Of a stretch of 64,000 nt of DNA, positions 1 through 64,000 are shown one piece after another; position 1 is the stretch's first letter; each line of letters begins with the position of its first letter. Position numbers and translations under genes: made by a program. The notes beneath the pieces are model-generated. The model was not told where the DNA came from. It saw only the letters and a program-made list of their open reading frames with translations, and searched no databases. Origin of the DNA: Rhodospirillales bacterium URHD0017 (GTDB lineage Bacteria; Pseudomonadota; Alphaproteobacteria; Reyranellales; Reyranellaceae); contig FODP01000002.1 of NCBI GenBank assembly GCA_900110395.1, forward strand, positions 248,001-312,000, written 5' to 3'.

Positions 1-792
1 GTCGGCGGTGGTGAAGGCGCCAGCGTGCCCTGCGACGCCGCCCATGCGATAGGCAATCGGGTCCTGGACCTCGCCCCAGCGCAGCTCGCCGCCTTCGAGG
101 TCGGCGGGCGCGATACGGTCCCGCGCTACGGACGGCCGGAAGACGGTGTCACGCATGCCGAGCGGCTGGAAGATGTTCCTGGCCGCATAGGCGTCGAGCG
201 GCTGGCCAGAGACCCGCCGCACGATCTCGCCCAGCACGATGAAGTCGACATCGCTGTAGACGAACCGCGTGCCGGCAGGCGCCAGGGGCTTCAGGGCGAC
301 GATGGCGTCGAGCGCGCCCTCGGTGCCCGACCAGGCGCGCGTCGGAATGCCGGCCGGCAAGGCGGCATAGTGCGTCATGAGCTGGCGGACGGTGATGTCG
401 CCTTTGCCGTTGGCGGCGAAGGCCGGCCAGTAGGCGGCGGCCGGCCGGTCGAGATCGATCTGGCCGCGCTCGACCAGCTGCATGATCGCCACCGACGTCG
501 CCATCACCTTGGTGAGCGAAGCGGCGTCGTAGATCGTGTCGAGCGTGGCCGGCTGCACCGAAGGCATCACGGAGCGGTTGCCGTAGGCCTGGCGCACGAC
601 GATGCGATCGCCGATGCCCAGCACGACAACGGCGCCAGGCACCTTTCCGTTGGCGATCTCGTCGCGCACGATGGCGCCGATGGCCTCGGCGGCCTGGCTT
701 GGCGAGGTGGGTGGCGCGGCGGCGGCAGGGGTCGCTGGCGCCGCACAGGCGACGGCGACCTGACAGATCAGACCGACGAGGAAGAGCCGCAC
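1..792 (-). CDS. Beta-lactamase-family serine hydrolase (partial, C-terminus off the left edge)
   Basis: This is the N-terminal 264 residues of a class C beta-lactamase/esterase-fold protein, read from a GTG at 792. Visible motifs are the nucleophile tetrad SLTK (residues 92-95), the YSD triad (about 179-181) and GVAGHAG near the cut end, a pattern common in secreted beta-lactamase-related esterases and D-aminopeptidases. The first 20 residues are hydrophobic and end in VAVAC, suggesting export; the lipobox is poor. It begins 4 bases after the stop of the glycoside-hydrolase-like gene, so it is the third gene of that operon. The substrate cannot be told; peptidoglycan fragments or esters are possible. 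Family assignment is firm. The start codon is less certain because no ATG is available nearby. Confidence 0.85.
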   Translation of the reverse strand, partial: MRLFLVGLICQVAVACAAPATPAAAAPPTSPSQAAEAIGAIVRDEIANGKVPGAVVVLGIGDRIVVRQAYGNRSVMPSVQPATLDTIYDAASLTKVMATSVAIMQLVERGQIDLDRPAAAYWPAFAANGKGDITVRQLMTHYAALPAGIPTRAWSGTEGALDAIVALKPLAPAGTRFVYSDVDFIVLGEIVRRVSGQPLDAYAARNIFQPLGMRDTVFRPSVARDRIAPADLEGGELRWGEVQDPIAYRMGGVAGHAGAFTTAD

Positions 793-796
793 CGCC

Positions 797-2146
797 TCAG
801 CGGGCCGCCTTGGCCTTGCTCTCCGTGGGCTCGGGCTTGATCTCATTGGTCGTGTAGACGTTGCGGGGATTCCACAGCATCCAGCCGTCGGTATCGGCGT
901 CGCGCGACGCCTTGGTCTGCTTGGCAATCTCATCGGCGCCGAAGACCTTTCCGCCAAAGGCATAGTCGGTGAACGCCTGCAGCCACGGCCTGTACCGCAC
1001 CGCCGTGTTCGCCGTCCGCCTCTTGCATTCCTCGAGCGAGAGATGGACGATTTCGTAGGGGTTCTGGACCGGATTGCGGTAGCCGGGGATGCCGAACTGG
1101 AAGCCCGACGGATAGAGCATGGGCGAGATGATGTCGACCGCCGTGGCCAGGTCTTCGACCCTCTGGCCGATGCCGGTGTCGTTCTGGTTCCAGCAGACGT
1201 AGCCGAAGGAATCCATGGCCGTGAACACATTGTATGGCGCCAGGCGCTTGCGCGCCTCGCGAAGAAAGCCGGTGATCGCCGCCACGCGCCCGTTCTCGTC
1301 GGACGCATTGGCGAAGGCAAGGCCGCCGGTATCGGGGAAGCGGATGTAGTCGAACTGGATCTCGTCGAAGCCGGCCGCGGCGGCCTCCTCGGCGACGCTC
1401 AAGGTGTAGTCCCACGCCTCCTGGCGCGAAGGATCGATCCACGCCAGGCCCTCGCGGTCCTTCCACAGGCCGCCGCCCGCAGTCCGGATCGCCCACTGCG
1501 GATGCGATGTGGCCAGCAGGTCGTCCTTGAACGTCACAATGCGGGCAATCAGGTAGATGCCCTTGCTCTTGAGATTGGTCGTGAGCGCCTTCAGGTCGGG
1601 AATGGTGCGCAGCTTCTGCGCTCCGATCTTGGCGGCGAGCGGCAGCTTGCTGGGATAGGGGATGAGGCCGCGATCGCCCTTGAGATCGATGACCAGGGCA
1701 TTCAGGCCGCTCTTTTCAATCACGTCGAGCGCCGGATCGAGCAGGAACGGCGCACCGATACCGTAGACGGTGAGGTAAAGCGCCTTCGGCCGCAACGGCA
1801 CGAGCTCGGTTGTCGGCGACCCGGCGTCGCTGGCCGCGACGGTCGAGCGGCCGTAACCGACGGCACGGACCAGCAACGGCTGGGTGCCGGCCTGGGTCGC
1901 GGCAGGGGCGCGATAGTGGCCCTTGGCGTCCGTCAGCACCGTCTTGTCGCCCGACGTGACGATGGCCCCGGCGATCGGTGCGCCGGTCGCGCCGTCGACG
2001 ATCGTGCCTTCACGCTCGACCTCACGCGCCGCCTCCTTGACCTGGTCCTGCTTGGCCTCGGCGTCGTTGCCCTGGGCGTTGGCCACTGTCATCGGCATGA
2101 CAAAAAGCGCAGCAACGGCCAGCAGCAGACGCCAGATGACTTTCAT
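797..2146 (-). CDS. Putative secreted glycoside hydrolase (DUF4015-like)
   Basis: The 449-residue protein has a clear signal peptide (1 to about 24, cleavage after ANA). A carboxypeptidase-regulatory-like beta-sandwich follows (about 46-115, beginning GTIVDGATGAPIAGA), then a TIM-barrel domain of the DUF4015 putative glycosyl hydrolase family (about 122-430). DEIQFDYIRFPD (261-272) is the family's hallmark barrel strand, with acidic residues suited to sugar hydrolysis. Its start overlaps the stop of the upstream deacetylase gene by 4 bases (ATGA), implying coupled translation. Deacetylase plus barrel hydrolase recalls the two domains of PgaB, here on separate chains, so an exopolysaccharide or cell-wall glycan substrate is likely. 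No catalytic activity is established for most family members. Confidence 0.8.
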   Translation of the reverse strand: MKVIWRLLLAVAALFVMPMTVANAQGNDAEAKQDQVKEAAREVEREGTIVDGATGAPIAGAIVTSGDKTVLTDAKGHYRAPAATQAGTQPLLVRAVGYGRSTVAASDAGSPTTELVPLRPKALYLTVYGIGAPFLLDPALDVIEKSGLNALVIDLKGDRGLIPYPSKLPLAAKIGAQKLRTIPDLKALTTNLKSKGIYLIARIVTFKDDLLATSHPQWAIRTAGGGLWKDREGLAWIDPSRQEAWDYTLSVAEEAAAAGFDEIQFDYIRFPDTGGLAFANASDENGRVAAITGFLREARKRLAPYNVFTAMDSFGYVCWNQNDTGIGQRVEDLATAVDIISPMLYPSGFQFGIPGYRNPVQNPYEIVHLSLEECKRRTANTAVRYRPWLQAFTDYAFGGKVFGADEIAKQTKASRDADTDGWMLWNPRNVYTTNEIKPEPTESKAKAAR

Positions 2147-2916
2147 TTCGATGCTCCCAGAAGCGACACGAAGCGGTCCCCGCGGTCGAGGTTGGTGACG
2201 ATGAAGCGCGGCAGCGCCATGATCTTGTCAGACCGCGTCACCGGACGGCGTTCGATGGTGAAGGCTGCGACATAGCCCGCCGCCTGTGCCCACTGGGCGA
2301 GCTGATCGTCGTGGATGCCGAACGGCCAAGCCAGGAGGTCGACTTTTTCGCCGAAGCGCTGCTCGAGGACGGCCTTGGATTTGAGAAGCTGGTCCTGGGT
2401 GAACTTCTCATAGGCTGCCGGTGTCAGGCGCTTGCGCTCGACGTTGAAATTTGGATGCCAGAAGGTGTGCGACTGGATGTCGACCAGGCCCGACGCCTTC
2501 ATCTCGGCCAATTGCGCCCAGGTCATCGCATAGTCGGCATTGGAGATCGCCGACGGATAGATGAACAGCGTGACGGGAATCTTGAGGCGCTGGATCAGCG
2601 GAAACATGTCGGAGTAGACGGTGCGATGGCCGTCGTCGGCGGTCAGCACCACGGCGCGCTCCGGGAGCGGAACCGCGGAGTCGCCCAGCGCCGCCACCAG
2701 CGCCGCCAGGGGGATGACCTTGTAGCCGCGCTCCTGGATCAGCTTGAGCTGGGCCTCGAACACGGGAGTCGTCACCGTCATCTCATCGGACGAGACCGGA
2801 CCGAGGCGATGATAGAGCAGGATGGGAACGGAGGACGGGTCGGCGGCAACGCCGGGCGAGCAGGTGAGAGACAGCAAGCAAACAATGGCGGACAGCCATC
2901 CAGCAACACGCTGCAT
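2143..2916 (-). CDS. Polysaccharide deacetylase (NodB domain)
   Basis: A carbohydrate esterase family 4 enzyme of 257 residues, expected to remove N-acetyl groups from a glycan outside the inner membrane. A signal peptide covers about residues 1-25. PILLYHRLG (31-39) opens the domain, TADDG (92-96) is motif 1 (usually TFDDG) and SHTFWHP (149-155) is the metal-binding HxxxH-type motif 2. I chose the ATG at 2916, which has AGGTG about 8 bases upstream, over a GTG at 2943. It is first in the operon with the glycoside-hydrolase-like and serine hydrolase genes. The phenylalanine of the classic TFDDG is replaced by alanine, but both aspartates remain, so activity is expected. Confidence 0.88.
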   Translation of the reverse strand: MQRVAGWLSAIVCLLSLTCSPGVAADPSSVPILLYHRLGPVSSDEMTVTTPVFEAQLKLIQERGYKVIPLAALVAALGDSAVPLPERAVVLTADDGHRTVYSDMFPLIQRLKIPVTLFIYPSAISNADYAMTWAQLAEMKASGLVDIQSHTFWHPNFNVERKRLTPAAYEKFTQDQLLKSKAVLEQRFGEKVDLLAWPFGIHDDQLAQWAQAAGYVAAFTIERRPVTRSDKIMALPRFIVTNLDRGDRFVSLLGASK

Positions 2917-3040
2917 ACGCACCTGTGGGCTCACATCGAGCACCTGAAGTCACGTTACCACAGTTTTCGGCGCTGTGCTCGCATAAACGAGCAGGAAAGC
3001 GACAGCAGGCAAGTACTAGCCGATAGCCACGCGCCAAGGT

Positions 3041-4015
3041 CTAATCGGCCTTGATGTTGCCGGCCTTGATTATGCGCGCCCATTTCTCGGTGTCCCGAAC
3101 GATCAGCTTGCCGAAATCATCAGGCGACCCGCCAAGGACCGTCGCGCCGAGACCGCGCAGACGCGCCTTCACGGCAGGGTCGGCAAGGGTGTCGTTGATC
3201 GCCATGTTCAATTTTTCCACAACCGAGGCCGGCGTGCGTCGAGGCGCACAAACCCCGGCCCAGCCACTGGCTTCGTAGCCGGCCAGGAATTCGCCCATCG
3301 CCGGCGTATCCGGAAGCGCGTCCGAGCGGGCCGCACTGGTCACCGCAAGCGCGCGGAGCTGCCCCGATTTGATGTGCGGTATCGACACGGGCAGAGACTC
3401 GAAGAGGACCTGCACCTGACCGGCAAGCATGTCGGCCAAGGCCTGCGAACCGCCGCGGTAGGGGATATGCACGAAGCTCACCCCTGTCGTCGCCTTGAAA
3501 AGCTCGCCCGCGAGATGCTGAGTCGTCCCCGTCCCTGAAGAGCCATGGTTGATCTTGCCTGGATTGCTCTTCGCGTAGTCGATGAACTCGGGCACCGACT
3601 TGGCCGGGAACGAAGCATCGACCGTCATGACATTGGGAAACTGGATCGCAGCCGCGACCGGCGCGAGGTCGGTTGCGAAATTGAAACTCAGCTTGTCGTA
3701 GAGCGTCGCATTGATCGCATTCGCCGCACCGCCGACGAACAGGATGTAGCCGTCCGCAGGCGCGCGGACCACTGATTCCGCCGCGATGTTGCTGGCAGCG
3801 CCTGGCCGGTTCTCGACGAGGACCGGCTGCGCCAGCCGTTCCGACATTCGCTCGGCAAGCACCCGGGCGACGGTGTCGAAATTTCCGCCCGGCGCAAAAC
3901 CCACGATGATGCGCACCGGCCGCAACGGGTACGTCTCGGCCCACCCGGCGCGCAACGTGACGGAAACAAGGGTCGCTGTGCCCAGCGCCTGCAGCAGCCG
4001 GCGGCGATGACTCAT
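3041..4015 (-). CDS. Tripartite tricarboxylate transporter substrate-binding protein (Bug family)
   Basis: A 324-residue periplasmic receptor of the Bug/TctC family. Family hallmarks are the opening YPLRPVRIIVGFAPGG, the VENRPGA segment, APADGYILFVG, and the later HIPYRGG and SGQLRALAVTS blocks. A signal peptide of about 26 residues ends at GWA. The ATG at 4015 has GGAGG 7 bases upstream; the 4-residue longer form would need a TTG inside that ribosome site. No TctA/TctB membrane genes lie nearby, so it is an orphan receptor that presumably works with carriers encoded elsewhere, or senses carboxylates. The ligand cannot be predicted from sequence. Confidence 0.92.
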   Translation of the reverse strand: MSHRRRLLQALGTATLVSVTLRAGWAETYPLRPVRIIVGFAPGGNFDTVARVLAERMSERLAQPVLVENRPGAASNIAAESVVRAPADGYILFVGGAANAINATLYDKLSFNFATDLAPVAAAIQFPNVMTVDASFPAKSVPEFIDYAKSNPGKINHGSSGTGTTQHLAGELFKATTGVSFVHIPYRGGSQALADMLAGQVQVLFESLPVSIPHIKSGQLRALAVTSAARSDALPDTPAMGEFLAGYEASGWAGVCAPRRTPASVVEKLNMAINDTLADPAVKARLRGLGATVLGGSPDDFGKLIVRDTEKWARIIKAGNIKAD

Positions 4016-4127
4016 GACGCCCTCCAACGGTCTGGCTGCGAATCAGTCGACCAAACCCGGCATCCGGGCAAGGACAATCGGCGATCAGCCCTCGCGACGA
4101 GGAGATTTTGCCTGTGAAGCGCGCCGA

Positions 4128-5117
4128 TCAGATCCTGACCGCCATCTTCCCCTTGTTGCGGCCTTCGAACAGGCCGATCAGCGCCTGCGGCGCCTTGTCG
4201 AGGCCGTCGACGATGTCGACGATGGCCTTGATCTTCCCCTCCTCGACCCAGCGCGCCAGCCTGGCCTCGGCCTCGGCGCGCTGGTCGTAGAAGTCCATGA
4301 CGATGAAGCCTTCCAGGCGCAGCCGCTTGGTCACGACCAGGCCGGGCACCGCCATCGGCCCGGGCGCGGGTTTTTCGACGTCGTATTGCGAGACGTTGCC
4401 GCAGCAGACGATGCGGCCGCGCAGGTTCATCAGCGATAGCGCCGCCTCGAGCACCGGCCCGCCGGTATTGTCGAAATAGACGTCGACGCCGGTGGGGCAA
4501 ACGGCTCGCAGCGCGCGGTACACGCCGCCCGCCTTGTAGTCGACGGCGGCATCGAAGCCGAGGTCGCGCACCAGCCAGTCGCACTTGTCCTGGCCGCCCG
4601 CCGTGCCGACGACGCGGCAGCCGGCGAGCTTGGCGATCTGGCCAACCATAGTGCCGACCGCGCCGGCCGCCGCCGAGACCAGCACGGTGTCGCCGGGCTT
4701 GGGCCGTCCGACTTCGAGCAGACCGAAATAGGCGGTGAGCCCGGTGACGCTGAGCGGTCCGATCAGGAGTTCGAACGGCGCCTTGGTCGTGCGCTTGGCC
4801 AGTCGCCGCGCCGGCATCGCGGCATAATCCTGCCAGCCCCAGTCGCCCTCGACGATGTCGCCGGTCTTCAGCCCGCCAGACTTGGACTCCACCACCTCGC
4901 CAATGGCGAAGCCGCTCATCACCTGGCCGGGCTCCAGCGCATCGCGATAGGTCTTGCCCATCATCCAGGCGCGATTGGCCGGGTCGAGAGACAACATGCG
5001 CGTGCGCACCAGCGCCTCGCCTTCGCGTGGCGCGGGGATCGCCGTCTCCGTCCATTGGAAGGTGTCGGGCCCGATCTTGCCCTGGGGTTGCTTGGCGTAG
5101 AGCCACTGGCGGTTCAT
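4128..5117 (-). CDS. NADP-dependent medium-chain oxidoreductase (alkenal reductase / CurA type)
   Basis: A zinc-free MDR-superfamily reductase of 329 residues. The N-terminal GroES-like half carries MLSLDPANRAWMM, typical of the CurA/leukotriene B4 dehydrogenase branch. The Rossmann half shows VLVSAAAGAVGTMVGQIAKL, the nucleotide-binding AAxGxxG loop, and VYFDNTGG. Such enzymes reduce the double bond of alpha,beta-unsaturated aldehydes or ketones with NADPH in the cytoplasm. It ends the run that starts with the TauE/SafE gene and follows the crotonase gene after 4 bases, which suggests joint use in an enoyl-type catabolic or detoxifying route. The exact substrate is unknown. Confidence 0.9.
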   Translation of the reverse strand: MNRQWLYAKQPQGKIGPDTFQWTETAIPAPREGEALVRTRMLSLDPANRAWMMGKTYRDALEPGQVMSGFAIGEVVESKSGGLKTGDIVEGDWGWQDYAAMPARRLAKRTTKAPFELLIGPLSVTGLTAYFGLLEVGRPKPGDTVLVSAAAGAVGTMVGQIAKLAGCRVVGTAGGQDKCDWLVRDLGFDAAVDYKAGGVYRALRAVCPTGVDVYFDNTGGPVLEAALSLMNLRGRIVCCGNVSQYDVEKPAPGPMAVPGLVVTKRLRLEGFIVMDFYDQRAEAEARLARWVEEGKIKAIVDIVDGLDKAPQALIGLFEGRNKGKMAVRI

Positions 5118-5121
5118 GGCG

Positions 5122-5925
5122 TCAGTCCTTGTAGTTGGCGGCGCGCTTCTGCAGGTTCGACATGATCGCCTCGAGCTGATTGGATGAACCGATCAGCTTC
5201 TGTTGCTCGACCGACTCGGCCATCAGGCCGGTCGCGGCATCGACAGCGACGGCATCGTTCAAGATGCGCTTGGCCGCGCGAACAGCATCGGGGCTCTTGT
5301 TGGCGATTTCCTTTGCCGTCTCGAGCGCGGCCGCGCGTGGATCCTCGACGATCTTCGTCACGAAGCCGAGCTGCTGGGCCTCCGTGCCGTTGAAGATGCG
5401 GCCGGTGTAGGTGAGTTCGCGCACCACGTCCTCGCGTGCGAGGTGGCGCATGAGCTGCGTGCCGGCGAGGTCGGGCACCAGGCCCCACTTGATCTCCATC
5501 ACCGAGAAGCGCGTGTCGGCGGTGGCGTAGCGCATGTCGGCCCCCAGCATGATCTGGAAGCCGCCCCCGAAGGCCACGCCGTGAACGGCGGCGATCACCG
5601 GGACCGGCAGCGTGCGCCATTGCCAGGCGCATTGCTGCGGCCGATTGGCGATGCCGTGGGTGCGCTTGGTGAGATCGCGCACACCGGGCACGGCGTCGCC
5701 GTCCTGTTTCATGGCGGCGAAGCTTCCCATGTCGAGGCCGGCGCAGAAGGCCTTGCCCTCGCCCGACAGGACGACGGCGCGCAGGCCCTTCATCTTCGCC
5801 AACTCGGCACCAGCTTCGATGATGCCTTCGAACATCGCGGGATCGAGCGCGTTCATCTTGTCGGCACGGATCAGGCGCACATCGGCCACGCCGCCTGAAA
5901 AGTCGATCGAGACGCGGTCCTTCAT
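5122..5925 (-). CDS. Crotonase / enoyl-CoA hydratase family protein
   Basis: A 267-residue crotonase-fold protein. KMNALDPAMFEGI and GEGKAFCAGLDMGSF form the first oxyanion-hole block; HGVAFGGGFQIMLGADMRY is the second (GGG plus the usual acidic position). The C-terminus carries the trimer helix with LQKRAANYKD. The ATG at 5925 overlaps the stop of the preceding 66-residue gene by 4 bases (ATGA), which fixes the start better than the longer in-frame option. The reaction (hydration, isomerisation or hydrolysis of an acyl-CoA) is not determined; the catalytic glutamate pair of true hydratases is not obvious. It sits beside an enal/enone reductase gene. Confidence 0.88.
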   Translation of the reverse strand: MKDRVSIDFSGGVADVRLIRADKMNALDPAMFEGIIEAGAELAKMKGLRAVVLSGEGKAFCAGLDMGSFAAMKQDGDAVPGVRDLTKRTHGIANRPQQCAWQWRTLPVPVIAAVHGVAFGGGFQIMLGADMRYATADTRFSVMEIKWGLVPDLAGTQLMRHLAREDVVRELTYTGRIFNGTEAQQLGFVTKIVEDPRAAALETAKEIANKSPDAVRAAKRILNDAVAVDAATGLMAESVEQQKLIGSSNQLEAIMSNLQKRAANYKD

Positions 5926-6122
5926 TTGTCCTTCTCCGATTTCAGCCATTCGCGCAGGCGGCGCCTGACTTCTTCCGGCGGCAGGCGCTCCGGTGGCTTC
6001 AGGCTGCCATCACCTTGTTTGGGCCACATCAACACGGCAATGCCGCGCTGCACGTCGGCAAAGCTGCAGTCGTCGGGCAGCCGGTCGAGCAGCGCCCTCA
6101 CCTCGGCCTTCACATCCACCAT
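5922..6122 (-). CDS. Small hypothetical protein (66 aa)
   Basis: A 66-residue acidic/basic soluble protein nested between two real genes: its ATG at 6122 lies 13 bases inside the end of the TauE/SafE gene, and its stop overlaps the crotonase start by 4 bases. That arrangement implies a coupled operon and supports its reality. It opens with a helix containing LLDRLPDDCSFADVQRGI, which loosely resembles the LPDD-[CV]-[ST] start of small antitoxin-like proteins found beside RelE/ParE toxins, but no toxin gene is adjacent. The C-terminal half is proline-rich and then strongly charged (RRRLREWLKSEKDK). The function is not recognised. Confidence 0.6.
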   Translation of the reverse strand: MVDVKAEVRALLDRLPDDCSFADVQRGIAVLMWPKQGDGSLKPPERLPPEEVRRRLREWLKSEKDK

Positions 6123-6874
6123 CGCGTCACCATCAGCCAGATGCCCTGCGCAAGATAGACCACGCCGATGGCCAGGATCACCCGGCGCGTCCAGTGATAG
6201 AACTGGTGGTCCGACATACGGTCGAGGAAGCTGCGCGACAAGGTCGTCCCGAGGACCGCGAAGCAGGCGGCATAGGCCATGACCAGCCATTGCTCGAGGT
6301 CGCGACCGGCCGGGTTGGCGATCAGGACGCCGAAATAGGCGACCTTGGTGAGATGGCCCAGCACCTGGGCCGCCGCCTTGGTGGCGATGTTGGTCTGCCG
6401 CGTCATGCCGGTGCGCACATAGAAGATGTCCAGCAAGGGCCCGGTGATGCCGGCCACGAGCTGCATGGCCCCGCCGATCGCGCCCGCCACGAAGGCCTGC
6501 CCGCCACGCTCGATATCGGGCGCGATGCGCTGCGGCACGGCCAGCGCCGCGAATGGCGTCAGTCCGACCACCATCAGGACCAGCGCCTTGTCCGGCACGA
6601 AGTCGAAGAAGGAGAACACGATCAGCGAGGCCGCCGAGCCCGAGCCGAACTTCAGCACCACGCTCCATTTGACGTGGTGGCGCCACAGCCAGGCACGCCA
6701 GCTGTTGGCCGCGATCTGGATGACGCCGTGGAACACCATGGCGACCGGCACCGGCAGCACCATCAGCAAGAAGCCGATCAGCAGCATGCCGCCTGCCATG
6801 CCGAAGATGCCGGAAATGAACGAGGTGACGGTGGCCATGAAGGCCAGTGCGACGAGGATCGGCAGCGAGAACAT
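6110..6874 (-). CDS. TauE/SafE family sulfite exporter-like permease
   Basis: An inner-membrane protein of 254 residues with about seven or eight hydrophobic segments. The N-terminal SFISGIFGMAGGMLLIGFLL and the later internal copy ITGPLLDIFYVRTGM are typical of the TauE/SafE (DUF81) family, which exports sulfite, sulfoacetate or other organosulfur anions. I start it at the ATG at 6874; the open frame continues upstream but only through low-quality shadow sequence. It is the first gene of the minus-strand run that ends with the oxidoreductase at 4128, and it is divergent from the amidase gene. The substrate is unknown. Confidence 0.88.
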   Translation of the reverse strand: MFSLPILVALAFMATVTSFISGIFGMAGGMLLIGFLLMVLPVPVAMVFHGVIQIAANSWRAWLWRHHVKWSVVLKFGSGSAASLIVFSFFDFVPDKALVLMVVGLTPFAALAVPQRIAPDIERGGQAFVAGAIGGAMQLVAGITGPLLDIFYVRTGMTRQTNIATKAAAQVLGHLTKVAYFGVLIANPAGRDLEQWLVMAYAACFAVLGTTLSRSFLDRMSDHQFYHWTRRVILAIGVVYLAQGIWLMVTRWWM

Positions 6875-6931
6875 CCGCGCGCGGCGTAGCGCAGGTGGCA
6901 GAGCCTGTCGAGGATCGCCTATGGTGGCGCC

Positions 6932-8365
6932 ATGTCCGACGATCTCCTGTTCACTCCGGCTGTCAAAGCCGCCGCCCTCATCCGCGCCAAGAAGCTTTCG
7001 CCTGTCGAGTATGTCGATGCGGTGCTGAAGGCCGCCGACAAGGCCAATCCCAGGCTCAACTGCTTTCGCGTGCTCATGGAAGAGCAGGCCCGACGCGACG
7101 CCAATGCGGCCGAAGCGGCCGTGAGCAAAGGCGAGCCCCTGGGTCCGCTGCATGGCGTGCCGGTCAGCGTAAAAGACCTCGTGGACGTGAAAGGCGTGCC
7201 CACGCGTCACGGCTCGGCGATCTTCGAGGACAACGCCCCGGCAGCAGCCGACGATATCCTGGTCAAGCGCCTGCGCGCGGCCGGCGCCATCATCATCGCC
7301 AAGGCGACGACGCCCGAGTTCGGCGTAAAAGGCCTGACCGACGGGCCGTCGTTCGGCATCACGCGCAATCCCTGGAACCTCGAGCGCACGCCAGGCGGTT
7401 CGAGCGGCGGCGGTGCGGCTGCAGTGGCCGCGGGGCTTGGCCCGCTGTCGCTCGGCACCGACGGTGCGGGATCGATCCGTGGCCCAGCGTCGTGCAGCGG
7501 GCTGGTCGGCCTGAAGCCGACCTTGGGCGCGGTGCCGGCCGACACCACGCGCGATGCCTTCGGCAACAACGTCTATGCCGGGCCGCTCGCCCGCACGATC
7601 ACCGACGCCGCGATCATGCATTCGGTGCTGGCGGGGCCGAGCGAGAAGGATCCCTGGACCTTGTCGGGCGGCATACAGCATCCGCTGTCGCCCACGCTCG
7701 CCGGTGAAGATCTTTCCGGTGTGCGCATCGGCTACATCGAGCTCACCGCCAATTCGCGCATCGCCGCCGACGTGCGCGCCAACACGCGCGCCGCCCTTGC
7801 CGCCTGGCGGGAGCTGGGCGCCGACATCGACGAGGTGAGCGAGACGATCGACTGGGTCGAATACGAGGGCCGCGTGCTCTACCAGGCAAACTTCGCCGTG
7901 TTCTGTGCCCAGTACCTGCCGAAATGGCAGAACCAGATGGACCCGGTCACCCTCGCCTTCATGGAGCGCGGCGGCAAGTTCAGCCTGGCCGACTTCCGCA
8001 ACGCCCAGTTCGCGCGCACCGTCCTGTTCCGCAAGATCCAGTCGCTGTTGGAGCGCTACGATTTCCTGGTGACGCCGACCAACTCGCGCACAGCGCTGGA
8101 CGTCGGCCACGACGCCGCCAACGACGAAGTTCTGGTCGACGGCGTGAAGTGCGGCATCACCCGCCAGGGCTGGACCTCCTACCAGTACCCTTTCAACCTC
8201 ACCGGCCATCCTGCGCTCGCCCTGCCGTCCGGCTTCGGCGCCGACGGCCTGCCGACCTCGGTGCAGATCGTCGGCCGCTGGGGCCACGAGACCGACGTGT
8301 TGCGGCTGGGGGCGCTCCTGGAAGCGGTGCGGCCTTGGGCACAGCACCGGCCGCCGCCAGCCTGA
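6932..8365 (+). CDS. Amidase (amidase-signature family)
   Basis: A 477-residue cytoplasmic amidase. The Ser-cisSer-Lys triad is visible as K81 (VSVKD), S157 (TPGGSSGG) and S181 (DGAGSIRGPAS), the last being the nucleophile. PEFGVKGLTDG and NPWNLERTPGGSSGGG are strong signature segments. The family hydrolyses carboxylic amides, including nitrile-derived amides and aryl acylamides. GatA itself is unlikely because no gatB or gatC is present and the C-terminal region differs. The gene stands alone, divergent from the TauE/SafE operon and convergent with the CYTH gene 13 bases beyond its stop. The substrate cannot be set from sequence. Confidence 0.93.
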   Translation: MSDDLLFTPAVKAAALIRAKKLSPVEYVDAVLKAADKANPRLNCFRVLMEEQARRDANAAEAAVSKGEPLGPLHGVPVSVKDLVDVKGVPTRHGSAIFEDNAPAAADDILVKRLRAAGAIIIAKATTPEFGVKGLTDGPSFGITRNPWNLERTPGGSSGGGAAAVAAGLGPLSLGTDGAGSIRGPASCSGLVGLKPTLGAVPADTTRDAFGNNVYAGPLARTITDAAIMHSVLAGPSEKDPWTLSGGIQHPLSPTLAGEDLSGVRIGYIELTANSRIAADVRANTRAALAAWRELGADIDEVSETIDWVEYEGRVLYQANFAVFCAQYLPKWQNQMDPVTLAFMERGGKFSLADFRNAQFARTVLFRKIQSLLERYDFLVTPTNSRTALDVGHDAANDEVLVDGVKCGITRQGWTSYQYPFNLTGHPALALPSGFGADGLPTSVQIVGRWGHETDVLRLGALLEAVRPWAQHRPPPA

Positions 8366-8378
8366 TCGACAGGATGAC

Positions 8379-8864
8379 TCAGCCCGCGCAGCGCCGGGCG
8401 GAAGCCGCCTGCCTCATCCTTTGCAGGTTGATCTTCTTGTACTCCGGACGTCCGGTGACCTCGGCGCCGACCCACTCGGGCAGGGGAAGGTCGGTTCTCT
8501 CGTCCGGCAATTCCACCTCGGCGAGGACGATGCCGTCGAGCAAACCTTCGTAGACGTCGACGTGCCACACCAATCCGGCATGCGGCACGTAGTGCCGGGT
8601 CTTGTCGAGGACCAGATCCCCACAATGCGAGGCAAGCATCTCCCGCGCGTCCGGCACCGGTATGGCGTATTCGAATTCGACGTCCCTGATGCCTTCCCGC
8701 TTGGCCTTTATCGTCAGGGTCGCACTGCCATCCCGTATGCGCACACGGACCTTGCGCTCGGCAGAGTGGCAGATCAGGCCGTCCCTCAGATGCTCGTGCC
8801 GCACCGCGTGGGCACGCCATCTGCCATCAGCGACCAGGAATTTTCGCTCTATTTCGACGAACAC
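8379..8864 (-). CDS. CYTH domain protein (triphosphate tunnel metalloenzyme)
   Basis: A 161-residue CYTH protein. The N-terminal EIERKFLV (residues 4-11) is the ExExK motif that binds metal-triphosphate. VRVRIRDGSATLTIKAKREG, DKTRHYVPHAGLVWHVDVYEG and ILAEVELPDE provide the alternating charged strands of the tunnel. Such proteins in bacteria act as inorganic triphosphatases or adenylate cyclases; the short single-domain form with no CHAD domain most often has triphosphatase activity. The start is the GTG at 8864, just before the conserved motif, since the upstream open frame is shadow. It overlaps the tiny lipoprotein gene by 16 bases, so the two are probably co-transcribed. Confidence 0.85.
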   Translation of the reverse strand: MFVEIERKFLVADGRWRAHAVRHEHLRDGLICHSAERKVRVRIRDGSATLTIKAKREGIRDVEFEYAIPVPDAREMLASHCGDLVLDKTRHYVPHAGLVWHVDVYEGLLDGIVLAEVELPDERTDLPLPEWVGAEVTGRPEYKKINLQRMRQAASARRCAG

Positions 8865-9100
8865 GGGCGGGGCCGTTCGAAGAAATCGGCCGTCCCAGAG
8901 ATGACCGCAAGATCGAAACTCCCTGCACTCATGGTCCACCCCCCGGCCAGGCCCGATTGAACGGACTCGGCGGGATTCTCGGCCCGGAAACTGTCCCATC
9001 CTCCGCGCCCCGGTGTCGCGTAACGGCCGTCCGCGCCGGGCGCCGGAGCGCATCCGTCGAGAAGGACTGCACCAGCGGCAAGCGTCAGGAGTAGCCTCAT
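8849..9100 (-). CDS. Small putative lipoprotein with GGWDSFRAE core
   Basis: An 83-residue product from the ATG at 9100. A hydrophobic leader (RLLLTLAAGAVLLDGC) ends in a lipobox-like LDGC with the cysteine at residue 17. Directly after it comes ADGRYATPGRGGWDSFRAE, matching the core of the three tandem lipoproteins at 37847-38303. The remaining 40 residues are not shared and may be a later extension. Its end overlaps the CYTH gene by 16 bases. It is divergent from the DUF2892-sigma-AhpD operon, with an FNR-type box between. The aspartate at -2 of the lipobox is atypical. I do not recognise the family; the shared motif is the main reason to believe it is real. Confidence 0.6.
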   Translation of the reverse strand: MRLLLTLAAGAVLLDGCAPAPGADGRYATPGRGGWDSFRAENPAESVQSGLAGGWTMSAGSFDLAVISGTADFFERPRPCSSK

Positions 9101-9156
9101 CGTCGCCCAGCTTGTCATGCCTGGAACACAGGATAGGGGTGCCAGGGGGCACGACA

Positions 9157-9206
9157 TTGACCTGCGTCAAGTCGGGACATCCCGGAGGCTGCAGAAAATC
9201 CGTCTT
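9157..9206 (+). promoter_or_regulatory. FNR/FixK-type box and class II promoter
   Basis: TTGAC-CTGC-GTCAA at 9157-9170 is a perfect 5+5 inverted repeat matching the FNR/FixK consensus TTGA[TC]-N4-[AG]TCAA. A GAAAAT hexamer at 9194-9199 would put the transcription start near 9206, so the box centre lies about 42 bases upstream, the classic class II activator position. The downstream operon starts at 9274. The same site could also influence the divergent lipoprotein gene at 9100. The motif is seen directly; the regulator and its oxygen response are inferred. Confidence 0.6.
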
Positions 9207-9273
9207 TGCTGCGAACCCTTTTGAGATCGAACGCCCTCCTGGTCGGGACAAGTCCATGAAGGAGGCTCGATCG

Positions 9274-9474
9274 ATGATCTTCAAACGCAACGTTCCGGGA
9301 TGGGAGCGCGGCTTGCGCGCCGCCTGCGGCATCGTCCTGCTGGTCGTGGCCACGATGATGCCCCTGACCGGCTGGCCGCCATGGGCGGTGCTGGCGGGCG
9401 GTGCGGGACTGCTGGTCTCGGCGCTGGCAGGCTTCTGCCCCGCCTGTGCGCTGGCCGGGCGGCGGCTCACGTGA
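9274..9474 (+). CDS. DUF2892 (YgaP-like) small membrane protein
   Basis: A 66-residue protein: a short basic start (MIFKRNVPGWERGLRA) and two hydrophobic helices (about 18-34 and 40-57), the second ending in GFCPACALAG. This is the layout of the DUF2892 family, which includes the membrane part of YgaP; members usually have GxCPxYxxxG at that spot. I chose the ATG at 9274, with GGAGG 9 bases upstream. Its stop overlaps the sigma factor's GTG by 4 bases. The two cysteines could bind metal or form a disulfide. It is first in an operon behind an FNR-type box. Confidence 0.8.
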   Translation: MIFKRNVPGWERGLRAACGIVLLVVATMMPLTGWPPWAVLAGGAGLLVSALAGFCPACALAGRRLT

Positions 9475-10013
9475 GCGGCCTCGCCCGCATCGACGGCGGG
9501 CTGGTGGCGGCCGCGAAGGCTGGCGACGCGGCCGCACTCGACCGCCTGCTCGCCGTCTCGCAGCCCGACCTGATGCGCTTTGCCCGCCGCACCTGCGCCA
9601 ACGCCGAAGATGCGGAGGATGCGGTCCAGGCCGCCCTCTGGCAGCTCCATCGCCGCATCGGCACGCTGCGTGTCATCGCCGCCTTCACGAGCTGGCTGTT
9701 CCGCATCGTCGAGCGCGAGTGCCGCCGCCTGCTCGGCCTGCAGCGGCGCACCGTGACGCTGGAACATGCCGACCCATCGGCGTTGCGCATCGAGCCCGTG
9801 CCGAGCGACTTGCGGCGCGACCTCGGCGCCATGATCGCGGCCCTGCCCGATCTCTATCGCGAGGTGCTGATCCTGCGCGACATCGAGGAGCTGAGGGCGC
9901 CCGAGGCGGCGGCGCAGCTCGGCATCTCCGTCGAGGCGGTGAAGAGCCGCCTGCATCGTGCGCGAACGATGTTGCGCGAAAGACTTTTAGGCTCGGGGTA
10001 CTGGTCGTCATGA
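9471..10013 (+). CDS. ECF-type RNA polymerase sigma factor
   Basis: A 180-residue sigma-70 family protein with region 2 (about residues 20-85; DLMRFARRTCANAEDAEDAV, TSWLFRIVERECRRLL) and region 4 (about 120-170; LPDLYREVLILRDIEELRAPEAAAQLGISVEAVKSRLHRAR, a typical helix-turn-helix). The start is a GTG overlapping the upstream stop. No anti-sigma gene follows. Instead an AhpD-like gene overlaps its end by 4 bases. ECF41 factors are often linked to carboxymuconolactone decarboxylase-type genes, but they carry a C-terminal SnoaL-like domain and this protein is too short for one. The likely role is a redox or stress regulon; the signal is unknown. Confidence 0.9.
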   Translation: MSGLARIDGGLVAAAKAGDAAALDRLLAVSQPDLMRFARRTCANAEDAEDAVQAALWQLHRRIGTLRVIAAFTSWLFRIVERECRRLLGLQRRTVTLEHADPSALRIEPVPSDLRRDLGAMIAALPDLYREVLILRDIEELRAPEAAAQLGISVEAVKSRLHRARTMLRERLLGSGYWSS

Positions 10014-10342
10014 ACTACCAGCACCCGACCGACCTCGCGCTGGTGCCGGACCTGCTGGCGCTGGCGCCTGCCGAAGGCAAGACGTTCCTCGCCTTCAACC
10101 ATGCCGCCGAGCGCGCCGACGGCGCGATTCCGCCTAAGTACCGCGAGCTGATCGCGCTCGGCGTCGCCTTCACCACGCAGTGCGCCTACTGCATCGACAC
10201 CCACACGCGCCACGCGCGCGAGGCCGGCGCCACGAAGCAGGAAATCGCCGAGGCGGCGTTCGTCGCGGCGGCGGTGCGGGCCGGGGGCACGCTGGCTCAC
10301 GCGTTGTTGAGCCTGCGGCTGCACGATTCGCCGGAAAAGTAG
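10010..10342 (+). CDS. Carboxymuconolactone decarboxylase / AhpD-like protein
   Basis: A 110-residue all-helical CMD-family protein. The redox motif is CAYCIDTHTRHA (CxxC with the following His), preceded by IPPKYRELIALGVAFTTQ and followed by EAGATKQEIAEAAFVAAA, the AhpD-like arrangement. Such proteins act as alkylhydroperoxidases or thiol-disulfide partners rather than as true decarboxylases. The start overlaps the sigma factor stop (ATGA). Its place in one operon with an ECF sigma factor, behind an FNR-type box, suggests a peroxide or redox response. The true reductant is not seen. Confidence 0.9.
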   Translation: MNYQHPTDLALVPDLLALAPAEGKTFLAFNHAAERADGAIPPKYRELIALGVAFTTQCAYCIDTHTRHAREAGATKQEIAEAAFVAAAVRAGGTLAHALLSLRLHDSPEK

Positions 10343-10411
10343 GCTCGCGGCCTGTTGATCGGCTCCTCGGAAGGGGCACAATCGCCGCCTGCCCTTTCCG
10401 AGGAGGCCCAC

Positions 10412-11416
10412 ATGCGCCGCCGACACCTGCTCGTCCTGTCCGCCGGAGCGCTCGCCGCGCCGGCGCTTATCACCCAACCTGCGCGCGCCGCCGTCGAGAC
10501 GCGCGAGCACAACGGCTATCGCATCCGCACCTACAACGTGCGGCCGGGCTCGGGCTCGCGCGACGTCGCCTGCAACGCCGACGGCACGGTGTGGTTTTGC
10601 GGCCAGCGCGACGGCACGCTCAACCTGCTCGATCCGCGCGACGGCGGCCTGAAGGTCGTGGCCCTCGGCCAGGGTGCCGCGCCGCACGGCGTGATCGTCG
10701 GGCCCGACGGTGCGGCCTGGGTGACCGAAGGCGGCCAGAACTCGATCGCCCGCGTCGATCCCAAGGATCATCGGGTGCAGCTCTGGAAGCTGAATGGCGG
10801 GCCGTCCTACGCCAACCTCAACACCCTGGTGTTCGACAAGCAGGGCACGCTCTGGTTCACCGGCCAAGGCGGCGCGATCGGCCGCTTCGAACCCAAGACC
10901 GAGAAGATGCAGGTGTGGGACGCGCCGCGCGGCTATGGCCCCTACGGCATCGCGCTCACGCCGCAGGGCACCGTCTGGTACGTCTCGCTCGCCGGCAACT
11001 ATCTCGCCGAGATCGACCGTGCGACCGGCGCGCCGCGCATCGTCGAGCCGCCGACGCCGCTGCAGGGCGCACGGCGCGTATGGTCCGACAGCCAGGGACG
11101 CCTGTGGATCAGCGAGTGGAACAGCGGCAACGTCTCCATGCACGATCCAAAAGACGGCAGCTGGAAGAAGTGGAAGCTGCCGGGTGAGCGGCCGCGCTGC
11201 TACTCGGTCTATGTCGACGATCGCGACGCGGTGTGGCTGACCGACTTCTCGGCGAATGCCATCGTGCGCTTCGATCCCAGGACCGAGACCTTCCTCTCCT
11301 TCCCGTCGGACAAGGCGGGCGCCAACGTGCGCCAGATGGCCGGACGGCCGGGCGAGGCGTGGGGTAGTGAATCGGGCACCAACCGCATGGTCGTCATCGA
11401 CAAGCCGCAAGCCTGA
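10412..11416 (+). CDS. Virginiamycin B lyase-like (Vgb) beta-propeller protein, secreted
   Basis: A 334-residue exported propeller. The N-terminus MRRRHLLVLSAGALAAPALI is a twin-arginine-like signal, with cleavage after ARA at about residue 28. Repeats such as DGTVWFCGQRDGTLNLLDP, DGAAWVTEGGQNSIARVDP, QGTLWFTGQGGAIGRFEP, QGTVWYVSLAGNYLAEIDR and DAVWLTDFSANAIVRFDP are propeller blades of the Vgb/streptogramin lyase family. GAGGAGGCC precedes the ATG at 10412. A cytochrome c gene follows 4 bases later, so the pair may form a periplasmic unit. Most such proteins are not antibiotic lyases; the role is unknown. Confidence 0.85.
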   Translation: MRRRHLLVLSAGALAAPALITQPARAAVETREHNGYRIRTYNVRPGSGSRDVACNADGTVWFCGQRDGTLNLLDPRDGGLKVVALGQGAAPHGVIVGPDGAAWVTEGGQNSIARVDPKDHRVQLWKLNGGPSYANLNTLVFDKQGTLWFTGQGGAIGRFEPKTEKMQVWDAPRGYGPYGIALTPQGTVWYVSLAGNYLAEIDRATGAPRIVEPPTPLQGARRVWSDSQGRLWISEWNSGNVSMHDPKDGSWKKWKLPGERPRCYSVYVDDRDAVWLTDFSANAIVRFDPRTETFLSFPSDKAGANVRQMAGRPGEAWGSESGTNRMVVIDKPQA

Positions 11417-11420
11417 CGGC

Positions 11421-11783
11421 ATGCGCCTGGCGATCGTCGTGGCCGCGTTCCTGGCCATCATGGGCAACGCACGCGCCGAGTCCTGCGACCGGCAGGCCTT
11501 CGAGCATTGCCAGGCCTGCCATGCGCTCACCAAGGACGCCGGCCAGAAGCCCGGTCCGCAGCTCGCGGGTGTGATCGGCCGGCCGATCGCCGGCGATCCC
11601 GCATTCGACTATTCGCCCGTGCTGCAGGAGGCGCGCGCAAAGGGCGAGGTCTGGACCAAGGACAAGCTCGACCTCTACCTCAGCGATCCCCAGGCGGTGT
11701 ACGCCGGCACGTGGATGGGCAGTCCGCCGATCCGCGACGCGAAGCAACGCGCCGACATCCTGTGTGTTCTCGAAGGTCGATAG
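11421..11783 (+). CDS. Class I cytochrome c (monoheme, periplasmic)
   Basis: A 120-residue small cytochrome. Residues 1-19 form a signal peptide (ending ARA). The heme site is CQACH (C30, C33, H34) and the distal ligand is probably M99 in TWMGSPP. PGPQLAGVIGRPIAG and DYSPVLQEARAKGEVWTKDKLDLYLSDP fit the cytochrome c2/c550-like mould. It lies 4 bases after the Vgb-like propeller gene and is probably co-transcribed. A hairpin lies between it and the following Bug gene. It would carry electrons in the periplasm; the partner enzyme is not obvious. Confidence 0.92.
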   Translation: MRLAIVVAAFLAIMGNARAESCDRQAFEHCQACHALTKDAGQKPGPQLAGVIGRPIAGDPAFDYSPVLQEARAKGEVWTKDKLDLYLSDPQAVYAGTWMGSPPIRDAKQRADILCVLEGR

Positions 11784-11809
11784 GTTAAGACACTCCCGTC
11801 GCTCAAGCT

Positions 11810-11833
11810 CCTCTCCCCCGCAAGGGGGAGAGG
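11810..11833. repeat. Perfect 10-bp hairpin with GCAA tetraloop
   Basis: CCTCTCCCCC and GGGGGAGAGG flank a GCAA loop: a perfect inverted repeat with a GNRA-type tetraloop in the RNA. It lies in the 80 bases between the cytochrome c stop and the Bug receptor start. No T-run follows, so a standard intrinsic terminator is unlikely. It may be a short palindromic repeat unit or a processing/stability hairpin. Confidence 0.6.
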
Positions 11834-11863
11834 AATATGAGTTCAGGGAGAGGGAGGAAAACG

Positions 11864-12841
11864 ATGCGTTCGTTCATGGCGTTACTGAGCGCGTTGGCAT
11901 TTCTCACCGGCGCGGGCACGGCCACTGCCCAGCCTGCCGACAAATACCCCGACAAGCCGATCCGCATCATGGCGCCCTATGCGCCGGGCGGGAACATCGA
12001 CGTCACGGCGCGCATCATCGCCGAGAAGCTGAAGGACGTCTTGGGCGTCACCGTCATCGTCGAGAACAAGGCCGGCGCTTCGGGCATGATCGGCAGCGAC
12101 GTCATCGCCCGCTCTGCCCCCGACGGCTACAACCTCCTGGTCTCGGCCAACTCGCTGGTCGCCGTACCCGCGATCTACGGCAACGCGCCCTACGACTGGC
12201 GCACGGCCTTCCAGCCGATCAGCCACATCCAGGCTGTGCCCGCCGTGCTGGTGGTGCCGCCCGATTCGCCGATCAAGACGCTGGCCGACTTCATCGCCCT
12301 CGGCAAGGACGGCAAATTCACCGTCGCCGATTCCGGCGTCGGCACCACCAACCACATTGCCATCGAGCTTTTGGGCGAAGCGACGGGCGCCAAGTACACG
12401 CTGGTGCACTACAAGGGCAGCGGGCAGGCCCATCTCGACCTGATCGCGGGCCAGGTGCCGGCGCAGGTCGACCAGGTCAACGCCGCGATCGGCCATATCA
12501 AGGCGGGCAAGATGCGCGCCATCGCCGTGTCGTCCGACAAACGCGTGCCACAGCTGCCCGACGTGCCGACCATGAAGGAGTCGGGCGTGAAGGGACTCGA
12601 GGACTTCACCTTCAGCACCTACACGGGCCTGTTCGCGCCGGTCAAGCTGCCGCCCGAGATCCTGGCCAAGCTCAACGCCGCCATGGTGGCGACACTGAGC
12701 GACCCTGCTGTCGTCAAGAAATTCGCCGACCTGACGGCGGAGACGAAATCCAGCACGCCGCAGGAGCTGGCGGCGATGCTCGACAAGGAAGAGAAACTGG
12801 TCGTGCCCCTCATCAAGAAGCTCGGTATCAAAGCGGAGTAA
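11864..12841 (+). CDS. Tripartite tricarboxylate transporter substrate-binding protein (Bug family)
   Basis: A 325-residue periplasmic receptor. After a signal peptide (about 1-23, ending TATA) it reads YPDKPIRIMAPYAPGGNIDV, VIVENKAGASGMIGSDVIA, APDGYNLLVS, VHYKGSGQAHLDLIAGQV and IKAGKMRAIAVSSDKR, all Bug-family landmarks. AGGGAGGAAA upstream of the ATG at 11864 decides the start over an ATG at 11837. No TctAB genes adjoin. The next gene, a small DMT protein, follows 9 bases later and may be co-transcribed. The ligand is unknown. Confidence 0.92.
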   Translation: MRSFMALLSALAFLTGAGTATAQPADKYPDKPIRIMAPYAPGGNIDVTARIIAEKLKDVLGVTVIVENKAGASGMIGSDVIARSAPDGYNLLVSANSLVAVPAIYGNAPYDWRTAFQPISHIQAVPAVLVVPPDSPIKTLADFIALGKDGKFTVADSGVGTTNHIAIELLGEATGAKYTLVHYKGSGQAHLDLIAGQVPAQVDQVNAAIGHIKAGKMRAIAVSSDKRVPQLPDVPTMKESGVKGLEDFTFSTYTGLFAPVKLPPEILAKLNAAMVATLSDPAVVKKFADLTAETKSSTPQELAAMLDKEEKLVVPLIKKLGIKAE

Positions 12842-12850
12842 GTAGATCCC

Positions 12851-13210
12851 ATGAGTTGGCTACCCCCGGCCGTCGCCCCCGTCGTCCTGCTGCTGATCTC
12901 CAACGTCTTCATGACCTTTGCCTGGTACGGGCATCTCAAGTTCACCGATCGGCCGTTATGGATGGTGGTGGTGGTGAGCTGGGGCATCGCCTTCGTCGAA
13001 TACTGTTTTGCGGTGCCCGCCAACCGCTGGGGCCACACGGTCTATTCGGCGGCCGAGCTCAAGACAATGCAGGAGGTGATCACGCTTTCGGTGTTCGCCC
13101 TGTTCTCGGTGCTCTATCTCGGCGAGCGCATCACGCTGAACCACATCGTCGGTTTCGCCCTGATTTGCAGTGGTGCCTTCTTCGTCTTCCGAGGCCCCCT
13201 GCCCACCTGA
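12851..13210 (+). CDS. DMT family (DUF486) small membrane protein
   Basis: A 119-residue inner-membrane protein with four hydrophobic stretches. TFAWYGHLKF, WGIAFVEYCFAVPANRWGH and LKTMQEVITLSVFALFSVLYLGE are highly typical of the DUF486/DMT-superfamily family. The last segment, HIVGFALICSGAFFVF, resembles the closing helix of EamA-type transporters. It follows the Bug receptor after 9 bases. No transport substrate is known for the family. Confidence 0.9.
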   Translation: MSWLPPAVAPVVLLLISNVFMTFAWYGHLKFTDRPLWMVVVVSWGIAFVEYCFAVPANRWGHTVYSAAELKTMQEVITLSVFALFSVLYLGERITLNHIVGFALICSGAFFVFRGPLPT

Positions 13211-13277
13211 GGAAAAATCCAGCGCCACGCCGGGATGAGGCTGCCTTATCCTGCGTAGACCCCAGAGGGGGAGGCGA

Positions 13278-15047
13278 TTGACGGACCTGGCGAGCAGACG
13301 ACGGATTGAATGGGCGGCCTTCGCCGCCGTGCTGCTGGTTGCCGCCACCCTGCGGCTGGTTCGGCTGGACGACAACGGTTTCGGCACCGCCTACTACGCC
13401 GCCGGCGTGCGCAGCATGCTGCAGGGCGTCTGGCTGTTCTTCTACAATTCGTTCGATCCGGCGGGCTTCATTTCGCTCGACAAGCCGCCGGTCGCCTTCT
13501 GGGTCCAGACGATCTTCGCGGCCGTCCTGGGCTACAGCGGCTGGTCGATCCATCTGCCGCAGGCCGTGGCCGGCATCGCCTCGGTGGCCCTGCTCTATCG
13601 ACTGGTGCGGCCGGTCGGCGCCCCTGCCGCCGTTGTCTCGGCCCTGTTGCTGGCGATCATGCCCATCGCCGTCGCGGTCGATCGCTCGAACAACACCGAT
13701 TCCTGGCTGATCTTCTTCCTGTTGCTGGCGGCGCGGATCGCGCTGCGTGGACGCGGCCTGTCGCTCGTGGTGGCGATGGCGCTGCTGGGCCTCGCCTTCA
13801 ACACCAAGATGCTGGCGGCGTTGGTATGCGGCCCGGCCCTGTTGGCCGGTTGGCTGCTGGCCGGCGAACTCAACTGGCGCCAACGGCTGGCCTGGATGAC
13901 GGCGGCCGCCGTCACCCTCGCCATCGTGTCGCTGTCCTGGGCGGTGGCGTTCGATCTCACCCCCAAGGCGAGCCGTCCTTATGCCGGCAGCAGCCACGAC
14001 AACTCCATGCTCGAGCTCATCGTGATGCACAACGGGCTGGAGCGCTTCGTGCGCAACACGCCGGCACCGGTGCCCACGCCAGCGCCGGCCCCGACGCCGC
14101 GCTTCGTCGCCTATGACGCCGTGCCGGTCGGACCGCTGCGGCTTGCCGAGCCCGCGCTTGCCATGCAGTTCGCGTGGACCCTGCCGCTTGCCGTGCTGGG
14201 TGTGGTGTTCGCCTGGCGCCGGCGTCGTGCGGTGGTCGCGTTGTGGAGCGCCTGGGCGCTCACCTACGGCATCGTCTACAGCCTGGCCGGTGGCATCTTC
14301 CACGCTTATTACCTCTCGACCCTGGGGCCGCCGCTCGCCGCCCTGGCCGGCATCGGCTGCTTCGAGCTGTGGCGCCGCGGCTCGACGCATCTCGCGATAG
14401 GCCTCGGCGCCGCCGCCCTGTGGCAGGCCTACATTACCGGCGCGTCGCTGGGCTGGACGTCGATCTGGATCGGCTTTCCCGCCGTGGCGCTGGCGGCGGC
14501 CATCGCCTCACAGTGGCGCGCCAAGCGGCCGCCGGCTGTCATCGGTGGCGTCGCCTTTCTGGTGCTGCCGGCGCTGTGGTCGCTCTCCGCCGTCTTCGCC
14601 CCGGGCAACCTCAGCCTGCCGTCGGCCAGCCTGCCGCGCTGGCTCGGCATCGACGACGGCCGCGGGCCGATCCTGTCGCGCAACTGGATGGCGCTGACCG
14701 ACGATCCCAAGCTGCAGGCGTTCCTGCAGCAGCATCGCGGCAACGCGCGCTTCCTGCTGGCGGCACCCAACGCGCTGCTGGCGGCGCCGGTCATCATCGG
14801 CACCGGCCAGCCGGTGATGGCGTTCGGCGGCTTCTTCGGCAACGACCCGGTGCTGAGCGTCGACGCCTTCGCCAAGGCCGTCGAGCGCGGCGAGGTGCGC
14901 TTCGTGGTGCTGGCCACCAACCGCCGCACGCGCGACTTCGAGCGCTGGGTGCGCGCCCATGGCACGGTCGTCGACCCGGGCCTGTGGCGCTCGCTGCCGC
15001 CCGAGCCGCGCCGCGCCATCGTGCTCTACGATCTGGCGACGAAGTGA
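13278..15047 (+). CDS. GT39-type glycosyltransferase (ArnT/PMT-like), integral membrane
   Basis: A 589-residue polytopic membrane protein. The early periplasmic loop carries LDDNGFGTAYYAAGVRSML and the first-loop acid of the GT-C fold. SLDKPPVAFWVQTIF is the conserved DKPP motif of ArnT-like dolichyl-phosphate-mannose-type transferases. About ten hydrophobic helices fill residues 10-430, followed by a soluble C-terminal domain (about 450-589). It would move a sugar from a polyprenyl-phosphate donor to lipid A, protein or another periplasmic acceptor. The start is TTG with GGGGGAGGCG upstream. It stands alone and is convergent with the arylsulfatase remnant. Confidence 0.88.
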   Translation: MTDLASRRRIEWAAFAAVLLVAATLRLVRLDDNGFGTAYYAAGVRSMLQGVWLFFYNSFDPAGFISLDKPPVAFWVQTIFAAVLGYSGWSIHLPQAVAGIASVALLYRLVRPVGAPAAVVSALLLAIMPIAVAVDRSNNTDSWLIFFLLLAARIALRGRGLSLVVAMALLGLAFNTKMLAALVCGPALLAGWLLAGELNWRQRLAWMTAAAVTLAIVSLSWAVAFDLTPKASRPYAGSSHDNSMLELIVMHNGLERFVRNTPAPVPTPAPAPTPRFVAYDAVPVGPLRLAEPALAMQFAWTLPLAVLGVVFAWRRRRAVVALWSAWALTYGIVYSLAGGIFHAYYLSTLGPPLAALAGIGCFELWRRGSTHLAIGLGAAALWQAYITGASLGWTSIWIGFPAVALAAAIASQWRAKRPPAVIGGVAFLVLPALWSLSAVFAPGNLSLPSASLPRWLGIDDGRGPILSRNWMALTDDPKLQAFLQQHRGNARFLLAAPNALLAAPVIIGTGQPVMAFGGFFGNDPVLSVDAFAKAVERGEVRFVVLATNRRTRDFERWVRAHGTVVDPGLWRSLPPEPRRAIVLYDLATK

Positions 15048-15066
15048 AGCCCGGCTCGCAGCAGCG

Positions 15067-15575
15067 TTACTTGCCGGCCTGCGACTGGATGGCCTTGTCG
15101 ATCTGCTCCTTGACGGCCTCCAGGTTGAAGCTTGCACCCTTTTGCATGGGCGGGAACTCGATCGCCGTCTGGGCGAGCTTTCCCACCTCCTGCTGGACCA
15201 GCACGAAGCGCCAGAACTCGTAGACGAACCAGTTGTAGTAGCTCAACGAGCCTTAAGCGCCGCTCGGCAAGCCGGTCCGTTCGAACGGGTCGAGGCGGAG
15301 ATTGGTCAGGATCGCAATCGACCTTGACCGTGCCGCCCAGCCAGCCGCCTGGCTGATCGGTGAAACGGTACTTGAAGTCGTCGAGGCGGACCGCGCTCAA
15401 CGTGCCTTCGGTGAAGTAGAAGATCTCGTGGCGCGCCGACCGTCCCTTGCCCGTGATCAGGTTCGTCCGATCGTAGCCATCGAGGTAGACCTTGTAATTG
15501 CTGTCGCCGAGCAGGCCGATCCAGAGATGGAGCTGTTGCAGCCAGTAGCGAAACGTTCGCTGCTGCTTGGTCATC
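15067..15575 (-). pseudogene. Arylsulfatase C-terminal remnant
   Basis: Reading the minus strand, one frame gives IGLLGDSNYKVYLDGYDRT, then RHEIFYFTEGTLSAVRLDDF and DQPGGWLGGTVKVD. A shifted frame continues ILTNLRLDPFERTG, and after a stop and a second discontinuity SYYNWFVYEFWRFVLVQQEV, then FPPMQKGASFNLEAVKEQID to the TAA at 15067. These are consecutive C-terminal blocks of AtsA-type arylsulfatases, but the N-terminal catalytic part is gone and at least two disruptions break the frame. The first 18 codons after the ATG at about 15574 are unrelated. This is a decaying gene fragment between the GT39 gene and feoB. Confidence 0.8.
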
Positions 15576-15638
15576 GAAGCCTCGGGCCGTCGGCGGGGTG
15601 AAGAGGGCTGGCGGCGGCTGGCCCGGTTAGGAGTTTCG

Positions 15639-17516
15639 TCAGCCGGCGCCGAGGGCGCGGGCGATCTGGTAGGTCGCGAGCGCGGCGACGTAGGCCAGCG
15701 CCAGCATGTAGGCGAAGGTGATCCACATCCACTTCCAGCCGCCGGTCTCGCGGCGGATAACGGCCAGCGTGGAAGCGCACTGCGGCGCGAAGACATACCA
15801 GGCGAGCAGTGCAAGCGCCGTGCCGAGGCTCCACTGGCCGGCGATCGCCTGGCCGATCTTCTCGGCGGCGCCTTCGCCGCCACCGATGGCGTAGATGGTG
15901 CCGAGCGCGCCCACCGCGACCTCGCGCGCCGCCATGCCGGGAATCAGCGCGACATTGATCTGCCAGTTGAAACCGAGCGGCGCGGTGATCGACTGGATGG
16001 CCGAACCGATCATGGCGGCCAGGCTGTAGTGGATGGCGGGCTCCGTGGCGCCCTCCGGCGGCTGCGGAAAGGAGGCGAGCAGCCAGATCAGCACCATCAT
16101 GGAGAGGATGGTGGTGCCGGCGCGCTTGAGGAAGATGACGGCGCGCGTCCACAGGCCAAGGGCGAGACTGCTGACCTGCGGCATCTTGTAGTCCGGCAGC
16201 TCGAGCATGAAGGGCTCGCCCGGCGTATCGCGCCAGATGACGCGCTTCACGACGAACGACACGGCGAGCGCGCCGACGATGCCGGTGGTGTAGAGACCGA
16301 ACATCACCAGCCCCTGCAGGCCGACGAATCCCCAGACCTCGCGGTCGGGAATGAAAGCGCCGATGATCAGGGTGTAGACCGGGATGCGTGCGGAGCAGGT
16401 CATCAAGGGCGCCACCAGGATGGTGGTGAGCCGGTCGCGCCGATTGTCGATGACGCGCGTCGACATGATGCCGGGGATGGCGCAGGCGAAGGACGACAGC
16501 AACGGGATGAAAGCACGCCCGTGCAGGCCGGCGCCGCCCATGATGCGGTCCATCAGGAAGGCCGCGCGCGCCATGTAGCCGAGGTCTTCCAGCACCAGGA
16601 TGAAGAAGAACAGGATCACGATCTGCGGCAGGAACACGATGACGCTGCCGACGCCAGAGATGAGGCCATCCTTGAAGAAGCTTTTGAGCAGCTCAGGCAA
16701 CACCGATGCCTCGACCAGCGTGCCGAGCCAGGCGAAGCCCTCCTGAATGGCGTCCATCAGCGGCCGCGCCCAGGCGAACACCGCCTGGAACATCACGAAC
16801 AGGATGGCCAGCAGCACGACCAGCCCGACCACCGGCTGCAGGAGCACGGCATCGACCCGCGCCGTCAGCGTGTCGCGCTGACCGGGTCCGCGCACGGCGG
16901 CGGCCAGCAGGCGATCGGCCTCGCGCTGGCCGACGCGCAGGCCACCGGCATCCGGCGGCTGCCAGTCGGACTCAGCCGACTTGAGCTGCTCATCGAGACG
17001 CCGGTCGATCCCGGCCAGCAGCGCGTCGATGCCGCCGCGGCGCACCGCCACCGATTCCACGACCGGCACGCCGAGCTCGCACGACAGGCGCTCGACATCG
17101 ATCTCGATGCCGCGCTTGCGGGCGATGTCCATCATGTTGAGCGACAGCATCACCGGCCGGCCGACGCGCTTCAGCTCGAGCGCAAGGCGCAGCGCCAGCC
17201 TGAGATTGGAAGCGTCGCCGACGCAGACGATCAGGTCGGGCGTGACCTCGCTCTGCAGGCGGCCCAGCACGACGTCGCGCGTGATCTCCTCGTCCGGCGA
17301 GCGCGCGCGCAAGGAATAGGTGCCGGGCAGGTCGACCACCTGGATCGAGCGGCCGGCCGGCGTCGTTAGCGGCCCGACCTTCTTCTCGACCGTGACGCCG
17401 GGATAGTTGGCGACCTTCTGGCGGCTGCCGGTCAGGGCGTTGAACAACGCGGTCTTGCCGCAGTTGGGATTGCCGACGAGGGCGATGACAGGGGGGGCGA
17501 CGACGGTGGCGCTCAT
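15639..17516 (-). CDS. feoB: Ferrous iron transporter B
   Basis: A 625-residue Fe(II) uptake GTPase-permease. The N-terminal G domain shows GNPNCGKTALFNALTG (G1), VANYPGVTVE (G2), DLPGTYSLRARSPDEE (G3) and the LNMMDIARKRG region (G4). The membrane part has two Gate-type cores with paired helices and the C-terminal helix cluster that ends LALAYVAALATYQIARALGAG. The length is somewhat shorter than E. coli FeoB (about 770) because the linker is compact. The ATG overlaps the feoA stop by 4 bases. A candidate Fur-like operator lies at the feoA start. Confidence 0.96.
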   Translation of the reverse strand: MSATVVAPPVIALVGNPNCGKTALFNALTGSRQKVANYPGVTVEKKVGPLTTPAGRSIQVVDLPGTYSLRARSPDEEITRDVVLGRLQSEVTPDLIVCVGDASNLRLALRLALELKRVGRPVMLSLNMMDIARKRGIEIDVERLSCELGVPVVESVAVRRGGIDALLAGIDRRLDEQLKSAESDWQPPDAGGLRVGQREADRLLAAAVRGPGQRDTLTARVDAVLLQPVVGLVVLLAILFVMFQAVFAWARPLMDAIQEGFAWLGTLVEASVLPELLKSFFKDGLISGVGSVIVFLPQIVILFFFILVLEDLGYMARAAFLMDRIMGGAGLHGRAFIPLLSSFACAIPGIMSTRVIDNRRDRLTTILVAPLMTCSARIPVYTLIIGAFIPDREVWGFVGLQGLVMFGLYTTGIVGALAVSFVVKRVIWRDTPGEPFMLELPDYKMPQVSSLALGLWTRAVIFLKRAGTTILSMMVLIWLLASFPQPPEGATEPAIHYSLAAMIGSAIQSITAPLGFNWQINVALIPGMAAREVAVGALGTIYAIGGGEGAAEKIGQAIAGQWSLGTALALLAWYVFAPQCASTLAVIRRETGGWKWMWITFAYMLALAYVAALATYQIARALGAG

Positions 17517-17791
17517 GAAGAGGCTGCCGCTGTCACCAGGATCGCCATGGCCTCACGTCGGCGCAGCGCAATGGTCGTGTGGGCGACGCGCACGGCGATG
17601 GGATCGCCGCCGAACAGGCCCTGATGCAGCAGCTCGACGTCGGCGCCCTCGACGAAACCCAGCTCGATCAGCCGGCGTTCGAGCTCAGGGCCGGGCAGGC
17701 CGGTGCCGCCACCGTTCACGGAGAGCTGATGAATGCGGCCACGAAAGCCCACGCGGGCCTCGCCCAGTGCTATGGTTGGATTGGATGTCAT
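17513..17791 (-). CDS. feoA: Ferrous iron transport protein A
   Basis: A 92-residue SH3-like protein partnering FeoB at the cytoplasmic face of the membrane. GLPGPELERRLIELGFVEGADVELLHQGLFGGDPIAVRVAHTTIALRRREA matches the FeoA fold almost end to end. I favour the ATG at 17791, which leaves a compact N-terminus; the longer open frame to 17851 would overlap the divergent esterase gene. No Shine-Dalgarno precedes this ATG, so a leaderless message or the longer start remains possible. It overlaps feoB by 4 bases. Confidence 0.9.
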   Translation of the reverse strand: MTSNPTIALGEARVGFRGRIHQLSVNGGGTGLPGPELERRLIELGFVEGADVELLHQGLFGGDPIAVRVAHTTIALRRREAMAILVTAAASS

Positions 17792-17808
17792 TGCGAGTAA
17801 TTCGTAAT
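17790..17808. promoter_or_regulatory. Candidate Fur-like operator at the feoA start
   Basis: ATTGCGAGTAATTCGTAAT is a 19-bp imperfect palindrome (14 of 19 positions symmetrical by eye). It overlaps the first base of the feoA start codon and lies between divergent feoAB and the esterase gene. Its outline resembles TTGCGA-type Fur boxes of alphaproteobacteria. Placement before an iron uptake operon supports iron control, but no regulator gene is in the window and the match is by eye only. Confidence 0.4.
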
Positions 17809-17849
17809 AGCATCGAAAGTTCGGCTTCGCCAGCTTCAAGGGGGCACGC

Positions 17850-18563
17850 ATGGCAACGATCGTTCTTGCACACGGTGCGTGGTCAGCCGCCTGGGCGTGG
17901 AAGAAGATGCGGCCGTTGTTCGCGGCGGCCGGCCATCAATTCTTCTCGCCGACCTATACGGGGCTCGGGGAACGAGCCCATCTCGCCCACCATGAGATCG
18001 ACCTCACCACGCACATCAACGACGTGGCGGCGGTGCTCGATTGCGAGGACCTGAAGGACGTCACCCTGCTCGGCCATTCCTACGGCGGCATGGTGGCGAC
18101 CGGCGTCGCCGACAAGGCACGCCGCCGAATTGCACGCGTTGTGTATATCGACGCCTTCGCGCCGCAGGACGGCCAGAGCCTGTTCGACCTCGTCGGACCG
18201 CAAGCCGCCGAGAACATGCGCGGCAAGGCGATGGGCGAAGGCGCCGGCTGGCGCATCCCGCCCAACCCGATGCCGCCCGACACCGCGCCTGAGGACGTGA
18301 CCTGGGCGACGCCGCGCCGACGCTCGCAGCCGATCAAGACCTTCGAGCAGAAGCTCCGACTCACCTCGCGCGAGCCGCCGCTGCCGCGCGCCTACATCTA
18401 TGCCAAGCGCAGCGGACCGGGCGATACGTTCCGCCAGTTCGCCGACCGTGCCAAAGGCGATTCGAGCTGGAAGTATTACGAGATGGACGCCAGCCACAAT
18501 CCGCACATCACCTGCCCGCAGGACCTGATGGCGACGCTCACCAGGATCATGGCCGAGACGTGA
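17850..18563 (+). CDS. Alpha/beta hydrolase (hydroxynitrile-lyase/esterase branch)
   Basis: A 237-residue alpha/beta hydrolase. IVLAHGAWSAAWAWKKM provides the oxyanion-hole HG, LLGHSYGG the nucleophile S77, VVYIDAF the strand toward the acid, and MDASHNPHITCPQDL the catalytic histidine near the C-terminus. This set is typical of the plant HNL/methylesterase-like family (salicylate or jasmonate methylesterase relatives) common in soil bacteria. Its stop overlaps the GTG of the CoA-transferase gene by 4 bases, so the two act in one operon. The substrate is unknown. Confidence 0.9.
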   Translation: MATIVLAHGAWSAAWAWKKMRPLFAAAGHQFFSPTYTGLGERAHLAHHEIDLTTHINDVAAVLDCEDLKDVTLLGHSYGGMVATGVADKARRRIARVVYIDAFAPQDGQSLFDLVGPQAAENMRGKAMGEGAGWRIPPNPMPPDTAPEDVTWATPRRRSQPIKTFEQKLRLTSREPPLPRAYIYAKRSGPGDTFRQFADRAKGDSSWKYYEMDASHNPHITCPQDLMATLTRIMAET

Positions 18564-19936
18564 GCACCGACCTCGCCTACGCAGTCCTCGCCCAGCTCGG
18601 CCGGGCCAAACGGGGCGACGACTCTCTCGCGATCAGCGGCGGCGAGGATCCGGTATTCGTGACGCCATGGCGCATCGCGGCGGCAGGCTCGGCGGCGCTG
18701 GGCGCTATCGGCCTCGCCGTTTCCGATCTGTGGCGGCTCCGTACTGGCAAGCCGCAGGCTGTGACGATCGACCGGCATGCGGCGGCAGCATCGCTGCGTT
18801 CCAACACCTACGTCCTGCAGAACGGCAAGAAGCCGGTGTCGTGGGATCCGCTGGCAGGGCACTACCCGACGCGCGACGGGCGCATCATGTTCCTGCACAC
18901 CAACCATCCGCATCATCGCGCCGGCGCCTTGCGCATCACAGGCGCCAAGGCCGAGACGCGCGAGGCGTTGGCCGAGGCCGTCGCCCAATGGGACGGGCTC
19001 GCCATCGAGCAGGCGATCGCCGACGGCAACTGCGTCGGCGGCCTGGTGCGCAGCCGCGAGGAATGGAACGCCCATCCGCACGGTATCGCCGTCGCCAAGC
19101 TGCCGCTGGTCGACATCGTCCAGATCGGCGAGGCGCCGCCGCGGCCTCTGCCGAAAGGCGAACGCCCCTTGAGCGGCGTGCGCGCGCTCGATCTCACGCG
19201 CGTGCTGGCCGGCCCGACCAGCGGCCGCGTGCTGGCCGAGAACGGCGCCGACGTCCTGCATATCGCTGCCCCTCACCTGCCCTATCAGACCGAGATCCTG
19301 ATGGACACCGGCCACGGCAAGCGCTGCGCCTGGGTCGATCTCACCAAGCCTGCCGGCGTCGATAACATGACGGGCCTGCTGCGCGAGGCCGATGTCTTCA
19401 CCCAGGGTTATCGCCCGGGCACCGTCGCCGCGCGCGGCTTCTCGCCCGAGCGCGTGGCTGAACTGCGGCCCGGCATCGTCTGCGTCAGCATCTGCGCCTA
19501 CGGCCACGCCGGACCATGGTCCGATCGGCGCGGCTTCGATTCGATCGTGCAGAACGTCACCGGCCTCAGCGCCACCCAAGGCTCGCTCGCCAAGCCGCGC
19601 AACTTGCCCGTCCAGGCGCTCGACTACATCGCGGGCTATCTCGGCGCGCTCGGCGCCATGGTCGGACTGGCCCGCCGCGTCGAGCACGGCGGCTCGTGGC
19701 TGGTGCGCGTGTCGCTGGTCCAGGTCGCCCATTGGCTGGCGAGCCTCGGCACCGTCGAGCCCGGCAAGGGCGAGGCCGAGTTGCCCGAGCCCGAGCTCGC
19801 GCGCTATCTCATGGAAAGCGACGGGTTGTTCGGCCATCTGCGGCATCTGAAGCCGGTGGTGCAGCTGAGCGATACGTCACCCTTCTATGCCAAGCCACCC
19901 GAGCCGCTCGGCACGTCGCCGGCGCGCTGGGCTTGA
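18560..19936 (+). CDS. CoA-transferase family III (CaiB/BaiF), two-part chain
   Basis: A 458-residue protein. The canonical CaiB/BaiF opening GVRALDLTRVLAGPTSGRVLAENGADVLHI appears only at about residue 195, followed by MDTGHGKRCAWVDLTKPAG, READVFTQGYRPG and ICAYGHAGPWSDRRGFDSIVQ. The first 190 residues resemble the C-terminal part of the same family (PVSWDPLAGHYPTRDGRIMFLHTN), so the chain looks permuted or like a shortened tandem, a form also known in two-domain family members. It moves CoA between carboxylic acids. It is coupled to the upstream esterase gene, which may free the acid that this enzyme activates. Confidence 0.85.
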   Translation: MSTDLAYAVLAQLGRAKRGDDSLAISGGEDPVFVTPWRIAAAGSAALGAIGLAVSDLWRLRTGKPQAVTIDRHAAAASLRSNTYVLQNGKKPVSWDPLAGHYPTRDGRIMFLHTNHPHHRAGALRITGAKAETREALAEAVAQWDGLAIEQAIADGNCVGGLVRSREEWNAHPHGIAVAKLPLVDIVQIGEAPPRPLPKGERPLSGVRALDLTRVLAGPTSGRVLAENGADVLHIAAPHLPYQTEILMDTGHGKRCAWVDLTKPAGVDNMTGLLREADVFTQGYRPGTVAARGFSPERVAELRPGIVCVSICAYGHAGPWSDRRGFDSIVQNVTGLSATQGSLAKPRNLPVQALDYIAGYLGALGAMVGLARRVEHGGSWLVRVSLVQVAHWLASLGTVEPGKGEAELPEPELARYLMESDGLFGHLRHLKPVVQLSDTSPFYAKPPEPLGTSPARWA

Positions 19937-19937
19937 A

Positions 19938-19958
19938 TTAGCTAAGTTGATTAGCTAA
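19938..19958. promoter_or_regulatory. Paired TTAGCTAA palindromes before vapB/vapC
   Basis: Two identical 8-bp palindromes TTAGCTAA lie at 19938-19945 and 19951-19958, 13 bases apart from start to start. They sit between the CoA-transferase stop and the antitoxin ATG at 19969. The AT-rich patch stands out in GC-rich DNA. Spaced repeats like this are typical operators for autoregulation by Phd/VapB-type antitoxins, and they may overlap the promoter. Confidence 0.5.
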
Positions 19959-19968
19959 ATTGTGTCCT

Positions 19969-20202
19969 ATGCCGATCTATACGATCCATGCCGCGAAGAC
20001 GAACCTCTCGAAGCTCGTCGCCCGTGCGGAAGCTGGCGAGGAGATCGTGCTCGCCCGCGGCAAGGATCCCGTAGCGAAGATCGTTCCGATGGCGCCCAAG
20101 GCCAAGCCGAAGCGGAAGTTCGGCGCCCTCAAGGGCCGGATCAAGATCGGGCCTGAGTTCTTCGAGCCATTACCCGAGGACGAGCTGAAGCGTTGGGAGT
20201 AA
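19969..20202 (+). CDS. Phd/YefM-family antitoxin (VapB role)
   Basis: A 77-residue antitoxin. IYTIHAAKTNLSKLVARAEAGEEIVLARGKDPVAKIVPM is the full DNA-binding Phd/YefM domain, in which the N-terminal strand and two helices form the dimer that binds the operator. The C-terminal tail (GALKGRIKIGPEFFEPLPEDELKRWE) is the segment that usually wraps the toxin. The ATG at 19969 is preferred to an in-frame TTG at 19960. The PIN toxin gene begins 3 bases after its stop. It should repress its own promoter, with the toxin as co-repressor. Confidence 0.92.
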   Translation: MPIYTIHAAKTNLSKLVARAEAGEEIVLARGKDPVAKIVPMAPKAKPKRKFGALKGRIKIGPEFFEPLPEDELKRWE

Positions 20203-20205
20203 GTC

Positions 20206-20592
20206 GTGCGGCTGCTCCTCGATACACATGCCTTCCTTTGGTGGCTGGCCGGGCATCCGTCCTTGCCGAGACGCGTTCGCGTGGAGATCGATCAATCCGG
20301 CTCCGACGTGCATGTGAGCGCCGCCTCGGCCTGGGAGATCGCGACAAAGCATCGGTTGGGCAAACTGCCTGAAGCGGACCTCGTTGCAATTGACGTGATG
20401 GCGTGCATCGAAAGCCAGCAGTTCACACCACTGCCGATCTCCGTGCTGCACGGGCAGATCGCGGGTGCTCTACCCGGTCAGCATCGCGATCCATTCGACA
20501 GAATACTGGTGGCTCAGGCGATGCTCGAAGATCTTGTGCTTGTCTCCAACGAACGCGCTTTCGAAGATTACGGCGTCAAGCGTCTATGGTGA
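20206..20592 (+). CDS. vapC: PIN-domain toxin (VapC type)
   Basis: A 128-residue PIN-domain ribonuclease toxin. LLLDTHAFLWWLAG gives the first catalytic aspartate, SAASAWEIATKHRLGKL the conserved glutamate, and HRDPFDRILVAQAM the D-x-x-D pair; LVLVSNERAFEDYGVKRLW ends the fold. This is the VapC subgroup that pairs with Phd-type antitoxins. The start is a GTG 3 bases after the antitoxin stop. VapC toxins cleave tRNA or rRNA at specific sites; this target is unknown. The following GNAT gene overlaps its end by 7 bases. Confidence 0.93.
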   Translation: MRLLLDTHAFLWWLAGHPSLPRRVRVEIDQSGSDVHVSAASAWEIATKHRLGKLPEADLVAIDVMACIESQQFTPLPISVLHGQIAGALPGQHRDPFDRILVAQAMLEDLVLVSNERAFEDYGVKRLW

Positions 20593-21080
20593 TCCGCGAA
20601 CGCACGCCGGTCGATGACCGCGCGATCCGGAGCCTCAACGACACGGCATTTGGCGGCGCTGACGAGTCCAGGTTGATCGAAGACCTGCGCGCTGCGGGAC
20701 TTGGTGCCGTCGAATTGGTTGCTGTCGATCCGTCGGTGGCAGGCCATATCCTGTTCAGTGCGCTCGATGTCGCCGTTGGCGGCAAGCCCGTGCGCGCGTT
20801 GGCCTTGGCCCCGATGGCGGTGCAGCCGCACCGTCAGCGCCAGGGGATCGGCGGCGCACTGCTACGCGCAGGCCTTCAACGGGCGCGCGAACACGGCTGG
20901 CAGGCGGTCATTGTCCTTGGCCATCAGGACTACTATCCGCGCTTCGGATTCTCTGCCGCGCTGGCGCACCCGCTCGAGGCACCATTCTCCGGTGCCTCGT
21001 TCATGGCTCTCGAACTCGAGCCCGGCGTGTTGCAGGGTGGCGCCGGCCACGTCGTCTATCCGCCGGCCTTCAGTCTCTAG
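20586..21080 (+). CDS. GNAT family N-acetyltransferase (YhbS-like)
   Basis: A 164-residue acetyltransferase. The acetyl-CoA loop is VQPHRQRQGIGGALLRAGL (Q/RxxGxG/A), and VIVLGHQDYYPRFGFSAAL is the YhbS-type segment after it. The N-terminal DDRAIRSLNDTAFGGADES fits the COG3153-like branch. The ATG at 20586 lies inside the end of the toxin gene, so it may be expressed with the toxin-antitoxin pair, yet it lacks TacT-like features. The substrate is unknown. Its stop codon overlaps that of the convergent ATPase gene by 3 bases. Confidence 0.9.
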   Translation: MVIRERTPVDDRAIRSLNDTAFGGADESRLIEDLRAAGLGAVELVAVDPSVAGHILFSALDVAVGGKPVRALALAPMAVQPHRQRQGIGGALLRAGLQRAREHGWQAVIVLGHQDYYPRFGFSAALAHPLEAPFSGASFMALELEPGVLQGGAGHVVYPPAFSL

Positions 21081-22027
21081 CGCGCCGGCCAGTTCCAAAC
21101 CGGCCGTTCCTCGCCGGGCACGACTGTCTCGCCCAATTGCTTCTCGAGCACGATCCGCCTGGCGCCGGCCTCCTGCAGCGCCGACACCAGCGTCTCGGCG
21201 TGCGAGACGACGATGACCTGCGATTGTTCGGAGGCCTTGGCGATCAGCCGGCCGAGGGGCGGCAGCAGGGATGCAGGCTGGTCTCCGGCTCGTTCAGGAT
21301 CATCAGCGGCGGCGGGCGCGGCGACAGCAGGGCCGCAATCAGCAGGAGATAGCGCAGCGTGCCGTCGGACAGCTCGGCGGCGTCGAGCGGGCGCAACAGG
21401 CCGTGCTGGCGCATCTCGATCTCGAAGTAGCCGCCATCCTGCCGCACATCGATCGATCCGCCGGGAAAGGCGTCGGCGACCGCCGTTGCCAACTCGTCCT
21501 CCGCGCCGATCTCCTGGATGGTGGCGATCGCGGCAGCGAGATCGGCGCCGTCGCTCGCCAGGATCGGCGTGCGCGTGCCGATCTGGCGGCGTCGCCCCGG
21601 TGCGTCGCTGTCGGTCCGGAAATGGTCATAAAAGCGCCAGCTCCGCAGGTTCTCGCGCAGCAGCAACAGCTCGGCGGCATCGCGCGGATCGCTGCACTGC
21701 GTCAGCATGCTGTCGTAGGCCCTGAGGTCGGTCATCACCGAGCGCCACGCGCCTTCCTGGTTGCGCAGGCTGACCGCCGGGCCCCGCCTTCATCGCCCGC
21801 GAGAAGGCCTCGGGTCCTGCCCACAACACCGACGGCAAACCGCCTTCCAGGGCCAGCGACTGGATGATCCGACCCTGCGCCACGTCGGCGAGCAGGCGCA
21901 GGGCGCGATAGAGGCTCGACTTGCCGCTGCCGTTGGCGCCGGTGACGACCGTGAGCTGTCCGATCTCGAGCCTGACGTCACGCAGCGACCGGTAGCCGGA
22001 TATGCAGAGGCGCGAGATGATGCTCAT
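21077..22027 (-). pseudogene. RecF/SMC-like AAA ATPase, broken by two frameshifts
   Basis: Three frames together encode one predicted ATPase. Frame one (22027 to about 21780) has the N-terminal ISGYRSLRDVRLEIGQLTVV and the Walker A TGANGSGKSS. Frame two (about 21780 to 21255) has LSDGTLRYLLLIAALLSP (ABC-type signature) and LMILNEPETSLHP (Walker B). Frame three (to the TAG at 21077) gives the H-loop region VIVVSHAETLVSAL. The shifts fall near the GGGCCCC run at 21780 and near 21258, before CTGCTGCCGCC. All key motifs survive, so either a recent pseudogene or sequencing indels could explain it. It would be a cytoplasmic COG4637-type ATPase of unknown role. Confidence 0.8.
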
Positions 22028-22085
22028 GGGCCGGGAACAGCCTAGCCCATGACCTCGCGTCCAGCGACCAACCGATGGTTGGCGC

Positions 22086-23471
22086 CTACGCCGCCTGCAG
22101 CTTCAGCGCCGGCGCGTGCAGCGCGTCGAGGAAGCGCTGGCAATAGGCGCTGGCGGTGGTGCGGAAGACCTTGGCCTTGAGTGCGACGTGGCGTTCGCGG
22201 CGTTCGTCCAGCGGCATGCTGAGCGCGGCGTGCATGGCGTCGGCGATGGCGTCGGGATCGAACGGATTGACGATCAGCGCTTCGGTGAGCTCGTGCGCGG
22301 CGCCGGCGAACTTCGACAGCACCAGCACGCCCGGATCGTCGTCGGCCTGGGCAGCGACGTACTCTTTGGCCACCAGGTTCATGCCGTCGCGCAATGGCGT
22401 CACCACGCCGATGCGGCTGATGCGGTAGAGGCCGGCCAGGGTCGAGCGCGGCGCTGGCCGCGTCGAGTAGCGCAGCGGCGTCCAGTCGAACTCCGAGAAG
22501 CGGCCGTTGATGCGGCCGGTCAGGCGGTCGAGCTCGGCGCGCAGGCGGCGATATTCGTCGACCTCCTCGCGTGAGCGCGGGCAGATCTGCAGGAAGTGGA
22601 TGCGGCGGCGGTGCTCGGGATAGCGCTCGAGCAGGCGGCCGTAGGCCTCGAAGCGGTTGGGCAGGCCCTTGGAATAGTCCATGCGATCGACGCCGACGGC
22701 GAGCAAGCGGCCGACCAGGCTGCCGGAGACGCGATGGACCAGCTTGTCGTTGGCGGCGCGCTCGGCCTCCTCGGCGAAGGCCTGGGCGTCGATCCCGATC
22801 GGATCGGCGAAGGCGCGCATGCGCCGGCCGTTCAGCCGCACCCATTCGCCGTCGACCATGGCGCCCAGGAGGCGCTGCGCGCAGTCGCGGAAGTCGCGCG
22901 CGTGTTCCTCGGTCTGGAAGCCGACGACGTCGTAGGCGCAGAGGTCGGCCACCATCTCGCGCGCGACGGGGATCGCCTCGAGCATCGACGGCGGCACGAA
23001 CGGCACGTGAAGGAAAAAGCCCAGCGGACCGTTGTAGCCTTGCTGGCGCAGCATGCGGCCGAGCGGCAGCAGGTGATAGTCGTGCGCCCACACCGAGTCG
23101 TCGGGCTGCAGCACCTGGCCGAGCGCCGTGGCAAACGTCTGGTTGACCGACAGGTAGCCGAGATAGTCCTCGCGGCGGTAGTGCATCAGGCCCAGCCGGA
23201 AATGCAGGAGCGGCCACAGCGCGCCGTTGGCGAAGCCGACATAGAAGGCGCGGTGGGCCTCGGACGTCAGGTCGACCGTGGCATACGTGACGCCGCGCGC
23301 CTCGACGAGGGCGGGCTGCAGCGACGGCTCCGACGACAGCCGCCCGCTCCAGCCGAACCACATCGAGCCCGGGATGAGCAGGTCGCGTAGCGCCACGGTA
23401 AGGCCGCCCGCGGCAGGCACGCGGGACTTGGGAATCGGGACCCGGTTCGAGACGATCACGATGCGTGCCAT
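22086..23471 (-). CDS. otsA: Trehalose-6-phosphate synthase (UDP-forming)
   Basis: A GT20 glycosyltransferase of 461 residues that joins UDP-glucose and glucose-6-phosphate. [17 protein letters not shown] is the family start, GWSG and [16 protein letters not shown] the substrate-binding blocks, [24 protein letters not shown] the central loop, and [16 protein letters not shown] the UDP-sugar site. The ATG at 23471 is taken because it begins at the conserved strand; the open frame runs on upstream into the GH15 gene, with which it overlaps by 16 bases. It is third in the otsB-GH15-otsA operon, behind an EcfG-type stress promoter. Trehalose is an osmo- and desiccation-protectant. Confidence 0.97.
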
Positions 23472-25258
23472 AGCCCCTCCTCCCAGCTTCGCGACAGACG
23501 CATGGCCGACAGGATCAGCCCGACCTGCGAGTAGGTTTGCGGAAAGTTGCCCCACAGCTCGCCGGTCTTCGGATCGATATCCTCCGATAGTAGCCCGACA
23601 TGGTTGCGGCGGGCGAGCAGGTTATTGAAGAGCTCGAGCGCCTCCGACCGCCGGCCGACGCTGGCCAGGGCGTCAATGTACCAGAAGGTGCAGAGCAGAA
23701 AAGCATTGGACGGCTTGCCGAAATCGTCGGCCTCGCTGTAGCGCATCATGAAGCCGTTCTTCATCAGGCGCTTGGCGGCGACGTCGAGGGTGGCGTGAAA
23801 GCGCGGATCGTCCGAGCCGAGCAGGCCGATCTCGGGCAGCACCAGGCACGAGGCGTCGAGCATGTCGCGGTCGAGCACGCCCGAGATCCAGCCCTCCTGG
23901 GTGGTGCCGCGCTGCAGCACCTCCTGGCGCAGGACACCCGCTCGCGCCAGCCACTCCCGTGATTCGGAGTCCACCCCGACCCGCTTTGCGATCATGCCGA
24001 GCCGATGCTGCGCTGCCCAACACATCGCCGCGGAAAACGTGTGCACTTCCTCACGCTCCCGGTACTCCCAAAGCCCTGCATCCGGAGTCAACGCCGTGCG
24101 CTGAGCCTCGTTCCCCACCACACAGAGCTGGCGATAGAGCTCGAGATCGCCCTGGCGCGGCAGGCGCTCGTCCCAGAACATCTGCGCCGAGGTCAGCACC
24201 ATGGAGCCGTAGGTGTCGTTCTGGCGCTGTGTGACAGCGGCGTTACCGACGCGCACCGGCCCGAAGCCGCGGTAGCCCGGCAAGGTGTCGATCAGGCGCT
24301 CGGTCGTGTCGGTGCCCGGCGCGATCGGGAACAAGGGCGCGATGGCAGCGACATCGTCGCGCGAGCTGCCGGTCTCGACGACGTCGACGATGAAGCGCAC
24401 GTAGCGTTCCATGGTGCGGGTTGCCGACAGGCGGTTGAGCGCGGTCACGGTGAAGAAGGCGTCGCGCAGCCAGGTGAAGCGATAGTCCCAGGTGCGCGGC
24501 GTGTTGGGCGCCTCGGGCACCGAGGTGGTGAGGGCCGCCAGCACCGCACCCGTATCCTCGTAGCTGCACATCTTCAGCGTGATCGCCGCGCGAATCACCG
24601 CCTGCTGCCAGTCGAACGGGATGTTGAGATCGCGCACCCAGGTTTGCCAGTAGGACTCGGTCTCGGCCAGGAAGGCCTTGGTCAGCGTGTCGGGATTGTC
24701 GGCGATGCTTTCATCGGCGCCGACGATCAGGTTGACGGGCCGGTCGAGCGAGAACTCGGTCTCGTGCAGGATATAGTTGATCGACGCATCGGTGGTGAGC
24801 CGCATCACCGCGCTTTCGCCGAAGAAGCGCGCATGGTTGCTGCCCGAGGTGAGCTTGGCTTTGTGGGCGCCGTAGTCGAAGGTCGGGCGCAGGCGGATGG
24901 TCACGCGCGGCCGGCCGGCCACCGGCTCGAGCCGGCGCACCAGCATGGGCGGACGGAACATGCGGCCGAAGCGCCGGAAGCGCGGCGCGAAGTCGACGAT
25001 GCGCACCGTGCCGCCGCTGCCGTCGATCACGGTCTCCAGGATGGCCGTGTTGTGCAGATAGCGCTGGCGGCCGACCTCCCTGGCGCCCGCGACCACAACA
25101 TCCATGAAGCCACCCTGCGGGTCGTCGCCGCCCAGCAGCGCATTGAACACCGGATCGCCGTCGAGCCGGCCGATGCCGTGCCAGACGTGGCGGCCCTTGC
25201 GGTCGACCAGGCTCGCGATGGCGCAGTTGCCGATGACGCCGAGGTCGAGGCTGCTCAT
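23456..25258 (-). CDS. Glycoside hydrolase family 15 protein (glucoamylase/trehalase-like)
   Basis: A 600-residue cytoplasmic GH15 enzyme. The N-terminal beta-sandwich (about 1-230) begins LDLGVIGNCAIASLVDRKGR. The (alpha/alpha)6 barrel follows, with TPRTWDYRFTWLRDAFFTV (substrate-binding block) and GLWEYREREEVHTFSAAMCW, whose E-x-R-E-x motif holds the general acid. LLSEDIDPKTGELWGNFPQTYSQVGLI carries the second catalytic glutamate region. It overlaps otsB by 4 bases and otsA by 16. GH15 includes trehalases in mycobacteria and archaea, so a trehalose-cleaving role beside otsBA is plausible. Glucoamylase or maltooligosaccharide activity is the alternative. Confidence 0.93.
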   Translation of the reverse strand: MSSLDLGVIGNCAIASLVDRKGRHVWHGIGRLDGDPVFNALLGGDDPQGGFMDVVVAGAREVGRQRYLHNTAILETVIDGSGGTVRIVDFAPRFRRFGRMFRPPMLVRRLEPVAGRPRVTIRLRPTFDYGAHKAKLTSGSNHARFFGESAVMRLTTDASINYILHETEFSLDRPVNLIVGADESIADNPDTLTKAFLAETESYWQTWVRDLNIPFDWQQAVIRAAITLKMCSYEDTGAVLAALTTSVPEAPNTPRTWDYRFTWLRDAFFTVTALNRLSATRTMERYVRFIVDVVETGSSRDDVAAIAPLFPIAPGTDTTERLIDTLPGYRGFGPVRVGNAAVTQRQNDTYGSMVLTSAQMFWDERLPRQGDLELYRQLCVVGNEAQRTALTPDAGLWEYREREEVHTFSAAMCWAAQHRLGMIAKRVGVDSESREWLARAGVLRQEVLQRGTTQEGWISGVLDRDMLDASCLVLPEIGLLGSDDPRFHATLDVAAKRLMKNGFMMRYSEADDFGKPSNAFLLCTFWYIDALASVGRRSEALELFNNLLARRNHVGLLSEDIDPKTGELWGNFPQTYSQVGLILSAMRLSRSWEEGLWHAS

Positions 25259-26013
25259 GGCGTTGCTCCCGCCGAAGCGACAGGCGGCACGTTGCGCGCG
25301 CTCAAAAGCTCGACACCGCGCATCAGCCAGGCGCGCACTGCCGCCGGCTGGCCGCCGAACACTTCGGCCACGCGCAGGCCCTGGCCGCCGAACTGCCGGG
25401 CCGCTTCCATGCCGGCCTCGTCGGTGAAGTCGTCGCCGACGAAGATCGGCCGGCGGCCCTGGAACGGCTGACGCGCCATCAGCTGCTCGACGGCGTGCCC
25501 TTTCGAAGCCGCGCGCGGTCCGATCTCGACCGCTTCGCGCGCCGGTATCAGGCGAAACCACGAATGATCCTGCGGCACCAGCGCCCGCACCAGCCGCCAC
25601 ACATCGTTGCCGCGCTCCGGCACCAGGCGATAGTGGATGGCGACACCGTGCGGCTTGGGCTCGACCAGCACGCCGGGCCAACGGTCGGCCGCGGCAACCA
25701 GGGCCTCGCGCCACGCCTCTGGCACGGCGAGGCCCTTGGGCATCTCCTCGATCTTGCCGTCCTGATAGCGCAGCGATGCGCCATGCTCGCCGGCCGCGGT
25801 GGCGACAAAGGGATTGAGCAGATCGTCGACGACGCCGATCGAGCGGCCGGTCACGATGGCGACCGCACCGCCGAGCTGCGAGCGCAGGCTTTCCAGCAAC
25901 TGCGGCAGTCCAGCGGGGACGACGACCGATTCCGGCGTCTCCGCGATCTCCAGCAGCGTGCCGTCAAGATCGAGGAACAGCGCGTTCGTCCGGTCGAGAT
26001 CCGGCGGTGTCAT
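25255..26013 (-). CDS. otsB: Trehalose-6-phosphate phosphatase
   Basis: A HAD-superfamily phosphatase of 252 residues. ALFLDLDGTLLEIAETPESV is HAD motif I with the nucleophilic aspartate, VAIVTGRSIG motif II, the TPP-specific KPHGVAIHYR segment lies in the cap, SKGHAVEQLM carries the motif III lysine, and PIFVGDDFTDEAGM motif IV. The ATG at 26013 is preferred to the longer frame because it lies just before the conserved strand. It removes phosphate from the OtsA product to give trehalose. It is first in the operon, preceded by a 197-base leader holding an EcfG-type promoter and a TATAAT box. Confidence 0.96.
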   Translation of the reverse strand: MTPPDLDRTNALFLDLDGTLLEIAETPESVVVPAGLPQLLESLRSQLGGAVAIVTGRSIGVVDDLLNPFVATAAGEHGASLRYQDGKIEEMPKGLAVPEAWREALVAAADRWPGVLVEPKPHGVAIHYRLVPERGNDVWRLVRALVPQDHSWFRLIPAREAVEIGPRAASKGHAVEQLMARQPFQGRRPIFVGDDFTDEAGMEAARQFGGQGLRVAEVFGGQPAAVRAWLMRGVELLSARNVPPVASAGATP

Positions 26014-26044
26014 CCGGCTAAAACCCCCTCTGCGCTCGAGACGT

Positions 26045-26050
26045 ATTATA
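26045..26050 (-). promoter_or_regulatory. TATAAT box upstream of otsB
   Basis: On the minus strand TATAAT is a perfect -10 hexamer 32 bases before the otsB start. No good -35 hexamer lies 16-18 bases upstream, so as a housekeeping promoter it is only half supported. It could serve as a basal promoter beside the EcfG-type site further upstream. Confidence 0.3.
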
Positions 26051-26131
26051 GGCGCGAAGAGGTTCTCGACCACAACACGCCGCTTGCGAGGCCCCCATGA
26101 GCAGGGCGGCCGCGCTTTGCGCGCATGAGTT

Positions 26132-26156
26132 AACGCTCAGTACGCGCGCGAGTTCC
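26132..26156 (-). promoter_or_regulatory. EcfG-type general stress promoter for the trehalose operon
   Basis: The minus strand reads GGAAC, then 16 bases, then CGTT, an exact match to the alphaproteobacterial sigma-EcfG consensus (GGAAC-N16/17-CGTT). It lies in the gap between the DUF1127 gene and otsB, with the -10 element ending about 119 bases before the otsB ATG. EcfG controls osmotic, heat and desiccation responses, and trehalose synthesis is a known member of such regulons. The motif is seen; its use is inferred. Confidence 0.7.
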
Positions 26157-26210
26157 CTAGCAGGGCGCGTGGTTATGGCGATTGTGAGGCGAAGGCCTGC
26201 GGAAAACTTC

Positions 26211-26456
26211 CTAACGCAGCGGTCCGAGTGCCTGCCAGAAGGTCTTGCCCGATTCATAGGCAGCAGCGGCCGGCGAAATCCCCGCGTCACGCAGGCTGCG
26301 CGCGTCCATTGCAGCAAGGTTACGGCGTGCCGCGACGCGCGCGCGCCAGCCCTGGAGCGTCATGGCCAGCCGATGACGCATCGATGGACGTGACGACGCC
26401 GGCGTCACGAACGTGACGGCCTGATCGGCCATGCGCTGGCGGGACTGGTAGCTCAT
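26211..26456 (-). CDS. DUF1127 domain protein
   Basis: An 81-residue basic protein. Residues about 35-75, GWRARVAARRNLAAMDARSLRDAGISPAAAAYESGKTFWQ, are the arginine-rich DUF1127 (YjiS-like) helix pair. Larger alphaproteobacterial members with this domain bind RNA and influence phosphate, carbon or stress physiology. GGAGG-like sequence (AGGGTTC) precedes the ATG weakly. It sits upstream of the trehalose operon on the same strand, but the EcfG-type promoter lies after its stop, so it is probably transcribed separately. Confidence 0.85.
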   Translation of the reverse strand: MSYQSRQRMADQAVTFVTPASSRPSMRHRLAMTLQGWRARVAARRNLAAMDARSLRDAGISPAAAAYESGKTFWQALGPLR

Positions 26457-26514
26457 CTGAACCCTCCTTGGGTCTTGATGAGCCGAAGGTGAGCCTGCCG
26501 CCGCGGTCTCTCAA

Positions 26515-27297
26515 TTACACGCGAGGTAATAGCGCGGCGCGCAGGGCGTCGAGGCCGTCGGTCAGCGCGGCCGGGCCGGGCTGCAGGATGATCGGCGACT
26601 TGATCTCGACGATGCGCCCGTTGGCGACCGCCGGCAGTGCGGCCCAGCCCGGCCGTTCGGCGATCTGCTGCGGCACGACCTTGCGGCCGCACCATGATGC
26701 CAGGATCACGTCGGGACGCGCCGCGATCACCTGCTCGGATGACACGATGCGATCGCGAGCCGCTGCGGCAGTGCGCAGATCGGCGAACACGTCCTCGCCG
26801 CCGGCGACCTCGATCAACTCCGACACCCAGCCGATGCCGGAGATCATCGGATCGTTCCATTCCTCGAAGTAGACCCGCGGCCGCGCCCCTCCTGTGCAGG
26901 CGCGCGCCATCTCCGTCACCCTCGCTTCGAGCGAACGTGCCAGCGCCTCGGCTTTGTCGCCGGCGCCGATCAGCGCGCCCACAGTGCGGATCATGGCGAA
27001 GATCCCGGCAATGTCGCGCTGGTTGAACAGATGGACGGCGACGCCGGCTTTCGCCAGATCGCTCACGATGTCGGCCTGCAGGTCGGAGAAGGCCAGCACC
27101 AGGTCGGGCTGAAGCGCCAGGATCTTGTCGAGTCGCGCCGAGGTGAAGGCGCTGACCCTGGGCTTCGACCGCACCTCGGGCGGGCGCACGGCATAGCCCG
27201 AGACGCCGACGATGCGGTCCTTCTCACCCAGCAGGTAGAGCGTCTCCACCGTCTCCTCGGTGAGGCAGATCAGGCGTTGGGGCGGGAACCGGCGCAT
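26515..27297 (-). CDS. Cobalamin-binding (BtuF-type) periplasmic-fold protein
   Basis: A 260-residue protein of the BtuF/FecB-like binding-protein fold. RLICLTEETVETLYLLGEKDRIVGVSGYAVRPPE starts the first lobe, KILALQPDLVLAFSDLQADI the next strand, GIFAMIRTVGALIGAGDKA the linking helix, and RPDVILASWCGRK the second lobe. No signal peptide or lipobox precedes the fold from the ATG at 27297 or from the frame extension to 27312, which is odd for a receptor. No BtuC or BtuD genes are near. It could be a cytoplasmic relative or a gene with a lost leader. Neighbouring genes give no hint of function. Confidence 0.8.
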   Translation of the reverse strand: MRRFPPQRLICLTEETVETLYLLGEKDRIVGVSGYAVRPPEVRSKPRVSAFTSARLDKILALQPDLVLAFSDLQADIVSDLAKAGVAVHLFNQRDIAGIFAMIRTVGALIGAGDKAEALARSLEARVTEMARACTGGARPRVYFEEWNDPMISGIGWVSELIEVAGGEDVFADLRTAAAARDRIVSSEQVIAARPDVILASWCGRKVVPQQIAERPGWAALPAVANGRIVEIKSPIILQPGPAALTDGLDALRAALLPRV

Positions 27298-27388
27298 GGC
27301 GCAGTCTAGCAAATGGCTGGTGTGAGAAATTGTCGGGCCGGGATGAATGTGGCCGCGCTACTCTGCGGTCAACTCATCGGAGGTTTCC

Positions 27389-28537
27389 ATGCTGCCTAGC
27401 CAGCGCGCCCTGTTCGACATCCCGCGCGAGGTCTGTTTCTTCAATGCCGCGACTTACAGCCCGCTGCCGATCGCCGTCCAGGAGGCCGGACGCGCCGCCG
27501 TGGCGCGCAAGGGCCAGCCGTGGAAGCTGCCGGCCGATTTCCAGCCGCAGCAGTATGAGCGCGCCCGCAAGGCGGCAGCCGCCCTGATCGGCGCCGATTC
27601 GGTCGACGTCTCGCTGATTCCCTCGGTCGGCTACGGCGTCTCGACCGCGGGCAAGGTCCTGACCATTCCGCGCGGCAGCCGCGTGCTGGTGCTGCAGGAC
27701 GACCACACCTCGCCGGTGCTCGAATGGATGAGCCGCGCCCAGGCGGGAGGCTACACGGTCGAGACAGTGAAGCAGCCGGCCGACGGCGACTGGACGGCAG
27801 CGGTGATGGCCGCGATCGAGCGCTCCGGCGCCGAGCCGCTGGCGCTGGTGTCGATCTCGTCGGTCCATTGGTCGGACGGCGGCGCACTCGACATGGCCCG
27901 CATCGCCACCGCGGCCAAAGCCAGGGTTTCGGCATTGCTGGTCGACGCCACCCACGATGTCGGCATCCGCCACATCGATGTGAAGAAGCTCGATCCCGAC
28001 TTCCTGATCTTCCCGACCTACAAGTGGGTGCTGGGCCCCTACGGCCGCGCCTTCATGTATGTCGCCAAGCGCCATCAACATGGCGTGCCGCTCGAGCAGA
28101 CCGCGCCGGCGCGCAAGGCGGTGTCGGCCGAGGACACGATCTATTTCCGCGACACGTCCTATCAGGAAGGCGCGCGACGCTACGACATGGGCGAGCGCGA
28201 CCACTTCATCTCCATGGAGATGGCCGCAATCGGCATGGAGATGATGGCGGGCTGGGGCGACGAGCCGATCCGCGCGCGCCTTGCCATGCTGACCGACAAG
28301 CTGGCCGATGGGCTCGCCAACACCGGCGTCCAGGTGCTGGACCGCAAGCTGCGCGCTCCGCACGTACTCAGCCTCTACTTCCCCAAGGGCATGGCAACCG
28401 ACCTGCCCAAGAAGCTCGCCGCCGAGAACGTCTATGCCGCGCCACGGCTCGGACGGCTCCGCATCAGCCCGCACGTCTACAACGACGAGCAGGATGTCGA
28501 GCGCTTCGTCGAAGTGTTCCGCAAGGTGGCGATGTAG
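27389..28537 (+). CDS. Class V-like aminotransferase-fold PLP enzyme
   Basis: A 382-residue fold-type I PLP enzyme. SIPSVGYGVSTAG-type phosphate contacts are visible as LIPSVGYGVSTAGKVL (about 77-91), the pyridine-binding VDATHDVG has D186, and the Schiff-base lysine is probably K212 in PTYKWVLGPYGR. This matches the class V group (kynureninase, cysteine desulfurase and isopenicillin-N-epimerase relatives). CGGAGGT stands before the ATG at 27389. The gene stands alone and is convergent with the GFA gene 6 bases beyond its stop. The reaction is unknown; no cysteine suited to desulfurase chemistry is evident. Confidence 0.87.
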   Translation: MLPSQRALFDIPREVCFFNAATYSPLPIAVQEAGRAAVARKGQPWKLPADFQPQQYERARKAAAALIGADSVDVSLIPSVGYGVSTAGKVLTIPRGSRVLVLQDDHTSPVLEWMSRAQAGGYTVETVKQPADGDWTAAVMAAIERSGAEPLALVSISSVHWSDGGALDMARIATAAKARVSALLVDATHDVGIRHIDVKKLDPDFLIFPTYKWVLGPYGRAFMYVAKRHQHGVPLEQTAPARKAVSAEDTIYFRDTSYQEGARRYDMGERDHFISMEMAAIGMEMMAGWGDEPIRARLAMLTDKLADGLANTGVQVLDRKLRAPHVLSLYFPKGMATDLPKKLAAENVYAAPRLGRLRISPHVYNDEQDVERFVEVFRKVAM

Positions 28538-28543
28538 CCGCCG

Positions 28544-28948
28544 TCAGAGGTGCCGCGTTTCGCGCGGCGCCTTGTCCCAGGCGTTGTGTTGGCCGTCCTG
28601 AAACTGGATCGGGCCGGCCGCCATCTCTTCCGGTGAGCTGCCGTCCAGGCAGGCGACGTTGATCGCATAGAACGTGCCGCCCAGTGCGTCCATGTGGCCG
28701 CGGCCGAACGGCTTGATGCCGCAATGCCGGCAGAAGAGATGGTGAATGTTCTTGCTGCCGAACTGGTAGTCGGAAAGTTCGTTCTCGCCCTGCAGGATGC
28801 GGAAGTCTTCCTTTCGCGCGATCGCTTTCCAGAACCGACCCTTGGCGCACACCGAACAACTGCAACGGCTGGTGCCCTCGGCCGGATCGAGCTGGCATTC
28901 GAAACGCACGGCACCGCAATGACATCCGCCCAGATGGAGCTTCTTCAT
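28544..28948 (-). CDS. GFA family (glutathione-dependent formaldehyde-activating / CENP-V-like) protein
   Basis: A 134-residue zinc protein of the Mss4-like fold. Zinc-binding cysteines appear in GGCHCGAVRFE, CSCSVCAKGRFW and FCRHCGIKPFGRGHMD, the standard GFA pattern. The ATG at 28948 is chosen over one 15 bases upstream because it precedes the conserved strand KKLHLGGCHCG directly. The name of the family comes from Gfa of Paracoccus; most relatives have no proven glutathione activity. A strong 20-bp palindrome lies 23 bases upstream of its start and probably controls it. Confidence 0.9.
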   Translation of the reverse strand: MKKLHLGGCHCGAVRFECQLDPAEGTSRCSCSVCAKGRFWKAIARKEDFRILQGENELSDYQFGSKNIHHLFCRHCGIKPFGRGHMDALGGTFYAINVACLDGSSPEEMAAGPIQFQDGQHNAWDKAPRETRHL

Positions 28949-28970
28949 GTCGAATCGCCTCACAGTTGAT

Positions 28971-28990
28971 ACTTAACTAATTGGTTAAGT
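28971..28990. promoter_or_regulatory. 20-bp operator-like palindrome between GFA and Bug genes
   Basis: ACTTAACTAATTGGTTAAGT is symmetrical at 18 of 20 positions. It stands 23 bases before the GFA start and 60 bases before the divergent Bug receptor start, in an AT-rich patch. It looks like a binding site for a dimeric regulator (ArsR-, HxlR- or MarR-like). No such regulator gene is beside it in this window. Confidence 0.55.
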
Positions 28991-29049
28991 GTTGAAGGAC
29001 GGTCGTCGCCCTGTCAAGGTCAGTCGGGGGAGCAGAGAGGGGTTTTGTT

Positions 29050-30018
29050 TTGCGTAACACTCGTAGAGGCCTGCTGGTTGGAGCGTTTGCGTTGCCTGTC
29101 CTCGCGGCGACGCGTCCCGCCGCAGCACAGAATTTTCCCAGCCGTCCGATCAAGATCATCGTGCCCTTCCCGCCCGGCGGCGGCGTCGACCTGACGGCGC
29201 GGCTCCTGATGGAGCCTTTGTCGAAGGAACTCGGCCAGACGATCATCGTCGAGAACAAGGGCGGCGCCGGCGGCATCATCGGCGTCGAGGCGATGTCGCA
29301 TGCGCCGGCCGACGGCTACACGCTGGCGCTGACCGGCGTCGGCACGCTCACGGCCGGCCCGCATCTGCGCAAGATGCCCTACGATCCGATGGCGCTGTCG
29401 CACATCACGCGCCTGGTGCGCATGCCGTTCATCGTGGCCGTGCGCAACGACCTGCCGGCCAAGACGCTGCCGGAGTTCACGGAGCTCGCCAAGAAGACGG
29501 AGATCCGCTGGGCCTCGGGCGGCATCGGCACCAGCCAGCATCTCGCAGGCGAGCTGTTCACCCAGATGTCGGGCCTGAAGATGGTGCATGTGCCCTATCG
29601 CGGCACCGGACCGGCGCTGAACGACCTCGCCGCCGGCATCGTCGACGCCTATTTCGGCGATCCCGCTACTTTGGGCCTGATCAAGAGCGGCAAGGCGCGC
29701 GCCATGGCAGTGACCTCGCCGACGCGCTGGGCCGTCCTGCCCGACGCGCCGGCGCTCGCCGAGGCGGTGCCGGGCTACCAGGCGGAGAACTGGTATGCGA
29801 TCGCGGCACCTCCCAAGACGCCGGAGCCGGTGATGGCAACGCTGACCACCGCCATCCTGAAGCTGATGGCCGATCCAGTGGTGAAGGCGAAATACGACGA
29901 GGCCGGCCTGCACCCCGCGACGATGCCGCGCGCGGAATACGTCGCCTTCCTGGAGCGCGACTCCAAGACCTGGGGCGACGTCGTCGCCAAGGGCAACATC
30001 AAGATCGACGAAACCTGA
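29050..30018 (+). CDS. Tripartite tricarboxylate transporter substrate-binding protein (Bug family)
   Basis: A 322-residue periplasmic receptor. The signal MRNTRRGLLVGAFALPVLAA ends before the mature FPSRPIKIIVPFPPGGGVDL. Family blocks IIVENKGGAGGIIGVEA, APADGYTLALTG, VHVPYRGTGPALNDLAAG and IKSGKARAMAVTS follow. The start is a TTG, with AGAGAGGGG about 9 bases upstream. It directly precedes hyuA (1 base apart) and hyuB, so this receptor probably delivers a lactam, hydantoin or related compound to them. The link to a catabolic pair makes it the best-placed of the five Bug receptors for ligand prediction. Confidence 0.92.
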   Translation: MRNTRRGLLVGAFALPVLAATRPAAAQNFPSRPIKIIVPFPPGGGVDLTARLLMEPLSKELGQTIIVENKGGAGGIIGVEAMSHAPADGYTLALTGVGTLTAGPHLRKMPYDPMALSHITRLVRMPFIVAVRNDLPAKTLPEFTELAKKTEIRWASGGIGTSQHLAGELFTQMSGLKMVHVPYRGTGPALNDLAAGIVDAYFGDPATLGLIKSGKARAMAVTSPTRWAVLPDAPALAEAVPGYQAENWYAIAAPPKTPEPVMATLTTAILKLMADPVVKAKYDEAGLHPATMPRAEYVAFLERDSKTWGDVVAKGNIKIDET

Positions 30019-30019
30019 T

Positions 30020-32086
30020 ATGACCGCCCGCTTGGCCGTCGATATCGGCGGAACGTTCACCGATGTCGTCCTCGAGAGGGACGACAAGGCCCATGCCATA
30101 AAGGTCCTGACCACGCCCGACGCGCCCGAGCGCGGCGTGATCGAGGGCATGCGCAGCATCCTGGCGCAAGCCAAGTGCCCGCCGTCCGAGGTCGGGTTGG
30201 TCGTGCACGGCACGACACTCGCCACCAACGCCCTGATCGAGCGTAAGGGCGCGCGCACCGCGCTGGTGACGACGGAAGGCTTCCGCGATTCGCTGGAGAT
30301 CGCCTGGGAGCACCGCTTCGAGCAGTACGACATCTACATGGAGCGGCCCGATCCGCTGGTGTCGCGCGACCTGCGCTTCGGCGTGCCCGAGCGTGTCGCC
30401 GCCGACGGCGCCGTGCTTCTGGCGCTCGACGAGCAGGCGGTGCGCCGGGTCGCAGCCGAGCTGCGTGCCCACAAGATCGAGGCGGTGGCCGTGTGCTTCC
30501 TGCACAGCTTCACCAACGAGGCGCACGAGCGGCGCACCGGTGCCATCCTGGCCGAAGAGTTGCCAGGCGTGGCGATCTCGCTCAGCTGCGAGGTCTGCCC
30601 CGAAATCCGCGAGTACGAGCGCACCTCGACCACCATCGCCAACGCCTACGTCCTGCCGCGCATGGCAGGCTATCTCGGCGAGCTCGAAGCCAACCTGCGC
30701 AAGGAAGGCATTTCAGGCCCGCTACTGCTGATGATGTCGTCGGGCGGCATCACGACGGTCGAGACGGCGCGACGCTTCCCGGTGCGGCTGGTCGAGTCCG
30801 GACCCGCGGGCGGCGCCATCCTCGCCCTCACCGTGGCGGCGGAGAACGGTCTGGCAAAGGCCGTCGCCTTCGACATGGGCGGCACGACGGCCAAGCTCAC
30901 CCTGCTCGACGATCTCGAACTGCAGCGCTCGCGCCAGTTCGAGGTGGCGCGCGCCTACCGCTTCGTGCAGGGCAGCGGCCTGCCGGTGCGCATTCCCGTG
31001 ATCGAGCTGGTCGAGATCGGCGCCGGCGGCGGCTCGATCGCGCGCATCGACGCTCTGGGCCGCATCCAGGTCGGGCCCGATTCGGCCGGTAGCGTTCCCG
31101 GCCCCGCGAGCTACGGCCGCGGCGGCACCGAGCCCACGGTAACTGACGCCGACACCGCGCTCGGCCGCCTCGATCCCAAGCGCTTCGCCGGCGGCGCCAT
31201 TCCGCTCCATCGCGACAAGGCCGAATCCGCCCTTCAGTCGCTGGCCGGTTCGCTCAAGACCGACGCCCAGGGTGCGGCGGCCGGTGTCACCGAGATCGTC
31301 GACGAAACCATGGCGAGTGCCGCCCGCGTGCACGCCGTCGAGAACGGCAAGGACACCGCCGAGCGCACGTTGATCGCCTTCGGCGGCGCGGCACCGCTCC
31401 ATGCCGCGCGGCTGGCGCGCAAGCTCGGCATGAAGAAGATCGTGGTGCCCGTGGGCGCCGGCGTCGGCTCGGCCTTCGGCTTCCTGCGCGCGCCGATCGC
31501 CTACGAAGTCGTGCGCACCCGCCATCTCCGGCTCGACCTGTTCGACGCCAAGACGGTGAACGGCCTGTTCACCGCCATGCGCGGGGAGGCCGAAGCCGTG
31601 ATCCGGCTCGCCGCCCCCAAGGAAAAGCTGGTCGAGACCCGCCTGGCCTTCATGCGCTATCGCGGCCAGGGCCACGAGATCGCCGTGCCCCTGCCCAACC
31701 AGGCGCTCGACGTCGACGCCGCGCGCGACCTGCGGCGACGCTTCGAGGCGACCTATGAAACGGTGTTCGGCCGCATCATCCCCAAGCTCGAGGTCGAGGC
31801 GCTGACCTGGACATTGTCGCTCGCCACCGACCGGCCGCTACCCAAGCCCGCGGCCGAGGCGAAGGCGGCCGCTGCCCCCAAGGCGAGCGGACAGCGCGAC
31901 GTGCTCGATCCGGCGTCGGGTCGGCACGAGAAGGCCGCCATCCACGAGCGCACAGCTCTCAGTGCCGGCATGTCGCTCGACGGGCCGGCATTGATCGTCG
32001 AGGATGGCACCACGACCGTGGTGCCGCAGGGATTTTCGGCCCGCATCAACGCGCTGGGCCAGATCGTGTTGGAGGATCGCGCATGA
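30020..32086 (+). CDS. hyuA: Hydantoinase/oxoprolinase subunit A
   Basis: A 688-residue subunit of the ATP-dependent hydantoinase/5-oxoprolinase/acetone-carboxylase family. The actin-like ATPase fold shows LAVDIGGTFTDVVLE at the start, VVHGTTLATNALIERKGA, SGPAGGAILALTVAAENG and AVAFDMGGTTAKLTLL. IELVEIGAGGGSIARIDALG closes the nucleotide site. It begins 1 base after the Bug receptor stop and overlaps hyuB by 4 bases. With HyuB it cleaves a cyclic amide or similar ring with ATP. N-methylhydantoin, 5-oxoproline and related lactams are candidates, and the exact one is not decided here. Confidence 0.95.
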   Translation: MTARLAVDIGGTFTDVVLERDDKAHAIKVLTTPDAPERGVIEGMRSILAQAKCPPSEVGLVVHGTTLATNALIERKGARTALVTTEGFRDSLEIAWEHRFEQYDIYMERPDPLVSRDLRFGVPERVAADGAVLLALDEQAVRRVAAELRAHKIEAVAVCFLHSFTNEAHERRTGAILAEELPGVAISLSCEVCPEIREYERTSTTIANAYVLPRMAGYLGELEANLRKEGISGPLLLMMSSGGITTVETARRFPVRLVESGPAGGAILALTVAAENGLAKAVAFDMGGTTAKLTLLDDLELQRSRQFEVARAYRFVQGSGLPVRIPVIELVEIGAGGGSIARIDALGRIQVGPDSAGSVPGPASYGRGGTEPTVTDADTALGRLDPKRFAGGAIPLHRDKAESALQSLAGSLKTDAQGAAAGVTEIVDETMASAARVHAVENGKDTAERTLIAFGGAAPLHAARLARKLGMKKIVVPVGAGVGSAFGFLRAPIAYEVVRTRHLRLDLFDAKTVNGLFTAMRGEAEAVIRLAAPKEKLVETRLAFMRYRGQGHEIAVPLPNQALDVDAARDLRRRFEATYETVFGRIIPKLEVEALTWTLSLATDRPLPKPAAEAKAAAAPKASGQRDVLDPASGRHEKAAIHERTALSAGMSLDGPALIVEDGTTTVVPQGFSARINALGQIVLEDRA

Positions 32087-33792
32087 GCACGCCTTCGGAT
32101 ATCCGCCTGCAGGTCATGTGGAACCGGCTTCTTTCCGTCGTCGAGGAGCAGGCCCGCGCCCTGGTGCGCACCGCCTTCTCGACCAGCGCACGCGAGGCGG
32201 GCGACATCTCGGCCGACGTGTTCGACCTCGACGGCAAGATGCTGGCCCAGGCCGTGACCGGCACGCCGGGCCACGTGAACTCGATGGCGCGAAGCGTCAT
32301 CCACTTCATCCGCGAGTTCCCGGTCGAGACCATGAAGCCGGGTGACGCCTACGTGACCAACGACCCGTGGAAGGGCACCGGCCATCTCTACGACATCGTC
32401 GTCACCTCGCCCGCCTTCCACAAAGGCAAGCTGGTGGCGCTGTTCTCCTGCACCACGCACGTCGTCGACATCGGCGGCCTCGGCCAGTCGCCCGACGGGC
32501 GACAGGTCTATCACGAGGGCCTGTTCCTGCCGCTGCTGCCGCTGATGCGCGAAGGCACGATGGACGAGAGCGTGATGCGCATCGTGCGCGCCAATGTGCG
32601 CGAGCCCATTCAGGTCGAAGGCGACCTGCATGCGCTGATCGGCTGCAACGGCATCGGCGAGAAGCGGCTCTCCGACATGATGACCGAGCACGGCATCGAC
32701 AACCTCGACGAGCTCGGCCGGCACATCATCGACAAGAGCCGCGCCGGCATGGTGGCGGCGATCGGCAAGCTGCCGCGCGGCACCTGGAAGGGTCACATGC
32801 GCATCGACGGCTACGATGCGCCGATCGACCTGCACGCCGCCGTCACCATCAATGCCGACCACATCGCGGTCGACTATGCCGGCACCTCGGGCTCGTCGAT
32901 CTACGGCATCAACTCGCCGATGTGCTACACCGAGGCCTACACGGCCTTCGGCATCAAGTGCGTGGTGGCGCCGACCATTCCCAACAACGCCGGCACGCTT
33001 GATTCGATCCTGGTGACGGCGCCCGAGAACACCATCGTCAACGCGCTGTTCCCGGCGGCGGTCAACGCGCGCAGCACCATCGGCCACATGCTGCCCGACG
33101 TCTGCTACGACGCGCTGCACCAGGTGATCCCCGGCCAGGTGCCGGCCGAAGGCACCAGCAACCTGTGGAACCTGAAGCTCGGCGCCGGCCACGGCATGAC
33201 CGGCACGATCGGCAACAGCCGGCCCTTCATGGTGACGACCTTCCATTCCGGCGGCGCCGGCGCGCGGCCAAGCCTCGACGGGCTCTCGGCGACGCCCTTC
33301 CCGTCGGGCGTGCGCAACGTGCCGGTCGAGATCACCGAGACCATCGCGCCCGTCGTCATCTGGAAGAAGGAATACCGTCCCGACTCCGGCGGCGCCGGCG
33401 AGCATCGTGGCGGCCTCGGCCAGGTCATGGAGGTCGAGCATCGCGAGGGCGCGCCCTTCGGCATCTTCGCCACCTTCGAGCGCGTAAAGCATCCGGCGCG
33501 CGGCCGCGACGGCGGCAAGACCGGCGGCAACGGCCGGCTGTCGCTGGCCTCGGGCACCGAGCTCAAGGCCAAGGGCTTCCAGACCATTCCCGCCGGCGAC
33601 CGCCTGGTAGTCGAGATGCCGGGCGGCGGCGGCTTCGGCGACCCGAAGAAACGCGACCGCAAGAAGGTCGAGCGCGACGTGCGGCTGGGCCTGGTCAGTG
33701 AGGAGCAGGCGAAGGCGGCGTACGGGCGGGAAGGCGACCAGGTTGACGGCCGCCAGTCGGGGCGGGATGACAGCGCATTTCCATTGGCATAA
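32083..33792 (+). CDS. hyuB: Hydantoinase/oxoprolinase subunit B
   Basis: A 569-residue partner of HyuA. RLLSVVEEQARALVRTAFSTSAREAGD and FDLDGKMLAQAVTGTPGHVNSM open the family domain, and GDAYVTNDPWKGTGHLYDI, HVVDIGGLGQSP and EHRGGLGQVMEVEHREGAPF are conserved blocks. VEMPGGGGFGDPKKRD is the standard closing glycine loop. The ATG overlaps the hyuA stop (ATGA). The last codons (from about residue 555) run into a low-complexity tail and end in TAA at 33790, inside the operator palindrome of the following parDE pair. Confidence 0.95.
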   Translation: MSTPSDIRLQVMWNRLLSVVEEQARALVRTAFSTSAREAGDISADVFDLDGKMLAQAVTGTPGHVNSMARSVIHFIREFPVETMKPGDAYVTNDPWKGTGHLYDIVVTSPAFHKGKLVALFSCTTHVVDIGGLGQSPDGRQVYHEGLFLPLLPLMREGTMDESVMRIVRANVREPIQVEGDLHALIGCNGIGEKRLSDMMTEHGIDNLDELGRHIIDKSRAGMVAAIGKLPRGTWKGHMRIDGYDAPIDLHAAVTINADHIAVDYAGTSGSSIYGINSPMCYTEAYTAFGIKCVVAPTIPNNAGTLDSILVTAPENTIVNALFPAAVNARSTIGHMLPDVCYDALHQVIPGQVPAEGTSNLWNLKLGAGHGMTGTIGNSRPFMVTTFHSGGAGARPSLDGLSATPFPSGVRNVPVEITETIAPVVIWKKEYRPDSGGAGEHRGGLGQVMEVEHREGAPFGIFATFERVKHPARGRDGGKTGGNGRLSLASGTELKAKGFQTIPAGDRLVVEMPGGGGFGDPKKRDRKKVERDVRLGLVSEEQAKAAYGREGDQVDGRQSGRDDSAFPLA

Positions 33793-33799
33793 TATGCCA
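33785..33799. promoter_or_regulatory. TGGCAT-AAT-ATGCCA palindrome before parD
   Basis: A perfect 6+6 inverted repeat with a 3-base centre overlaps the hyuB stop codon and stands 18 bases before the parD ATG. It lies in an AT-rich patch holding possible -10 hexamers (CATAAT, TAATAT). ParD antitoxins bind such repeats to repress their own operon, so this is the likely parDE operator. Confidence 0.5.
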
Positions 33800-33816
33800 T
33801 ATTCTTGGAGTGCCTC

Positions 33817-34119
33817 ATGCCCACACGCAACGTTGTTCTTACTGAGCATCAGGCTGATCTGATCGAACGGCTGGTCGATTCTGGGCGATATCAGAATGCC
33901 AGCGAGGTTCTGCGTGAAGGGCTGCGCCTGGTGGAAAGCCGCGAGGCAGAAGATCGCGCCCGACTCAAAGCGCTTCGTGACGCCGTCAAAGTCGGCTTGG
34001 ACGACTTGCAGGAGGGTCGCTACCGCAGCTTTGACTCTTTTGAAGCTTTGGACAGCCATCTTGGCAAAGTTGCCGACAGGGCGATCGCGAGGCATCGCGC
34101 CGGTCAGAAGCGGAAGTGA
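33817..34119 (+). CDS. parD: ParD-like antitoxin
   Basis: A 100-residue ribbon-helix-helix antitoxin. NVVLTEHQADLIERLVDSGRYQNASEVLREGLRLVE is the CopG/ParD domain (strand plus two helices), with SGRYQNASEVLREGLRL nearly canonical. The charged C-terminal tail (SREAEDRARLKALRDAVKVGL) wraps ParE toxins. The ATG at 33817 has TTGGAG 6 bases upstream and beats the longer frame from 33805. Its stop overlaps the toxin GTG by 4 bases. The region is less GC-rich than its surroundings, in line with horizontal gain. Confidence 0.93.
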   Translation: MPTRNVVLTEHQADLIERLVDSGRYQNASEVLREGLRLVESREAEDRARLKALRDAVKVGLDDLQEGRYRSFDSFEALDSHLGKVADRAIARHRAGQKRK

Positions 34120-34475
34120 GCCCGCAGCGCCGCATATGGGATGTGCGGCTATCACTCGCTGCCGAGACTGACGTCGAAGACATCGTGTTTTGGACCGCTG
34201 ATCGCTTCGGCGAGACGCAGGCGCGAGCCTACGAAGATATCCTCAAGAAGGCCGTTTTCTCCCTCCGGGAAGGCCCTTCTCGTGCCGGATCAAGGCCTCG
34301 GCCAGACATCGGCCCACGACTTTACTCATTACACATCGCAGGGATTTCACCTCGGGCGCGGCACTTCATCTTTTTCAAGGTCGTCACTGACGATCGGATC
34401 GAAGTCGTCCGCATTCTGCACGACGGCATGGACTTTCAGAGGCATCTGTCATCCGACGAGACGGAAGAAACTTGA
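34116..34475 (+). CDS. parE: ParE-like toxin (RelE/ParE superfamily)
   Basis: A 119-residue toxin of the RelE/ParE fold. WDVRLSLAAETDVEDIVFWTADRFGETQARAYEDIL gives the first strand and helix pair, GPSRAGSRPRPDIGPRLYSLHIAG the central strands, and RHFIFFKVVTDDRIEVVRILHDGMDFQRHL the closing sheet with the ParE-type LHxxMD end. ParE toxins inhibit DNA gyrase. The start is a GTG that overlaps the parD stop. The pair is a self-contained addiction module inserted between hyuB and the SMP-30 gene. Confidence 0.92.
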   Translation: MSPQRRIWDVRLSLAAETDVEDIVFWTADRFGETQARAYEDILKKAVFSLREGPSRAGSRPRPDIGPRLYSLHIAGISPRARHFIFFKVVTDDRIEVVRILHDGMDFQRHLSSDETEET

Positions 34476-34529
34476 TGCGACACGGGCTATAGTCCCTGCC
34501 ACTCAAGAACGAGACTCGAGGAAACTCCG

Positions 34530-35474
34530 ATGTGGCAGCCCAACGAACGTTATCCCGACGCGTCCGTGCGCGTGCTCGATCCGGCCTTCAACAAGTACCG
34601 CCTGGCGCTGGCGTCGGTCGAACGGCTCTACACGGGCTGCCGCTGGGCCGAGGGTCCGGTCTATTTCGGCGACGGCCGCTATCTCCTGTGGAGCGACATC
34701 CCCAACAACCGCGTTTTGCGCTGGGACGAGGAATCGGGAAACGTCACGGTCTTCCGCAAGCCCTCCAACAACGCCAACGGCCACACGCGCGACCGCCGCG
34801 GCCGGCTGGTCGCCTGTGAGCACGATGCCCGCCGCGTCGTGCGCTTCGAGTATGACGGGGCGATCACCGTGCTGGCCGATTCCTACAACGGCAAGCCGCT
34901 CAACTCGCCCAACGATGTCGTCGTGAAGTCCGACGGCTCGGTCTGGTTCACCGATCCCACGTTCGGCATTTTAGGCTACTACGAGGGCCACAAGGCCGAG
35001 AGCGAGAACACGCCCGCCGTCTATCGCCTCGATGCGGCGACTGGCAAGCTCACGATGGTGGCCAATGACGTTCCGGGACCCAACGGGCTTGCGTTCTCGC
35101 CCGACGAGAAGAAGCTCTATGTCGTGGGCTCGCGCGCCGAGCCGCATCGCACGATCGTGTCCTTCGACGTCACCAACGACGGCACGGCGCTCGGCAAGAG
35201 CTCGGTGCTGATCGACGCCGGCCCGGGTGGCTCGCCCGACGGCTTCCGCGTCGACGTCGACGGCAACCTGTGGTGCGGCTGGGGCATGGGCTCGCCCGAG
35301 CTCGATGGCGTGCGCGTGTTCGACGCCACGGGCAAACCGATCGGCCATATCGATCTGCCGGAGCGCTGCGCCAACCTCTGCTTCGGCGGCCGCTATCGCA
35401 ACCGGCTTTTCATGGCGGCGAGCCATTCGCTCTACGCCCTCTACGTCAACACCCAGGGCGTGGCCGGCGGCTGA
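34530..35474 (+). CDS. SMP-30/gluconolactonase family lactonase
   Basis: A 314-residue six-bladed propeller of the SMP-30/gluconolactonase/LRE family. RWAEGPVYFGDGRYLLWSDIPNNRVLRWDE holds the metal-binding glutamate, NSPNDVVVKSDGSVWFTDPTFG the asparagine/aspartate ligands, GPNGLAFSPDEKKLYVV another ligand site, and GSPDGFRVDVDGNLWCGWGMG the catalytic aspartate block. No signal peptide is evident, so it is cytoplasmic. It is first in a run with an MFS carrier and a D-tartrate dehydratase gene, and probably opens a sugar-acid lactone ahead of dehydration. Confidence 0.92.
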   Translation: MWQPNERYPDASVRVLDPAFNKYRLALASVERLYTGCRWAEGPVYFGDGRYLLWSDIPNNRVLRWDEESGNVTVFRKPSNNANGHTRDRRGRLVACEHDARRVVRFEYDGAITVLADSYNGKPLNSPNDVVVKSDGSVWFTDPTFGILGYYEGHKAESENTPAVYRLDAATGKLTMVANDVPGPNGLAFSPDEKKLYVVGSRAEPHRTIVSFDVTNDGTALGKSSVLIDAGPGGSPDGFRVDVDGNLWCGWGMGSPELDGVRVFDATGKPIGHIDLPERCANLCFGGRYRNRLFMAASHSLYALYVNTQGVAGG

Positions 35475-35493
35475 CCGCATAAAGCAGAAGACA

Positions 35494-36696
35494 ATGCGTG
35501 GTATCGATTCGAGTTACGCCTGGTGGCGCCTGGCCGCCAGCGTCGGCCTGAGCACGGTCGGCGGCATCGGCATGTGGTCGCTCATGGTGGCGATCCCGGC
35601 CGTGCAGGCCGATTTCGGCATCACCCGCGCCGACATCTCCTTTGCCTACACCATGAACACGCTGGGCTTCTTTGCCGGCGGCGTCATCGTGGGCCGGCTC
35701 GTCGACCGCCGCGGCATCGTCGTTGCCGCGATCCTGAGCGCGATCGGCCTGGCATTGGGCTTCGCGCTGGCACCGCTCACTTCCTCGCTGATCCTCTTCT
35801 CCGCCGCCCAGGTCCTGATCGGTTTCAGTGCGGCAGCCACGTTTGCACCGCTGGTCGCCGATATCTCGCACTGGTTCGAAAAGCGCCGGGGCGTGGCCGT
35901 CGCCATCGCCGCCTCGGGCAATTACTTCGCCGGCACCATCTGGCCGCCGATCATCGAGCGGATCATCCACGACCATGGCTGGCGTACCATGTTCTGGTCG
36001 GCCGCCGCCTTCTGCCTGGTGGCGATGATCCCCCTGGCGCTGACCCTGAAGCGCCGCCCGCCGGACCACGAAGAAACCGCCATCGCCAAGGTGGCGCGCC
36101 GTTCGCAGGCGGCGCTCGGCCTGTCGCCCAACGCGTTGCAGGGGCTGATTGCCCTGATGGGCGTCGGTTGCTGCGTCGCCATGTCGATGCCGCAGGTCCA
36201 CATCGTCGCCTATTGCGCCGACCTGGGGTACGGCGTGGCTCGCGGGGCCGAGATGCTGTCGCTGATGCTGGGCTTCGGCATCATTAGCCGCATCGGATCG
36301 GGCTGGATCGCCGACAAGGTCGGCGGCGTCATGACCTTGCTGATCGGCGCCACCCTGCAGTGCATCGCGCTCGTTTTCTACCTGATCGACGACGGGCTCA
36401 CCTCGCTCTACATCGCGTCGGCCCTGTTCGGGCTGTTCCAGGGCGGCATCGTGCCGTCCTACGCCATCATCGTGCGCGAATACTTCCCGCCGAGCGAAGC
36501 GGCGACGCGCGTCAGCCTCGCCATTTCGTCGACCCTGATCGGCATGGCGCTGGGCGGCTGGATGGGCGGCGTCCTGTTCGACATGACGGGGTCCTATCGC
36601 GCGGCCTTCCTCAATGGTATCGCCTGGAACGTCATGACCGCCCTCCTCGCCTGGTGGCTGCTGATGCGCCAGACGCGGCGCGCCGCGGTCGCCTAA
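35494..36696 (+). CDS. MFS transporter (carboxylate type)
   Basis: A 400-residue, 12-helix major facilitator. GGVIVGRLVDRRGIVVAAIL carries the loop 2-3 motif (GxxxDRxGxR-like), and GSGWIADKVGGVMTLL is its mirror in the second half. ISHWFEKRRGVAVAIAASGNYFAG is typical of the monocarboxylate/oxalate-formate branch. It follows the SMP-30 gene by 19 bases and precedes the tartrate dehydratase gene by 9, so it probably imports tartrate or a similar sugar acid. Confidence 0.92.
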   Translation: MRGIDSSYAWWRLAASVGLSTVGGIGMWSLMVAIPAVQADFGITRADISFAYTMNTLGFFAGGVIVGRLVDRRGIVVAAILSAIGLALGFALAPLTSSLILFSAAQVLIGFSAAATFAPLVADISHWFEKRRGVAVAIAASGNYFAGTIWPPIIERIIHDHGWRTMFWSAAAFCLVAMIPLALTLKRRPPDHEETAIAKVARRSQAALGLSPNALQGLIALMGVGCCVAMSMPQVHIVAYCADLGYGVARGAEMLSLMLGFGIISRIGSGWIADKVGGVMTLLIGATLQCIALVFYLIDDGLTSLYIASALFGLFQGGIVPSYAIIVREYFPPSEAATRVSLAISSTLIGMALGGWMGGVLFDMTGSYRAAFLNGIAWNVMTALLAWWLLMRQTRRAAVA

Positions 36697-36705
36697 GGAG
36701 CACCC

Positions 36706-37863
36706 ATGCGCATCGTCGCCATCCGCGACATCGTCTCGCCGATCCGCTCCAACATCGCCAACGCCTATATCGACTTCAGCCAGATGACGGCGAGCGTCGT
36801 GGCCATCGAGACCGACCTCGAGGTCGAGGGCAAGCCGGTGATCGGCTACGGCTTCAACTCCAACGGCCGCTATGCCCAGAAGGGGCTTTTGGCCGAGCGC
36901 TTCATCCCGCGCCTGAAACAGGCCAAGCCGGAGTCGCTGCTCGATGGCGAGGGCCTGCTCGATCCCGCCAGGTGCTGGGCCGCCATGATGGCCAATGAGA
37001 AGCCGGGCGGCCACGGCGAGCGCTCGGTGGCCGTCGGCGTTCTCGACATGGCGTTGTGGGACGCCGTGGCCAAGGCCAAGCGCGTGCCGCTGTGGAAGCT
37101 TCTGGCCGACCGCTACAACGGCGGGAAATTCGACGACAAGGCGTGGGTCTACGCGGCCGGCGGCTACTACTACCCCGGCAAGGACCTCGACGGGCTGCAG
37201 GACGAGATGAAGCACTATCTCGACCTCGGCTATGCCTGCGTGAAGATGAAGGTGGGCGGCGTGCCGCTCGCCGACGACATCAAGCGCATCGAGGCGGTCC
37301 TGAAGATCGTCGGCGCCGGCGAGCGCCTGGCGGTCGACGTCAACGGCAAGTTCGACCTGCCGGCGGCGATCGCATTCGGCAAAGCGATCGAAGGCTACAA
37401 GTTGCGCTGGTACGAAGAGCCGCTCGATCCGCTCGACTACCTGGCGCATGGCGCGCTTGCTACCCAGTACGCCCCACCGCTCGCCACCGGAGAGAACCTG
37501 TTCTCCATGCAGGACGCCCGCAATCTGGTGCGTCACGCAGGCCTCAGGCCCGACCGCGACATCCTGCAGTACGACCCGGCCCTGTCCTACGGCCTGGTCG
37601 AGTACCTGCGCACCATCGACATGCTGAAAGCCCACGGCTGGTCGCCGCGGCGCTGCGTGCCGCACGGCGGCCACCAGTTCGCGCTCAACATCGCCGTCGG
37701 CCTGCAATGCGGCGGCAACGAATCCTATCCGCAGGTCTTCGCGCCGTTCGGCGGCTTCGCTGACGATTGTCCCGTCGTCGACGGCCGCGTGGCCATGCCC
37801 GATGCGCCGGGCATCGGGTTCGAACGCAAGGCCGACCTGTGGTCCGTTATGAAAGCCGTGTAG
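36706..37863 (+). CDS. D-tartrate dehydratase-like enolase-superfamily enzyme
   Basis: A 385-residue enolase-superfamily enzyme matching characterised D-tartrate dehydratase (TarD of Bradyrhizobium) along its length. AAMMANEKPGGHGERSVAVG and AAGGYYYPGKDL are TarD-specific blocks. The base K182 (VKMKVGG), the metal ligands D211, E237 (EEPLDP) and E263 (GENLF) and the acid/base H320 (PHGGH) are all present, each two positions below the TarD numbering I recall. The enzyme removes water from D-tartrate to yield oxaloacetate. It ends an SMP-30/MFS/dehydratase operon and overlaps the convergent lipoprotein gene by 17 bases. Assignment to the TarD clade is strong; a neighbouring sugar-acid substrate cannot be excluded. 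Confidence 0.88.
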   Translation: MRIVAIRDIVSPIRSNIANAYIDFSQMTASVVAIETDLEVEGKPVIGYGFNSNGRYAQKGLLAERFIPRLKQAKPESLLDGEGLLDPARCWAAMMANEKPGGHGERSVAVGVLDMALWDAVAKAKRVPLWKLLADRYNGGKFDDKAWVYAAGGYYYPGKDLDGLQDEMKHYLDLGYACVKMKVGGVPLADDIKRIEAVLKIVGAGERLAVDVNGKFDLPAAIAFGKAIEGYKLRWYEEPLDPLDYLAHGALATQYAPPLATGENLFSMQDARNLVRHAGLRPDRDILQYDPALSYGLVEYLRTIDMLKAHGWSPRRCVPHGGHQFALNIAVGLQCGGNESYPQVFAPFGGFADDCPVVDGRVAMPDAPGIGFERKADLWSVMKAV

Positions 37864-37990
37864 CCGCCGGCGCTTCGGCGCGGGTGTTGCTGCGCCCGCC
37901 ATCGTGGGTCTGGTAGCGATCGTCCTGGGGAATGCCCGAGCATCCCGCGACGAGAGTTGCTGCGATCAAAGCCATCAGCCGCGCAATCAT
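37847..37990 (-). CDS. Tiny lipoprotein, third of a tandem trio (degenerate core)
   Basis: A 47-residue product. The leader MIARLMALIAATLVAGC ends in a clean lipobox (LVAGC, cysteine 17), then SGIPQDDRYQT matches the next paralogue (SGLPKDGRYQT). The core has drifted to HDGGRSNTRAEAP, with arginine and threonine where the others have tryptophan and phenylalanine. Its ATG overlaps the stop of the middle gene by 4 bases. Serine at +2 predicts outer-membrane sorting. The 3' end runs into the convergent dehydratase gene. It may be a decaying copy or a functional variant. No known family. Confidence 0.65.
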   Translation of the reverse strand: MIARLMALIAATLVAGCSGIPQDDRYQTHDGGRSNTRAEAPAATRLS

Positions 37991-38133
37991 GTCGAGCGCA
38001 CCGTGGGAACTTCCCAAGCCTCGGCACGGAAATTGTCCCAGCCACCGCCGCCCGTTTGATAGCGGCCATCCTTGGGCAAGCCGGAGCATCCGGCGACGGC
38101 CAGCGGGAGTACGACGACGAGGGCGATCTTCAC
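37987..38133 (-). CDS. Tiny lipoprotein, second of the trio
   Basis: A 48-residue product from a GTG at 38133. The leader VKIALVVVLPLAVAGC carries the lipobox VAGC (cysteine 16). The mature part is only about 33 residues: SGLPKDGRYQTGGGGWDNFRAE, then AWEVPTVRST. DGRYQTGGGGWDNFRAE is the clearest version of the family core. The GTG overlaps the stop of the first gene by 4 bases and its own stop overlaps the third gene's ATG by 4, so all three should be translated in a coupled fashion. A role at the outer membrane or as a receptor accessory is conjecture. Confidence 0.75.
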   Translation of the reverse strand: MKIALVVVLPLAVAGCSGLPKDGRYQTGGGGWDNFRAEAWEVPTVRST

Positions 38134-38303
38134 ACCATCGACCCCGGCGTCACCGGCAACTCGGCGCGGAAGTTCTCCCACCCGCCGCCTCGGCTGCCCT
38201 TCGGGGAATTGCCGCCACCACCACCCGTCGTGCCGGTCGATGTACAACCGACCGCCAGTGCCGCGATGAGGACCACAGCCAGAATGAAACGAAGGCCTGT
38301 CAT
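38130..38303 (-). CDS. Tiny lipoprotein, first of the trio
   Basis: A 57-residue product. The leader MTGLRFILAVVLIAALAVGC has the lipobox AVGC (cysteine 20). After it comes a short threonine/glycine linker (TSTGTTGGGGGNSPKGS) and then RGGGWENFRAELPVTPGSMV, so the GGGW-[DE]-NFRAE core is kept while the DGRYQT part is lost. It starts 20 bases after the Bug receptor stop on the same strand and overlaps the second lipoprotein gene by 4 bases. Threonine at +2 predicts outer-membrane sorting. The function is not known. Confidence 0.72.
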   Translation of the reverse strand: MTGLRFILAVVLIAALAVGCTSTGTTGGGGGNSPKGSRGGGWENFRAELPVTPGSMV

Positions 38304-38323
38304 GGCGCTGAGATGCGCCCGCT

Positions 38324-39295
38324 TCACTCCGGCTTCAACAGGCCCGACTTCACAAGTTCGGCAACGACGGCTTCCATATCCTTCAGGTGCGCTGCGAAAT
38401 CGGCCCGGCTGGTCGGCCGCACTTCGGCGCCGAGGTCGACCAGCTTGCGCTTGACGTCGTCGTCCTGGAGCGCCGCGACCACGGCGGCATTCAGCACGTC
38501 GAGCGCCGCGGCCGGCGTCTCGGCACGCGCCAGCACGCCTGCGGTCGTGCTGCCGTCGAACGGCTTTATGCCGATGTCCTTCAGGCTCGGCACATCGGGC
38601 AACTGGGTGATGCGATCGGGCCCGAGGATCAGCAGCGGCCGGATCTTGCCGGTCCGGATCAGCGGCAGCGAGGTCGTGAGCTGATCGGTGTAGAGGTCGA
38701 TCTGGCCAGCCATCAGATCGGCCAGACCGGGCCCGGACCCTCTGTAGGGGATGATGTTGAACTTCACGTTCTCGCTCGCCTGCAACTGCAGGTCGGCGAC
38801 GTGGTTGATCGTGCCGTTGCCGGAATGGCCGACGCTGACCGTGCCGGGCTTCGCCTTGGCTTCGGCCAGCGCGCTCTTCATGTCCGGGAAGCGGCTGTCG
38901 GCGCGGGTCACGATCAGGGTCGGCACGGTGGTGAGCAGGCTGATCGGCGCGAACAGCGGCACCATCGAGGACTTGCCCGCCATGTAGGGCGCGATGCCCA
39001 GGACACTGAAGCTGCCCATCACCACCGTGTAGCCGTCGGCCGGCGCGGCGACCGTGGCCTCGAGGCCAACGACGCCGCCCGCGCCGGGCCGGTTGTCGAC
39101 CAGCACGGTCTGGCCCAGCCGCCGGGCCATGACGTCGCTGACGATACGCGACGTGACGTCGTAATTTCCGCCGGGTGCGAAGGGAACGATCCAGCGGACC
39201 GGCTTGTTGGGAAAAGCCTGCGCTGCGGCCGGCATCGCCATCATGCCTGCACCGGCAAGGCTTGCGCCCAAAAGTTCCCTGCGTCTCATTTTCAT
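38324..39295 (-). CDS. Tripartite tricarboxylate transporter substrate-binding protein (Bug family)
   Basis: A 323-residue periplasmic receptor. A twin-arginine-like leader MKMRRRELLGASLAGAGMMA ends at AQA, and the mature protein opens FPNKPVRWIVPFAPGGNYDV. VLVDNRPGAGGVVGLEATV, APADGYTVVMG, IIPYRGSGPGLADLMAGQ and IRTGKIRPLLIL are family blocks. AGGGGG lies just before the ATG at 39295; a second in-frame ATG two codons on is the alternative. Three tiny lipoprotein genes follow at once on the same strand, the only Bug gene in the window with such partners. It is divergent from the Kef-type antiporter gene. Confidence 0.92.
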   Translation of the reverse strand: MKMRRRELLGASLAGAGMMAMPAAAQAFPNKPVRWIVPFAPGGNYDVTSRIVSDVMARRLGQTVLVDNRPGAGGVVGLEATVAAPADGYTVVMGSFSVLGIAPYMAGKSSMVPLFAPISLLTTVPTLIVTRADSRFPDMKSALAEAKAKPGTVSVGHSGNGTINHVADLQLQASENVKFNIIPYRGSGPGLADLMAGQIDLYTDQLTTSLPLIRTGKIRPLLILGPDRITQLPDVPSLKDIGIKPFDGSTTAGVLARAETPAAALDVLNAAVVAALQDDDVKRKLVDLGAEVRPTSRADFAAHLKDMEAVVAELVKSGLLKPE

Positions 39296-39392
39296 ACCCC
39301 CTTCGTCCCCGACTTCCGGTACCGAGATTGCAATGTCGGCGAGGCGACGCCAAATCCAATGAATCAGCAACGAACCGCGGAGAGAAATCGCG

Positions 39393-41045
39393 ATGCCTGA
39401 ACATCAGACACCGCTGATTGCCACCATTGCCGCGGGTCTGATGCTCGCCTTCGTCCTTGGGCTGATCGCCCACCGCCTGCGCGTGCAGCCGCTGGTCGGC
39501 TACCTGCTGGCCGGCGTCCTGGTAGGCCCCTACACACCTGGCTTCGAGGCCGATCCGGCCCTTGCCGCCGAGCTAGCCGAGATCGGCGTCATTCTGCTGA
39601 TGTTCGGCGTCGGCCTGCACTTCTCGCTGAAGGACCTTCTGTCGGTCGCCCGCATCGCCGTGCCGGGCGCGATCGGCCAGATCGCCGTCGCCACGCTGAT
39701 GGGCATGGCACTGTCCTGGGTGCTGGGCTGGTCGCACCTGGCGGGCTTCGTCTTTGGACTGGCCCTGTCAGTCGCGAGCACGGTCGTGCTGATACGCGCC
39801 TTGCAGGATCGCCATATCCTCGAGACGAAACGCGGCCGCATTGCCGTCGGCTGGCTGGTCGTCGAGGACCTTGCGACGGTCGTGGCCCTGGTGCTCCTCC
39901 CTGCGCTGGCCTCGGTGACGGCAGGCGACGGCGTTCCGCCGAGTCGGATCGTTTTCTACCTGCTGATCACCCTGGCCAAGGTATCGGTCTTCGTGGCGAT
40001 CATGCTGATCGTCGGCCGGCGGTTGATCCCGTGGTTGATGCATCACACGGCGCACACCGGTTCGCGCGAGCTCTTTCGTCTCGCCGTCTATGCCATCGCG
40101 CTGGGTGTGGCCTTCGGCGCGGCCAAGCTGTTCGGCGTGTCCTTCGCCCTCGGCGCCTTCTTTGCCGGCATGGTGATGGGCGAAAGCGACCTCAGCCAGC
40201 GGGCCACTGAGGAGGCGATGCCGCTGCGCGACGCCTTCGCCGTCCTGTTCTTCGTCTCGGTCGGCATGCTGCTCAACCCGATGGTGTTCGTCGAGGCCCC
40301 GGTGGCCGTGCTGGCGACGATCGCCATCATCGTGATCGGCAAGTCGGTCGCCGCCTATCTGATCGTGCGCGCCTTCCGCCATTCCAGCTCGACCGCGCTC
40401 ACCGTCGCCGCGAGCTTCGCCCAGATCGGCGAGTTTTCCTTCATCCTGATCGGCCTCGGCATGGACCTCCAGATGGTGCCCAGGGAAGCGCGCGACCTCA
40501 TCCTGGCGGGCGCCATTGTTTCGATCATCCTGAACCCGCTGGCTTTCATGCTGATGGAGCGATTGAGACACGGCGAGCCGATCATCCCTCAACCCAGCGA
40601 CGATGAACCGGCCACCACGCTTGAAGCAACGAAACTTACCGGCCACGACGTCCTGATCGGCTATGGCCGCGTCGGCTCGCTCGTCGGCAGGGCCCTCGCC
40701 CAGAGCGGCGCGAAGATGGTGGTGATCGAGACCGATGACGAGATCATCGAGAAGGCGCGCTTGGACGGCGCCGAAGTGATCTCGGGCAACGCCGCCGAGG
40801 CGGCGATCCTCAAGGCCGCCAACATCGCCGACGCGCGGCGCCTGTACGTGACCATTCCCGAGCCGTTCGAGGCTGGACAGGCCGTGGAGCAGGCGCGGTC
40901 GGCCAATCGATCGCTCGACATCGTCGCCCGCGCCCATTCGGACGCCGCGGTCGATCACCTGCACAAGCTCGGCGCGGACCTGGTCGTGCTGGGCGAAGCG
41001 GAGATCGCCGACCGCATGGTCGAACGGGCGCAAGCAAAGACCTAA
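39393..41045 (+). CDS. Kef/YbaL-type cation:proton antiporter with TrkA-N domain
   Basis: A 550-residue CPA2-family antiporter. Residues about 1-400 form the membrane domain: VGYLLAGVLVGPYTPG is the typical second helix, and LGVAFGAAKLFGVSFALGAFFAGMVMGES the core with the inward glycine run. Residues about 412-545 form a TrkA-N domain with DVLIGYGRVGSLVGRAL (Rossmann GxGxxG) and VIETDDEIIEKARLDGAEVISGNA (acid at the end of strand two). It exchanges potassium or sodium for protons under nucleotide control. No KefF-type ancillary gene adjoins, which favours the YbaL branch. Confidence 0.93.
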   Translation: MPEHQTPLIATIAAGLMLAFVLGLIAHRLRVQPLVGYLLAGVLVGPYTPGFEADPALAAELAEIGVILLMFGVGLHFSLKDLLSVARIAVPGAIGQIAVATLMGMALSWVLGWSHLAGFVFGLALSVASTVVLIRALQDRHILETKRGRIAVGWLVVEDLATVVALVLLPALASVTAGDGVPPSRIVFYLLITLAKVSVFVAIMLIVGRRLIPWLMHHTAHTGSRELFRLAVYAIALGVAFGAAKLFGVSFALGAFFAGMVMGESDLSQRATEEAMPLRDAFAVLFFVSVGMLLNPMVFVEAPVAVLATIAIIVIGKSVAAYLIVRAFRHSSSTALTVAASFAQIGEFSFILIGLGMDLQMVPREARDLILAGAIVSIILNPLAFMLMERLRHGEPIIPQPSDDEPATTLEATKLTGHDVLIGYGRVGSLVGRALAQSGAKMVVIETDDEIIEKARLDGAEVISGNAAEAAILKAANIADARRLYVTIPEPFEAGQAVEQARSANRSLDIVARAHSDAAVDHLHKLGADLVVLGEAEIADRMVERAQAKT

Positions 41046-41058
41046 CTCTTTGCTGGGA

Positions 41059-41244
41059 GCGCGCCACTCCGTGGCGCTTCCTCCCCACGCTTTGCGTGGG
41101 GCATGGCGCTTTTGGCCGCGAAGCGGCCAAAACGCCTGGTCCGCGAAGCGGACGGAAGGGTCATGGGGAACAATGGTGCTGTGGCCCATAACCCCTCCGT
41201 CGGCGTAAGACGCCGACACCTCCCCAACTTCGTTGGGGAGGAAA
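41059..41244. repeat. Palindromic repeat array (REPIN-like), six hairpins
   Basis: About 185 bases between convergent genes hold six consecutive perfect stems with 3-base loops: GCGCCAC/GTGGCGC, CCCCACGC/GCGTGGGG, TTTTGGCCGC/GCGGCCAAAA, GTCCGC/GCGGAC, GTCGGCGT/ACGCCGAC and CTCCCCAAC/GTTGGGGAG. The outer CTCCCC units point inward from both ends, as in doublets of REP elements. The right half (ACCCCTCCGTCGGC through GTTGGGGAGGAA) recurs almost unchanged at 45242-45299. It may stop transcription from both flanks. No RAYT transposase gene is in the window. Confidence 0.75.
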
Positions 41245-41251
41245 GCGCGAG

Positions 41252-41803
41252 CTAATCCGGCGGACAGAACGCGCCGGTATCGGCCCAGGCGCGCATCGTT
41301 GCGCCGAACTCGGCCTGGGTACCGGGGGCGGGCGTGCGTTTGCCGCTGGGCGCCCAGGCCCAGCCGACCAGGCTGTCCTCGGCCATGTGCTTCAGCAGCG
41401 CCGGCATGTCGAGACCGCCGTTGCGCGCCGGGTCCTTGATCTGTTGGCAGATCTCGCCCAGCGACTTGCCCGCCCACGCCATCGACGCCGGCCCCAGATG
41501 CCACTTCGGATGGCCGGGCACGCCCGACTCCGCGTAGTTCGCCACATGATGGCAGGCATTGCACGGCAGCCCCGCCGGACCGTGGCCGTCGGCACCGCGC
41601 ACGATGAATGGCACATGCGGTGTCATGCGATCGGTTTGCGTCGGCCGTTCGCCGACCGGATGGCAGTTGAGGCAGCGCGGGCTCTGCAGCACCTTGCCGG
41701 CCTCGCGGAACAGCGCGATCGATCGCGCCTGATCGGGCTGCTGCGCCATCGCCGTGGCAACCAGGGTCAGGGCAGCAACAGGTATGAGAAGGCGAACGAT
41801 CAT
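41252..41803 (-). CDS. Diheme cytochrome c partner of the molybdenum hydroxylase
   Basis: A 183-residue periplasmic protein with signal [20 protein letters not shown]. Two heme motifs are visible: CLNCH (C44, C47, H48) and CNACH (C81, C84, H85). Segments such as [28 protein letters not shown] and [34 protein letters not shown] recur in cytochrome proteins linked to IorAB-type dehydrogenases. Its ATG overlaps the stop of the [2Fe-2S] subunit gene by 4 bases, so it is the third gene of that operon and presumably takes electrons to the respiratory chain. Confidence 0.87.
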
Positions 41804-42267
41804 CTCGGTCCCTCCAGGTCGCGCGCCGCAGCATGGATCGCCTCGCGGATGCGCACATAGGTGGCGCAGCGGCAGAGATTGCCGCTCATCGCCTGGTCGA
41901 TGTCGCGGTCGGTCGGCCGCTTGTTTGCCTTGAGCAGCGCGATGGCGCCCATGATCTGGCCCGACTGGCAGTAGCCGCATTGAGGCACGTCGCCCGCGAT
42001 CCAAGCGCGCTGCACGGCCATCGCTTCACGGCCGGCAATGCCCTCGATGGTCGTAACCACGCCGTCGCCCAGCGCGGACACGGGCAGCGAGCAGGACCGC
42101 ACCGGCACATCGCCCATCAGCACGGTGCAGGCGCCGCAGAACGCCGCGCCGCAGCCGAACTTGGTGCCGAGAAGCCCGAGCTCCTCGCGCAGCACCCAGA
42201 GCAGCGGCGTATCGCCATCGACCTCGACCTGGCGCGTCGCGCCGTTGATGCGAAGGATGAGTTTCAC
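41800..42267 (-). CDS. [2Fe-2S] subunit of a xanthine-dehydrogenase-family enzyme (IorA-like)
   Basis: A 155-residue iron-sulfur subunit. The plant-ferredoxin-type cluster uses C39, C44, C47 and C59 ([17 protein letters not shown]); the second cluster uses C97, C100, C132 and C134 (QCGYCQSGQ and NLCRC). The start is a GTG overlapping the large-subunit stop by 4 bases, right at the conserved opening strand [15 protein letters not shown]. It passes electrons from the molybdenum site to the cytochrome c encoded next. The order large subunit, small subunit, cytochrome matches isoquinoline 1-oxidoreductase-like periplasmic enzymes. Confidence 0.93.
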
Positions 42268-44495
42268 GCCGGTCTCCTGAAGGCCTCGACCGGCAGCGGC
42301 AGGCTGTCGATACGCCGGCCGCTCGCCTGCAGCAGCGCTTGGGCGATGGCCGGCGCCAGGGGCGCCAGCACGACCTCGCCGAAACCCTGCGGCGGCCGAT
42401 CGCTCGGCAGGATGATGGGCACGATCTCCGGCATGCCGTCGATCGCGAGCAGGGGATAGTCGAGGAAGTTGCTCTGCTCGGCGCCGCCATTGGCGAAGGT
42501 GATGCGACTGAGCAGCGCCGTCGTCATGGCAAAACCGATGCCGCCCTGGATCTGCGCCGTCAGCGTGTTGGGATTGACCACGAGTCCCGGATCGACGGCA
42601 CAGAACACGCGCTTCACCGCGAAGCGGTCGCCGGCTGGCGCCAGCTCGACGACCTGGGCAACGTAGGTCCGGAAGCGACCACCGCGGCCGACATAGCAGT
42701 TGTAGGAGATGCCGCGCACGACACCGGGCCGCGCCTTCCACTGCGCCGCCTCGGCCACGGCATCGAGCACGCGTCGCGCCAGCGCGTTGTCCGATAGCAG
42801 CTCGCGGCGATAGTCGTACTGATCGATGCCGGCGCGATGGGCGAGCTCTGAGATGAAGCTTTCCCAGAAGAACACCGCCGCCGTCGAGCCGACGGAGCGC
42901 ATGAAATAGACCGGCACCGGCAAGGGCGTATCGACGGTCTCGACCAAGAAATTCGGCAGCCGGTAGTCCTGGTTATAGATGCCATCGACCATGCTCTCGT
43001 CCCAGGCGCCCTCGGGCGTCTGGTCGAGCCAGCTCTTGCGCGTGGCGCCGAACAGCGACTGGCCGACGACACGCGCCTGCACCGCCAGCGGATAGCCGCG
43101 CTGGTCGACCACGGCGCGGAAGCGCCCGCCCGCATTGACGCGGAAGATGCCGTGCCGCAGATCCTGCTCGCGCGTGCGGATGAGCTTGACCGGCCGGCCG
43201 ACCGCCTTCGAGGCATGGACGGCCTGCACGACATAGTCGGGCACGATCTTGCGGCCAAAGCTGCCGCCCAGGAAAGTGACGTTGAGCCTGATGGCCTCGG
43301 CCTTGATGCCGAGCGAAGCGACGATCGCATCCTGACAGGCGGCGACGGCCTGGATCGGCCCCCAAACCTCGAGCGTGCCGTCCTTCCAGGACGCCGTGGC
43401 GTTCACCGGCTCGAGCGGCGCGTGGGTGACATGAGGCACCGTGAAACGGCGCTCGACGATCGACGCGGCGCGCTCCTGCAGGATCTCGCGAGGCCGGCCG
43501 GTCTCGACGGCCGTCACCGCCTTGTCCGCCATCATCGCGGTGTGCAGCAGGCCGTCGATCTTGGCGGTCGACAGATCGCCGCCGGCGCCGGGATCGAACA
43601 CCAGGTCGAGCGCGTCGGCAGCACGCTTGGCCTGCCAGAAGCGATCGGCAACGACGCACACCGCATTGTGTCTCGGGCCTTGCGTGATGCCGGGATGCTG
43701 CGAGCCCGGCTCCTCGTTGGCGACGTGCACCGCCGGCAGGCGCACCACGGCGCGCACGCCCGGCAGCTTCAGGATCTCGGCCTCGTTGCGGATCGCCGTG
43801 AGCGAACCGGTGAAGGACGGCGCCGACTGGATGGCGCCGTACAGCATGCCGGGCACGACGACATCGATGCCGAACACGGCCGCGCCGGTGCACTTGGCGA
43901 CGGTGTCGAGACGGGCAAGTGGCTTGCCGATCAGCGCGAACTGCGCGGGATCCTTGAGCGGCGGCGAGGCCGCGAGCGGCAGCCTGGCCGCCCAGCCCGC
44001 GAGCGCGCCGTAGCTCAGCCTCTGGCCTTGCGGGCCGACCACGACGCCCTTGTCGGCTCGGCACTGGCCGGCCGTGACCTTCCAGTGACCGGCGGCCGCC
44101 CGGATCAGCACCTCGCGCGCCTGCGCACCGGGCGTGCGCAGGCGCGCGTAGAGCACGGTGGTCGACATCGAGGCGCCTTCCTTCTGGACCGCCGGCTCGT
44201 TCTTGAAGGCGATCTTGTAGGCGTCGCGGCCGGTGACGAAGCGCACCTTCACCCGCTGCCAGTCGGCATCGAGCTCATCGGCCAGGATCTGCGGCAGCAC
44301 GGTGTAGGAGCCCTGCCCGACCTCCGGCTGTGATAGTCCCAGTGTGATCTCGCCGTCGGGCGCGATCACGATCCAGTCGGTGATCTCCGGGTTGGCCACG
44401 CCTGTGGACTGCGCCCGCGACGGCACGCCTCCCAGCGGCACCAGCAGGCCGGCGGTCCCGGCGAACAGCAGGCGTCGCGGCAAGGCAGGCGTCAC
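42264..44495 (-). CDS. Molybdopterin-binding large subunit (IorB-like)
   Basis: A 743-residue single large subunit of the xanthine dehydrogenase/aldehyde oxidase family, IorB type. The N-terminus ([22 protein letters not shown]) is an export signal with a paired arginine. [24 protein letters not shown] and [26 protein letters not shown] are molybdopterin-binding blocks; RREL and [15 protein letters not shown] precede the C-terminal [19 protein letters not shown]. IorB-type enzymes hydroxylate N-heterocycles or oxidise aldehydes. The substrate is unknown, and no maturation factor gene (XdhC-like) lies in the window. Confidence 0.92.
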
Positions 44496-44654
44496 GCAGC
44501 GAGACTAGGCCAATTCCACAGAACGAGCACGCCTACTGACAAAACTTGAATGGGGATTTATACGACGCCGCGGTCCCGCCCCATTTCGAGCCCAAGTCGC
44601 AGTGACTGCTGGCGGGTTTGGGTGGTGCCGGGCCAGCGTGGGAGAATTCCAGTC

Positions 44655-45143
44655 ATGTCCACACGCCGCAATGTTCTGAAGCTGATCGCGGGCGCCGCCA
44701 TCGTGGGCAGCGTCGCAGGTTCGCTCAAGGTCCTGGCCCAGGTGCGCGCCGTTGCGCAGACCGTGCCGCCGGCCACCGATCGCATCGCGCTCAAGGGCTA
44801 CGATCCCGTCGCCTACTTCACGCTGTCGACGCCGACGCCGGGAATGGCCGAGTACGACTACGTCTATGACGGCGTGCGCTATTTCTTCGCCAATGCCCGC
44901 CATCGCGACCTGTTCAAGGCCAACCCGGAAAAGTATGCGCCGCAGTTCGGCGGCAGCTGCGCCAACAACATGGCCAACGGCCAACGTCGCGAATCCGATC
45001 CGACCGTGTGGGTGATCATCGGCGACAAGCTCTACGTCTTCGCCGGCGCCGCCGGCGCCGAGCGCTTCCGCCAGGACGCGCAGACCGCCGCGCTGAAGGC
45101 GGCGGCCAACTGGAAGACGCTGAAGAACACGCCGAGTCAGTAG
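44655..45143 (+). CDS. YHS domain protein, secreted
   Basis: A 162-residue exported protein. MSTRRNVLKLIAGAAIVGSV is a twin-arginine-like leader, with processing near residue 29-35. IALKGYDPVAYFTLSTPTPG and YDYVYDGVRYFFANARHRDLFKANPEKYAPQFGGSCAN form the YHS domain, a small metal-binding fold found in copper or heavy-metal proteins. The ATG at 44655 follows AGAATTCCAGTC without a strong ribosome site. It is divergent from the molybdenum hydroxylase operon and ends before a palindromic array. A metal ligand set is not certain. Confidence 0.87.
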   Translation: MSTRRNVLKLIAGAAIVGSVAGSLKVLAQVRAVAQTVPPATDRIALKGYDPVAYFTLSTPTPGMAEYDYVYDGVRYFFANARHRDLFKANPEKYAPQFGGSCANNMANGQRRESDPTVWVIIGDKLYVFAGAAGAERFRQDAQTAALKAAANWKTLKNTPSQ

Positions 45144-45154
45144 CGACTGGAGCG

Positions 45155-45299
45155 TTCCCTCCCCATCGCGGAGTCCGCGATGGGGAGGTGTCGCCGTCAT
45201 ACGGCGACGGAGGGGTCATGAGCATCACCACTGACGCTCATGACCCCTCCGTCGGCCTATGAGGCCGACACCTCCCCAACCTCGTTGGGGAGGAAGCTC
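45155..45299. repeat. Inverted doublet of palindromic repeats (REPIN-like)
   Basis: Two head-to-head copies of one repeat unit lie between convergent genes. Each unit has a CTCCCC/GGGGAG hairpin and a GTCGSC/GSCGAC hairpin joined to GGAGGGGTCATGAGC. The two inner arms pair over 15 bases around a 12-base centre (45220-45240 region). The right copy matches the right half of the array at 41059-41244 nearly base for base. Together these form the REP-spacer-REP structure typical of REPINs. The last bases overlap the stop codon of the adenylate cyclase gene. Confidence 0.78.
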
Positions 45300-47172
45300 A
45301 GTTCACTCCCGCCTTGCGCAGGCTTTCCTCGACGCGGCGTTGCAGTGCCGGGTCCTGGAAGCGGGAGCCGAAGCTTGCCAGGTCGAAGTGCGGGTTCTTG
45401 AGCCTGGCCTGCTCGACGGCGTCCTGGGCATCGGCGCCGCGGCCGAGCTCGGCGTAAGCCGCGGCGAGCGGCAGGTCGAGCAGCGGATAGCCCGGATAGC
45501 GGATGCGCTGCGCCTCGAGCAAACGCACGGCGTCGGCGTAGCGGCGGGCCAGCAGATAGGCGAGGCCGAGATTGAGCGAGGCTTCCGGGCCGATGCTGAT
45601 GTTGAGCCGCATGGCGGCCTCGGCGGTCGCAATCGATTCGTCGATGCGGCCGGTCCACAGCAGCACGGCTGCGCGCGCCAGCATGACCTCGGCGTCGCTG
45701 GGATTGAGCTGCAGCGCGCGCTCGGATTCGGCCAGGCCCAGGTCGTACTTCAGGACAGAAGTGTAGGCGCGCGCCAGCACGCTGTGGGCGAGGACGCAGT
45801 CCGGATCGATCTCGAGCGCCTTCTGCGACAGCCGGATGGCGGTCTCGACGTCCTGCTGGGCGAACTCCGACCAGCCGAAGGTCGCGCGCTGGAAATAGAC
45901 GTCGGCCAGCTCGGCATAGGCATCGGCATAGCCCGGCGCCATCTGCGTCACCCGCTCCAGCATCTCGCGCGCCATGCGGTTGGCGTTGCGCGTCGGATCG
46001 GCCGAAAGCGCGCGACCGCGCAGCAGCATGTCGTAGGCGTCGAGATTGTCGGTCGGCTTGCGCAGCGCCTGCTGCAGCGCGATCTGCTGCAGGCTCGAGG
46101 CCAGCGTGCCGGCGACGCGGCGGGCGATGCGCTCCTGCACGGCGAAGATGTCGCTCAGCTCGTCGTCGTACTGCTCCGACCAGAGCTGGGTGCTGTTCAG
46201 GGCGTCGCTGAGCTGCACGGTGACGCGCACGCGCTGGCCCATGCGGCGCACGCTACCGCTCACGAGGTAGCGTGCCTTCATCGCCCGGCCGATCTCGCCG
46301 AGCGGCAATTCCTTGTTCCTGAACGGCAGGACGGCGTTGTAGGAGATCACCGTCAGCTCCTTGAAACGGCCGAGGGCACGGGTGATGTCCTCGGTGAGGC
46401 CGTCGGAGAAATAGTCCTGCGCCGCGTCGCCGCTCTGGTTGGTGAACATCAGGACGGCGACGGAAAGGCCGCTCTCGGCCGGCGGGCGCGTGACCGCCAC
46501 GGCATTGTCCAGCAATTCGCGATCGACGACATAGGCGAGGCCACCGCCGATGGCCAAGGCCAACGCGATCGCGGCGCCGGCGACCGTCAGGCGACGCACC
46601 GGCACCTTCATCCTCCGCGGCCCGGCGCCATCCTGCGACAGGGCCGCTGCATCCAGGGAATAGACCCGGATCGGCCGGTCGATGTTCTTCAGCGCGCGCG
46701 AGCCCTGGGCGCGGAACGGCAGGGCGAGCTTGTCGCGCACCTGCTCGTAGACGCTGGACGACAGGACTATCGAGCCGGGCTCGGCCAGGCCCTCCAGCCG
46801 CGACGCCACGTTGACGGTGTCGCCGAACACGTCGTCGTCGGAGACGATGATGTCGCCGAGATGCAGGCCGATGCGAAACGCCTGTCGACGATCGATCGGC
46901 ATGCCGGCGTTGCGCTCGACCATGCCGCGCTGCAGCTCGACCGCCGAGCGCACCGCCTCGATGGCACTGCCGAACTCGACCAGCACGCCGTCGCCCACCG
47001 TCTTGACGATGCGGCCGTGGAAACGCTCGACGACCGGCGCCACCAGTTCGCTGATATTGGCGCGCAGATCATCCAGCGTGCGCTCCTCGTCGGCGCGCAT
47101 CAGGCGACTGTAGCCGTCGACGTCGGCGACCAGGATGGTCGCGAGCCGGCGGTTGGCAGTGGAGTCGGGCAT
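45298..47172 (-). CDS. Class III adenylate cyclase with TolB-like domain and TPR repeats
   Basis: A 624-residue signalling protein. Residues about 9-180 are a class III cyclase domain: LATILVADVDGYSRLM has the metal aspartates, KTVGDGVLVEF the central hairpin, and FGDTVNVASRLEGLAEPGSIV the nucleotide-site block. A membrane helix follows (about 206-226, VAGAAIALALAIGGGLAYVV). A TolB/FlgO-like domain (LSVAVLMFTNQSGDAAQDYFSDGLTEDITRAL) spans about 250-365, and about six TPRs fill 375-620. It makes cAMP in the cytoplasm, probably governed by its periplasmic TPR part. A GST gene lies 12 bases upstream on the same strand. Confidence 0.92.
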   Translation of the reverse strand: MPDSTANRRLATILVADVDGYSRLMRADEERTLDDLRANISELVAPVVERFHGRIVKTVGDGVLVEFGSAIEAVRSAVELQRGMVERNAGMPIDRRQAFRIGLHLGDIIVSDDDVFGDTVNVASRLEGLAEPGSIVLSSSVYEQVRDKLALPFRAQGSRALKNIDRPIRVYSLDAAALSQDGAGPRRMKVPVRRLTVAGAAIALALAIGGGLAYVVDRELLDNAVAVTRPPAESGLSVAVLMFTNQSGDAAQDYFSDGLTEDITRALGRFKELTVISYNAVLPFRNKELPLGEIGRAMKARYLVSGSVRRMGQRVRVTVQLSDALNSTQLWSEQYDDELSDIFAVQERIARRVAGTLASSLQQIALQQALRKPTDNLDAYDMLLRGRALSADPTRNANRMAREMLERVTQMAPGYADAYAELADVYFQRATFGWSEFAQQDVETAIRLSQKALEIDPDCVLAHSVLARAYTSVLKYDLGLAESERALQLNPSDAEVMLARAAVLLWTGRIDESIATAEAAMRLNISIGPEASLNLGLAYLLARRYADAVRLLEAQRIRYPGYPLLDLPLAAAYAELGRGADAQDAVEQARLKNPHFDLASFGSRFQDPALQRRVEESLRKAGVN

Positions 47173-47184
47173 CGTTGCCGCCCG

Positions 47185-47790
47185 TCAGCTCCCGGCAGCG
47201 CGCTTGGCGGCGGGACGGGCGGACAGGCGCGCGACGTAGTCGTCGAATACCTTCTCGCCCTTCAGTCCGGGCGCGCCGAACATCATGGCGAATCGGATCT
47301 CCGAACCGATATAGACGTCGGCGGCGCTGAACGTGTCGCCGAGCAGGTAAGGCCCTTTGGCCAGCGCCATCTTGAGCGTCGCCACGACCTCCTCGTAGCT
47401 GCCCCAGCCGACCGCAGCCTTACGCTCCACGGGCGGGCGGTTCATCATCTTGTCGAGCAGGGCGGGCTCCATGCAGCCCGCACCGAAGAACAGCCAGCGA
47501 TAGTAGGCGCCGCGCAGAGGATCGCCCGGTGGCGGGGCCAGGCCGGCCGCCGGAAAGGCGTCGGCGATGTAGGCGATGATCGCGGCCGTCTCGGTCACCA
47601 CGATTCCGCGATGCACGATGGTCGGCAGCTTGCCCATGGGATTGATCGCCAGAAACTGAGGCGTGCGGTTCTCGCCCTTGGCGAAGTCGACAAGCACGGT
47701 CTTGTAGGGTGCGCCGGCTTCTTCGAGCATCCAGTGCGCCATCTGCGCGCGCGACTGCGGATTGTGATAGAAGACGATCTCTTCCGACAT
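47185..47790 (-). CDS. Glutathione S-transferase family protein
   Basis: A 201-residue GST. The thioredoxin-like N-domain shows IVFYHNPQSRAQMAHWMLEEAGAPYKTVLVDF, with a serine at the active-site position (SRAQ), INPMGKLPTIVHRGIVVTETAAIIAYIADAF (cis-proline and the glutamate-threonine glutathione contact). The all-helical C-domain follows, with GPYLLGDTFSAADVYIGSEI as the N-capping box. It conjugates or reduces electrophiles in the cytoplasm. The adenylate cyclase gene begins 12 bases beyond its stop, so the two may share a transcript. Confidence 0.93.
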   Translation of the reverse strand: MSEEIVFYHNPQSRAQMAHWMLEEAGAPYKTVLVDFAKGENRTPQFLAINPMGKLPTIVHRGIVVTETAAIIAYIADAFPAAGLAPPPGDPLRGAYYRWLFFGAGCMEPALLDKMMNRPPVERKAAVGWGSYEEVVATLKMALAKGPYLLGDTFSAADVYIGSEIRFAMMFGAPGLKGEKVFDDYVARLSARPAAKRAAGS

Positions 47791-47906
47791 GACAGCGGCC
47801 CTCTGAGCATCGAACCGGCGCTTCCATACACCCGAGCGCCGGGGCTGTCAGGCCGCATGCATCGCCGCCAAGTCTTCGCCTCACATTGCGTCGATACTGT
47901 GAATTG

Positions 47907-48899
<993 letters not shown>

Positions 48900-48941
48900 G
48901 ATGGACATCCTTTTCGTTTGGTTGGCGGACCCGATGATGCG

Positions 48942-49349
48942 TCATCCCGCCTTCGATCGGCGCATCATCAACCCGACCACAGTACCGCCGATCACCGATG
49001 AAATGAACATGAGCGCAACCATCGCCACACTCCCCCAGAGGACATAGCGCGCCGCCGTCGCCCGCGCCTCGCTGACGAGCTGATTGAGATTCTTCTCCAT
49101 CCCCTCGATCTTCTTCTTCATCTCCTCCACCACGGCCGCGATTTCAGGGGCGGCAGCCGCTGCCCTCAGGACGGCTCCGGGCCTATCCGTGTTGCCGCCG
49201 CCTGTCGCCGGCGGCGGCGCCGGACGCTGCTGGTCCGGCCTGGCAGCCGGTTGGGCATGCGCCGAGGGACCGTCGGTGACGCTAGCCGCGGCGAAGCCAA
49301 CCGACACGAAAAACAACGCGAAGAGAGTTGATCGAACAAGCCTGAGCAT
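48942..49349 (-). CDS. Small exported protein with coiled coil and C-terminal membrane anchor
   Basis: A 135-residue protein of unknown family. A signal peptide is likely at 1-32 (LVRSTLFALFFVSVGFAAAS, ending SAHA). A proline/glutamine/glycine-rich stretch follows (33-55), then a helix with EIAAVVEEMKKKIEGMEKNL that suits a short coiled coil, and a C-terminal hydrophobic segment (about 104-128, VLWGSVAMVALMFISSVIGG) with basic residues after it (MMRRSKAG). That order would place the coil in the periplasm with its tail in the inner membrane. I chose the ATG at 49349 before the leader. No homologue is recalled. Confidence 0.6.
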   Translation of the reverse strand: MLRLVRSTLFALFFVSVGFAAASVTDGPSAHAQPAARPDQQRPAPPPATGGGNTDRPGAVLRAAAAAPEIAAVVEEMKKKIEGMEKNLNQLVSEARATAARYVLWGSVAMVALMFISSVIGGTVVGLMMRRSKAG

Positions 49350-49523
49350 GATTCCCCCCAAACGGTGGCCGGGCCACGATAGTGCCGAAAGTGCCCCCAT
49401 TGACGACGATCGTAGCATTTCCCAAACGCCGGTGCGTCGGGTGTTCGCTCGGCTTTCCGTATCGATAGGATCGGATCATGATCGGCTGAAGAACGAGAAC
49501 ATCAATCCTGGGAGCGACGATCG

Positions 49524-50495
49524 ATGCTGACCCGCCGAGCGGCTGTTGCTGCAATGTTGACGACCGCAGCGGCAGCAGCACACGCGCAAACCGACGGCCC
49601 CTATCCCAGCCGTCCCGTGCGCTTCATCGTCCCGGCGGCGCCGGGCGGGCCGACCGACGTGATGGCGCGCGTGGTTTCGGCGGGCCTCAATGTCAAATTC
49701 GGGCAGCCCGCCGTGATCGTCAATCGCGCGGGCGCTGGCGGCAACATCGGGGTGGTGCAGGTCGCGAAGTCGCCAGCCGACGGCTACACGCTGCTGATCG
49801 CGTCGACCGGCTTCGTCGTCAATGCGAGCCTCTACCGCGATCCGGGATACGATCCATTCAAGGACTTCCTGCCGATCACCGAGCTCGGCTCTTCGCCCAA
49901 TGTCATTCTCGTCCCGCCCTCCTCGCCCATCACCTCGATCAAGCAACTGATCGATAAGGCCAAGGCGGACAAGGAGAAGCTCGACATCATCAATCCGGGC
50001 CAGGGCTCGACGCCGCATCTGACGGCGGAGCTGCTGCAGCTCAAGGCCGGCGTGCCGGTTGAGAACATCCCGTACAACGGCGCGGCGCCGGCCATTCAGG
50101 CGCTGCTCGCCAAGACCACGCCGGTCGGCGTCACCGCCCTGCCGCCGGCCCACCCCCACATCAAGTCGGGCGCCCTGCGGGCGCTCGCCATCACCGCCGA
50201 GAAGCGCTGGTTCGACCTGCCCGATGTGCCGACGATGGCCGAATCGGGCTATCCCGGTTTCGTCTCCGAGACCTTCCAGGGAATGTACGCGCCGGCCGGC
50301 ACGCCCGCGCCGATCATCGAGCGCGTGGCGCGCGACACGCTCGACGTGCTGGCCGACCCCGCCACCCTGGAGAAGCTGCGCGGCGTCGGCTTCGACGTTC
50401 GTGCCCGCGGCCCGCAGGGGTTGGCCGAGCGGGTGGCGCGCGAGGTGCCGATGTGGCGCGACATCATCGTGCAGTCGCGCATCGAATTGCAGTAA
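49524..50495 (+). CDS. Tripartite tricarboxylate transporter substrate-binding protein (Bug family)
   Basis: A 323-residue periplasmic receptor with leader MLTRRAAVAAMLTTAAAAAHA. YPSRPVRFIVPAAPGGPTDV, VIVNRAGAGGNIGVVQVAK, SPADGYTLLIAS, NIPYNGAAPAIQALLAKT and IKSGALRALAIT are family blocks. GGGAGCGACG stands before the ATG. It precedes the MscS channel gene by 29 bases, and the two may share a transcript though the pairing is unusual. The ligand is unknown. Confidence 0.92.
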   Translation: MLTRRAAVAAMLTTAAAAAHAQTDGPYPSRPVRFIVPAAPGGPTDVMARVVSAGLNVKFGQPAVIVNRAGAGGNIGVVQVAKSPADGYTLLIASTGFVVNASLYRDPGYDPFKDFLPITELGSSPNVILVPPSSPITSIKQLIDKAKADKEKLDIINPGQGSTPHLTAELLQLKAGVPVENIPYNGAAPAIQALLAKTTPVGVTALPPAHPHIKSGALRALAITAEKRWFDLPDVPTMAESGYPGFVSETFQGMYAPAGTPAPIIERVARDTLDVLADPATLEKLRGVGFDVRARGPQGLAERVAREVPMWRDIIVQSRIELQ

Positions 50496-50524
50496 GCTCC
50501 CCGGGACTCTGGGCGGGGGATCAC

Positions 50525-52588
50525 GTGGCTGCGTTACGGACGACGGCGATAGCTCTTGCCCTGTTGCTGGGGCTGATGGGTGGCGGTCTCGCGCAAACGA
50601 CGCCCGCCCCTCCGCAGCCTCTCCCCAAGGAGCAGTTCGACGCCTTGGTCGAGGCCGTCAAGAAGGCGGTCGCCGACGAACTCAAGGCGCAGGGCGCGAC
50701 CACCGCAGCCAAGCCTGAAACCGCGAGCCCAGCCAGCGCAAAGGACGAGCATCGGCCGGATGTGCTGGGTACTTTCCGGCAGCGGCTGATGCAGGTCATC
50801 GCCGCCCTGCCGCAGGCGAACGCTTCTGTAAAGGGCCTGGGGCGGGCGCTCGACGAAAGCTCGACCGGCGGGCGAGGCACCTGGAGCTTCCTCACGGTTC
50901 TGCTGGCGGCAATGGTCGTGGCCGTAGCGGTCGAGGTGGCCGTGCGGGCGGCGCTCGGCCGCCTCAAAATGCGCCTCGCGCCGAACGCGATTCCCACGCG
51001 AGGCATGCGCTCGCTCGGTTACCTGGGGCTGCTTGCGCTGCTGGATGGGATAGCGGTTGTCGGCTTCTGGCTCGCCAGCGAACTCGCCTTGAGCCTCGTG
51101 TTCCCGGGAGCCGGGTCGCAGCCGGGGTTCGCCCATGCGGCAATGGCGGTGCTGCTGGTCTGGCGCGTCAACGCCCTCGTCCTGCGGCTGGTCTTTCGGC
51201 CGGACCTCGCTGCCGGCCGGCTTTGCGAGCTCGACGACCGCGCGGCGCGCCATCTCTACCGCAGCATCGTCGGTATAATGCTCTTCTTCATCTTCCTTCG
51301 CTTTCTTGCCGCGCAGCTCGCGGCCTTCGCGCCGTCCGACATCGCCATCGCCGCCTCGCGACTCATCACCAGCCCGATTGTCCTCGTGGTGCCCATCTGG
51401 CTGATCGTCACGGTGAAACCGGACGTCCAGCAGTGGCTGGGTGGCCTGGGACGGACGGCGCGGTATGCGGGATTCATCGGCCGCCACTGGCTGGGCATCG
51501 CCATTTCCCTCATCGTCGCACTTGTCGCGACCCAGCTCTACGGCGCCATCACCGACCATCTCAACGCGCCGAAGGCGCTGCTGCTCACGCTCAACCTGCT
51601 GGTCGGCGTGCTGTTGTTCGAGACGCTCCTGCAGGCGTTCGTCCGGCGACTGGATTCGCAACTGCCGGGCTTCACACCGGCCAGCGCCGCGCCGACCCTG
51701 GCCGATGTCTTCGCGCGTTGCGTCCGCGTCGCCGTCCTGATCGGCGTGATCGTCGCGATCGGCGAAAGCTGGGTGGTGAACGTCCTCGGCCTGGTCGATG
51801 CCAATGCCTGGGACCGGGTGGCCAGCGAATCGCGCACCGCGGGCATCACGTTGTTCACCGCCTATGTGTTATGGGAGATCTTCAAGTACGGCACCGAGTC
51901 GTATCTCCACCGGCACGCCACGGGTGACGCCACCTCCACCGCCACGCGCCTCCACACGCTGATCCCGTTGCTGCGAATCACGGTGGCGATCGTGCTGACG
52001 GTGGTGGCGGTGCTGATCGCGCTCGAGAACATCGGCGTGAACGTCACGCCGTTGCTGGCCGGCGCGTCGGTGCTTGGGCTCGCCCTGTCGTTCGGCAGCC
52101 AGACCCTGGTTCGCGACATCGTCTCGGGCGTCTTCTATCTGACCGACGATGCCTTCCGGGTCGGCGAGTTCATCGATTCCGAGAAGGCGAAGGGCACGGT
52201 CGAAGGCTTCACGCTGCGCTCGGTCCGCCTGCGCAACGAGAGCGGCCAGCTCCACACCGTCCCCTTCGGCGAGCTCGGCCGCGTCACCAACTACAGCCGC
52301 GACTGGAGGGCGGTCGACTTCAGCCTGCGCTTCCCACGCGATACCGACCTCGACAAGCTGCGCCAGGCGACCGACAAGGTCAGCGGCGACATCATGGCGG
52401 TTCCCGAGCTCAGGCAGATGCTGCTGGAGCCGCTCAAGATGCAGGGCATCGCCGAAGTCACCGACAATGCGCTGGCCATCCGCTTCAAGTTCGTGACGCG
52501 ACCCGGCGATCCCGCCACGGTGCAGCACGAGGCCATGACCCGCATGCTGCGGACGCTTCCGGAACTCGGGATCGCGTTTGCCAAGTGA
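50525..52588 (+). CDS. MscS-family mechanosensitive ion channel, large type
   Basis: A 687-residue channel. A signal peptide is likely (start at the GTG at 50525, with GGGGGA upstream, ending GLAQ). About ten hydrophobic helices cover residues 120-540. The pore helix and beta domain are seen as NVTPLLAGASVLGLALSFGSQTLVRDIVSGVFYLTDDAFRVGEFI (TM3 with the glycine/alanine packing), followed by GTVEGFTLRSVRLRNESGQLHTVPFGELGRVTNYSRDW. It opens under membrane tension to release solutes in hypo-osmotic shock. The added N-terminal membrane domain resembles the YnaI/YbdG or MscK-like forms. Confidence 0.93.
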   Translation: MAALRTTAIALALLLGLMGGGLAQTTPAPPQPLPKEQFDALVEAVKKAVADELKAQGATTAAKPETASPASAKDEHRPDVLGTFRQRLMQVIAALPQANASVKGLGRALDESSTGGRGTWSFLTVLLAAMVVAVAVEVAVRAALGRLKMRLAPNAIPTRGMRSLGYLGLLALLDGIAVVGFWLASELALSLVFPGAGSQPGFAHAAMAVLLVWRVNALVLRLVFRPDLAAGRLCELDDRAARHLYRSIVGIMLFFIFLRFLAAQLAAFAPSDIAIAASRLITSPIVLVVPIWLIVTVKPDVQQWLGGLGRTARYAGFIGRHWLGIAISLIVALVATQLYGAITDHLNAPKALLLTLNLLVGVLLFETLLQAFVRRLDSQLPGFTPASAAPTLADVFARCVRVAVLIGVIVAIGESWVVNVLGLVDANAWDRVASESRTAGITLFTAYVLWEIFKYGTESYLHRHATGDATSTATRLHTLIPLLRITVAIVLTVVAVLIALENIGVNVTPLLAGASVLGLALSFGSQTLVRDIVSGVFYLTDDAFRVGEFIDSEKAKGTVEGFTLRSVRLRNESGQLHTVPFGELGRVTNYSRDWRAVDFSLRFPRDTDLDKLRQATDKVSGDIMAVPELRQMLLEPLKMQGIAEVTDNALAIRFKFVTRPGDPATVQHEAMTRMLRTLPELGIAFAK

Positions 52589-52637
52589 GGCCCGAGGACG
52601 TCGTGAAGGCGAGGTTTGAATCCAGCCGCGCTGCGGC

Positions 52638-53390
52638 TCAGTTCCAGCGCAGCAGGTGCCGTTCCAGCCGGCCGGCGATGACGAAGATCAGCATCACCAC
52701 CACGAGGATCAGCAGGATCAGGGCGAACATCAGCGCCGCGTTGTAGGTGCTCTGGGCGAATGACAACAGGTAGCCCGGCCCGTGGGTCGCCGCCACGAAC
52801 TCGCCGACACAAGCGCCGGTAAAGGCAAAGCCGACGGCGACCTTCAGGTTGCCCAGCACCCAGGCGGTGACCGACGGCAGGTAGACGTGGCGCACCAGCG
52901 CGAGGCGATTGCCGCCCAAGGTCGCGACGCGCTCGACCAGCTTGCGGTCGACCTGGCGGATGCCGGTGAACACGGTGAAGAAGATCAGCACCGCCACCAG
53001 GATGAAGCTGAGCGCGATCTTCGACGCGATGCCGATGCCGAGCCAGATCACGAATAAAGGCGCCAGGATCACGCGCGGGATGGCGTTCAGCACGCTCATC
53101 ACCGGCTCCAGCAATTCGGCAACGAGGGGAATGAGGGCGGCGGCAACGCCCAGCAGGACGCCGACCACGATGCCGAGCGCCAGGCCGCCCAGCGCCGCCG
53201 AGAAGGTCGCCTCGAGGTGCGGCCAGATGCGACCGTCGGCGAACAGATCGACGAGCGCGACCCAGACCTTGCTTGGGCTCGGCGCGAACAGCGGATTGAG
53301 CCAGCCGGCGCGGCCCGCCGCCTCCCACATCGCAAGGACCAGCCCCAGGGCGATCAGCCGGCGCAGCCAGGCATAGCGCGGATCGAGCAT
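52638..53390 (-). CDS. ABC transporter permease (SsuC/TauC type)
   Basis: A 250-residue inner-membrane permease with six helices. The EAA-loop is EPVMSVLNAIPRVILAPLFVIWLGIG, then RQVDRKLVERVATLGGNRLALVRHVYLPSVTAWVLGNLKVAVGFAFTG, close to nitrate/taurine/alkanesulfonate permeases. The ATG at 53390 is 2 bases after the ATPase stop. It is the third gene of the binding protein/ATPase/permease set. The imported solute is unknown; candidates are sulfonates, nitrile-like compounds and pyrimidine precursors. Confidence 0.93.
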   Translation of the reverse strand: MLDPRYAWLRRLIALGLVLAMWEAAGRAGWLNPLFAPSPSKVWVALVDLFADGRIWPHLEATFSAALGGLALGIVVGVLLGVAAALIPLVAELLEPVMSVLNAIPRVILAPLFVIWLGIGIASKIALSFILVAVLIFFTVFTGIRQVDRKLVERVATLGGNRLALVRHVYLPSVTAWVLGNLKVAVGFAFTGACVGEFVAATHGPGYLLSFAQSTYNAALMFALILLILVVVMLIFVIAGRLERHLLRWN

Positions 53391-53392
53391 GT

Positions 53393-54196
53393 CTACGCCG
53401 CCTCGGCGCGGTGATCGACCGCGCGCGACAGGTCGGCCCACAGCCGTTCGTAGAGTGGCGCAAAAGCCGGATCGGTGCGCGACAGCACGGGATCGCGAGG
53501 CCGGGGGATCGGCACGTGATAGTGCTGGGTGATGCGGGCGCGTGGTCCCTGGGACAGCAGGTAGACGTCGTCGGAGAGCGTGAGCGCCTCTTCCAGGTCG
53601 TGGGTGACGAGCAGCACGCTGATGCCGCTCTGCTCGACCAGCGCCACGACGTCCCTGATCACGCGTGAACGGACGATCGCGTCGAGGGAAGCGAACGGCT
53701 CGTCCATCAGGATCAGCTTCGGCCGGCGCGCCAGCACCTGGGCGAGCGCGACGCGCTTGCGCTGGCCGCCGCTCAGATGGCGCGGAAAACGGTCGCCGAA
53801 CCCGGCAAGGCCCAGCCGCTCGAGCCAGGTGTCGGCCTCGGCCAACGCCTTGCCGCGCTCCATGCCGTTCAAGGTGAGGCCGAGCACGACGTTGTCGCGT
53901 GCGGTCTTCCACGGCAGCAGCGCATCGTCCTGGAACAACAGGCCGATCTCGGCGGGAGTGAGCGTCGTCTCGACCGTGCCCGACAGCGGCTGCTGCAGGC
54001 CGATCACGGCGCGCAGAAGGCTCGACTTGCCCGAGCCCGAGGGGCCGACCAGGCTGACGAAGCTGCCCTCGCCTACGGCAAGCGACGCCCGCTCGAGGAC
54101 CGGTTCGCCGCCGTAGGAGATTGTCAGATCACGGACGTGCAGCAGCGTATTAGCCCCCGGCGATCGAGGTGTCGTGCAGCCCCGTGATGCTGGCAT
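53393..54196 (-). CDS. ABC transporter ATP-binding protein (SsuB/TauB type)
   Basis: A 267-residue ATPase. Walker A is GPSGSGKSS, the Q-loop is IGLLFQDDALLPW, the signature is LSGGQRKRVALAQVLARRP, Walker B is LILMDEPFASLD and the H-loop LLVTHDLEEAL. The start is the ATG at 54196, which overlaps the binding-protein gene by 47 bases; no good start lies after that stop, although a non-standard CTG near 54142 cannot be excluded. It powers import through the permease encoded next. Confidence 0.93.
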   Translation of the reverse strand: MPASRGCTTPRSPGANTLLHVRDLTISYGGEPVLERASLAVGEGSFVSLVGPSGSGKSSLLRAVIGLQQPLSGTVETTLTPAEIGLLFQDDALLPWKTARDNVVLGLTLNGMERGKALAEADTWLERLGLAGFGDRFPRHLSGGQRKRVALAQVLARRPKLILMDEPFASLDAIVRSRVIRDVVALVEQSGISVLLVTHDLEEALTLSDDVYLLSQGPRARITQHYHVPIPRPRDPVLSRTDPAFAPLYERLWADLSRAVDHRAEAA

Positions 54197-55193
54197 CGGG
54201 CTTGATCAGGCCGCCGACGATCAGGCTCTGCTGGACGCGCTTGGCGGAGTCGAGATCGATGGTCACCGATTCCGGATAGAGCGATTCGCGATGCGCCAGG
54301 ATGATCTCGCCGAACTCTTTCAGGTCAAGGCCGGTCGTCATCTCCTTGGGGAAGGCCGCACTCAGCTGGTCGCCACTCATCGCGCGCAACGCCTTCAGCG
54401 CCTCGGCGAGCGCCTTGGTGAGCGCAATCATCTCGGGCTTGCGCTGCTCGATCTCCTTGCCCCGTACCGCGACGCCCATGAACTCGAACGATCCGCCGAG
54501 ATGGCTTTTGGCTTCCTCGAGATCCATGGCGTTCATCAGCACGCGCCCGCCGGCTCGTTTCACCAGGGTGAGGGCCGGCTCCTGCACCAGGCCGACATCG
54601 ACCTGTCCCTGGCGCAGGGCCTCCAGGAGATTGACGCCCATGGTTGCGAACTGGACCTTGCGCGCGTCGGCGCCGGCCTGCTTCAGGAGATAGAGGGTGA
54701 GCGCGTGATCGGCCGTGCCCAGCGCGTTGATGCCGACCGTCTTGCCCTCAATATCCTTGATCGTCTTGATCGTGTCGGCCGTCTTGGGCGCGGTGGCGAT
54801 GGCGAACAGCGGCAACCGACCGGTCACGGCGAAGCGCCGGATGTCGGCGCCGACATTGGCATAGGCCTGGATGGCGACGTCGAGCGAGGTGGCGGCGTAA
54901 TCGACGGCGCCGCCGACCAACGCCTGCATCGCGGCCGTGCCGCCACGGGTATAGACGAACTGAACGTCGAGGCCGTGCGTCTTGAAGATGCCGCCCGAGC
55001 GCGCGACTTCATACGGCACGCCGCACAGCAGCTGGCTGCAGTAGGCGAGCTTGATCTGCTTGCCCTGCGCGATCGCCGGCGCCGCCTGTCCTGCCGAGAA
55101 GGCAGTCGCGATCAGCCCCGCCCCCTTGAACAGCGAGCGGCGGGACACGTCGGTGTCGGGGACCCGGGCCGTGGTTTCATCGCAGCAGCCCAT
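54150..55193 (-). CDS. ABC transporter substrate-binding protein (NMT1/TauA-like)
   Basis: A 347-residue periplasmic binding protein. DVSRRSLFKGAGLIATAFSAG is a twin-arginine signal (about residues 15-35), and cleavage after AIA gives the mature start. IKLAYCSQLLCGVPYEVARSGGIFKTHGLDVQF is the typical first lobe of the NMT1/TauA/SsuA family; VDYAATSLDVAIQAYANVG and VGINALGTADHALTLYLLKQAGAD complete the ligand cleft. It is first in the operon with the ATPase and permease genes. The unusual cysteine pair near residue 52-57 (YCSQLLCG) is worth noting. The solute is unknown. Confidence 0.92.
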   Translation of the reverse strand: MGCCDETTARVPDTDVSRRSLFKGAGLIATAFSAGQAAPAIAQGKQIKLAYCSQLLCGVPYEVARSGGIFKTHGLDVQFVYTRGGTAAMQALVGGAVDYAATSLDVAIQAYANVGADIRRFAVTGRLPLFAIATAPKTADTIKTIKDIEGKTVGINALGTADHALTLYLLKQAGADARKVQFATMGVNLLEALRQGQVDVGLVQEPALTLVKRAGGRVLMNAMDLEEAKSHLGGSFEFMGVAVRGKEIEQRKPEMIALTKALAEALKALRAMSGDQLSAAFPKEMTTGLDLKEFGEIILAHRESLYPESVTIDLDSAKRVQQSLIVGGLIKPDASITGLHDTSIAGG

Positions 55194-55313
55194 GACGAGC
55201 CTCCAAACGTTGCGCAGCCCGTCATACGCAAGGTTGCCCGACCCGACAAGGCCCGCGGGCAGACGCTAGTTGAGTTGAATGTTTGTCGGGCGGACGAGCG
55301 TTCTGAAATTGTG

Positions 55314-55342
55314 TTGTCAAACGTGTCTTTGATGACGAGAAT
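55314..55342 (+). promoter_or_regulatory. Possible housekeeping promoter for the Cys-rich protein gene
   Basis: TTGTCA at 55314-55319 and GAGAAT at 55337-55342 are separated by 17 bases and would start transcription about 55 bases before the ATG at 55405. The -35 matches five of six consensus bases and the -10 four of six. The 210-base gap is AT-richer than its surroundings. No other element is seen there. Confidence 0.3.
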
Positions 55343-55404
55343 TGGTGCTGGAAACCTTACTTCAGGTTGCGTCGTAGCGCCGAGGTCTTTTCAGGGAGAT
55401 ACTG

Positions 55405-55857
55405 ATGAGCAAGGCGACAACCACACATCCAGTAACCAACGACGTATTCAAGGCCGTTTATGACTCCCCGACCTCCTTGCCGGGCCGATTCAAGTGGCTG
55501 ACTCCTGATCGGGATGTCAGGCGGATCGAGAAGCTCCTGGGCATGGCACCCAACACCATCGGCGCGCCGCTGTGGGTGAGCGGCAACAGGAAATCGTGCC
55601 CGAAGTGCGAGCGGGAAACCAACTGGCTCGACATTGTCTCATCGGCGCTGGGCCAAGTGCACCGTCGCGAAATGATCGCCCGCGTCATTCTGGGCGAACA
55701 GAAATTCGTGAATACGGAGGCGCCGCGCGCGATTGCAGGCCTCAAGTGTTTCAAGTGCAAAACCGCAATCGACAATATTCGCAGCTTCAAGTGCCACAAC
55801 TGGGCATATGCGAAGCCAGCCCTGCTTGAGGTTCTCGAGCGACTAAGGACGAGATAA
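55405..55857 (+). CDS. Cys-rich hypothetical protein (150 aa)
   Basis: A 150-residue protein with a strong ribosome site (CAGGGAGA). Cysteines pair as CPKC (65, 68) and CFKC (115, 118), with another at C130 followed by H131; the 46-residue spacing suggests one zinc knuckle holding a helical insert (NWLDIVSSALGQVHRREMIARVILGEQKFVNTE). The N-terminal third (PTSLPGRFKWLTPDRDVRRIEKLLGMAP) is soluble and has no signal. Base composition is visibly less GC-rich than its neighbours, hinting at transfer. I recall no named domain. It is divergent from the ABC importer and precedes a flavin monooxygenase gene by 194 bases. Confidence 0.8.
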   Translation: MSKATTTHPVTNDVFKAVYDSPTSLPGRFKWLTPDRDVRRIEKLLGMAPNTIGAPLWVSGNRKSCPKCERETNWLDIVSSALGQVHRREMIARVILGEQKFVNTEAPRAIAGLKCFKCKTAIDNIRSFKCHNWAYAKPALLEVLERLRTR

Positions 55858-56051
55858 ACGGCGCTGGTCCACCGGTTGACGTCTTTGGTTGCCTATTTTC
55901 CCGCTTGTGCGGTGCGAGCATCGCTTTTGCCGTCTTGAGGTGACGATCAGCTCATGCTTGGTCGGCGCCTGCACCATTAGGTCGGCTGGCTTCTTCCAGG
56001 AGCCGATCGCTGCGTTGGAACGGCACAGCGGCAAGATTGAAAGGATACCTG

Positions 56052-57734
56052 ATGGCTACTGACATCCAAGTATTGGTGGTGGGCGCCGGTCCAGTGGGCC
56101 TGTTCATGGCCGCCGAGCTTGGTCGGCATGGCGTTTCCTGCCGGATCGTCGACAAGAACGACGGGCCTACCCATGACACCCGTGCCGCCGCCATTCAGGC
56201 GCGCACGTTGGAAATCCTCGAGTCCCTTGGCCTTGCGGACGAGTTCGTTCAGGCGGGCAACGTCTGCCACGCCAAGGCGGCCTATACGTCCGACTACAAG
56301 CTCATCAAATACCTGACCTTTGACGAGTTGGACTCGGCCTTTCCCTTCGTCTTGCAACTGCCACAGAGCCAGACAGAACGCATGTTGGCCGGTTATCTGG
56401 CGCGTCTCGGCACAGAGGTGGAACGATGCGTCGAACTCGTTGCGTTCGAACAAGACGAAGACGGCGTGTGCGCGACGCTTCGGTCATCCGACGGCGGACA
56501 AGAGACGGCCAACTTCTCCTATCTCGTCGCCTGCGACGGCGCCCACAGTACCGTTCGCCACGCACTCGGCGTCTCGTTCTCCGGTGACGACTATCCCACC
56601 GATCTCATCTCGGCAGATGTCCAAGTCGACTGGAAGCTGCCTCGGGATGAACAGCTCTCTTTCTTCGCTGCCGAGGGCATGCTCACCATCTTCCCGCTGC
56701 CGCGAGGACGCGCTGCCATCGTTGCCGATATTGGCCCAGCCCAGGGGGACCATGCGCCGCCGGGAGCGCCGGCCCTGGAGGATCTCCAGGCGATGTTCGA
56801 TGCCCGGACCCCGGGTGGCGTGCTAAGCGATCCCATCTGGAGCGTTCGCTACCGTGTCCACGGCCGTCAAGCGGAGCGATATCAGGTTGGCCGAGTCTTT
56901 CTGCTGGGAGACGCCGCCCATGTCTGCTCCAATATCGGCGGCCAGGGGATGAACACCGGGATGCAGGATGCATACAATCTCGGCTGGAAACTCGGACTGG
57001 TGTTGAACGCCAAATCCCCGGCAAGTCTTCTCGACAGCTACAACCCTGAGCGTCACCAGGCCGGGCGGGAGATGCTCTGTCTGTCAGATCATTTGCACCG
57101 GATTGCGCTTCGTGAGGAGCTGCATCTTTCGCTCTCGGAGGGCGTCCGACAGAAACTGGCCATGGTTCTGGCCAACCAGGAAGTGATGCAGCAACGAATG
57201 CGCAGAGCCGTGGCAGAGCTGAACATCGGCTACCGCCATAGCCCCATTGTCGCGGAGCAGCACCGCTTCCTGCCGGGGCTTCACGGGGCGCACGCCAGCG
57301 TCCACGGGTGGCATGATTTCGGCGGCGGGCCACGCGCGGGAGACCGCGCCGTCGATGCGCGGCTCATGCTTTGTCCTGGGCGTGAGCCCGTCCGGTTCTT
57401 CGAGAGATTGCGGGGGATCAAGCACCACCTGGTGTTGTTCGCCGGGGCCCTCGCGACGGGAGAAACGCACCAGCGACTGCAAGCCTTGGTCGATGCAGCC
57501 ACGCAAGTGCATCCGGACCGCATCGAATCGCACCTGATCGTCGCCCACGAGCTCCCGGAGGACCTTCTCGTCAAAGGCGACATACTTCTGGATCCGCGCG
57601 GCGAGCTGCATCATCGCTATGGTGCGCGGAATGCCTGTCTGTATGTCGTGCGTCCCGACGGCTATATCGGCTTCCGCAGTCAGCCCCCCGATGCGGAAGC
57701 GCTGAGCTCGTACTTCACCCGGATATTTCTCTAG
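56052..57734 (+). CDS. FAD-dependent aromatic monooxygenase (PheA/MhpA-like)
   Basis: A 560-residue class A flavoprotein hydroxylase. IQVLVVGAGPVGLFMAAELGRHG is the FAD-binding GxGxxG, LVACDGAHSTVRHALG the DG motif, and RVFLLGDAAHVCSNIGGQGMNTGMQDAYNLGWKL the GD motif. A thioredoxin-like C-terminal domain (about 420-560, ending YVVRPDGYIGFRSQPPDAEAL) is typical of phenol hydroxylase and MhpA relatives. AAGGATACCTG precedes the ATG at 56052, better than an in-frame TTG at 56037. It hydroxylates an aromatic or polyketide-like substrate with NAD(P)H and oxygen. The dehydroquinase-like gene follows 13 bases later. Confidence 0.92.
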   Translation: MATDIQVLVVGAGPVGLFMAAELGRHGVSCRIVDKNDGPTHDTRAAAIQARTLEILESLGLADEFVQAGNVCHAKAAYTSDYKLIKYLTFDELDSAFPFVLQLPQSQTERMLAGYLARLGTEVERCVELVAFEQDEDGVCATLRSSDGGQETANFSYLVACDGAHSTVRHALGVSFSGDDYPTDLISADVQVDWKLPRDEQLSFFAAEGMLTIFPLPRGRAAIVADIGPAQGDHAPPGAPALEDLQAMFDARTPGGVLSDPIWSVRYRVHGRQAERYQVGRVFLLGDAAHVCSNIGGQGMNTGMQDAYNLGWKLGLVLNAKSPASLLDSYNPERHQAGREMLCLSDHLHRIALREELHLSLSEGVRQKLAMVLANQEVMQQRMRRAVAELNIGYRHSPIVAEQHRFLPGLHGAHASVHGWHDFGGGPRAGDRAVDARLMLCPGREPVRFFERLRGIKHHLVLFAGALATGETHQRLQALVDAATQVHPDRIESHLIVAHELPEDLLVKGDILLDPRGELHHRYGARNACLYVVRPDGYIGFRSQPPDAEALSSYFTRIFL

Positions 57735-57747
57735 AGGGAGAGCACCA

Positions 57748-58182
57748 ATGAAAATCCTTGTAGTCCACGGTGCCGGCATGAACATGCGCGGCAAGGCGCA
57801 GGTCGAGATCTTCGGACCGATGACGCTGCCGGAGTACGATGCGCAAATCCGTGCCTATGCCGCCGAGCTCGCGGTAGAGGTCGAGATCTTCCATTCCAAC
57901 ATCGAAGGCGAGGTGATCAACCGCCTCTACGCGGCGCACGACGAAGGCATCGCGGGCGCGATCATCAATCCGTCCGGATACTCGCGCGGATATCCGGCGC
58001 TGGTCGCCGCCATCGGCAATGTCGGCTTCCCCACGATCGAGGTCCACATCTCCAATCCGGCCCGGCGCGGTAACGTCTCCGAAGTGACGAGCACCTGTCT
58101 CGGCAGCGTTACCGGCTTCGGCATCGCGGGCTACGCGCTCGCCTTGCGCGGTCTCAGGGACCGGGCCAAGGCCAAGGGTTAG
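57748..58182 (+). CDS. Type II dehydroquinase-fold protein lacking catalytic residues
   Basis: A 144-residue protein of the AroQ flavodoxin-like fold, recognisable by ILVVHGAGMN, FHSNIEGEVINRLYAA, AIINPSGYS and TIEVHISNPARRG. Key residues of true type II 3-dehydroquinate dehydratases are replaced: the HGPNLN loop is HGAGMN, the lid arginine is alanine 17, the catalytic tyrosine is phenylalanine 22 and the YTHTS histidine is lost (YSRGYP). N74 and H100 remain. It is therefore unlikely to make dehydroshikimate. It follows the monooxygenase gene by 13 bases and may act on its product. AGGGAGAG serves as the ribosome site. Confidence 0.82.
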   Translation: MKILVVHGAGMNMRGKAQVEIFGPMTLPEYDAQIRAYAAELAVEVEIFHSNIEGEVINRLYAAHDEGIAGAIINPSGYSRGYPALVAAIGNVGFPTIEVHISNPARRGNVSEVTSTCLGSVTGFGIAGYALALRGLRDRAKAKG

Positions 58183-58219
58183 GAGAGCGCCCCTCGTGCA
58201 GGTCCATCAGGCTGCACAT

Positions 58220-59761
58220 TCAATCCAGTCCTGCCTTGCGCATGCCGTCGAGAAATCGTTCGATCAGTTCGGGGGTCTGGTAGGGCACATGGGTCCTGAT
58301 CCAATCCAGCGAAAGTCGCGGCTGCTCGCGCCGCACGGTCGCAAGATGGGCGCGCGCTTCATCGATTCGTCCGGCTTGCGCGAGGGCCGCGCAACGCAGG
58401 CGGTGGGCCCCTTGAAAGCCCGGACGCAGCCGCGCAGCCTGCGTCGTGTAGTCGGTTGCCTCGGCATATCGGCCCGCCGTGTAGTGCGCGACGGCAATGG
58501 AGCCGAGGAACATCGCCATCAGCGGATCGAGCGGACTGAGCCTGATGGCGTTCTGCGCGTGCTCGATGGCCTCGCTGTCCCGTCCCGCAAAGGCAAGGCC
58601 GTGGCCGAGGTGGGCATGCGCGGATGCCGAGTTTGGATTGAAATCGAGCGCCCGCCGAAACGACGCGATGCACTCTTCCGTGTGCCGCTCCATCAGCGCC
58701 CAATATCCCTGCGCGATGTGTCCCCATGGATCGCGATCGTCGAGTGCGATGGCGCGCTGGGCATGCTCGCGGCCCGGGATGAGATCGCGGTCCCGATTGG
58801 TCCAGCCCATGTGCGCTGCGAACACCAGGCAGAAGCCGAGCAGGCTGCGCGCCGGCGCGTAGTCCGGATAGGCCTCGGCGGCGCGCTGCAGCGCCGCGAT
58901 CGCGGTGCCGCTGTCCTCTTTGGTCATGCGCCAGAATTGCGTTTGCGCGCGCGCAACCAGTTCCCAGGCGTCGAGATCGTTGGTGGAGCGCGACAGCGTG
59001 CGGACACCTTCTGCAGCAAGCAGCCGCGGCTCGATCGCCGCGGCGACGCTCGCGGTGATCTCATCCTGCACGGCGAAGATATCGCCCAGCTCGCGATCGT
59101 AGTGTTCGGCCCAGTGATGACCGCCCGTAACGGCGTCGATGAGCTGCGCGCTGATGCGTAGCCGCGTTCCCGCGCGGCGCACGCTGCCTTCAAGCACGTA
59201 GCGCACGCCGAGCTCGCGCGCGACCTGTTTCACGTCGACGACGCGGCTCTTGTAACCAAAGGTCGAGTTGCGGGCGATCACAAACAGCCAGTGGATACGC
59301 GCCAGTCCAGCGATCAGGTCTTCCAACATGCCGTCGGCGAAATACTCCTGCTCCGGATCGCCGCTCATGTTGTCGAAGGGGAGCACGGCGATCGACGGCT
59401 TGTCCGGCAATGGAAGCCCGCGCGACACGTCGACACCCTGCTTTTCGCCGGGCGCGATCTTGGCGACGAAACGGTAGCCGCGGCGGTGCACCGTCTCGAT
59501 GTAGCGTGGGCGCCGGGCATCGTCGCCAAGCGCCTTGCGCACTTCCTGGATACAGGTCACCAGCGCCGCATCGCCAACGGCGACATCGGCCCACAACGCG
59601 CCAAAAAGGTCGCCCTTGGTGATGACCTCACCGCGGCGGTCGGCGATGAAGGAAAGGAGCGCAAGAGCCTTGGGGGTGAGGTGCACCTCGCGATCGCCAC
59701 ACATCAGTCCGACGCGTGGCTCAAGACGATAACGTCCGAACGTAAGTGCCCGACTCGGCAT
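58220..59761 (-). CDS. Winged-helix regulator with TolB-like domain and TPR repeats
   Basis: A 513-residue protein. Residues about 5-100 form an OmpR-type winged helix (FGRYRLEPRVGLMCGDREVHLTPKALALLSFIADRRGEVITKGDLF, then VRKALGDDARRPRYIETVHRRGYRFVA). A TolB/FlgO-like domain follows (SIAVLPFDNMSGDPEQEYFADGMLEDLIAGLARI, about 130-245), then TPRs to the end. This is the CadC-like or cyclase-related group that reads cell-envelope or metabolic cues. I prefer the ATG at 59761; longer starts exist. It is divergent from the TPR protein gene at 59927, which it may control. Confidence 0.9.
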   Translation of the reverse strand: MPSRALTFGRYRLEPRVGLMCGDREVHLTPKALALLSFIADRRGEVITKGDLFGALWADVAVGDAALVTCIQEVRKALGDDARRPRYIETVHRRGYRFVAKIAPGEKQGVDVSRGLPLPDKPSIAVLPFDNMSGDPEQEYFADGMLEDLIAGLARIHWLFVIARNSTFGYKSRVVDVKQVARELGVRYVLEGSVRRAGTRLRISAQLIDAVTGGHHWAEHYDRELGDIFAVQDEITASVAAAIEPRLLAAEGVRTLSRSTNDLDAWELVARAQTQFWRMTKEDSGTAIAALQRAAEAYPDYAPARSLLGFCLVFAAHMGWTNRDRDLIPGREHAQRAIALDDRDPWGHIAQGYWALMERHTEECIASFRRALDFNPNSASAHAHLGHGLAFAGRDSEAIEHAQNAIRLSPLDPLMAMFLGSIAVAHYTAGRYAEATDYTTQAARLRPGFQGAHRLRCAALAQAGRIDEARAHLATVRREQPRLSLDWIRTHVPYQTPELIERFLDGMRKAGLD

Positions 59762-59926
59762 GCATTTCTCCGCCACCGAGACTAGCACGGACCTCCCATA
59801 GAAATCCCATATCTCGCCTATGACTTGCCGCCGGCCGGCGACTACCCTTCGCCAGCGCGTCCTTTGCAGCGCCATCAGGCATCCGAGGAGCGCCCTTTCC
59901 CGAGACGGACCCAAGGGAGGCACGCG

Positions 59927-61513
59927 ATGAAGACCTCACTCGCAATCGCCATGTTCATCACGGCGGGCATAGCACTGGTGCCGCCGACGCTCGGGCAGGT
60001 CGACGATACGAAACTCGGCCAGGTTCACTTCGAGACATCGTGCAAGCCCGACGTGCAGAAGCTGTTCGACCGCGGCATGCTCTACCAGCACTCGTTCTGG
60101 TATCGGGCCTCGCAAAAGACCTTCGAGGAGGTATTGAAGGCTGATCCCGAGTGCGCGATCGCCTATTGGGGCATTGCGCTCAGCCTGCTGTGGAACCCCC
60201 ATACCACTCCGGCGGCGAAGAACCTGGCCGAAGGGTCGGCCGCACTGGCGAAAGGACAAGCCCTCGGCGCCAAGACCGAGCGCGAGCGCGACTATCTCGC
60301 GGCGCTCGGCGCGATGTACACCGACTACGACAAGGTCGATCACCGCACGCGCCTGGTGGCCTATGCCAATGCCATGGAGCGCCTGGCCGCGCGCTATCCG
60401 AAGGACGAAGAAGCGCAGATCCATTATGCGCTCGCGCTCAACACATCGGCTTCGCCGGCCGACAAGACCTACGCAAACCAGCTCAAGGGGGCGGCCATCC
60501 TCGAGGAGATCGCCAAGCGCCAGCCACAGCATCCCGGGGTGGCGCATTACCTGATCCACCTCTACGACTATCCGCCGATCGCCCACAAAGGCATCGACGC
60601 CGCCCGACGCTACGCCAAGATCGCCCCCGACGCGCCGCATGCGCTGCACATGCCGTCGCACATCTTTACCCGCGTCGGCTTTTGGCAGGAGTCGATCGAT
60701 TCCAATATCGCTTCGGGGCGCTCGGCGAAGGAAGCGGGCGACTGGCACGAGCAGCTGCATGCCATGGACTACCTGGTCTACGCCTATCTGCAGCTCGGGC
60801 AGGACAAGAAGGCAAAGGACGTCGTCGACGCGATGAATGCCGTCACCGGTTTCACCGAGACCTTCCTGCCCGGTCCGTATGCGCGGGCCGTGTCGCCGGC
60901 GCGTTTCGCAGTGGAACGAGGCGACTGGAAGACCGCAGCGGCGCTCGAAGTCCGCCCCAGCCCGCTGCCCCAGGTGCAGGCGATCACCTATTTCGCCCGG
61001 GCGCTGGGGGCCGCGCGGTCAGGCGATCCGGCCGCCGCCAAGGCCGACATCGCCAAGCTCGGCGAGCTGCACGACAAGCTCAGCCAGGCCAAGGATGCCT
61101 ATTGGGCCGAGCAGGTCGATATCCAGAGGCAGATTGCAGCCGCCTGGGTTCTTTACGCCGAAGGCAAGCGCGACGAGGCACTGAAAGCCATGAGTGCTGC
61201 CGCCGATGCCGAGGACAAGACCGAGAAGCATCCCGTGACCCCAGGCGTGCCCAAGCCCGCGCGCGAGTTCCATGGCGGCATGCTGCTCGAGAGCGGCATG
61301 CCGACCGAAGCGCTCGCCGCCTTCGAAGCGACGCTGAAGAAGGAGCCCAACCGGCTCGACGCCTATGTCGGTGCCGCGAAGTCTGCCGAGAAGGCCGGCG
61401 ATCCGGCCAAGGCGCGGGAATATTATGGCAAGGTCGTCGACATCGCCCGCGACGCCGACAAGACCCGGACCGACGTGAACGACGCGCGCTTGTTCCTGGC
61501 AAAGAAATCGTGA
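59927..61513 (+). CDS. Secreted TPR-repeat protein
   Basis: A 528-residue exported protein with signal MKTSLAIAMFITAGIALVPP and mature start near residue 24. CKPDVQKLFDRGMLYQHSFWYRASQKTFEEVLKADPECAIAYWGIALSLLWNPH is the first repeat block and matches a widespread family of bacterial TPR proteins. HPGVAHYLIHLYDYPPIAHKGIDAARRYAKIAPDAPHALHMPSHIFTRVGFW is its most conserved centre, with several histidines. Later TPRs lie at about 430-520. AGGGAGG stands 6 bases before the ATG. It probably serves as a periplasmic scaffold. A small secreted protein gene overlaps its stop by 4 bases. Confidence 0.9.
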   Translation: MKTSLAIAMFITAGIALVPPTLGQVDDTKLGQVHFETSCKPDVQKLFDRGMLYQHSFWYRASQKTFEEVLKADPECAIAYWGIALSLLWNPHTTPAAKNLAEGSAALAKGQALGAKTERERDYLAALGAMYTDYDKVDHRTRLVAYANAMERLAARYPKDEEAQIHYALALNTSASPADKTYANQLKGAAILEEIAKRQPQHPGVAHYLIHLYDYPPIAHKGIDAARRYAKIAPDAPHALHMPSHIFTRVGFWQESIDSNIASGRSAKEAGDWHEQLHAMDYLVYAYLQLGQDKKAKDVVDAMNAVTGFTETFLPGPYARAVSPARFAVERGDWKTAAALEVRPSPLPQVQAITYFARALGAARSGDPAAAKADIAKLGELHDKLSQAKDAYWAEQVDIQRQIAAAWVLYAEGKRDEALKAMSAAADAEDKTEKHPVTPGVPKPAREFHGGMLLESGMPTEALAAFEATLKKEPNRLDAYVGAAKSAEKAGDPAKAREYYGKVVDIARDADKTRTDVNDARLFLAKKS

Positions 61514-61893
61514 GAGGCGTGCTGCTCCTGCTCTTGCTCGCCGCATGGGCAGCGCCGGCACGAAGCGAATCCCTCGAGGTGACCGGGTATGCGGGCGTGC
61601 TGGGCGAGTGGGAGTTGACGGCCACTATCGTCACGCAGAGAGTTTCCCAGCGCACCCGCGAATATGCCGGCCCCCTGACGATGAAACACGTCGGATGGTG
61701 CACGCAAGACGGGCCGCAGGAGAAAAGCGGTCAAATATGGCTGCGCCTGTCGACCCCGTCGTCCCGATCGAAGGCCACCGTGTCGGTCGACGGTATCGAG
61801 TGCACCTACCGCGCCAGTCTGTCGGATTTCCAATCCGGCATGATGGAATGCCCCGGCCGGGCGGCCGTTCCGCTGAAGTTGTGGGTGAAGTAG
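61510..61893 (+). CDS. Small secreted hypothetical protein
   Basis: A 127-residue product from a GTG that overlaps the TPR gene stop by 4 bases. Residues 1-19 are a signal peptide (GVLLLLLLAAWAAPARS). The mature part is beta-rich (VTGYAGVLGEWELTATIVTQ, GPLTMKHVGWCTQDG, KATVSVDGIECTYRASLSDF) with three cysteines, two of which could form a disulfide. The pattern YAGVLGEWELTATVT is seen in uncharacterised periplasmic proteins, but I cannot name the family. It probably works with the TPR protein in the periplasm. Confidence 0.75.
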   Translation: MRGVLLLLLLAAWAAPARSESLEVTGYAGVLGEWELTATIVTQRVSQRTREYAGPLTMKHVGWCTQDGPQEKSGQIWLRLSTPSSRSKATVSVDGIECTYRASLSDFQSGMMECPGRAAVPLKLWVK

Positions 61894-61951
61894 GTCGCTG
61901 AGAGCCCGCCGCGGCGCTTCGCTCGAGGTGGTGCTTGGCCGTTGCCGCCGA

Positions 61952-63094
61952 TCAGCCGACGAGCCTCGGCGCTCCCGTGGATGTCGGCAGCACCCACTGC
62001 ACCAGGGCATCACAGCGGTTGGGCAGCGCGACGGGCGACGTAGTGCTAGAGGCGAAGCCGTCCAGGAAGCTGCCGGCATAAAAGCCGTTCTCGGGCTGGG
62101 GTGGAAAGTTCTGCGGCCGCAAGATGAGGCTGTCCGGGACGGTCAGCGGGAAGCGGTTGGCGTAGGCGAACTGGGGCGGCTGGTACTTCGACAGGAACGA
62201 CGTCGCGAAGTCGGCCGCCAGCTGGCGCACGAACGAAGAGCACGCGCCATCCGCCATGCAGCGCGGGCCGCTGGTGGGCAGCAGGTAATCGCCGTGCCTG
62301 CCCGACGGGAAGACGACGGCGTGCCTGGGAGCCCGCACTTGGTCCCACATCCCCCCGCTGCTGAGCTGGGCGCCGATCTGGACGTCGTCCTGGTCGTTCC
62401 AGGTGAACAGCGACGGCACCGCAAGGGAGCGCAGAAGCGCGGCCGGATTCGGCGTCTGGCCGAAGGCACCGCTCAGGGAGGCGAAGGCCGTAACCTGGAT
62501 TTCGGTCGAGAGCTGCGCCGCGAGCGTGCCGCCGAACGAATGGCCGATCACCGCGGTCGCGGGCGGCGGCATCAGCCGGTCGCCGTGTTCCCAGGCCGCG
62601 CGCATCCAGTCGTGGATGGCCCGCAGCGGCGCCGTCTGGGCCTGATCGCCGGTGGCGAGTTGTCCCCCGAAGCTCGTGACGACCACGACGCAGCCGGCGC
62701 GTGCGAGCTGCGATGGCAACTAGATCCACTGGGCATAGGGATTGCCGCCGCAGTCGCCGTGGATGAACAGCACGAGGGGATAGCGCTCGCACCTGTCCAG
62801 GATGGCCGCGCCGGCCGGCGAGCCTTCCAGGCTTGGATAGTAGACGCGGATGTTGCCGGGGGGCCCCAGGGCGATGGTGCCGGCGCCGGGCACGGTGCCG
62901 GGCCGCGCACGCGCCAGGACGGGAGGTCCTCCTGTGACGTAGTCCTTGTATCCGTAGAAGACCGGATACTGGAAACTGGGCGCCCAGCTGATGGCGCAGT
63001 CGGGTTGCAGCTCCTTCAGGTTGGCGCATCCGGCGATGGGCGTGCTCAGCCCGGCGGTCGCCGCTCCCGACAGCAACACGCGACGCGTCAGCAT
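61952..63094 (-). pseudogene. Lipase/esterase-like lipoprotein gene interrupted by an in-frame amber codon
   Basis: A 381-codon reading frame carries TAG at codon 125 (62720-62722). Upstream: MLTRRVLLSGAATAGLSTPIAGC is a lipoprotein leader (cysteine 23), and YPLVLFIHGDCGGNPYAQWI holds the oxyanion strand of an alpha/beta hydrolase. Downstream in the same frame: ARAGCVVVVTSFGGQLATGD, the nucleophile elbow TAVIGHSFGGTLAAQL, and PSLFTWNDQDDVQIG with a candidate acid. The frame is otherwise intact on both sides, so the stop is the only lesion. It may be a fresh pseudogene, a sequencing error or a readthrough site. The substrate is unknown. Confidence 0.82.
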
Positions 63095-63283
63095 CGGCTT
63101 CCTCCCCGCGGTGACCGCGACGACGATAATGCCTGTCGTCGAAGGGGCAGTCGGTGGGCAATCGCACACTCGCTGCCACGACATCAATTACGGCCCGGGG
63201 AGCAACCTGGCGCTTGCCATCACTAGCCGCTCTCAAAAGCTACGCGGCGCCGTATTGCTGCGATGGGCCAACAACGGTCATGT

Positions 63284-64000
63284 TCAGGCCGGGACGATCT
63301 GGGCGGCCGCCTCATCCCTCAACCATGCTGAGAAACGTGCCGACTTTCGATCAGCAGGTCGCGAGCCGCGCAGGATGTACCGATAGCCTGTCTCCCTGAA
63401 CCCAAAGGGGGCGACAAGACGACCTCCAGTGACTTCGTCGGCCACGAGATGCCACGGCACGACGCATGCTCCAAGCCCGCTAAGCGCGGCTCCGATTGTG
63501 AAATAGTAGTGCTCGAATTGAGCGGCAGGCTTGATCTTCGCATCCACTGCCGACGCCCCAACCAACGCGTCCCAGGTTGCCCAAGCGTTGGGCCTGGTGC
63601 GCGTTGCCAACCGCGGGATTGATGAAAGGCCGCTGGTTCGAAGCTGCTTCGCTGAAGGCATGAGCGCCGGCACCAGCACGACACCGATCTGTTCTCGAAA
63701 CAGCAAGGCGTCGCGTGCGCGGAGAGCCTCCTTGCCATCGATCACTGTGATAACAAGATCGAAGCGCCCGCGCTCAGGGTCGATGTGTTCTTTGTCGGTG
63801 CTGAGGCGCACGTCGATGCCTGGGTGGACCTGTGTGAACCGATGCAGGCGTGGGATCAGCCAGCGCATCGCCAGCGTGCTTAGACACGCAACCTGAAGAA
63901 GGCCCTCTTCCTCGGCAAGGACAGCTCGAACAGCGTTATCGATCTGGTCGAGCGCTGCGGTCAGGACCGGAGCAAGTGATTGGCCCGTAGGTGTCAGTTC
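63284..64000 (-). CDS. LysR-family transcriptional regulator (partial, N-terminus off the right edge)
   Basis: The last 238 residues of a LysR-type regulator of the GcvA-like group. At the cut end ELTPTGQSLAPVLTAALDQI is the linker helix after the winged helix. LAMRWLIPRLHRFTQVHPGIDVRLST begins the effector domain, and FEHYYFTIGAALSGLGACVVPWHLVADEV is the conserved second lobe. The DNA-binding helix-turn-helix lies beyond the window. It is encoded on the same strand as the interrupted lipase gene, 189 bases before it, but the target is unclear. No effector can be named. Confidence 0.92.
   Translation of the reverse strand, partial: ELTPTGQSLAPVLTAALDQIDNAVRAVLAEEEGLLQVACLSTLAMRWLIPRLHRFTQVHPGIDVRLSTDKEHIDPERGRFDLVITVIDGKEALRARDALLFREQIGVVLVPALMPSAKQLRTSGLSSIPRLATRTRPNAWATWDALVGASAVDAKIKPAAQFEHYYFTIGAALSGLGACVVPWHLVADEVTGGRLVAPFGFRETGYRYILRGSRPADRKSARFSAWLRDEAAAQIVPA

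Follow-up and report, generated by a model that had tools for sequence, protein, structure and literature searches.

Three overlapping minus-strand genes between positions 37847 and 38303 of the window, a stretch of 64,000 nucleotides from contig FODP01000002.1 of Rhodospirillales bacterium URHD0017, are real genes of a hitherto undescribed lipoprotein family. Their coding nature and conservation, the restriction to one genus in the searches made, the gene order, a fixed upstream element and the persistence without the neighbouring Bug gene were observed directly. All in all, the best explanation is probably a Reyranella-specific tandem array of tiny lipoproteins with a promoter of its own and a putative docking tail.

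The first gene, g1 (38130..38303, minus strand), started with ATG and encoded 57 amino acids, with a mature chain from Cys20 of CTSTGTTGGGGGNSPKGSRGGGWENFRAELPVTPGSMV. It was followed by g2 (37987..38133, minus strand; GTG start, 48 aa) with the canonical core DGRYQTGGGGWDNFRAE and g3 (37847..37990, minus strand; ATG start, 47 aa) with the HD-type core DDRYQTHDGGRSNTRAE. The overlaps were GTGA between g1 and g2 (38130-38133) and ATGA between g2 and g3 (37987-37990). Upstream of g1 lay a Bug/TctC-type periplasmic receptor gene (38324..39295, minus strand; Pfam TctC E=1e-48), whose stop codon ended at 38324, leaving a gap of 20 nt before the g1 ATG. Convergent to the trio was an enolase-superfamily (MR_MLE) gene (36706..37863, plus strand; Pfam MR_MLE_C E=1.7e-38), the 3' end of which was overlapped by g3 over 17 nt. 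ORF coordinates and translations agreed with an earlier sequence-only reading of this DNA, which had described a minus-strand trio of 57, 48 and 47 codons with the motifs found here, an overlap of 4 bases in each pair, a start 20 bases past the Bug gene and a leader with lipobox in each gene; all three leaders fitted a PS51257-type pattern and had a K/R n-region. Their mature chains, put at roughly 30 to 40 residues in that reading, measured 31-38 aa, compared with a family median of 24 (n=86). The window has 656 stretches of 35-70 aa from start to stop (ATG or GTG starts, some with a common stop); seven of them combined a K/R n-region with a PS51257-type lipobox, and the trio made up three of the seven. 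g1 matched profile A2, built with g1 included, at E=2.1e-11. Searching the window's own genome showed similarity of g3 to g2 (E=1.2e-7) and turned up a fourth paralogue belonging to subfamily B (8849..9100, minus strand; PGADGRYATPGRGGWDSFRAEN), which has a C-terminal extension and scored E=4.6e-18 against the subfamily B profile that contains it. At 83 aa from the ATG at 9100, its chain was the longest among 86 family members and may reflect recent loss of a stop codon. Elsewhere in the window, a ParD/ParE-type toxin-antitoxin pair was present at 33805-34475 (plus strand), with two ORFs overlapping by 4 nt and Pfam matches to ParD_antitoxin (E=2.5e-12) and ParE_toxin (E=2.5e-14).

The 86 members with placed start and Cys came from 69 of 80 loci and were carried forward from 89 of 100 profile matches. 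A spurious minus-strand frame in L109 and two sequences for which no start was placed (L153 and L158) were left out, and some subfamily B matches, such as that in L155, were filtered from the member list. The family showed the features of lipoproteins, a basic n-region, a hydrophobic stretch and a PS51257 lipobox with its Cys. The lipobox pattern was found in 83/86 members, all of which had been placed by a Cys after A, G, S or D before this count. A basic residue near the N-terminus was likewise found in 83/86, its lack in three members being a consequence of the automatic start choice. Each precursor would thus carry a Sec/lipobox signal peptide and be lipidated and cut at the Cys. In E. coli, the residue following the Cys sorts lipoproteins (the +2 rule). 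Asp directly after the Cys occurred in 2/86 members, and on the basis of this residue the family is predicted to be bound mostly for the outer membrane.

Mature chains had a median length of 24 residues (range 22-67), with 22-26 residues in 54/86 members, and a lipid-anchored peptide of 22-43 residues would remain after processing in 83/86. The usual short chain was C-x3-P-x2-DGRY-x-T-x3-GGWDNFR[AG]. A W-type end resembling GGWDNFR was present in 65/86 members and the remainder were mostly of an HD type resembling HDxGxxNxR; in 46/86 the chain ended directly after R-[AG]. Cys, Pro, Asp, Arg, Tyr and Gly positions were invariant in a core alignment of 15 hand-chosen representatives. The family core, C-x3-P-x2-D-G-R-Y-x-T followed by a GGWDNFR or HDxGxxN end, was found in the trio, with g1 having the back half alone. 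AlphaFold, run on g2 with 59 window and locus sequences, predicted a leader helix at residues 2-14 and coil for the rest, at a mean pLDDT of 66.5.

Selection on the genes was assessed from pooled Nei-Gojobori counts in seven orthologue groups, in which pairs are not independent. dN/dS was 0.12-0.36 in the mature part and 0.33-0.71 in the leader, with the mature part below the leader in every one of the seven groups. The values for mature part and leader were 0.28 and 0.71 for g1, 0.36 and 0.62 for g2, and 0.20 and 0.33 for g3. On subsets of the same groups, pN/pS was 0.05-0.49 in the annotated frame against 0.95-8.1 in 14 shifted frames. The sequence-only reading would have given up the family had the substitution pattern resembled that of non-coding DNA; the pattern was of coding type in the annotated frame. 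Mature chains are constrained in this frame only, and the genes are really coding and kept by selection.

That reading had also staked the family on a profile search for homologues with a conserved core in other genomes, and relatives with the W-D-N-F-R core were present across Reyranella (R. massiliensis 521, R. soli, R. aquatilis and MAGs). A family member was found in 56/65 Reyranella genomes at E<=1e-9 with profile A2 or A4, both of which include sequences from some of the genomes counted. The 9/65 genomes without a confident member indicate that some species can do without the family or that it escaped detection in draft assemblies. In 11 genomes of the order from outside the genus nothing matched at E<=0.001, the best value being 0.0068. 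In a sample of 385 genomes of the class, profile A3 gave four matches at E<=1e-4, three in Reyranella and one in G040, and profile A4 gave two, both in Reyranella. A core-only profile found two matches at E<=0.001 in 398 genomes of the phylum, again both in Reyranella. With at most 18 candidates scored per genome in the class sample and 21 in the phylum sample, weak relatives may escape these searches. When 84,980 species genomes were scanned with a pattern, which picks up near-exact cores only, 26 related loci came up. They were titled as Reyranella or as unspecific MAGs of Alphaproteobacteria; the exception was one MAG labelled Rhizobium, which belongs to the same genus as the window. Within the searches made, the family has so far been seen only in the genus Reyranella. 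A partial core match covering profile positions 6-17 (G076:C98:16216-16251, E=6.7e-5) was located inside a 255-codon open frame and could be a larger protein with the motif. The G040 match, the sole one outside the genus at E<=1e-4, was the N-terminus of a 349-aa lipoprotein of another alphaproteobacterium (L172:5111-6160, minus strand), with a lipobox followed by GNDGRYTTH. By eye we take this protein to be CsgG-like. CsgG was present in 1/65 Reyranella genomes, so a functional link was rejected and the resemblance is probably a coincidence. A mobile origin was also rejected, as a 27-residue g2 query matched nothing in plasmid or phage records and profile A3 nothing in viral contigs.

The same g1-g2-g3 order of paralogues recurred in five other loci (L120, L123, L126, L127 and L128). 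L116 held a different trio with one W-type and two HD-type genes, L115 and L129 held two-gene arrays, and dispersed copies were found in other loci. With automatic starts, 13 of 14 adjacent pairs in eight overlapping arrays overlapped by 4 nt, and the 14th, in L128, does so too if a GTG start seven codons upstream is taken. Tandem pairs without overlap occurred in L101, L103 and L133. Translation of g2 and g3 would be coupled to the preceding gene through these NTGA overlaps. Duplication followed by divergence, as proposed in the sequence-only reading, is supported by the recurring order, the other arrays and the dispersed copies. The graded drift of the motif along the array that it also described was not found. 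Instead, g2 has the full W-type core, g1 the GGGWENFRAE half alone, and g3 retains DDRYQT with a GRSNTRAE end; g1 has lost the front (DGRYQT) half of the core, g3 has changed the back (WDNF) half and g2 keeps both.

The recurrent order at the site was Bug gene, tiny gene or genes, and convergent enolase gene, with 61-94% identity of the Bug proteins and 88-97% of the enolase proteins to those of the window. The enolase-type gene served as a syntenic marker and was present in 62/65 Reyranella genomes at E<=1e-180. The spacer from Bug stop to family ATG was 20-21 nt in most Bug-bearing loci, with exceptions in L098 (19 nt), L097 (36 nt) and L121 (67 nt). Five loci (L104, L116, L132, L145 and L149) lacked the Bug body and retained the tiny gene or genes behind a Bug 3' remnant. 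Counting upstream from the tiny-gene ATG, their similarity to Bug-bearing loci ended after about 63-111 nt, a length that takes in the spacer and roughly the final 40-90 nt of Bug. L125 was likewise without a Bug body, with another gene just upstream, near the contig end. Conversely, 10 loci had Bug within 400 nt of the enolase gene and inspection of three frames of the gap by eye showed no tiny gene. The idea that subfamily B has a conserved neighbour was rejected: 97 neighbours of 27 loci, taken from home-made gene calls, matched 107 Pfam families, the commonest of them in four. Bug is not required for the tiny genes and the pairing is loose.

A promoter-like element spans the Bug 3' end. 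In the window, a putative -35 box TTGAAG (38333..38338, minus strand) was located inside the last Bug codons and a putative -10 box CATCTC, which is CAT[AG]TC in most relatives, at 38310..38315 (minus strand), 6 nt before the ATG. Further upstream, a conserved GCGAACTTGTGAAG-like block (38347..38362, minus strand; 87% mean pairwise identity in eight copies) is a possible activator site or promoter part. For the element counts, five genes were manually reassigned to the family ATG as their start. TTGAA[AG] was then found at exactly -35 to -30 from the ATG in 38 of 45 first-in-array genes; in six others it was off by one base and in L149 by four. The second box, mostly CAT[AG]TC, was at -12 to -7. 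A strict pattern, TTGAA[AG]-N17-CA[TA]NT[CT]-N6-ATG, which had been fitted to the tiny genes before counting, was found 33 times when both strands of the loci (814,848 bases) were scanned, each time at the start of a member. The whole window had one hit, and three simulated sequences of matching length had none. A generic sigma-70 scan of 37700-38500 returned no promoter and did not score the -10 box CATCTC, which is weak in the window.

Since the element overlaps the coding part of Bug at most loci, its conservation is inflated by coding constraint and shared ancestry. The Leu codon that forms the -35 box was TTG in 34 of the 35 Bug genes that precede a tiny gene, as against 1 of the 10 that do not, counted by eye (Fisher 1.1e-7, in a test that ignores phylogeny). 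In the single exception, L121, a copy of the element stood beyond the Bug stop instead; displaced or second copies also occurred in L101 and L103. In eight copies without a coding role in Bug, identity was 91% in each of the two boxes and 87% in the upstream block; it fell to 63% in the spacer, 68% in the bases preceding the -35 box and 44-52% in the flanking sequence. L149 was left out of this comparison for its shifted spacing. A general dip in synonymous divergence over the Bug 3' end was rejected (0.39-0.41 versus 0.21-0.64 elsewhere), the signal being limited to the TTG codon plus a few other positions. Loci that have lost Bug, or in which it is displaced, still have the element, and the array likely has its own promoter across the Bug 3' end, from which a leaderless mRNA beginning at the g1 ATG is predicted. 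Leaderless mRNAs have been reported in other Alphaproteobacteria, with 375 in Caulobacter (PMC4117421) and 171 in S. meliloti (PMC3616915). L101 and L103 each have two tiny genes, of which the downstream one comes with a promoter-like element of its own, and element and gene therefore seem to duplicate as a single cassette.

The main alternative is that the tiny genes are accessories of a Bug operon, co-transcribed and coupled through the stop codon, whose peptides serve the receptor or its transport system. The shared strand, the short spacer of most Bug-bearing loci and the lack of a separate sigma-70 site in the generic scan speak for it. So do start-codon hairpins in several species, which favour coupling to Bug where they occur. 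The spacers of L107, L112 and L122 contained near-perfect inverted repeats (TGTCATGTC...GACATGACA type) round the start codon, which could be an operator or a start-codon hairpin. As a general feature an RNA hairpin was rejected, since it was strong in part of the species and absent in others. Against co-transcription with Bug, six loci keep the tiny gene though the Bug body is gone, the 10 Bug loci near the enolase gene show no tiny gene, and subfamily B copies sit elsewhere without a shared neighbour. This alternative is consequently judged unlikely, and a promoter in the Bug 3' end accounts for the closeness to Bug better than a shared function with it.

Similarity searches gave no known identity for the family, which the sequence-only reading had not recognised either. 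With 59 members as queries, nine Pfam and 24 NCBIfam families were matched at E<=0.1, all weakly (best E=0.003) and centred on the signal peptide, and in ten proteins inspected against the cut-offs none exceeded that of any family. Membership in a known family was rejected on these grounds. Matches to YgdI/YgdR, TrbK, Lpp/OprI and others were centred on signal peptide and lipobox. In the ten proteins, the three named here reached 11-16 bits versus cut-offs of 23-43 and ended 0-7 residues past the Cys; YgdI/YgdR gave at most 16.0 bits against a cut-off of 42, over profile positions 2-23 of 71. A few other models (BPTD_2524, CT253) ran up to about 17 residues past the Cys, far below cut-off, and matches to Sublancin and CglD (E 0.23 and 0.053) were discarded as noise. 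Among solved structures there were two matches only, both with E above 1. By title and start of abstract, the literature on Reyranella and lipoprotein held nothing on the family, and that on taxonomically restricted and small lipoprotein held no description of it.

The closest functional parallel is LptM (YifL; PF13627/NF047847), reported as a tiny lipoprotein that docks on the outer-membrane complex LptDE through conserved residues following its lipobox (PMC10567701). The Reyranella family likewise consists of very small lipoproteins with a conserved stretch after the lipobox and differs in the core motif, the multi-copy state and the single-genus range. NF047847 gave six matches among the 59 members at E<=0.1 (best 0.0056), which in the ten proteins ended at the Cys with at most 13.4 bits versus a cut-off of 27.7, and PF13627 gave none at E<=0.1. 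A native LptM in the window's genome was rejected: PF13627 had no match there over its cut-off, in a search that passes in just 1 of 14 control genomes, and the sole weak match was inside a 684-codon open frame, which is no small lipoprotein. Strong constraint on a short tail after a lipid anchor is most like a docking peptide. The functional element would be the conserved C-x3-P-x2-DGRY-x-T-x3-G-x-x-N-x-R part, and the unstructured tail would dock on an envelope protein partner in the manner of LptM on LptDE, with the array transcribed from its own promoter across the Bug 3' end into a leaderless mRNA. By this analogy, docking of an outer-membrane-tethered tail on a putative partner is tentatively put forward, at somewhat less than even chances. 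More speculative, and improbable in all its parts together, is that the genus evolved peptide ligands tethered to the outer membrane in two flavours (W-D-N-F-R and HD-x-G-x-x-N), many of them little more than 20 residues long. As this lineage's own counterpart of LptM, these ligands would dock an envelope machine. They would have spread as a promoter-plus-gene cassette whose promoter arose out of the final codons of a transporter gene and outlived that gene.

Two other functions were weighed, both by comparison with small lipoproteins of similar build. The ecnAB genes are a tandem pair of paralogues for small lipobox proteins, and colicin lysis or bacteriocin release proteins are tiny lipoproteins of about 28 residues once mature, to which the Reyranella family is alike in size. 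The entericidins EcnA and EcnB, together with Atu8019, share with it a precursor of about 40-55 aa, a small mature chain and a lipobox, whereas the Reyranella tails are Gly-rich, have a W-D-N-F-R end and are predicted as coil. The sequence-only reading had held that entericidins lack the core. No entericidin model appeared among the Pfam/NCBIfam matches of the 59 members at E<=0.1; a colicin lysis model was not among their Pfam matches either. Atu8019 of A. tumefaciens, annotated as entericidin, is reported as a surface-exposed protein of 53 aa with a 32-aa mature chain that affects OMV docking (PMC7296081). The Reyranella proteins might analogously be surface-exposed small lipoproteins for cell-cell or vesicle contact. 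Atu8019 matches them in size and class as far as it is described there (PMC7296081), and multiple variable paralogues would fit such a role. The missing entericidin match argues against it, and the tail core appears too constrained for a diversifying surface ligand, which makes the contact function doubtful. Lytic lipopeptides of the entericidin or colicin lysis kind, with the tandem copies as toxin and antidote, are suggested by the family's size, lipobox and tandem paralogues, which resemble those of ecnAB. They are very unlikely here, given that no such model was matched at E<=0.1 and that the g2 tail is predicted as coil, unlike an amphipathic helix. Moreover, the 54 short mature chains were Gly-rich (20%), with 18% hydrophobics (AVILMFW) and a median net charge of 0, and Gly-rich, near-neutral tails with few hydrophobics speak against a lytic peptide. 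Finally, it is scarcely credible that the ORFs are open merely by chance within a conserved DNA or RNA element, since, despite the genuine conserved DNA element just upstream, low pN/pS is confined to the annotated frame and three contiguous lipobox ORFs have retained their 4-nt overlaps.

The trio thus belongs to a new family of a known kind, the tiny lipoproteins, with an unusual transcription arrangement. Tiny lipoproteins are easily overlooked by annotation, and the Reyranella family has no matching model in the libraries searched. With a mature chain often of about 23 residues, it approaches the minimum size of a lipid-anchored protein under selection and offers a clean case to ask what so short a tail binds. 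The element in the coding end of a neighbour, retained after that neighbour was lost, provides a testable example of a gene gaining its own transcription start.
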